A stretch of 21,595 bases of DNA from a virus, in the IMG/VR virus record IMGVR_UViG_3300033148_009028, positions 1 to 21,595 of that record. One strand, 5' to 3'. The translations under genes were made by a program, and so were the position numbers. The notes beneath the pieces were generated by a model. That model was given only the letters and a program-made list of their open reading frames with translations. It was not told where the DNA came from and searched no databases. Each line of letters opens with the position of its first letter. The stretch's first letter is position 1. Of this stretch, positions 1-21,595 are shown one piece after another.

Positions 1-1127
1 AAATAATTACCGAAAATTACGTGATTTTTATGTTTTATCACGTGCCTGCCGCGCGGCGGCGGGTTTTTGTCTGTACTAAGCGGCGTCGATGAAGGATTAT
101 GATCTTGATCCATGAAACCCTCGCCGCCCACGCCATCTTTGATGTTTACCTCGCCAACCTTCTGCCACGCCCCGAAACCCTCGTCTGCAAACCTCTTAGT
201 TCGCCGGTAAATATCACGCCGAATGATTCGCTTCACCGTTTCTATGTCCGTTGCGGTTGACATATATTCCCTGCCAAGCCCCAAGTCGGTCAGATTTATG
301 CGGGTTGGTCCTACAGACACTTTTTTAACGGATTCCCCGCCTTCGCCAGGCTCATCCTCATCAGCTTCAAGATCACCCAAATCTCTCAAATCCTTGTAGC
401 CATTCCGCCCTTCCCCCATCCAGTCCAGCGCGATAATAGGGCTGCGAGGCGATGGATTGCTGTACGATACCTTCCCCGACTCGTCCTCGTAAATATAGAC
501 ATAACAGTATTGTGCAAACCCACCGGCAAATATCGGGTCACCCTGCCACTCGGCGCATGGACATGATCCTGTCGGTGTGACACGATCATCAAAAGGATTA
601 ATCTGACGCTTCGGCGGTAGCGCTCCCAACCTCCCCTTTATCCAATCGTCGCCGTCTTTCTTCTCAAAATACTGCACATCGTGTATTCCGTCCGTCAGAA
701 TCAGCTTCTCGCCGAATGAAGCCGATCGGAAATAATCCGGCAGTAAGTTTCCTCCATCATAATCCAGCCAGTCCGCATCTACTTCTGTCCAATTTATTTC
801 ATCAGATTCTTCCCCAGTCCCAATCGTATCGTTCAACTTCGCTAAAAACCTTGATGTAGTACCATTGTCATCAAGGTCGATCGCGATGCTGTACTTGTCG
901 CCATCAGACCTGTAATGACGAAATAACCCGATCACCGGTCCCCCGATTGCTCCGCCCGATCCCGAATTGTAAAGCGGTTCCAATCCCGGTCGCTTATGCC
1001 ACAACCCGTCCCTGAAAAGCCAGTTCTTCAGCATCTGGTATTCTATGTCCATCAGATCCTTGCCGGGACGAGACGTCACCATCCCCCCAGTCATCGGTCG
1101 AATCGTTTTTCGTGTCCATTCCAACAT
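1..1127 (-). CDS. Virion structural protein, probably tail or stopper component (3' end beyond window)
   Basis: A reading frame open for 375 codons runs leftward from an ATG at 1127 and leaves the window without a stop. Its start overlaps the stop of the upstream adaptor gene (TGATG), so it is translationally coupled. The N-terminal part reads like beta-rich phage proteins that measure attachment of DNA or tail: residues about 25-55 contain a W-L-F-R-D-G-L-W segment, then K-R-P-G-L, then V-I-G-L-F-R-H-Y-R-S-D-G. That 'short hydrophobic, KRPG, FR(H/Y)YRSDG' pattern is familiar from podovirus-type tail or stabilisation proteins, but I cannot name a family. The middle holds an acidic Glu/Gly-rich stretch (roughly residues 265-278). 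Its position directly after three adaptor-like genes fits a tail-tube, stopper or propeller protein. The frame is certain, the function is inferred. Confidence 0.8.
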   Translation of the reverse strand, partial: MLEWTRKTIRPMTGGMVTSRPGKDLMDIEYQMLKNWLFRDGLWHKRPGLEPLYNSGSGGAIGGPVIGLFRHYRSDGDKYSIAIDLDDNGTTSRFLAKLNDTIGTGEESDEINWTEVDADWLDYDGGNLLPDYFRSASFGEKLILTDGIHDVQYFEKKDGDDWIKGRLGALPPKRQINPFDDRVTPTGSCPCAEWQGDPIFAGGFAQYCYVYIYEDESGKVSYSNPSPRSPIIALDWMGEGRNGYKDLRDLGDLEADEDEPGEGGESVKKVSVGPTRINLTDLGLGREYMSTATDIETVKRIIRRDIYRRTKRFADEGFGAWQKVGEVNIKDGVGGEGFMDQDHNPSSTPLSTDKNPPPRGRHVIKHKNHVIFGNY

Positions 1128-1732
1128 CAGTTGTACATTGACTCCAAATCTTTAATGGTTTCATTGAGTTGCATCTTGTATCTCTGCCAAAATGGATTTG
1201 CCTTATCCTCACTGATTGCCATCAAATACTTTGCTATTATGTATGTAGTTATCGCTGAATGATACTGCCCTGGCACAGTTAGGTCGCTTGAATCACCCGA
1301 TATGGTCGTATTTGACTCATACCCATATATGAACTTCAACTTGTCATCCCCGGCTGAAGGAGTAAATCCTAACCGGATAGTTGTACTCCCTATCCAAGTA
1401 TAGAGATCTTTAAACTCCTCTGAATAATAATCAGGATGCAGGTCTAAAACAGCCTTGGAAACCTTTCGCAGCGGCTTACCATCATAAGAGACCGCCCAGA
1501 TGCGCACGATCCGCTCGGTGATCGCAGTAGTCGCTGACTGAATGTCATAATCCGTTGAAGTGGTCGTGGTCTTTTTACCTTCGCTGGTTAGGCAACCCGT
1601 ACGACGTGTGAAATCCTTCTCCGCTTCACTGCATAATCTGATTAAACGACCCCGATCAGGTACTGCTATTCCGCACTCCAAAAGCTCATATTCCGCGTCG
1701 TCTACTACAGACTTTACTGTCCCGGAAGCCAT
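1127..1732 (-). CDS. Head-tail adaptor-like protein
   Basis: This 201-residue protein lies between a larger adaptor gene and the putative tail/stopper gene. Its last 60 residues have the pattern common in gp6/gp4-type head-tail connectors: L-x-V-P followed by a helix with many Ala/Ile residues (roughly 152-175), then a charged C-terminal helix ending in a K-D-L-E-S motif. The N-terminal third is helical (E-Y-E-L-L-E, R-L-I-R-L-C-S-E-A-E), and the middle is beta-rich and Thr-rich. It starts one base inside the stop of the upstream gene, so translation is coupled. Connector proteins of this class bind the portal ring and bridge it to the tail. The assignment rests on gene order and helix pattern, not on a diagnostic residue. 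Confidence 0.65.
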   Translation of the reverse strand: MASGTVKSVVDDAEYELLECGIAVPDRGRLIRLCSEAEKDFTRRTGCLTSEGKKTTTTSTDYDIQSATTAITERIVRIWAVSYDGKPLRKVSKAVLDLHPDYYSEEFKDLYTWIGSTTIRLGFTPSAGDDKLKFIYGYESNTTISGDSSDLTVPGQYHSAITTYIIAKYLMAISEDKANPFWQRYKMQLNETIKDLESMYN

Positions 1733-2586
1733 CAGTTACCCTCACTATTTATCCCTAACCAACCCAGAAACTCATTTCCTAACGATAATCCACGTGGATC
1801 AGAATCCTCGCCGAAAATAAACGAAGCCGCGCCCTTTGCAATTAGTTCCTCGTTCCCTTCAAAAGGACATTCGGCTGTTCCAAACTCGGCAGATACATAG
1901 GTTAAATTCGCATAAGCTGAACTGCTACCACCTGTTATTTTCTCACCTTTCTGGAATGTACCTGATATACCCGAAACCTCGAGATAATCACCCCCAACAA
2001 CCGTAACCGTCGCGGTAGCGCTTGAATCAGTGCCTGTTATCGTTTCCCCAACTTGAAATGGATCACCTGTTACTGAACCATGATAGAGTATATCACCGAA
2101 ATCGTATGAAGGCGGATACTTGATGAAAACAAGACCCGGTTCATCACCACCGGTAGTTGGATTGTATGTGGATGCGGAAGGTAGTATTAAACGTATCTGA
2201 CCGTCATTATCAGAATAATAATGATAGCCGTATGTAAGATTAATGTTATGACGAAGATTTATTCTATTACCAATATCCTTGAAATGAATATGCTCTGTAG
2301 ATGTCGTGAAATAGGCATATAGGTCGATTATCCTCTTGACAAATTTACCGAGATTTTTGGATGTTATGATAAATTCAGTGCCGTCAGCTGTTGCTACAAT
2401 TTCTTTCCGTTCCGTTCTAAGCCTCATTAGATCCGATAATGGTAATTTATCCGCCGCGATGTTTTCCGCCCAAGCTATCCCCTGTTGCCTGACTGACTGA
2501 GAATAACGTGTCCAATCACCCCCGGGTTTCGACCCGGGCTCCTGCAGGAAATCACCGATAAGCTCTTCTAAACTCGTGTAATTCAA
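1732..2586 (-). CDS. Head-tail adaptor-like protein with inserted two-repeat beta module
   Basis: This 284-residue protein has an N-terminal helical region (1-100) with segments such as E-E-L-I-G-D-F-L and L-S-D-L-M-R-L-R-T-E-R. Its C-terminus (about 240-284) reads E-E-L-I-A-K-G-A-A-S-F-I-F-G-E-D, like other phage adaptors. Between them, residues about 173-230, lie two copies of a small beta repeat: T-G-x(1,2)-F-x2-G-E-x-I-T-G-x(1,3)-S-S-A-x-A. The same repeat pair is found in the exported protein at 3714-4442. The gene abuts the next upstream adaptor gene without a gap (stop at 2587). The role as a portal-to-tail connector is inferred from order and from the N- and C-terminal pattern. The beta module may decorate the outer surface. 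Confidence 0.65.
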   Translation of the reverse strand: MNYTSLEELIGDFLQEPGSKPGGDWTRYSQSVRQQGIAWAENIAADKLPLSDLMRLRTERKEIVATADGTEFIITSKNLGKFVKRIIDLYAYFTTSTEHIHFKDIGNRINLRHNINLTYGYHYYSDNDGQIRLILPSASTYNPTTGGDEPGLVFIKYPPSYDFGDILYHGSVTGDPFQVGETITGTDSSATATVTVVGGDYLEVSGISGTFQKGEKITGGSSSAYANLTYVSAEFGTAECPFEGNEELIAKGAASFIFGEDSDPRGLSLGNEFLGWLGINSEGN

Positions 2587-3714
2587 TTACCTACTCCTGC
2601 TTGTTAAAATATATCCCTTGCGCGAAACATGAATCTCCTTACCCGCCAATGCCTGAGCCGTGTTGCGGCTTAAATATATGTCGCGTAACCTCTCCTTCTC
2701 CTTCATGTAATCAAACTGAAATTCATCCGCGTCCTTTTTATAATCACGATCCCGCCGTAACAACTTCCACTTGATGAAACTCTCGATTGCCGGTTGAAAA
2801 TCTTCTGAAAGACCGGAGAGTAACTCTATCGTTACACCCGAACCCACCTGAGCAGAAAACGCCTCCTCGAAGTAAAGCGTGTCGTTAGATACGTCCCACT
2901 CGTCAATCACGTGAGATTCGCCGTCTAAAGCCCCGGACTTGACCTCTAATTCTGCGCCACGATAATAATCGTCGCCCCTCTCTGGTATGGCTGTCGAAAT
3001 CGCTGTATCCCCTATCGAACTGCCCGCGCTTGTCGTTGCAACTCGAAAACACTTCGCCGGACGACGTACACCGCTCAAAAACAACTTACCCGTACTGCTT
3101 GGTTGAGGATATATCCATAGTTTCTGACCCTCCTGAGCATACAAATATGGAGTTCCCTGACCTTCACTCCCCCGGTATAACTCCTTAATCTCGGCTGTCG
3201 AAACCGGACTCAGTGGATAACTGTCCCAGTAAACACCATTCTTTTGCTGAGGTCTAATCACATACCACGGCAGATCAACCCACTTGCGTTGTCTGATAAT
3301 TGTAAAACTGTCGGTTGATACCTGACCCGCTATCTCACGTGAAAGATAGAACGTCCATTCCCCTGTACTTATGGCGGAATCAGTTATATATGCGGTCTCT
3401 TTGCGAGTCGTGTTCTCAAGTAAATAACCGTTATAATCGTCGTTTGTGTCGTTATCAAGCGCGGATTCACCATCTACGGCTTCAACCATCACTTTTCTTG
3501 AAGTCGTTCCGGTGTGACAAGTGCCGGATTCCGTTAAATATCCCGAAAGTGTCGTCGATAGCTCTAATGGAACACACTCCAGTTCAAGCGCAATCTCTAA
3601 CTGAGCCTTATTGAAAAGTCGCTCTAACATATCAGGATTCGGAACCACAAGTTCTATATCGTTCCGCAGTTCCGTCAATACCTCGGAAATAACCTTTGAC
3701 ATCAACATGCCCAT
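2587..3714 (-). CDS. Head-tail adaptor / connector protein
   Basis: This 375-residue protein has the clearest connector signature of the three adaptor-like genes. The N-terminus has a helix with V-L-T-E-L-R-N-D-I, then L-F-N-K-A-Q-L-E-I-A-L-E-L (about 33-46). The C-terminus has F-Q-P-A-I-E-S-F-I-K-W-K-L-L-R-R-D-R-D-Y (306-325) and a long charged helix. Inserted between these are two related beta modules at about 91-140 and 247-298. Each begins D-D-Y-x-G-x3-L-E and continues with an (I/V)-x-D-x5-S segment, a strand, and a V-x(4,6)-(T/I)-(I/E) ending. ATG 3714 overlaps the upstream stop (TAATG) and is preceded by AAGGA at good spacing. The protein probably sits on the portal. Function is inferred from pattern and order. 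Confidence 0.72.
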   Translation of the reverse strand: MGMLMSKVISEVLTELRNDIELVVPNPDMLERLFNKAQLEIALELECVPLELSTTLSGYLTESGTCHTGTTSRKVMVEAVDGESALDNDTNDDYNGYLLENTTRKETAYITDSAISTGEWTFYLSREIAGQVSTDSFTIIRQRKWVDLPWYVIRPQQKNGVYWDSYPLSPVSTAEIKELYRGSEGQGTPYLYAQEGQKLWIYPQPSSTGKLFLSGVRRPAKCFRVATTSAGSSIGDTAISTAIPERGDDYYRGAELEVKSGALDGESHVIDEWDVSNDTLYFEEAFSAQVGSGVTIELLSGLSEDFQPAIESFIKWKLLRRDRDYKKDADEFQFDYMKEKERLRDIYLSRNTAQALAGKEIHVSRKGYILTSRSR

Positions 3715-4442
3715 TAATTGTATCCTTTCCTCTCAATAAAAACGTAGATGTTTATAATTCCAGTGTAACACGAATCATTGATTCCGTAAATATCCAGTAC
3801 TAAATAAACCGCAGGGAAATACCCGGGTCTTAACTCCAGCTCGTAGGCTGTGTCGCCCATGTACCAGTAAAGAGCGGAATCCTGAAGCGTCTCATAGAGA
3901 AATACCGGTTCAATCGTACTGATGTCCCAGCCCGCTCCGTATTTTATGTTTATGAATAACGAGTCGAGTTCACACCCGCTTACTTGGTAGGAAATGGAAG
4001 CGTCAACGGCGTCGCAGGAAGGTAGATAGATTCTTCCGTCGACTAAGGATTGAAAATTTATCGCGTTGACTTTGGTGTAAGCACCGGATGAATCACCAGT
4101 TACAGTATCACCGACGAAAAACTCACCACTTGCGTCGGATATATAGAGATTTCCTGAGCCTATTGAATCAATAGTCGCAGTCATACCGGAAGAATCTGCG
4201 GTTATGTCTTCACCCGCGCCGAATGTGCCGGTCGTAGTACCGATCTCAAGGTTGCCCCAGATATAGTCAGCAAGGTCAATAACTATCCGATAAGCAGTCC
4301 CATTACCGCATTTCCGGTAATCCGCGCTGACTATCGCTGTGGAATGCTGGTAATATGACGCGGGAAAAAGCTTCCAATCCTGACCGAAGACCATTGCCGA
4401 CATGAAAGTCAGTAATGCAACCGTAATCAGCAGTCGCTTCAT
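3714..4442 (-). CDS. Exported beta-rich protein with inserted two-repeat module
   Basis: This 242-residue protein begins M-K-R-L-L followed by about 14 hydrophobic residues and an F-G-Q cleavage-like site near residue 20, a textbook Sec signal peptide. It is a paralogue of the next upstream gene (4461-4964): both have a signal peptide, a beta-rich body and a near-identical Y-E-T-(L/I)-Q-D-S-x-L-Y-W-Y segment (183-194 here, 109-120 there), and both end in a hydrophobic strand with I-E-x-K. The 74-residue offset is explained by an insert at about 62-133. The insert contains two G-x-F-x2-G-(E/D)-x-(I/V)-T-x-D-S-S-G repeats, also found in the adaptor at 1732-2586. A secreted protein inside a head-tail gene block is unusual. 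Function is unknown. Confidence 0.8.
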   Translation of the reverse strand: MKRLLITVALLTFMSAMVFGQDWKLFPASYYQHSTAIVSADYRKCGNGTAYRIVIDLADYIWGNLEIGTTTGTFGAGEDITADSSGMTATIDSIGSGNLYISDASGEFFVGDTVTGDSSGAYTKVNAINFQSLVDGRIYLPSCDAVDASISYQVSGCELDSLFINIKYGAGWDISTIEPVFLYETLQDSALYWYMGDTAYELELRPGYFPAVYLVLDIYGINDSCYTGIINIYVFIERKGYN

Positions 4443-4460
4443 TTCTTATGCCCGCTTTGT

Positions 4461-4964
4461 TTACCTGCGTATCTTCAACTCGATCGTCACGTACAGTTTC
4501 AAACCCCCACTCGGTATCTGACTCCCACCGACAAACTTGAACATTAAATAACGCGAAGGTCCAAGGAAACTCCCAAGATTAATCGCCGAACGGGTCGTTG
4601 CCTGATACCAGTAAAGCGATGAATCCTGAATCGTTTCATAGTAACAGGCATCACTTAAACTCATGCTGGAATTGAAAGCATAAGAAATATCTACCCAGCT
4701 TGAATCCAGACTCGAACTTCCATGATACGTTATGCTCGCTGACTCGTAATCGTTATCCAGGTCGATGTAGAAATAAACCACGTCCAGTGTTTGGTAATCC
4801 AGATCGAGCAATAAATCGTAAACCATGAAATTGTCCGATTCAGTGTAAGTCGCGGTCACTACGTCGGCGTTGCTGCTGTAGTATTTTGCATCTACGTTAC
4901 GAGAACCGTAAGCAATTCCCGTTACTACAAAGAGCAACAGATATATCATAATGAGACGTTTCAT
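4461..4964 (-). CDS. Exported beta-rich protein (paralogue of the 3714-4442 gene product)
   Basis: This 167-residue protein starts M-K-R-L-I-M with a hydrophobic core to about residue 19 (ending T-G-I-A-Y-G), so it has a probable signal peptide. The mature part is rich in Tyr, Ser and Asp, has no catalytic signature, and looks like a beta-sandwich. Residues 109-120 (Y-E-T-I-Q-D-S-S-L-Y-W-Y) match the larger paralogue downstream. Without that paralogue's insert, the two align from end to end by eye. The 18-base gap to the next gene and short gap to the previous one show co-transcription with virion genes. It might be an outer-surface or periplasmic protein delivered at lysis, a superinfection factor, or a virion decoration. 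None of these can be decided from sequence. Confidence 0.78.
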   Translation of the reverse strand: MKRLIMIYLLLFVVTGIAYGSRNVDAKYYSSNADVVTATYTESDNFMVYDLLLDLDYQTLDVVYFYIDLDNDYESASITYHGSSSLDSSWVDISYAFNSSMSLSDACYYETIQDSSLYWYQATTRSAINLGSFLGPSRYLMFKFVGGSQIPSGGLKLYVTIELKIRR

Positions 4965-4968
4965 TTCA

Positions 4969-5622
4969 CTACCTCACAAGTTGATGGTTTTTGTAGTAAT
5001 CTGTCTCAAGGTATTGATCGCTGTAGGGCAAAGTTAGAGTAATGTCCAAATCAAGCGTGTCGGTATTAGTCGAATCGACTAATGATTGTATTGCTATCAA
5101 TTTTCCCCTTTCCCAATAGTTCTCTTCTGTGGTAATGTCAACCTCTGCGTCTATGTAGTAATTAACGCTATCATAGGCTGCCTCATCGTTGGAAGAATCA
5201 GAAAACGTGGCAATGGTGATAGTTTGTCCCGTAGCATTAAGCCCTTGCAATCGCAATAAGACGTGAACGGAATCATTGTCTTGTGTAAAATCGCCGTTCG
5301 ATCCATCTACGGTTGCAGCTACGTGGATTGTTCCAATTTTACCCCAATGCTTCCACAAAGGGATGTCTATTGTGGTTAGAACACCGCCAGCACAATTGGC
5401 GCTATCTACATTCATTTCAAAGTAATAAGTTACACCTGTCGGGGTATAATTAACTCTGAAGGTTTCAACTGTAGATGTTTTAACCCAATAACCTTCAAGC
5501 GGGTTCTGCGTGCTCACCGCATCATAAACCCGTCGATGCTTGTTCAGGTCAACACCAAACAGCAAAGTCGCGCATACCCCGATTATCAGAACTACTATGA
5601 ATAAGCCAAAACGCTTTTTCAT
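4969..5622 (-). CDS. Exported protein, first of three signal-peptide genes
   Basis: The best start is the ATG at 5622, preceded by AGAGGA at five bases, giving 217 residues. The frame stays open to 5721, but that extension has no ribosome binding site and would bury the signal peptide. From 5622 the protein starts M-K-K-R-F-G-L-F and has a long hydrophobic core (about 5-24), then V-D-L-N-K-H. The mature part is beta-rich, has few Cys and no recognised motif; a T-I-D-I-P-L-W segment and several D-S-x-N/D-S turns are visible. It is followed by the two paralogous exported proteins and probably acts with them. A hairpin lies just upstream of its ribosome binding site. Function is unknown. Confidence 0.75.
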   Translation of the reverse strand: MKKRFGLFIVVLIIGVCATLLFGVDLNKHRRVYDAVSTQNPLEGYWVKTSTVETFRVNYTPTGVTYYFEMNVDSANCAGGVLTTIDIPLWKHWGKIGTIHVAATVDGSNGDFTQDNDSVHVLLRLQGLNATGQTITIATFSDSSNDEAAYDSVNYYIDAEVDITTEENYWERGKLIAIQSLVDSTNTDTLDLDITLTLPYSDQYLETDYYKNHQLVR

Positions 5623-5641
5623 GTTTTCCTCTAAGTTATCA

Positions 5642-5675
5642 TCACTCCCCCCGGTGATTAAACTGGAGGGAGTAA
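5642..5675 (-). other. Intergenic hairpin between head gene and exported-protein genes
   Basis: ACTCCC (5644-5649 on the plus strand) pairs with GGGAGT (5668-5673), and inside it CCGGT (5651-5655) pairs with ACTGG (5662-5666) around a six-base loop, with small imperfections. There is no U-tract on the minus strand, so this is not a normal terminator. It sits 20 bases before the start of the first exported-protein gene and could tune mRNA stability or the expression step-down after the capsid genes. Confidence 0.5.
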
Positions 5676-5698
5676 TGAGGTTTATGTTCTGCCTAATC

Positions 5699-6409
5699 CT
5701 AAAGCAGCTTGATGAGACCAAGCTTGTTCGCTGCCGGTGCAGGCGACAAGCCTATACCGATAGGAGTGAACAAATCAAGGTTCATATCAGCAATTACTTC
5801 GACGTTACCTTCCGTCGCGTTGCTCGGAATAACAAGTTTTCCGGCTGCAATCGCCGCATCCTGCAGAGCAGGCGCAATACCACTGACCTGACGCCAGAAA
5901 TAAGGCTTGTCTGATTGATCCACGTCGACCGGCGCCTGACCCGCGTACATTCCAAGCAGCGCCGCAGAATCAATGATCTCAACATAGTTAGGATCAAAAA
6001 CAGAGATGTCGATATCTGTGTTTTCGGTGATATCCGTCGGAAGCGCCTCGTGAAGCGTAATCGTAATCGCGGCGCCGGACTTTCCTGCGGTGTTCTTCTT
6101 CACGATAGCAGTGTAACCTACGTTACCGCTGTCGTCAGTGATGTGCAGAATGCAACCCGCTAAACGACCCGCCGCGATGGTTGCCCCGGCGTCTGCCTGA
6201 ACCATCGTGAAAGCCGTATGATCGTAGGTTACGTCATCGACGGAGAATATAGCCACGTGCATCAACGCCTGACCCTTGGTTAGATCCTCCTTCGTCTCAG
6301 ACAGGATGAAATCACCAAGTGCGTTTTTCTTCTTCTCGCCAAGAGGATATCCGGCACGTGAGAGACTTGAAAAAACCTCTGTGTGATCGAAATGTGAGTA
6401 TTTATTCAT
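5699..6409 (-). CDS. Head-associated virion protein following the major capsid gene
   Basis: This 236-residue protein is encoded 15 bases after the major capsid gene. It starts M-N-K-Y-S-H-F-D-H and has a beta-rich body with A-I-F-S-V-D-D-V-T-Y-D, A-G-C-I-L-H-I-T-D-D-S-G-N and I-T-I-T-L-H-E-A-L-P, and a C-terminus rich in Ala, Pro and Gly. Genes at this place in phages with this order usually encode head decoration or head-completion proteins. The alternation of short strands and D-D/D-S-G turns is compatible with a small beta-sandwich decoration protein. A GAGGG-type ribosome binding site (GGAGGGCACAG) precedes the start. No enzyme motif is visible. Decoration is the most likely job, but this is inference from position. 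Confidence 0.6.
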   Translation of the reverse strand: MNKYSHFDHTEVFSSLSRAGYPLGEKKKNALGDFILSETKEDLTKGQALMHVAIFSVDDVTYDHTAFTMVQADAGATIAAGRLAGCILHITDDSGNVGYTAIVKKNTAGKSGAAITITLHEALPTDITENTDIDISVFDPNYVEIIDSAALLGMYAGQAPVDVDQSDKPYFWRQVSGIAPALQDAAIAAGKLVIPSNATEGNVEVIADMNLDLFTPIGIGLSPAPAANKLGLIKLL

Positions 6410-6424
6410 TTTTTCTGTGCCCTC

Positions 6425-7456
6425 CTATGACAATGAGCGGCTTGTGGAACCGCCTTTTATAACACCCTGCTTACGGGGCTCTTCGCAGATGATTTGGCAG
6501 GATACTTCGAAATTGCCCACAATGGCGTCACTGTCGGAGTTGTCCTGAAAATCCTGCCAGTTCATCGCGGCGCCTTCCAACACTGCCAGATAGAAGGTGT
6601 CGGAGTTCGTAAAGAACATATAGCCCGCCGGACAATCGATGTCGATCATCACTGCACGTCCTTCGAACTCAATACCCTTGTAGCTCATCTTCGCAGTGTA
6701 CGGATCGCCCTTGCTGGTCTCGTGAGTCTCTGAAAGCTTCATCACGTCCGTATAACCAGCCCGCTTTAACGCTGAACGCATAATCTTCGTGGTCACGATG
6801 AAATCTACGTTCTCACCCGCGTCATACTCGGTTTCGTCGAGAACCTCTTCCATCGCGTAAGGAAGGAAGTCCGCGTCTGAACTCGTGTACATCTCGCCGA
6901 AGTTGCCTGGAGCAATTGTCTTCACGTAGGAATCCAGTAGAGGATTGTCCGTCGAATCATGCCCGGCATAACTCCGGTTCTCATCGATGATGAGTTTGAA
7001 TCCCTTCATCGGTGTGACTTGAACACCGTCGAATAGTTCGTGGTTGTAGACCTGTCCGTCGCCGAACATATCCCCCGACAACATGCCGCGCGCTGATTTA
7101 CGCGTCCTTTCCACGGTCTTGTCAGTCATCTTGATGATGGCTTCGGGAGTCTTCGCCTTCTTTATCTCCCGCTTGGACATAACGACCGGGAAGATATAGT
7201 CAGCCCATTCGATTGAAGCTCGTTTGGCAAACGACTCTGGCTTGACAAGATAATCGTGAAATGCGGTTATCGTCTGACCCATCTGACTTTTCGTGTCAAA
7301 GAAGGTCCAGTCAATCAGAAAACCGCCTGATATCATCTCACGACGATCCCACATATTGTCAAATGTCGGAAGTCCATAGAAAATGTTGTCGACGAAATCA
7401 TCTGTAAGTATGTATTCACGAACGATTGCGTTCAGATGATCTGTTGTTTCGCTCAT
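6425..7456 (-). CDS. Major capsid protein
   Basis: This 343-residue protein directly follows a typical scaffold gene, the place of the major capsid protein in HK97-fold phages. Features that fit: an N-terminal helical arm (1-30), then a strand-loop region with G-G-F-L-I-D-W-T-F-F; a spine-helix-like stretch at about 105-130 (A-I-I-K-M-T-D-K-T-V-E-R-T-R-K-S) ending in a G-D-M-F-G-D-G turn; and an A-domain-like C-terminal half with D-F-I-V-T-T-K-I-M-R-S-A-L-K and A-G-Y-M-F-F-T-N-S-D-T-F-Y-L. No protease domain is fused and no protease gene is seen nearby, so assembly would rely on the separate scaffold. A good AGGAGA site precedes the ATG. HK97 fold is inferred from size, order and pattern. Confidence 0.8.
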   Translation of the reverse strand: MSETTDHLNAIVREYILTDDFVDNIFYGLPTFDNMWDRREMISGGFLIDWTFFDTKSQMGQTITAFHDYLVKPESFAKRASIEWADYIFPVVMSKREIKKAKTPEAIIKMTDKTVERTRKSARGMLSGDMFGDGQVYNHELFDGVQVTPMKGFKLIIDENRSYAGHDSTDNPLLDSYVKTIAPGNFGEMYTSSDADFLPYAMEEVLDETEYDAGENVDFIVTTKIMRSALKRAGYTDVMKLSETHETSKGDPYTAKMSYKGIEFEGRAVMIDIDCPAGYMFFTNSDTFYLAVLEGAAMNWQDFQDNSDSDAIVGNFEVSCQIICEEPRKQGVIKGGSTSRSLS

Positions 7457-7471
7457 ATGTCTATCTCCTGT

Positions 7472-8377
7472 TTAAGCGCTCTTCTTCTGTTCCTCCATCA
7501 TCGCATGGTATGATTTGAGAATATTATTATCCCTCGCTGCCATACTAATGCGTTGACGGCGGATCTGTCTTCGATTACTGAAAACCAGAGGTTTATTGTC
7601 TTTATCTCTTCCATCACCTTCGTCGTTTCTGAAACCGGTTTGTCTCCGCTCGCCCTTCTCGATCTTCTTCTCGAGATCCTTTTTTTCCTTTTTCAGATCC
7701 TCATTCTCTTTCGTTAACTTTTCATTTTCACGACAGTAATGAGCCTCCGAATAGGTGGCACAGCCTCTCTCACTTCCCCAATCAGCCAATTCCTTGAGTT
7801 CCTTTTCGTTGTAATCCTTCACGTTTTTTGTTAGGAACTCCCCATCGCTCGCTAAGAAATCAGCTATCGCCTTCTTCGAGGCTTTACTGGTGGTCTCCTT
7901 GAGATTTGCTTTCTCGGTGTCGGCGCGCTCATTTTCGACCGCCATAACAAGTTTGGTCCGGTTGGTATGCCAACGACGGTAATCGGCGCCTGAAAGCGAA
8001 TCAGGATCATTCGCTTTGTCAAAATCTTCCAAAGCTTTCTGAGCCTTACCGGAAACGGACTTGTTCTTTTCCTTTTCCCTGATGGCTTTTTCGGCTCTCA
8101 GATTTTCGAGTTCCGCCTTGTCCTTCTCTTGGTTTGCGGTGATTGTGCCAAGCTTGGTTTCCAACTCTTCGTACGCCTTTTCGTAAGCTTCGAGGGATTC
8201 GTACTTCCCGGCGTATTTCTTTTTTTCGCCGCCCTTGTCGCCCTCGTCGCCACCTTTGTCGCCAGAACCGCCTTTGTCACCGTCGCCGTCTCCTCCATCG
8301 CTACCACCAGCGCCGTCATCTGCTAAATAAAAGCAGAGCGGAAACAATCCTTTGATGAAATTGTGAAATAAAAACAT
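7472..8377 (-). CDS. Capsid scaffold protein
   Basis: This 301-residue protein has an N-terminal hydrophobic patch, then a strongly acidic Asp/Gly/Lys stretch (about 20-52), then the motif Y-A-G-K-Y-E-S-L-E-A-Y-E-K-A-Y-E-E-L-E (about 55-73). A-G-K-Y-(K/E)-S-x-E-x-(L/Y)-E-x-A-Y-x-E-L-E is the recurrent signature of scaffolds in T7-, P22- and related phages. The rest is highly charged helix with coiled-coil character (about 70-110 and 205-245) and a basic C-terminus. GGAGGG lies eight bases before the ATG. The gene comes after the internal terminator at 8486-8538, so its level is probably set separately from that of the portal. Scaffold proteins build the procapsid and leave or are degraded before DNA entry. 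Confidence 0.85.
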   Translation of the reverse strand: MFLFHNFIKGLFPLCFYLADDGAGGSDGGDGDGDKGGSGDKGGDEGDKGGEKKKYAGKYESLEAYEKAYEELETKLGTITANQEKDKAELENLRAEKAIREKEKNKSVSGKAQKALEDFDKANDPDSLSGADYRRWHTNRTKLVMAVENERADTEKANLKETTSKASKKAIADFLASDGEFLTKNVKDYNEKELKELADWGSERGCATYSEAHYCRENEKLTKENEDLKKEKKDLEKKIEKGERRQTGFRNDEGDGRDKDNKPLVFSNRRQIRRQRISMAARDNNILKSYHAMMEEQKKSA

Positions 8378-8589
8378 TTTTACTACCCTCCAGTTTTTTT
8401 ATGCAGACTCCCAACATTTCCAGGAAGCGATCTGCTTTTTGCCCGACCCTTACATCTCACACGTGGGGTGCCGGGGTGATCTAACAAAAATGAAAAACCC
8501 AGCAGAAATAACGTGTTAAAAACGTTACTCTACTGGGTCCGGTTGTTCCGATGTCCAGTTATTTACGAGGCTTATCCCCGTCTTAATCC
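8378..8589. other. Intergenic region between portal-side genes and capsid-side genes
   Basis: This gap of 212 bases is the largest within the late operon. It holds the minus-strand terminator at 8486-8538 and the strong ribosome binding site of the scaffold gene. A promoter for the capsid genes would be expected between them, but I see no convincing -35/-10 pair. No plausible gene is present. Confidence 0.7.
8486..8538 (-). terminator. Rho-independent terminator inside the late operon
   Basis: On the minus strand, ACCCAG-TAG-AG-TAACGT pairs with ACGTTA-TTT-CTG-CTGGGT around a seven-base loop, giving a stem of about 15-17 pairs with one small internal loop. It is followed at once by TTTTT and, after CA, a second TTTTT. 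Plus-strand limits of the stem are 8497-8538, and the U-tracts are the A runs at 8493-8497 and 8486-8490. It would separate terminase-portal transcription from scaffold-capsid transcription, or attenuate it. Confidence 0.85.
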
Positions 8590-8787
8590 CTAATTTGTAA
8601 TTTTTCCTTCTGTTCCCTTCGTAACATGAACCTCAATACCATGATTCTGTATCTTCCAGTTATAGAAATTAACCTTGATATACCCATAACCATAATGTTT
8701 GCGAAAATCTATAATCTCATTAACCACAGGCAGAATATCCTCCGGAACTTCAACCGCCACGGTTTTTAAATCTCTATCCACTTTCAA
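8590..8787 (-). CDS. Small protein of unknown function following the portal gene
   Basis: This 65-residue protein starts with a TTG that overlaps the portal stop as TTGA, so translation is probably coupled. A GTG two codons later is an alternative start. The sequence has an N-terminal strand (K-T-V-A-V-E-V-P), a helix (V-V-N-E-I-I-D-F-R-K), then Y-G-Y-G-Y-I-K-V-N-F-Y-N-W-K-I. The 'helix, G-x-I-x-V-x-(4)-K-I' outline recalls small YezD/DUF2292-type proteins, but the likeness is weak. It ends just before the terminator at 8486-8538, so it is the last gene of the packaging segment. Confidence 0.6.
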   Translation of the reverse strand: MKVDRDLKTVAVEVPEDILPVVNEIIDFRKHYGYGYIKVNFYNWKIQNHGIEVHVTKGTEGKITN

Positions 8788-10736
8788 GCCGCAGACTTCT
8801 TTCCGTTTCCGCCTGATTCTTTCGCCATCTTTTCCATAATCTCGCTGAATCCCGCCTCGTCTATGTTTTGTAGTAAACTGTAAAGTCCCGCCCGGTTCGC
8901 CTGTTCCATGCGTGCGTATTCCACTACTTCAGGAATTCTTGAAAGTCGCAATATCAAATCGTTGGGGAGTTCAGGCACTAATTCCTTGAGTTTTATCATC
9001 TCTGCCATTTCCTGCTCACGACCCGTGGGCGATAAATGGTAAATCCTCACCTCTACGGGATAATCCTTCGACATCTCTTCCATTCTGCCCGAATATTCAA
9101 ATGCAGCATGTTCGCCCTTCTTATTGATTATCGCGAATGTACGTTCATCTATATTGAACTGGCTCTCGTTGCAAATCCACATCTTGGCAAGTTCATGAAT
9201 TGCTAATACCTGCTTCATAACCAAAGGATTATGAAATTCCTTTGCTACCTGGTACTGAGCCTCAAACTTAACGCCCGAATCAGCCGCATAAGCTTTACCG
9301 ATTGACGGCGCCGGAGTACCTATCATGTGCCCCAGTTCCTCCACAAGCCTTTGCCTGTATAGATACTGATCCTGGGTGAAAGCATTCGCTTGGAAAAATC
9401 TTAAAACAGCATTGATACCAGCGCTTCCAACGTCCCTTGTAAGACGCATTGTGCGTAACCCTTCTTCGCGTAATATCGGCTGTTCGGGATCTACCAGACC
9501 AAATTGACTGATACCCAAAATGCCTACAAGATTTTCAATGTTGCGAAATATATCCCGATCCAGCTTGGTTATAGCTTGCTGTGTGTTACTGCCTATGTCT
9601 ACGTCGCTGAGTCCCCAATAGTTCACGAAATCCCATGTATTATTTATCTTTACAAGAGGTCTGAGCCCATGCTTGTAAGGATTATTGCCATCAAATAATA
9701 TCTGCCTGCCGGAAATAACTATTACCCTGCCTTTCGGGTATTTCATTCGGATATAGCCAGTCTTTTTCTTTTCAAATACGTATTCGCCACTCTCGGGATC
9801 TACCACATTATCGTAAACAACTTTGCCGTCATTATCCAACAGCACTTCGTTTGTATCCTTAATTATTACTGGAGTCATCTTCGGCGCTTCCTCGATGACA
9901 TCTTCGGTTGTCTCATCGTCATGTAAGATTATTATCTCAGGTATCATATCATCCTGACGTGTAAAAGTGTCACCGGCGACAGAGTACATGATATTGAATT
10001 TCCTAATATCAGAGAGAAATGCTTGAGGATTATCATCCTCTATCTTCGTTTTATACTCCCGTTCGATCTTCCCCTTGGGTCTCATCCTTACGATAATCAG
10101 CGACTTGGCACGTTTGGACGAATAACCGTTTATATGCAACGCGCCGAAATTAACTAAAACCCCCAACGGATCGAGAGTTTCGAAATACTGCAGCCCCTCC
10201 GGCTCTCCTTCTGTAAATGTATGAAACAAGCCAATATGTGATGTGCCGAATGATGTCGCCTGAGCAATCACATCCATCATCGCATCAGGATAACCCTGTT
10301 CCCGTAGCTTTATCCGTAATACCTGGTTAAGTGAATTAACAAATTCAGCGTCTTCCTCACCGATACGCTCATATTCAAATCCCAACATGTTTGACGCTAA
10401 TATCCCGAATTTCGTTCTCATCCGTTGCTGTAACCAATTCACAACAGGAGTATCTGTGTCAAGATCACATTCACCGTACAGTCTCGATTTTAGGTCATGG
10501 TAGTAATCGTAATCTCGCTTGGCGCGTTCGACAAAGTTATTGCTTGTCTGACGTATGCTGTTGGTTACCTTGCTCGGTATCATCTTATCACGTGCCGCAA
10601 GACAGGTGTTTATCAATTGGTTAGCCCAAGCGAGAATACATTTCTCTTCCTTGCCGTCGATCACCGTTTCGTATGAATATTCGGCGAACTCAGCGGATCT
10701 GGCTTTGCGTTGGCGGTTTTTTTGATACCGTTTCAT
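8784..10736 (-). CDS. Portal protein
   Basis: This 650-residue protein fits the portal in size and position (terminase, then portal, then scaffold and capsid). Visible portal-like parts are an N-terminal helical wing (about 30-115); a helical stretch R-E-Q-G-Y-P-D-A-M-M-D-V-I-A-Q-A-T-S-F-G-T-S-H-I-G (about 145-169); D-P-L-G-V-L-V in the wing (about 188-194); a P-Y-K-H-G-L-R-P-L-V segment; then the stem/clip-like helices N-T-Q-Q-A-I-T-K-L-D-R-D-I and Q-L/R-L-V-E-E-L-G-H-M-I-G-T-P-A-P-S-I-G. The latter resembles portals of P22-like and other short-tailed phages. Twelve copies would form the DNA channel. Its ribosome binding site is weak, and a 153-base gap with hairpins lies upstream. Confidence 0.88.
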   Translation of the reverse strand: MKRYQKNRQRKARSAEFAEYSYETVIDGKEEKCILAWANQLINTCLAARDKMIPSKVTNSIRQTSNNFVERAKRDYDYYHDLKSRLYGECDLDTDTPVVNWLQQRMRTKFGILASNMLGFEYERIGEEDAEFVNSLNQVLRIKLREQGYPDAMMDVIAQATSFGTSHIGLFHTFTEGEPEGLQYFETLDPLGVLVNFGALHINGYSSKRAKSLIIVRMRPKGKIEREYKTKIEDDNPQAFLSDIRKFNIMYSVAGDTFTRQDDMIPEIIILHDDETTEDVIEEAPKMTPVIIKDTNEVLLDNDGKVVYDNVVDPESGEYVFEKKKTGYIRMKYPKGRVIVISGRQILFDGNNPYKHGLRPLVKINNTWDFVNYWGLSDVDIGSNTQQAITKLDRDIFRNIENLVGILGISQFGLVDPEQPILREEGLRTMRLTRDVGSAGINAVLRFFQANAFTQDQYLYRQRLVEELGHMIGTPAPSIGKAYAADSGVKFEAQYQVAKEFHNPLVMKQVLAIHELAKMWICNESQFNIDERTFAIINKKGEHAAFEYSGRMEEMSKDYPVEVRIYHLSPTGREQEMAEMIKLKELVPELPNDLILRLSRIPEVVEYARMEQANRAGLYSLLQNIDEAGFSEIMEKMAKESGGNGKKSAA

Positions 10737-10889
10737 CCAAATATCAAATTATGAACTCGTTAATTTGTAATCTGTGTGGCACGTGGTAGCTCCGCTACCC
10801 GTGTTTCAACAATCGTCATCCCCGTACCCGATTCGTCATCCCCGCGAAAGCGGGCAACCAACAATCCAGGACTCGTGTACTACAAAGGT
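10737..10889. repeat. Intergenic hairpins with dispersed-repeat-like sequence
   Basis: Between the acidic protein gene and the portal gene lie two structures. First, CACG-T-GGTAGC-TCC-GCTACC-CGTG (10780-10803) forms a 10-bp stem with one bulged T. Second, CGTCATCCCCG occurs twice (10814-10824 and 10834-10844), the second copy running into CCCGC-GAAA-GCGGG (10841-10854). The 'CGTCATcCCCGCGAAAGCGGG' type resembles dispersed intergenic repeats of bacterial chromosomes such as the neisserial dRS3/NIME class. Neither hairpin has a U-tract on the minus strand. Confidence 0.65.
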
Positions 10890-11492
10890 TTATTCTGAAT
10901 CCGTTGCCTCGGGTGGTTCGTCAACCTCTGATGGTGTATCATTCTGATCAGCACCCTCATCCGTCTCGGGTGGTTTACCATCTTCACTCGTCGAACCTTC
11001 AGGCGGTTGTTCGACTTTCGAACCGACATCCTCATCCGGAGGTTCAAGCGGAGGTTCAAGATCAATCTCCTTCAAGCGTTCCTCAATCGACGCACGTGTC
11101 GATTTCCGCCCGTCCCGGTCAAGTATTGCCTGCAGTAATGTGCGATCCGACGTTCCAGCGACAATCTTCTTGATTTTCCAGTGGTTAGTCTCCTGTCCGA
11201 TGCTTTCACCGTCGATGACCAACGGTTCCAACTCGTTGGCTTGCATCAACACGGTAACCTTCTTTTCAAGCTCTTGGATTTTCCAATTAAGGTGAAGGCA
11301 CATCACAGAAATCGCCCGGAAAGCATTACGGTTCACGTGTACGTTGTCTCCTGCGCCCTTCAGCGCCCGCGCCATATTCGCAGGATAATAATTGAACACA
11401 ACCTTGTTGTACTCGCTCATACTTTTCAGCTCTTCCGCGAAAGGTCCCTGCTCAATTTCAGTGATTACTGGTTTGTCATTACTCTCGACCAT
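10890..11492 (-). CDS. Unrecognised protein with acidic Pro/Glu-rich tail
   Basis: This 200-residue protein has a folded N-terminal part (about 1-105) and a low-complexity tail (about 145-200) made almost entirely of Pro, Glu, Asp, Ser, Gly and Thr (L-E-P-P-L-E-P-P-D-E-D and similar). The middle contains a helix with coiled-coil character: L-N-W-K-I-Q-E-L-E-K-K-V-T-V-L-M-Q. The gene overlaps the end of the terminase nuclease gene by 28 bases and precedes the portal. Its position suggests a packaging or head accessory role. A disordered acidic tail is common in proteins that sit on or near the portal or mimic DNA, but nothing specific can be claimed. Confidence 0.65.
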   Translation of the reverse strand: MVESNDKPVITEIEQGPFAEELKSMSEYNKVVFNYYPANMARALKGAGDNVHVNRNAFRAISVMCLHLNWKIQELEKKVTVLMQANELEPLVIDGESIGQETNHWKIKKIVAGTSDRTLLQAILDRDGRKSTRASIEERLKEIDLEPPLEPPDEDVGSKVEQPPEGSTSEDGKPPETDEGADQNDTPSEVDEPPEATDSE

Positions 11493-12487
11493 TTGTCTCT
11501 CCTGATATGTTTTGGAGTTTTAAGTGTCTTCAGTCGTTTACCAACGACACTCTCTTTCTGCTTATGCACTATTACCGGAGAATCAATGTCGTGAGCAACT
11601 AATATCCTTTCGACATCCATCAAGTGATCCTTTCCGGCTTTCTTGTCCGGCTTGTCCGTACCTTCTTTCTTGTGATAGTGCTTTTTTTCATACAGATAAT
11701 GTTGAAGCCCCGGATAAGCAAACTTTACTGGAAATCCTCTCCCGTCCTCGGATCTCCTGCCTTCAGGATGTAGCCGACCCGGAACAGGTGTTTCCATCCT
11801 CTTAACAAGTTCGATACTACCTTCTACGTCCCGGGTTCCCTTGAAGGGATATATACCTGCATCATTGTACGACTTAACGATGGAGCCTAAGTCTATGTTT
11901 GAACCTTCCCGGCGCCACGCGCTCGCGTCCATCAAAGTCGTCTCTATTAAAGATTCACCGTTATGATCTTCGTCGCCGAATACCGCGTTACATATAATCT
12001 GTGTTTTACGTTTAATCCCCTGAGCATGGGCATAAGCGGACTCGGCGTCCATTCCGGGTACGGCATCCCCAGCATAATATTCAGCGATCAGAAAACGCCA
12101 GCTTGGTATGTCCCTGCTCGGGTCGGCAGGTGTTATCGCATACCACAGACAAGCGGTAACAGCCACGCCGGGATCGATCGCCCGACGATATATCCAGTCC
12201 TTCTGAAGCGGTATAGGTCGCAGTAAAACGTGCACCCTGACATCAAACCGTGGATAAACCAACCCTCCCTCGGATGCGCCAAAATCTATCTCGTACTGCT
12301 GCTGGAATTTCCGCTCTTTTAACTGCCTAAGCTTTGATTCTTTCCAACTTTTACCCTTGCGATCCGGATCAAAATCCTCCACCATCCGGTAATAAATCGG
12401 TATGACCTTAATGCCACGGCTTGTCACATAGGGCTTGTAACGCTCCGCCCATGGCTTGTTCTTGTCTTCATCATTAAACCAGCTCAT
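11465..12487 (-). CDS. terL: Terminase large subunit, linker and nuclease part (split gene)
   Basis: This 340-residue protein carries the second half of a large terminase. Residues 60-82 (K-F-Q-Q-Q-Y-E-I-D-F-G-A-S-E-G-G-L-V-Y-P-R-F-D) match the linker usual between ATPase and nuclease domains. The RNase-H-like nuclease follows: strand 1 with A-I-D-P-G (Asp105), L-M-D-A-S (Asp187), and K-D-H-L-M-D (Asp287, Asp291) before the last helix. These are plausible metal ligands. Nuclease domains cut concatemeric DNA during packaging. The ATPase domain is missing here and is encoded upstream at 13094-13768, with the 12484-13128 ORF between. ATG 12487 overlaps the stop of that ORF as ATGA and has AAGG before it. 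Confidence 0.82.
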   Translation of the reverse strand: MSWFNDEDKNKPWAERYKPYVTSRGIKVIPIYYRMVEDFDPDRKGKSWKESKLRQLKERKFQQQYEIDFGASEGGLVYPRFDVRVHVLLRPIPLQKDWIYRRAIDPGVAVTACLWYAITPADPSRDIPSWRFLIAEYYAGDAVPGMDAESAYAHAQGIKRKTQIICNAVFGDEDHNGESLIETTLMDASAWRREGSNIDLGSIVKSYNDAGIYPFKGTRDVEGSIELVKRMETPVPGRLHPEGRRSEDGRGFPVKFAYPGLQHYLYEKKHYHKKEGTDKPDKKAGKDHLMDVERILVAHDIDSPVIVHKQKESVVGKRLKTLKTPKHIRRDKWSRVMTNQ

Positions 12488-13128
12488 GCTACCTTTTTAT
12501 CCTTAGATTCGGCGTAAAGAATGGGTTCACGTCCCATAAAACGTAGCTTCAGGAATTCCACACCATTGTTCATAGCCACCCTGATATCACGTAAAACCAT
12601 CGGAAATTTATTCTTATGAATCGGTCTTTCATTCTCATTTAATTCTGTATCTCCTGGGAGGTTTTTATAATACTCATCGGTTCGGCTGGCGAGTTCCGGG
12701 TAGTCGTTACCTCTGAATCGTTTTGCTATTTCCGGAAAATCCTTCCATAACTTTTCACCACTATTCAAATACAAATTTGCCGGATTGTAAATTCTATATA
12801 CCTTGAAGCCGGCGTCGCATAACAGTTTTGTCAAATAGATATGATTACGACCTTTCTTTTCGATCACTACTTCATTCGTACCTAAACCTTCCGGCTTATG
12901 CCCCTTGAGGTGATCCATCAGAAAGCGTTGCAAGTCATCATCCCGCTGCTCGCCGAACAGTGTGTGATAAGATGAATATGCCTTGATCCGTTTACTTAAA
13001 CTGTCTACCGTTACTTCTTTCTGATCCGGTGTTATTTTCAGTACCAGACCAACCATCGCAATGGATGACCGGGAAATGGAAAAACTTAAGACCTTATACT
13101 GCATTGATGATTTCGTCGATGTCTCCAT
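12484..13128 (-). CDS. ORF inserted between the terminase ATPase and nuclease ORFs; RNase-H-like
   Basis: This 214-residue protein separates the two pieces of the large terminase. It overlaps the ATPase gene by 35 bases and the nuclease gene by four. ATG 13128 has AGAGGA at about six bases, supporting an independent start. Its pattern recalls a second terminase-type RuvC/RNase-H nuclease: a first strand V-L-S-F-S-I-S-R-S-S-I-A-M-V-G-L-V-L (13-30), V-V-I-E-K-K-G-R-N-H-I-Y-L-T-K-L-L (87-103, like the V-V-I-E-x-N-x-G motif), and K-N-K-F-P-M-V-L-R-D-I-R-V-A-M-N-N-G (172-189). The usual first Asp is replaced by Ser or Ile, so it may be inactive. It could be an insertion, a duplicated domain, or a homing nuclease. 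Confidence 0.7.
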   Translation of the reverse strand: METSTKSSMQYKVLSFSISRSSIAMVGLVLKITPDQKEVTVDSLSKRIKAYSSYHTLFGEQRDDDLQRFLMDHLKGHKPEGLGTNEVVIEKKGRNHIYLTKLLCDAGFKVYRIYNPANLYLNSGEKLWKDFPEIAKRFRGNDYPELASRTDEYYKNLPGDTELNENERPIHKNKFPMVLRDIRVAMNNGVEFLKLRFMGREPILYAESKDKKVA

Positions 13129-13768
13129 CGGTATCCTCTACTAAGCGTTGAAAATAGCCGGGCGCCGCCGAACTGACTAACACAATTAACTGACTACATG
13201 GCACCGCTGCCTTGTATGAATCCTCTAATTCCGGTTGATACGCACACTCGTCGCTGAAAAGAACCGTCGGAACACGAGAATGTACTATGTCACCACCCTG
13301 CGGGATCGCGGCTATAGTGGACCCGTTTCTAAATTCGATCCCCGACTCCTTCTGACGGTTTAGAGATCGTAAAAGCGGATATTGTTGATGAAAATAATCC
13401 TTTTGCTTCATGTTTTCATAGAGAAATCGTACTCTTCTAACTTGATAAATAGCATCCTTCTCACGCTTCGACTGAAAAAGTATCGATTGATTACCACGCT
13501 TCATGGCGTGACCAAGACTCCAGCCACACATTAACCAACTTACCATCATCTGGCGTGACTTGGGAACAGCGATTATCTGACATTCCTTTTCCCTCTGATA
13601 TTCAATCAAAGCCTTATCTAATTCATTACTCAACATTTCTAAGTGAAACCAATCAGGAAAAGACTTCACCTCTGTATACTGTTCATGTTCGTCGAAAGTC
13701 CTGAAGAAGTTTCTCATTAAATACCAGTTCGACTGATTTATCAAATACATATCTGCCTTGGTAATCAT
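13094..13768 (-). CDS. terL: Terminase large subunit, ATPase part (split gene)
   Basis: This 224-residue protein is the packaging motor ATPase. Residues 66-77 (I-A-V-P-K-S-R-Q-M-M-V-S) are the deviant Walker A typical of large terminases (K-x-R-Q-x-G/M-x-S). T-V-L-F-S-D-E (168-174) is Walker B with catalytic Glu. V-L-V-S-S-A-A-P-G (196-204) is the coupling motif III. An upstream F-x-L-x2-(Y/F)-Q region (about 40-57) fits the adenine-binding part. It ends only 20 residues after motif III and has no nuclease. Together with the 340-residue ORF downstream (564 residues in all) it makes a normal-length large terminase. Its start overlaps the upstream gene as ATGA. Confidence 0.88.
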   Translation of the reverse strand: MITKADMYLINQSNWYLMRNFFRTFDEHEQYTEVKSFPDWFHLEMLSNELDKALIEYQREKECQIIAVPKSRQMMVSWLMCGWSLGHAMKRGNQSILFQSKREKDAIYQVRRVRFLYENMKQKDYFHQQYPLLRSLNRQKESGIEFRNGSTIAAIPQGGDIVHSRVPTVLFSDECAYQPELEDSYKAAVPCSQLIVLVSSAAPGYFQRLVEDTDGDIDEIINAV

Positions 13769-14721
13769 GCCACAAGCCTCTCTTCGACTTCCTTCGTAAA
13801 TTCAGGCAGATGCCAATTCAATGCCTTCAGCGACCGTACTACAAGCTCTATTATCTGCTGCTTTGCTTCTTCTGCTGAATCCGGTATATCTTCGAGCCCT
13901 GCTTTTGTCTTTCTCTTCTGCAACGCCCCTAATCGCGACAGTTCACGGGCTGCCGCTACCCTCTCGCGTGTAATATCTATCTCAACAGCTACTTTCTTAT
14001 TGAAAGTAATCATCTTTTTACAATTAGGACATCTCAAAGGTGGCAGCTCAACATAAACCTTCTTCTTTTCCGCCTGGCATTGCCTCAGTGTCTGGATAGC
14101 CTCGGTGAACGCTGTATCGAGATCGCAGCCTGCCAACTCTCGCATTTCGTCCATCCGACCCGCTTCCTCAACCGTATTCCAATTTCGCCTTGCTATTCGA
14201 CCGGCTTCATCCGGGCTTTCATATTCAATATCTAACTCGTCACAGGTCCTGACTGCATCGAAAGGTACGCCGCTCTTCAAATAACGAATCATAAAATGCT
14301 CGGCTTCAACGAGTTTCTGGTCCCGCTTCTGATCCCGATGCTTATCGAGGCTCTTGTCCTTGCTCATCCCGCCACGACCGTATGAAAAAACTCCCGCCGC
14401 CTTGCGTTGCTGAACTTCTCTTATCCATATCTTGCCTGATTTATTTTTACTGGTAAAGGCAAGATACCACTTCTCCCATAGTGTGTTCAGTTGAATACCA
14501 TGATCGTGGCATGCAAGTACAGTCATCGCCATAATCTTTTCGTCGATCCATTTTATACTTTTGATGAAAGAAGGGGGGTGTTCGAATAAATACTTGGCTA
14601 AGTCTTGAAGTGTGTAAAGCTGGAAATCCTCCCAAACCACGAGTTGATTCCCCTTGAAAACATCGCGTAGTGAGATTATGCCTTCCTTTGCATTCATTTC
14701 AACTACTTCACCCATCGTCAT
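13765..14721 (-). CDS. Unrecognised gene in small-terminase position, with CxxC motif
   Basis: This 318-residue protein is encoded immediately upstream of the terminase ATPase, overlapping it by four bases, which is where a small terminase subunit usually lies. It has GAGGAA before its ATG. The first 115 residues look folded and contain several Trp and His (V-L-A-C-H-D-H-G-I, L-N-T-L-W-E-K-W-Y). Residues 118-140 are Lys/Arg/Asp-rich. A C-P-N-C pair (231-234) could be half of a zinc site, and C-terminal helices with A-A-A-R-E-L-S-R-L-G-A-L could self-associate. A DNA-recognition role is plausible from position and charge. There is no clear helix-turn-helix, and the protein is longer than most small terminases. 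Confidence 0.62.
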   Translation of the reverse strand: MTMGEVVEMNAKEGIISLRDVFKGNQLVVWEDFQLYTLQDLAKYLFEHPPSFIKSIKWIDEKIMAMTVLACHDHGIQLNTLWEKWYLAFTSKNKSGKIWIREVQQRKAAGVFSYGRGGMSKDKSLDKHRDQKRDQKLVEAEHFMIRYLKSGVPFDAVRTCDELDIEYESPDEAGRIARRNWNTVEEAGRMDEMRELAGCDLDTAFTEAIQTLRQCQAEKKKVYVELPPLRCPNCKKMITFNKKVAVEIDITRERVAAARELSRLGALQKRKTKAGLEDIPDSAEEAKQQIIELVVRSLKALNWHLPEFTKEVEERLVA

Positions 14722-14737
14722 AGTTCCTCAATATTCA

Positions 14738-15196
14738 TCAATGTTCTTTCCGAGACATGCTAACTAACCTGCTAACTGCATGTCCTACTAAGTTCGCAAT
14801 ATATTTCGGATCACTATGATGATCCCTCACGCTGTCAACCGGAAGTGAAACCATAATGTGAGCGACTCCGTTATCGATAGCTTTCCTGATCCGGAAAAGC
14901 GTTTCTGTGATTTCTAATTCAAACGCGCTGATCGTTGAGTCCGGCTTCTTTGCTTCAACCTTATCGGCAATCTTCTGCAGCATCGGCTCAAGGTAAAACT
15001 TCTCAGGACTGTAACTCATTTGAAGAGTGATACAGTCTTTCCCGTTTACCACCTGAGTTATCGGTGATATGTGAATGTCCGATACAAATCTGCCGATAAA
15101 TAAGTTCTTGATCATTCCCTTGAAATTCCGATGAAGTTCACGTATTTCGCCGTTGACATTGATGGGAACGACCTTTATTTCTCCTTTCTCTTCCAT
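14738..15196 (-). CDS. Unrecognised protein
   Basis: This 152-residue protein lies between a 37-residue ORF and the putative small-terminase gene in the small-gene cluster at the start of the packaging segment. It has alternating strands and helices: an N-terminal K-V-V-P-I-N-V-N-G-E-I, then F-V-S-D-I-H-I-S-P-I-T-Q-V-V-N-G, a helix around I-S-A-F-E-L-E-I-T-E-T-L-F-R-I-R-K-A-I, and V-A-H-I-M-V-S-L-P-V-D-S-V-R-D-H-H near 113-129. No known motif is visible. The ribosome binding site is poor, and it starts eight bases after the previous stop, suggesting coupling. Confidence 0.6.
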   Translation of the reverse strand: MEEKGEIKVVPINVNGEIRELHRNFKGMIKNLFIGRFVSDIHISPITQVVNGKDCITLQMSYSPEKFYLEPMLQKIADKVEAKKPDSTISAFELEITETLFRIRKAIDNGVAHIMVSLPVDSVRDHHSDPKYIANLVGHAVSRLVSMSRKEH

Positions 15197-15204
15197 ATTG
15201 CATA

Positions 15205-15318
15205 TTAACCAAGTGTCCAGACTAAAGCAAATTTGCGAGTTTCTTTTTGGATAACAGGGCGAGATACTTCCTTCCCGATAATTTCAGCTATTTTGCAAAT
15301 ACGTGTAAACGCGTCCAT
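15205..15318 (-). CDS. 37-residue ORF of unknown function
   Basis: ATG 15318 has AAGGA eight bases upstream, a good ribosome binding site. The reading frame of 38 codons ends in TAA and fills the gap between the neighbouring genes almost exactly. The peptide M-D-A-F-T-R-I-C-K-I-A-E-I-I-G-K-E-V is amphipathic and weakly basic. It is too short to be assigned, but the site and the fit to the gap support translation. Confidence 0.5.
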   Translation of the reverse strand: MDAFTRICKIAEIIGKEVSRPVIQKETRKFALVWTLG

Positions 15319-15332
15319 CCTGTCTATCCTTG

Positions 15333-15680
15333 TTAATCCGGCGCCACATTCATCATCGACACTGCCTGCACGATCAGCAGGTCGATCAGCGCCTTCAATA
15401 GCTTCCCGTCGAACGGCTCAAGCCAGAACGGCAGCTTGATTATCTCATCCAGCCGGTCGATCAGGTTATACTTTTCGTCGAAGTAATCGAACGCTTCCCT
15501 GACCGCCTTGTGCTTGATCTCGCCCTGCTTCGCCTCCTTGACCACCGCCTCGGCGGTCAACACAAGCGAGCTGATCAGAGCAAACACCAGGTTGACTTCC
15601 AGCTTTTTATCTTCCCGCAGATCCTCCCAGACCTCGATTGCATCCTCGACCGCCTGGATAAGCTTATCCTTCAAATCCAT
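15333..15680 (-). CDS. Helical protein of unknown function
   Basis: This 115-residue, nearly all-helical protein has an ACGGAGGAAAG ribosome binding site. It reads: charged helix (M-D-L-K-D-K-L-I-Q-A-V-E-D-A), hydrophobic helix L-V-F-A-L-I-S-S-L-V-L-T-A-E-A (about 31-45), charged region with E-A-F-D-Y-F-D-E-K-Y-N-L-I-D, and C-terminal L-L-K-A-L-I-D-L-L-I-V-Q-A-V-S-M-M-N (about 94-111). Two moderately hydrophobic helices flanked by charge could be a holin-like or membrane-associated protein, or a small virion helix-bundle. Neither reading is strong: the hydrophobic segments are short for spanning a membrane. Confidence 0.6.
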   Translation of the reverse strand: MDLKDKLIQAVEDAIEVWEDLREDKKLEVNLVFALISSLVLTAEAVVKEAKQGEIKHKAVREAFDYFDEKYNLIDRLDEIIKLPFWLEPFDGKLLKALIDLLIVQAVSMMNVAPD

Positions 15681-15737
15681 CTTTCCTCCGTTTATGGTTC
15701 AAAATCCAACACTATATGTCTATCGTATCTCATTTCT

Positions 15738-15884
15738 TTACCTGGTCGGCTTCCAGCCGTGGTCAATCCCCCGCAGAAGCCTTATCATCCGCTTCGCGCT
15801 CGAAACACTCCGACAGCGAGCCTTCTTCCGCCACTTACCACCCTTCTTATGCTGGACTACACGCCCTCTTCGTCGATAAGGCAT
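15738..15884 (-). CDS. Small highly basic protein (48 residues)
   Basis: An ATG at 15884 opens 48 codons ending in TAA. About 18 residues are Arg or Lys and very few are acidic: it begins M-P-Y-R-R-R-G-R-V-V, continues K-K-G-G-K-W-R-K-K-A-R-C-R-S-V, then A-K-R-M-I-R-L-L-R-G-I, and ends H-G-W-K-P-T-R. The run 'G-K-W-x-K-x-A-x-C-x-S-V' followed by an amphipathic helix looks like a compact nucleic-acid-binding peptide. It lies in the same frame as the membrane peptide upstream, one codon after that peptide's stop, so readthrough of one TGA would fuse them. A GAGG lies very close to the ATG. Function is unknown. Confidence 0.6.
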   Translation of the reverse strand: MPYRRRGRVVQHKKGGKWRKKARCRSVSSAKRMIRLLRGIDHGWKPTR

Positions 15885-15887
15885 TCC

Positions 15888-15995
15888 TCAGATATCCTTT
15901 ATGTTCTTGAACGCATCTGCCAAACCCTTCATGCACAGCATAAATACTATCAGCCAGCCAACAATCCATACCCAGATAAACCATATACCGTCCAT
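15888..15995 (-). CDS. Single-pass small membrane protein (35 residues)
   Basis: This 35-residue frame begins at ATG 15995 inside the 3' end of the glycosyltransferase gene (46-base overlap) and ends at TGA. Residues 4-22 (I-W-F-I-W-V-W-I-V-G-W-L-I-V-F-M-L-C-M) form one Trp-rich membrane-spanning segment, followed by a basic-acidic tail K-G-L-A-D-A-F-K-N-I-K-D-I. The weak CGGA site is five bases upstream. Small membrane peptides like this in phages include holins and membrane-targeted inhibitors, but one helix with an overlap start makes a chance frame possible. Confidence 0.45.
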   Translation of the reverse strand: MDGIWFIWVWIVGWLIVFMLCMKGLADAFKNIKDI

Positions 15996-16672
15996 AAAAT
16001 CCGTAACGCCAATTTCTTTAAGTTAAATAAACACCGCTTTACAATACTTATCGTATTATCATTCAAATAATTATAATAAACCACAGGAACGTCGATAAAC
16101 ATAAACTCATCTGGATGATCCCGATAAATCTCTTCAATCAGATAACCATCCTCGGTCTTACAGTTATCCCTGAATAAATAACCCTGAATTAAACTCTTAT
16201 GTATCACAAGTTGTGTTGTATCAACAAACAATCGTTTCATATTACCAAGTTTTGCGACACGCAATATTTTGCCCATCCGATCCTTCTGTGTAAACATAAA
16301 TGCTTTAGCAGAATATTGGAACATCTGCATCCATATTGCAAAATCTCTACACACAAGATTATCATCATCGAGGAACCACAGCCAACCATCAACTGCCCTG
16401 ACCGCCTTATTTCGCAAATACCCAGTTGAAAAATATGATAAATCATTATCTACTTCATCAGGATCGGTATCTATGACGTGAATAAAATCCCCTTCAACCA
16501 GCAACTCATCCTTAACATATCTCGGATCAGGAAGTAAATACCAATGATAGTCAATCCATCCTTCAAACGCCAGTACAATACTTTCCCGCATGACGGGCAG
16601 ATTTGCCGGTCTTGACACTATAGTTATTATATTCAGCCTAACCAAGCGGGCGAGCTTCCATAAATAATCCAT
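15950..16672 (-). CDS. GT-A-type glycosyltransferase
   Basis: This 240-residue protein has the outline of a GT2-like glycosyltransferase. Its N-terminal strand (I-I-T-I-V-S-R-P-A-N-L, 15-25) is followed by a V-I-D-T-D segment (about 65-69). The core W-L-W-F-L-D-D-D-N-L-V (97-107) contains the D-x-D-type metal- and sugar-nucleotide-binding motif (here D-D-D-N). Then come D-T-T-Q-L-V-I-H-K-S (152-161) and a possible base region with E-D-G-Y-L-I-E-E-I-Y (174-183). It overlaps the methyltransferase gene by 35 bases, and the two form a modification pair at the start of the late operon. Possible targets are virion proteins, cell-surface glycans or DNA bases. A GT-A fold is well supported, the substrate is unknown. 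Confidence 0.78.
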   Translation of the reverse strand: MDYLWKLARLVRLNIITIVSRPANLPVMRESIVLAFEGWIDYHWYLLPDPRYVKDELLVEGDFIHVIDTDPDEVDNDLSYFSTGYLRNKAVRAVDGWLWFLDDDNLVCRDFAIWMQMFQYSAKAFMFTQKDRMGKILRVAKLGNMKRLFVDTTQLVIHKSLIQGYLFRDNCKTEDGYLIEEIYRDHPDEFMFIDVPVVYYNYLNDNTISIVKRCLFNLKKLALRILWTVYGLSGYGLLAG

Positions 16673-17225
16673 CCCTGCTTATATGCGCGATTATTCCCTT
16701 CCCGCATATCTTGGGGAACTTCCAGGATTTAACTATCTCCCAGCCGCCCATCTCAAATAGAAGGCGCAAATCCCGCATACTAAATTGGTGAAAATGCGGC
16801 TGATACTTTTTACCAATCAAATGTTCAGCTTTATAAACCAATGAATAATCATTTGGGGTGGTCAAATACAGTCGTCCATCGTTACGAACCACCCGTAAAA
16901 GCTCTTTGACATGAAACAACGGATTCATTAAGTGTTCAATAACTTCAAACGATGTAATAACCTTGAAAAATCCGGCAGAGAAGGGTAAAATTTCATTGTC
17001 CAAGTTCACATCCGTCGTATATATCTCACCAAAATACTCCTGACGTAACTCATCCCTCACCCAACTACCCCCCGATCCTACATCAAATATCGGTACTTCG
17101 GGATAATGTTTCCGATACGCCCGCCAGAACTGCCTCAGTATGCGCCGACCCTGACAACGAACACGATCGCTCCATAAATCTAAATCCGATCCAATGCCAA
17201 AATAAAGCGATGTTCTTAATGCCAT
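16638..17225 (-). CDS. SAM-dependent methyltransferase (class I, type 11-like)
   Basis: This 195-residue protein shows the class I methyltransferase motifs in order: motif I P-I-F-D-V-G-S-G-G-S-W (45-55), D74 in T-T-D-V-N-L (72-77) as the ribose-binding acidic residue, motif IV-like I-T-S-F-E-V-I-E-H-L-M-N-P (90-102), and L-R-V-V-R-N-D-G-R-L-Y-L-T-T-P-N (109-124). V-I-E-H-L-x-N-P is characteristic of the UbiE/type 11 methyltransferases that act on small molecules or sugars, not on DNA. It is followed by the glycosyltransferase gene with overlap, suggesting joint glycan synthesis. ATG 17225 overlaps the previous gene by 10 bases. The reaction is clear, the substrate is not. Confidence 0.85.
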   Translation of the reverse strand: MALRTSLYFGIGSDLDLWSDRVRCQGRRILRQFWRAYRKHYPEVPIFDVGSGGSWVRDELRQEYFGEIYTTDVNLDNEILPFSAGFFKVITSFEVIEHLMNPLFHVKELLRVVRNDGRLYLTTPNDYSLVYKAEHLIGKKYQPHFHQFSMRDLRLLFEMGGWEIVKSWKFPKICGKGIIAHISRDGLFMEARPLG

Positions 17226-17683
17226 CTGAACTTTCGTCCATGTCTGTGTTTCCGCCGCTGCTGGATTCGCTCCCCTAAACGGTCATCGTCACCCAGGTAA
17301 AGCCAGATGTTTACACCAACACGGATACGACGTAACGGATACGAAAGGTGGCGAGAGTTCTTCAGGTTGTAAATAACGTGTCTTTCCGCCGGCATTAAGT
17401 CACTGAAGTAAACTTCCTCTTCCTGCAGTCCGGTCTGTAAAAACACCCCCCAATCCCTGCAACCTGTTACAGGAGTTACAACCCCAACAGCACCATTATT
17501 GCGAGTAACTCCTTTCACATAAGGATATATCCTGCCCGGTCCCTTATCCCGCCCAATATGTCCAAACCCGCCTCGAGATACCCCCCGGCGTCGCAGCCGC
17601 CCCCTGGGTATCCCCCCTGTCATCTCATGAACGACGTCCTCTATCCGATGTCGCGAAGGATCTTTTATGAAAATGTCAGGCAT
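17216..17683 (-). CDS. Unrecognised basic protein
   Basis: This 155-residue protein is rich in Arg and Gly: residues 24-50 contain many Gly and Arg (G-G-I-P-R-G-R-L-R-R-R-G-V-S-R-G-G) and the C-terminus ends R-I-Q-Q-R-R-K-H-R-H-G-R-K-F-R-W-H. The middle is better folded-looking (G-A-V-G-V-V-T-P-V-T-G-C, V-G-V-N-I-W-L-Y-L-G-D-D-D). It starts on the stop of the preceding gene (TGATG). High charge suggests nucleic-acid binding or an association with the negatively charged packaged genome, but this is only a composition argument. Confidence 0.55.
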   Translation of the reverse strand: MPDIFIKDPSRHRIEDVVHEMTGGIPRGRLRRRGVSRGGFGHIGRDKGPGRIYPYVKGVTRNNGAVGVVTPVTGCRDWGVFLQTGLQEEEVYFSDLMPAERHVIYNLKNSRHLSYPLRRIRVGVNIWLYLGDDDRLGERIQQRRKHRHGRKFRWH

Positions 17684-18129
17684 CAGGGCTTAACTGACTG
17701 AATATTGTCGAGTACCCCAATCAAAGACTGAAGCTCCTTCAGACAATAGGACTCATACGACTCCATAACTATATCCGCAAAGTCCTTTAAAGAACCTGAT
17801 CTAATCTCTGGAATAATATAACAGCCGATGACTTCGTCCCGCGACGGAACACCCCGAGCTGGCTCCTGAAGAGGACGCTTGATAAAAATAGTATGTCCAT
17901 CAACATCCAGAACAAAAGAAAACTGCTTCACTGTCGCGATGTAAGTAATCCTGGAATTATCCCACGGATCTAACATCCGCCAAAACAGCAAACCGGCTTT
18001 TGTTAACTCTACGAGCTTCGGAATTATCACCCCAATAAAAGGAGATCCCTGCCCCAATTCTAAAGCTCTATCAAGTTCAAAACCTGTCTCTTTTGAACCC
18101 CCTATTGAATCTGTCATCCTAAATACCAT
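17683..18129 (-). CDS. Unrecognised first gene of the leftward late operon
   Basis: The frame is open from a TTG at 18216, but that TTG is part of the -35 hexamer of a strong leftward promoter whose transcripts would start near 18181. I therefore take ATG 18129 (148 residues) or ATG 18117 (144 residues) as start; the latter has GGGATGG nine bases upstream. The protein has E-L-D-R-A-L-E-L-G-Q-G-S-P-F-I-G-V-I-I-P-K-L-V-E-L-T near its N-terminus, a central W-R-M-L-D-P-W-D-N-S and V-D-G-H-T-I-F-I-K, and C-terminal helices. The hydrophobic N-terminal extension seen if translated from the TTG is probably just promoter sequence. No motif is recognised. Confidence 0.6.
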   Translation of the reverse strand: MVFRMTDSIGGSKETGFELDRALELGQGSPFIGVIIPKLVELTKAGLLFWRMLDPWDNSRITYIATVKQFSFVLDVDGHTIFIKRPLQEPARGVPSRDEVIGCYIIPEIRSGSLKDFADIVMESYESYCLKELQSLIGVLDNIQSVKP

Positions 18130-18187
18130 CCCTAAACATATAAAACTAAAGCAAATAATAAAACAAACGCAAATCAATACTACATAT

Positions 18188-18216
18188 ATCATAATGTAAT
18201 ACGACACAATTGTCAA
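18188..18216 (-). promoter_or_regulatory. Leftward sigma-70-type promoter of the late operon
   Basis: On the minus strand TTGACA (18216-18211) is followed after exactly 17 bases by TATGAT (18193-18188). The -35 is perfect, the -10 matches at 5 of 6. Transcription should start near 18181. Its place directly upstream of an unbroken 18-kb run of leftward genes fits a late operon promoter. There is no other match of this quality in the window. Confidence 0.8.
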
Positions 18217-18558
18217 GTAGTTTGTTGATTAAATGCACATGCTAATCAAAATATCTCAAATAATTCATGTTGAAATAATGTCCAAAATAATCCGAAATAC
18301 GTTCCGTAACACCCAATAACAAGATAAATTCAACAATTGTAACTGATCTGCCAAAACTTAAAGTCCTTACAAGCAAATGCCCCTGTTATTCACCAAATTC
18401 CCAAAAAATACCCGAATTACCCCGGCTCCACCTAAATTACATGCGCCCCCCCCCATAACCCGAAAATAACAAAATAAAAAAGTCCCGAAAACCCTGCTCC
18501 AGTAACTAACCTGTTTTTAATAAATCCGTAAACTAATAAAAATATATGATATACAACC

Positions 18559-18713
18559 CCGTATGAGAAAAAGAAGTGTACGGTCACCGGATATAATTAA
18601 TAGGAAGGTGCGCGCTGGCGAGGGGCGGGGGAGGTTGGATCGGGGGTGTCCCCCTCGAAACTGCCGCTTGATCCGGTCAAAACCCTGTCAAACTGACAGT
18701 AAACGCAGACCGG
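18559..18713 (+). ncRNA. Candidate structured RNA in the divergent region
   Basis: The plus strand shows several nested pairings: CCGTA/TACGG around a 15-base loop (18559-18583); GGATC (18637-18641) with GATCC (18670-18674), enclosing GGGGG-TGT-CCCCC (18642-18654); and CCGGTC (18673-18678) with GACCGG (18708-18713), enclosing CTGTCA-AAC-TGACAG (18685-18699). The outer pairs of the second and third structures share two bases, so they may compete. A G-rich run (18621-18646) could also stack. This could be a leader RNA, an origin or a decayed intron, and the strand is not certain. Confidence 0.45.
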
Positions 18714-18891
18714 AAACAGTTAACCTATTGATTTATCAACACCTATCGGTTACGGAAATATCCTTAATCGCAACCGTTGAGTGCCGAATGCCTCTCCGAA
18801 TTCACGCATGGACACATCCAACCTCTTTCTTTACAAACTCTTAAGATAGCTAATTAGTGTTATTAGTTTCAGGGGCACTTGTGGTAATCCT

Positions 18892-18921
18892 TTGTTATTG
18901 TGGTAGTTTGGATGGTATTAT
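18892..18921 (+). promoter_or_regulatory. Possible rightward promoter of the early genes
   Basis: TTGTTA (18892-18897) and TATTAT (18916-18921) are 18 bases apart, with four and five matches to the sigma-70 hexamers. A weaker pair, TTAATG (19055-19060) and TATACT (19078-19083), is 17 bases apart and closer to the first gene. The latter -10 overlaps an inverted repeat, TATAC-TAC-GTATA (19078-19090), that could be an operator. Confidence 0.35.
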
Positions 18922-19229
18922 CCAGGATTATTAAAGATAAGTGTATTGTTGCTGGAGTGGATTAATTGGTTTCAATCTGTCGGGGTTTTCTTTTATTTTG
19001 GTGTTATTTCTACTATCTTACTCAATATATATTTAGAGTCTACCTCATTATACATTAATGTTACTCTAGTTAATCTATATACTACGTATAAAGAGTAAAT
19101 TAAGGACTTACGCAAATAAGGCTATTATTAAAGGGTTTGCGGGGTTTTTCTTTTTTTTGTTTTAGTGTGGTTAGTGGTGTTACTTTTTGTTTAGGAGATC
19201 GGCAATAACCAAACAAGGAGTGCAGTACA

Positions 19230-19427
19230 ATGGAGGTTATGATTTCAAAAACTAAGAACGGTTACGGCGTTCTATTAAATGGAAAGCCTTGTGTCGTTCA
19301 CAGGAACGAATCCGGTTACGAGCGTTTCTGTGAACAATACGCTCGTGAACTTTACCTTAATCATCAAGGTAAAGCCAGGTTACTATTATGGAATGGTGAA
19401 AATACTACCATTCTTGAAAGTAAGTAA
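19230..19427 (+). CDS. Early protein of unknown function (65 residues)
   Basis: This is the first rightward gene, with AAGGAG upstream in the leader sequence GGAGTGCAGTACAATG. The next gene repeats this leader with one change. The protein begins M-E-V-M-I-S-K-T-K-N-G-Y-G-V-L-L-N-G-K and contains V-V-H-R-N-E-S-G-Y-E-R-F-C-E-Q-Y, then R-L-L-L-W-N-G-E-N. It looks like a small alpha-beta fold of two strands, helix and strand. No family is recognised. Confidence 0.65.
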   Translation: MEVMISKTKNGYGVLLNGKPCVVHRNESGYERFCEQYARELYLNHQGKARLLLWNGENTTILESK

Positions 19428-19453
19428 CAGTAAATCAACAGGAGTACAGTACA

Positions 19454-19684
19454 ATGAACAGAAAAGAAGCGCAACGTAAGTTATCCCTGATCGATCCTAA
19501 CCTAATTATCACCGGATCACGTGGTGATTGGTATATTGATCGCAGGGATACAGATTATTTTGATCGGCGTTACAGTGGGGCAAAGACTCTTGCAGAACTG
19601 CTGGAAACAGCGGAAGAAAATAATCAGCCGGATTACTTTGAATGGTTGGAATCCAGGAAGTCCAAAACCAATGATCCCGCTTGA
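19454..19684 (+). CDS. Early protein of unknown function (76 residues)
   Basis: ATG 19454 follows GGAGTACAGTACAATG, nearly the same leader as the gene upstream. The protein has N-R-K-E-A-Q-R-K-L-S, then L-I-I-T-G-S-R-G-D-W-Y-I-D-R-R-D-T-D-Y-F-D-R-R-Y-S-G-A-K and a C-terminal acidic helix (L-A-E-L-L-E-T-A-E-E). The repeated D-R-R plus aromatic pattern suggests a compact fold of strands around a helix. A tRNA-like element begins 12 bases after its stop. No family recognised. Confidence 0.65.
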   Translation: MNRKEAQRKLSLIDPNLIITGSRGDWYIDRRDTDYFDRRYSGAKTLAELLETAEENNQPDYFEWLESRKSKTNDPA

Positions 19685-19696
19685 TGGAGATCAAAT

Positions 19697-19740
19697 AGCG
19701 CAGCTTGGGGCTTGGGCGGGTTCGACTCCCGCCCTGCGCT
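19697..19740 (+). ncRNA. Anticodon-less tRNA-like element 1
   Basis: AGCGCAG (19697-19703) pairs perfectly with CTGCGCT (19734-19740), like a 7-bp acceptor stem. GGCGGG (19715-19720) pairs with CCCGCC (19728-19733) around the loop TTCGACT (19721-19727), a perfect match to the T-loop consensus TTCRANY. The 3' strands are contiguous, so the two stems form a 13-bp coaxial helix. D and anticodon arms are replaced by 11 bases, CTTGGGGCTTG, which retain a GG like the D-loop GG that contacts the T-loop. It is followed by CTACA, not CCA. It lies between two early genes. A functional tRNA is impossible without an anticodon arm. Confidence 0.75.
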
Positions 19741-19792
19741 CTACACAAAGAGCGATTAACTAAAGGCAGACAAAACAACCATAGGAGTAACA

Positions 19793-20014
19793 ATGGACTT
19801 AGCAGAGGAAGCATTTCAAGGCGTTTGCCCACGTTGTAAGAGCGAGAGTATTAAGTGGGGAGAGAGCGAAATCGAAACCGACTATCATCGTTATCATGGA
19901 ATTTGCGAGGACTGCGGTCTTGATATTTCTGAGGAACACACTCTTGTATTTAGTCAACAGGTAGTCGTAACTGAAGACGGCAGTTCCCCAATCTTCATCC
20001 CTTCAGGAGAGTAA
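19793..20014 (+). CDS. Zinc-ribbon-like early protein
   Basis: This 73-residue protein has two Cys pairs, C-P-R-C (12-15) and C-E-D-C (37-40), spaced like a zinc ribbon. Between them are I-K-W-G-E-S-E-I-E-T-D-Y-H-R-Y-H-G-I. The second pair is followed by G-L-D-I-S-E-E-H. The C-terminal part is a strand-rich tail. The ribosome binding site AGGAG lies six bases before the ATG. It stops one base before the next ATG (TAA-A-ATG). Zinc ribbons bind nucleic acids or proteins, and in phage early genes they often modify host transcription, but this is inference only. Confidence 0.75.
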   Translation: MDLAEEAFQGVCPRCKSESIKWGESEIETDYHRYHGICEDCGLDISEEHTLVFSQQVVVTEDGSSPIFIPSGE

Positions 20015-20015
20015 A

Positions 20016-20378
20016 ATGTCAACTTTTGTAGAGTTTACGATAGATATTGAAGGCTATCGACCTGAACGGAAAGACCTGATCCTTTCGGCTGTACGGGATA
20101 ACTTTCTTAGTGATTTCGACAACGTAGACGAAGGAAAGGACGATAACGGCAATCCCTGTATAGAGATTCATGCAAGTTGCAATTTCTCAGGGGATTCAGA
20201 CGATTTTGGGAAGCAGGTTATCAAATCTGTTTGGGATGGAAACCTTGTTTACTGCCACGTCGAGGTAACGATGCGTTTTCCGGAGTTCGCTCCAGTCGAC
20301 GGGATCGAGGGGGACGAGGAGTTGTACAAGGAGTTGTGTGGCATCATACCTAACCCACCGGAACAGAAATCTGCGTGA
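20016..20378 (+). CDS. Early protein of unknown function (120 residues)
   Basis: The start has GGAGAGTAAA before ATG, a leader also seen before the gene at 21378. The protein begins F-V-E-F-T-I-D-I-E-G-Y-R and is acidic (many Asp in 33-65), with C-I-E-I-H-A-S-C-N-F-S-G-D-S-D-D-F and V-Y-C-H-V-E-V-T-M-R-F-P. Alternating strands and a helix suggest a ferredoxin-like fold. It ends in P-P-E-Q-K-S-A. The next ORF begins inside its stop, with overlap GTGA, or might be reached by a -1 shift at AAA 20367-20369. Confidence 0.7.
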   Translation: MSTFVEFTIDIEGYRPERKDLILSAVRDNFLSDFDNVDEGKDDNGNPCIEIHASCNFSGDSDDFGKQVIKSVWDGNLVYCHVEVTMRFPEFAPVDGIEGDEELYKELCGIIPNPPEQKSA

Positions 20379-20539
20379 TCTGTGGGGAGTCTGTCGCTTG
20401 GGGAAGCGGCAAGTTTGTCAACAGAATCGGGATAACTGACGATTACGAGCAGAGGAAGATCGACAGACACCCACACCCAGAGGGCGAGTGGATGTGTGAA
20501 GAGTGCGAATTGGCGCTTGAACACGAGAACAATTATTAA
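20375..20539 (+). CDS. Small zinc-ribbon-like protein, start uncertain
   Basis: A frame opening at GTG 20375 (overlapping the previous stop) gives 54 residues with one C-E-E-C pair (41-44) and H50. One codon before the GTG the frame has TGC, giving C-V-I-C, the second pair of a zinc ribbon. With the GTG start, the first Cys is lost. A -1 shift from the preceding gene at AAA (20367-20369) would enter this frame at ATC-TGC-GTG and make both C-x2-C pairs. Either a coupled GTG start or frameshift translation is possible. There is no start codon between the in-frame TAA and the TGC. The protein ends six bases before tRNA-like element 2. Confidence 0.6.
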   Translation: MICGESVAWGSGKFVNRIGITDDYEQRKIDRHPHPEGEWMCEECELALEHENNY

Positions 20540-20545
20540 CACTCC

Positions 20546-20592
20546 GGCTTTCGCTTGGCTGCTTAGAGGCGGTTCGAATCCGCCTGGAAGCC
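20546..20592 (+). ncRNA. Anticodon-less tRNA-like element 2
   Basis: GGCTTTC (20546-20552) pairs with GGAAGCC (20586-20592), 7 bp with one G-U. AGGCGG (20567-20572) pairs with CCGCCT (20580-20585) around TTCGAAT, again the T-loop consensus. As in element 1 the helix is 7+6 bp with contiguous 3' strands. The insert is GCTTGGCTGCTTAG (14 bases), sharing CTTGG and GCTT with element 1. Both elements are followed by CTACA. It begins six bases after the stop of the zinc-ribbon gene. Confidence 0.75.
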
Positions 20593-20870
20593 CTACACTT
20601 AAAAATTTGTTTTAGTGTCGTGTTAGCAGTTATCTTTACGATAGAACCTGAACGATCCTTGAACACAGGACAACGACGACACCGGTCATTCCGGCGGTGT
20701 AGTCCTGAATGCGCCTCAAACATTAGGCGGTGTTATTATTTGATATTTCGTCAACCTTCATCAGACCTTGTTCGACCGAGAGGTAAATCGGCGGGGCAAT
20801 CCTGGTTATGCCCTTAACCTTGTGCTGCTGGCAACTACTGCGCTGAGACCTGCCTATGCGCAACATATAC

Positions 20871-20918
20871 AACGGCGGGCACTATCGGCTTGGCTACCTG
20901 ATAGCGGGCGTTCTTTTT
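20871..20918 (+). terminator. Weak hairpin followed by T-tract
   Basis: AACG (20871-20874) pairs with CGTT (20909-20912), and CTATC (20882-20886) with GATAG (20900-20904), around a 13-base loop. It is followed by CTTTTT. The stem has internal loops of 7 and 4 bases, so it is a modest terminator at best. It could end a transcript carrying tRNA-like element 2. Confidence 0.35.
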
Positions 20919-21040
20919 CAAAGCCAACCCTAGCGGGTCTGACATATATGAGAATCTTCATACTTAAGTATTAGACGCTTAATGTTTAATTGTGCGTGAA
21001 ATAATCAACCAAGTCGCGCCAAAAAGCTGAAAGCGTCGAA

Positions 21041-21112
21041 ATGCTTAACCGGAGTGGTATGTTGTACTGCGAGGAGTGCTTTGCTCATCCGGCTTTGTGC
21101 GACCGGATGTAG
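21041..21112 (+). CDS. Possible 23-residue Cys-rich peptide
   Basis: ATG 21041 opens 23 codons ending in TAG. The peptide has the run M-L-Y-C-E-E-C-F-A-H-P-A-L-C, that is C-x2-C-x2-H-x3-C, like a zinc knuckle and echoing the C-E-E-C of the gene at 20375. The second ATG (21059) has GGAG four bases upstream and would give 17 residues. It overlaps hairpin CATCCGG/CCGGATG. It may equally be a remnant of a larger gene. Confidence 0.25.
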   Translation: MLNRSGMLYCEECFAHPALCDRM

Positions 21113-21145
21113 GGCTAAACCCTAAAGCGATCAGCTATGCGCGGC

Positions 21146-21193
21146 GGTTGACGATCTGAGAGATCTTCGCGGAGTTCGCAACTCCGGTCAACC
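21146..21193 (+). ncRNA. Possible tRNA-like element 3 (three-way junction)
   Basis: GGTTGAC (21146-21152) pairs perfectly with GTCAACC (21187-21193). CGGAG (21170-21174) pairs with CTCCG (21182-21186) around a 7-base loop TTCGCAA, and the 3' strands are contiguous, giving 7+5 bp as in canonical tRNA. The 17-base insert forms its own hairpin GATCT-GAG-AGATC. The loop departs from the T-loop consensus at its fifth base. It lies before the ribosome binding site of the 21229 ORF. It may be a relative of elements 1 and 2 or an independent three-way junction. Confidence 0.55.
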
Positions 21194-21228
21194 ACTAAAG
21201 GCTAACATTTTAACAACAGGAGAACAAA

Positions 21229-21357
21229 TTGGAAAACCAGCAGTCAACTCCAAACCTAATCGTACAAGTAGCAGACATGTTGATCAATGACAAGCGTCAT
21301 GGTCACCTGTTGCTCAACGAATTAGGTAAAAAAACCGGAACCAGGGTCATTCAATAA
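21229..21357 (+). CDS. 42-residue early ORF with TTG start
   Basis: TTG 21229 has AGGAG seven bases upstream and opens 42 codons ending TAA. The peptide begins M-E-N-Q-Q-S-T-P-N-L-I-V-Q-V-A-D-M-L-I-N-D-K-R-H-G-H and has a short amphipathic helix and a basic end (K-K-T-G-T-R-V-I-Q). The strong ribosome binding site and the small gap to the next gene support translation, though the ATG at codon 17 is an alternative. No family recognised. Confidence 0.55.
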   Translation: MENQQSTPNLIVQVADMLINDKRHGHLLLNELGKKTGTRVIQ

Positions 21358-21377
21358 AAAGAAAAAGGGAGAGTAAA

Positions 21378-21595
21378 ATGCGAACAGGCGGACGGATACC
21401 AGTTCTGCTCGTCCCGAATAAGGGCGAGACCAAACAGCAGGCTTTGAATAAGCTGCTAAGATTTTGGGAACAGAAAGACCGGAAACACGAGCATAGAACA
21501 CCGACAGCCGATCTATATTGGATCAAAGTGCTGACTCGTAACAACTATCAGCACGATCTGAACAACGGTAAACTAAAGGGATGGAAGAAGGGGCT
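21378..21595 (+). CDS. Early protein, 3' end beyond the window
   Basis: ATG 21378 follows GGGAGAGTAAA, the same leader as the gene at 20016, and the frame stays open to the right edge (72 codons). The protein starts M-R-T-G-G-R-I-P-V-L-L-V-P-N-K-G-E-T and continues with L-N-K-L-L-R-F-W-E-Q-K-D-R-K-H-E-H-R, then A-D-L-Y-W-I-K-V-L-T-R. It is basic and probably nucleic-acid associated. Function unknown. Confidence 0.65.
   Translation, partial: MRTGGRIPVLLVPNKGETKQQALNKLLRFWEQKDRKHEHRTPTADLYWIKVLTRNNYQHDLNNGKLKGWKKG

Follow-up and report, generated by a model that had tools for sequence, protein, structure and literature searches.

Anticodon-less tRNA-like minihelices at gene junctions of a virus genome and of several phage lineages

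Two tRNA-like minihelices in a cluster of small genes

The window analyzed here is the whole 21,595-base virus record IMGVR_UViG_3300033148_009028, in which structural genes occupy the minus strand and small genes are clustered on the plus strand from 19230 onward. Two anticodon-less tRNA-like minihelices are present on the plus strand at 19697-19740 (element 1) and 20546-20592 (element 2), as identified by sequence reading, folding, and a covariance model containing no window copy (R2, described below). Element 1 is preceded by a 76-aa ORF (19454-19684, plus strand), which ends 12 nt upstream, and is followed by a zinc-ribbon ORF of 73 aa (19793-20014, plus strand) that has an AGGAG Shine-Dalgarno and starts 52 nt past the element. 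A 120-aa ORF (20016-20378, plus strand) is also located between the two elements, along with a 54-aa ORF with cysteine pairs (20375-20539, plus strand), whose GTG start overlaps the upstream stop and whose end lies 6 nt before element 2; the latter gene was missed by the ORF caller in our spacing survey and was added by direct reading. On the minus strand, a large-terminase-like gene appears, as judged by eye, to be split (11465-13768): an ATPase-like ORF (13094-13768) and a nuclease-like ORF (11465-12487) flank an unrelated-looking 214-aa ORF (12484-13128), possibly an intron or homing insertion. Family searches with the two outer ORFs returned no match.

Read directly, element 1 is AGCGCAG-CTTGGGGCTTG-GGCGGG-TTCGACT-CCCGCC-CTGCGCT, and it is followed by the trailer CTACAC (19741-19746, plus strand), of which CTA occupies positions 74-76; this trailer class is common to the relatives and to phage tRNA genes. 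The conserved core of the element (19698-19739) consists of a 6-bp acceptor (GCGCAG/CTGCGC), a linker bearing TTGG, a 6-bp T-stem, and the T-loop TTCGACT, while the outer pair A19697-T19740 corresponds to N-1:N73. Element 2 is GGCTTTC-GCTTGGCTGCTTAG-AGGCGG-TTCGAAT-CCGCCT-GGAAGCC, likewise followed by CTACAC (20593-20598, plus strand), and its core (20547-20591) is similarly enclosed by an outer G-C pair at N-1:N73. Its acceptor holds one G-U pair, and the remaining pairs are as first described. The stems, T-loops, and positions just past stop codons that the earlier note attributed to both elements are thus present letter for letter.

The probability of such structures arising by chance was estimated with a descriptor (T-loop TTCRANY, 5/5 T-stem pairs, 6/6 acceptor pairs, an insert of 6-23 nt, and at most one G-U), which matches twice in the real window and 0.0033 times per shuffled window (one match in 300 dinucleotide shuffles). 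Folded alone, neither element has an unusual energy (z -1.5 and -1.7). When element 1 is folded with 81 nt of context, an alternative downstream hairpin, GCGCTC..GAGCG(A), is preferred over the minihelix. Because of these ordinary z values and the competing hairpin, the case for the elements rests on comparison and not on free energy.

Elements 1 and 2 are not tRNA, not tmRNA, and not members of an Rfam family. ARAGORN predicts no tRNA gene and no tmRNA in the window, and an Rfam search of the window gave no match at gathering level, including for tRNA (RF00005). With the threshold relaxed to E 5, the sole tRNA-clan match is to 17 nt of the tmRNA (RF00023) T-arm (19716-19732, within element 1), at 16.6 bits compared with a gathering threshold of 47 and with no full-length match. 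Of the canonical tRNA features, the 12-bp acceptor/T-arm stack and the T-loop consensus are kept; inserts of 11 and 14 nt stand in place of the D and anticodon arms, and there is no anticodon arm with a 7-nt loop. The only part that matches in sequence is the T-arm (that of tmRNA), a stretch too short to show descent from a tRNA gene.

The window may hold more than the two minihelices originally described, both of which are present. A third, lower-certainty candidate (21146-21197, plus strand) was recovered by a relaxed scan, by folding, and by weak matches to both of our covariance models, R1 and R2 (21145-21198). It reads GGTTGAC-GATCTGAGAGATCTTCG-CGGAG-TTCGCAA-CTCCG-GTCAACC-A-CTA, that is, a 7-bp acceptor (GGTTGAC/GTCAACC), an insert carrying a 5-bp hairpin (GATCT-GAG-AGATC), a 5-bp T-stem (CGGAG/CTCCG), a T-loop-like TTCGCAA, and A73-CTA, and it ends 31 nt ahead of a Shine-Dalgarno-preceded TTG start (21229). 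The relaxed descriptor is expected 0.027 times per shuffled window, and the fold has a z of -2.1; the stretch is retained as a candidate only, because its T-loop lacks A58 (C is at position 58) and its linker lacks GG. The surrounding ∼640 nt (20593-21228) contain no convincing gene and have a fold energy below that of 20 out of 20 shuffles (z -2.7), and may hold further structured RNA.

Distribution and gene-junction position in other phages

Relatives were sought in viral contigs, first with a pattern joining the T-arm to CTACA at the spacing seen in the window and then with a structural scan. These scans recovered many tRNAs and, outside tRNAs, the same object in L119, L023, L108, L059, and later (second scan) L146/L157, in each case located between co-directional genes. 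Rejected matches include those of the first scan in L046 and L055, which are chance pairings inside true tRNAs, and an AT-rich chance match at L109 2809. Among all T-arms the rate of short inserts is just mildly over chance; among non-tRNA T-arms short inserts are clearly raised, at 7 and 4 per 10-nt bin versus 0.9 (window and L023 copies counted).

The same 75-aa gene precedes the element in L010, L091, and L114, where the stems differ. Used as the query of a protein search, this gene yielded 79 homologous flavobacterial-phage loci (L163-L241), and the element is found downstream of the gene in approximately three quarters of them. The largest group consists of flavobacterial podoviruses, with terminase identities of 62% to MW202828, 44% to Elemovirus, and 37% to Cellulophaga phages phi13:2 and phi38:1; L119 and a further record, L410, have portal or terminase families in common with this group. 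No kinship to the flavobacterial group is visible for the window phage (P22-like portal, Shine-Dalgarno-using), for L108 (other portal and head families), or for L023, which has five tRNA-like elements, four of them without an anticodon-sized insert. In L108 the element is preceded by the gene for the major head protein, so the earlier note's placement of the elements between early genes does not hold generally.

Whole-record scans indicate that one or two copies per genome are usual, including in most flavobacterial-phage genomes. No clear copy was found in eight isolate relatives (phi38:1, Calle_3, phi13:2, phi46:3, Gundel_1, and elemo phages), and among 97 prokaryote species-genome loci retrieved with nearly the same motif there are none of this type, only two weak chance matches that are AT-rich or contain G-U pairs. 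Searches with the 120-aa ORF and the portal found no relatives of the window phage, and a search with its head protein found a single distant locus (24% identity); because these searches failed, the homologous junctions of this phage itself are not comparable. A search for relatives of L023 also found none. In phi38:1 (NC_021796), two annotated full-length tRNA-Glu genes (28605-28676 and 30575-30646) occur one at a time where small co-directional genes meet, as though positions like those of the mini-elements were also open to full tRNAs.

The placement of the elements relative to genes was surveyed for 27 copies. The distance from stop codon to element is often 6-19 nt, and longer where extra upstream sequence is present, while the next start commonly lies 15-60 nt past N73. 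The elements are between co-directional genes, and their orientation matches transcription in the cases examined. The L410 record has eight model matches, and six minihelices are found at junctions of one operon. CTAAAT or TAAAT comes after each of them, and a start codon lies ∼15-20 nt further; in two of these six, the upstream stop codon is inside the acceptor strand. Several larger tRNA-likes or hairpins are also at junctions of this operon: within L410 500-5300 (minus strand), other junctions have GGGCGG-TGAAATT-CCGCCC hairpins or CCCATCGGTTTGGCCG...ATGGG tRNA-likes in place of the minihelix. Among the loci homologous by the 75-aa gene, plain or long hairpins without a T-loop occur at the junctions of L198, L200, and L212, the junctions of L165, L169, and L171 carry nothing, and the inserts of L172 and L193 are longer. 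In L023 (7950-9850, minus strand), a repeated GTCCCAC(C/T)CC box stands ahead of several small genes. Next to these are four tRNA-likes that lack an anticodon and have either D-arm-like stems or short linkers, and a fifth whose insert is 46 nt long.

Conserved unit and covariation

The conserved unit comprises a 6-bp acceptor and a 6-bp T-stem (or 6 bp, one mismatch, and 5 bp), giving 12 stacked positions as in tRNA, with a linker of 10-17 nt that replaces the D and anticodon arms and bears an almost invariant D-loop-like GG, followed by the T-loop TTCGAYT and finally N73 and CTA. Linker sequences are kept within subgroups (CTTGGAGCAGAGG, AATGGTTNAN). The 13-bp stack of the window copies is therefore the 12-bp unit plus an additional N-1:N73 pair, an extra pair that also occurs in tRNA-His. 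Both window copies do end in the letters CTACA, as first noted, but since their thirteenth pair is N-1:N73 this stretch is a trailer starting at position 74, and the conserved end is N73-CTA. CTA is the commonest trailer among the fetched phage tRNA genes (247/768), a count inflated in part by CTACA search patterns, and in the L163-L241 loci, which were not selected for their trailer, nearly all mini-elements finish in N73-CTA.

Other tRNA-like RNAs with altered arms were observed in the retrieved records. In L062 (IMGVR_UViG_3300014047_000002, 3962-4003, minus strand), a perfect 7+5 bp minihelix (TACATAG-TTGGCAA-T-arm-CTATGTA) appears to be nested in the anticodon-loop region of a gene resembling tRNA-Tyr (GGGGGAG...CTGTATA...CTCCCCC), so that a tRNA-like element would be inserted in a tRNA. 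Approximately 2 kb past the mini-element, L206 (5142), L216 (5101), L215 (4769), L174 (5121), and L185 (4919), all on the plus strand, encode larger tRNA-like genes with an acceptor, a stemless GGTAAG D-loop, a T-arm, and an ACTA end, in which the anticodon arm has become a stem with a large loop. A conserved tRNA-like RNA at L163 3692 and L168 4554 (plus strand) has an acceptor, a T-arm, ATACAGGAAAC, and a hairpin with a GTAGATCT loop that replaces the usual arms, and tRNA-like genes at L140 8133 (minus strand) and L109 10966 (plus strand) have a normal D-arm and T-arm without an anticodon arm (insert of 28-29 nt).

Base pairing is maintained across the copies. In 19 diverse copies, 96.1% of cells are paired versus 53.3% in shuffles; in 35 relatives with the window copies left out, 96.0% versus 56.5%; and in 31 copies from several phage lineages, 98.4% versus 53.8%, with two-sided changes at 12 out of 12 pairs and a score of 1.135 versus 0.218, although many copies in these sets came from a scan that demands pairing. 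A pairing-independent test was therefore applied, in which elements of homologous loci were located by T-loop and linker GG only. In 39 distinct homologous elements so located, acceptor positions pair in 85.5% of cases, compared with a shuffled mean of 56.4% and a maximum of 65.4%, and seven of the eight low scorers, as read from the alignment rows, pair fully one base over, as an 11-bp stack.

Model R2 was built solely from other phages; its members are mostly from the protein-homology set, the seed loci of which came from pairing scans, and alignment A5 was made with R1, a model that included the window copies. R2 finds element 1 (19697-19744) at 42.9 bits (E 1.8e-9) and element 2 (20546-20596) at 26.3 bits (E 6.2e-5), and its next match in the window has an E of 4.1. 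The earlier note had proposed selection on structure, to be checked with a covariance model and to be given up if no covarying homologs existed or if the elements proved to be decayed tRNAs. Covarying homologs do exist, junction position and the 12-bp ruler are kept, and a model free of the window finds both copies and nothing else. The test set by the note thus came out on the side of its proposal.

The elements belong to a class of phage RNA element that is apparently undescribed. In the literature searched, which was short on subscription journals and preprints, we found no description of a phage minihelix of this form, in agreement with the earlier note.

A possible role in mRNA processing and comparison with known systems

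We propose, with a probability of roughly one half, that the elements are natural minimal substrates of RNase P and RNase Z, serving as cis-acting processing signals by which the polycistronic mRNA of the phages is punctuated. Of the roles that the earlier note suggested, cleavage sites for RNase P or a tRNA maturase have the best support. The observed basis is their structure, covariation, position at co-directional junctions, recurrence in unrelated phages, and multiple copies per operon. This reading is favored because the elements keep just those parts that the enzymes read, at cistron junctions and with variable acceptor sequence; the free variation of the acceptor likewise favors structure-reading enzymes over an aminoacyl-tRNA synthetase. 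The distance from T-loop to end is 12 bp, as in tRNA, and this distance is the ruler of RNase P.

Within the long transcript, we infer, the element would fold as the acceptor and T-arm half of a tRNA, with 12 stacked pairs from T-loop to cleavage site, and the linker GG could dock on the T-loop, rebuilding the elbow. Host RNase P would cut on the 5' side of the stack, directly past the upstream stop codon, and RNase Z would cut after N73, freeing the downstream cistron with a short leader and its own start signal, with a predicted effect on expression; the excised stump would have no decoding role. The phage would in this way borrow host tRNA maturation enzymes to split an operon transcript into units with defined ends. 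That several unrelated phage lineages evolved such punctuation by anticodon-less tRNA mimics, with host enzymes dividing the transcript at six or more sites per operon in one phage, is a tentative conclusion to which we give somewhat less than even odds.

Several observations count against processing. Substrates of RNase P usually pair with the enzyme through RCCA; here no CCA is encoded and most copies have N73-CTA, so the 3' RCCA contact is lacking. Where the stop codon is inside the acceptor strand, as in two of the six L410 minihelices, cleavage by RNase P would yield an mRNA without a stop codon. The eight isolates without a clear copy, the one or two copies in most genomes, and the competing hairpin at element 1 also weigh against it. 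Furthermore, a generic hairpin may suffice at some junctions, since those of L198, L200, L212, and L410 carry hairpins without a T-loop and those of L165, L169, and L171 are empty.

The hairpins of L198, L212, and L410 also suit an unlikely alternative in which the element is an intercistronic insulator, a stable hairpin that would prevent base pairing between the coding region before it and the leader of the following gene, or would tune translational reinitiation or mRNA decay. The tRNA shape would then be one of several interchangeable hairpins and cutting would not be needed, consistent with next starts close behind the element and with stop codons that overlap the stem. However, a mere hairpin requires no exact T-loop, linker GG, 12-bp length, or N73-CTA, all of which are kept while the stems change completely.

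The retention of what elbow- and acceptor-binding enzymes read, together with linkers conserved within subgroups, could instead reflect a function in trans, in which the excised stump, perhaps CCA-tailed, would act as a decoy or an inhibitor, either of an enzyme that handles tRNA or of a defense that targets it. We regard this as improbable, given that the stems vary freely from relative to relative and likewise within the genome that has six copies, that no binding sequence is conserved besides generic tRNA parts, and that placement is always intergenic and never that of a separate gene. A decoy for anticodon nucleases is rejected, as the elements have no anticodon, and the decoys or RNA guides suggested in the earlier note find no support, given freely varying acceptors and copies that differ within one genome.

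Related phages have complete tRNA genes and unusual larger tRNA-like genes in the vicinity, the inserts of some homologs (L172 and L193) are longer, and tRNA-likes that lack just the anticodon arm occur in other phages (L140, L109); these observations would suit unselected decay of tRNA genes that have lost their D and anticodon arms. This origin is very improbable and largely refuted by the covariation, because the stems keep pairing through repeated two-sided changes; ARAGORN also finds no tRNA at the window, L119, L108, L023, or L410 loci, and six copies punctuate one operon. Least credible is a DNA-level feature, tRNA-like by coincidence (a recombination or integration site, a gene-cassette boundary, or a replication signal): the elements are at gene boundaries, the L410 record encodes an integrase, and the T-arm/acceptor sequences of tRNAs serve phage integrases as attachment sites, but such sites conserve sequence and not pairing, whereas here sequence varies, pairing stays, and orientation tracks transcription in the cases examined.

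If processing by tRNA maturation enzymes is correct, tRNA maturation serves phages as a general means of cutting mRNA, and the substrates would be the smallest natural ones described; to our knowledge, mRNA cutting by tRNA maturation in this form is known only from mitochondria. A further conserved class of phage RNA, one that Rfam does not contain, would also be established, and hairpins at many phage gene junctions would be explained.

Among known systems, the closest include mitochondrial tRNA punctuation, in which intergenic tRNAs define mRNA ends; tRNAs between genes are the shared feature, although in that system they are full functional tRNAs and the setting is animal mitochondria. The tRNA-like domain of tmRNA (RF00023) shares the acceptor and T-arm, while the phage elements have no tag reading frame or pseudoknots. 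Plant mitochondrial t-elements are reportedly the subject of work by Hanic-Joyce in 1990 and by Forner in 2007. RNase P and RNase Z release them from the ends of mRNAs, and they acquire CCA but no amino acid (PMC11658184). The phage elements are similarly tRNA-like, on the same strand, without encoded CCA, and, as judged from gene positions, at mRNA ends or junctions; they differ from these organellar elements by the absence of both the D arm and the anticodon arm, by covariation at conserved junctions, and by their capacity to occur many times in one operon. The mascRNA/MALAT1 tRNA-like, which is not charged (PMC11658184), marks one mammalian lncRNA 3' end and is neither intercistronic nor from a phage. 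The same minimal architecture and 12-bp ruler are found in AT1 and pMini, model RNase P substrates consisting of acceptor stem, T-stem, and T-loop (PMC11143913). Those are laboratory constructs, as such minimal substrates have hitherto been, and if the proposed role is correct the phage elements, with a GG linker of 10-17 nt and N73-CTA in place of RCCA, would be their natural counterparts. In shape the elements correspond to a minimal RNase P substrate and in placement to a t-element, and their membership of either class by function is predicted.
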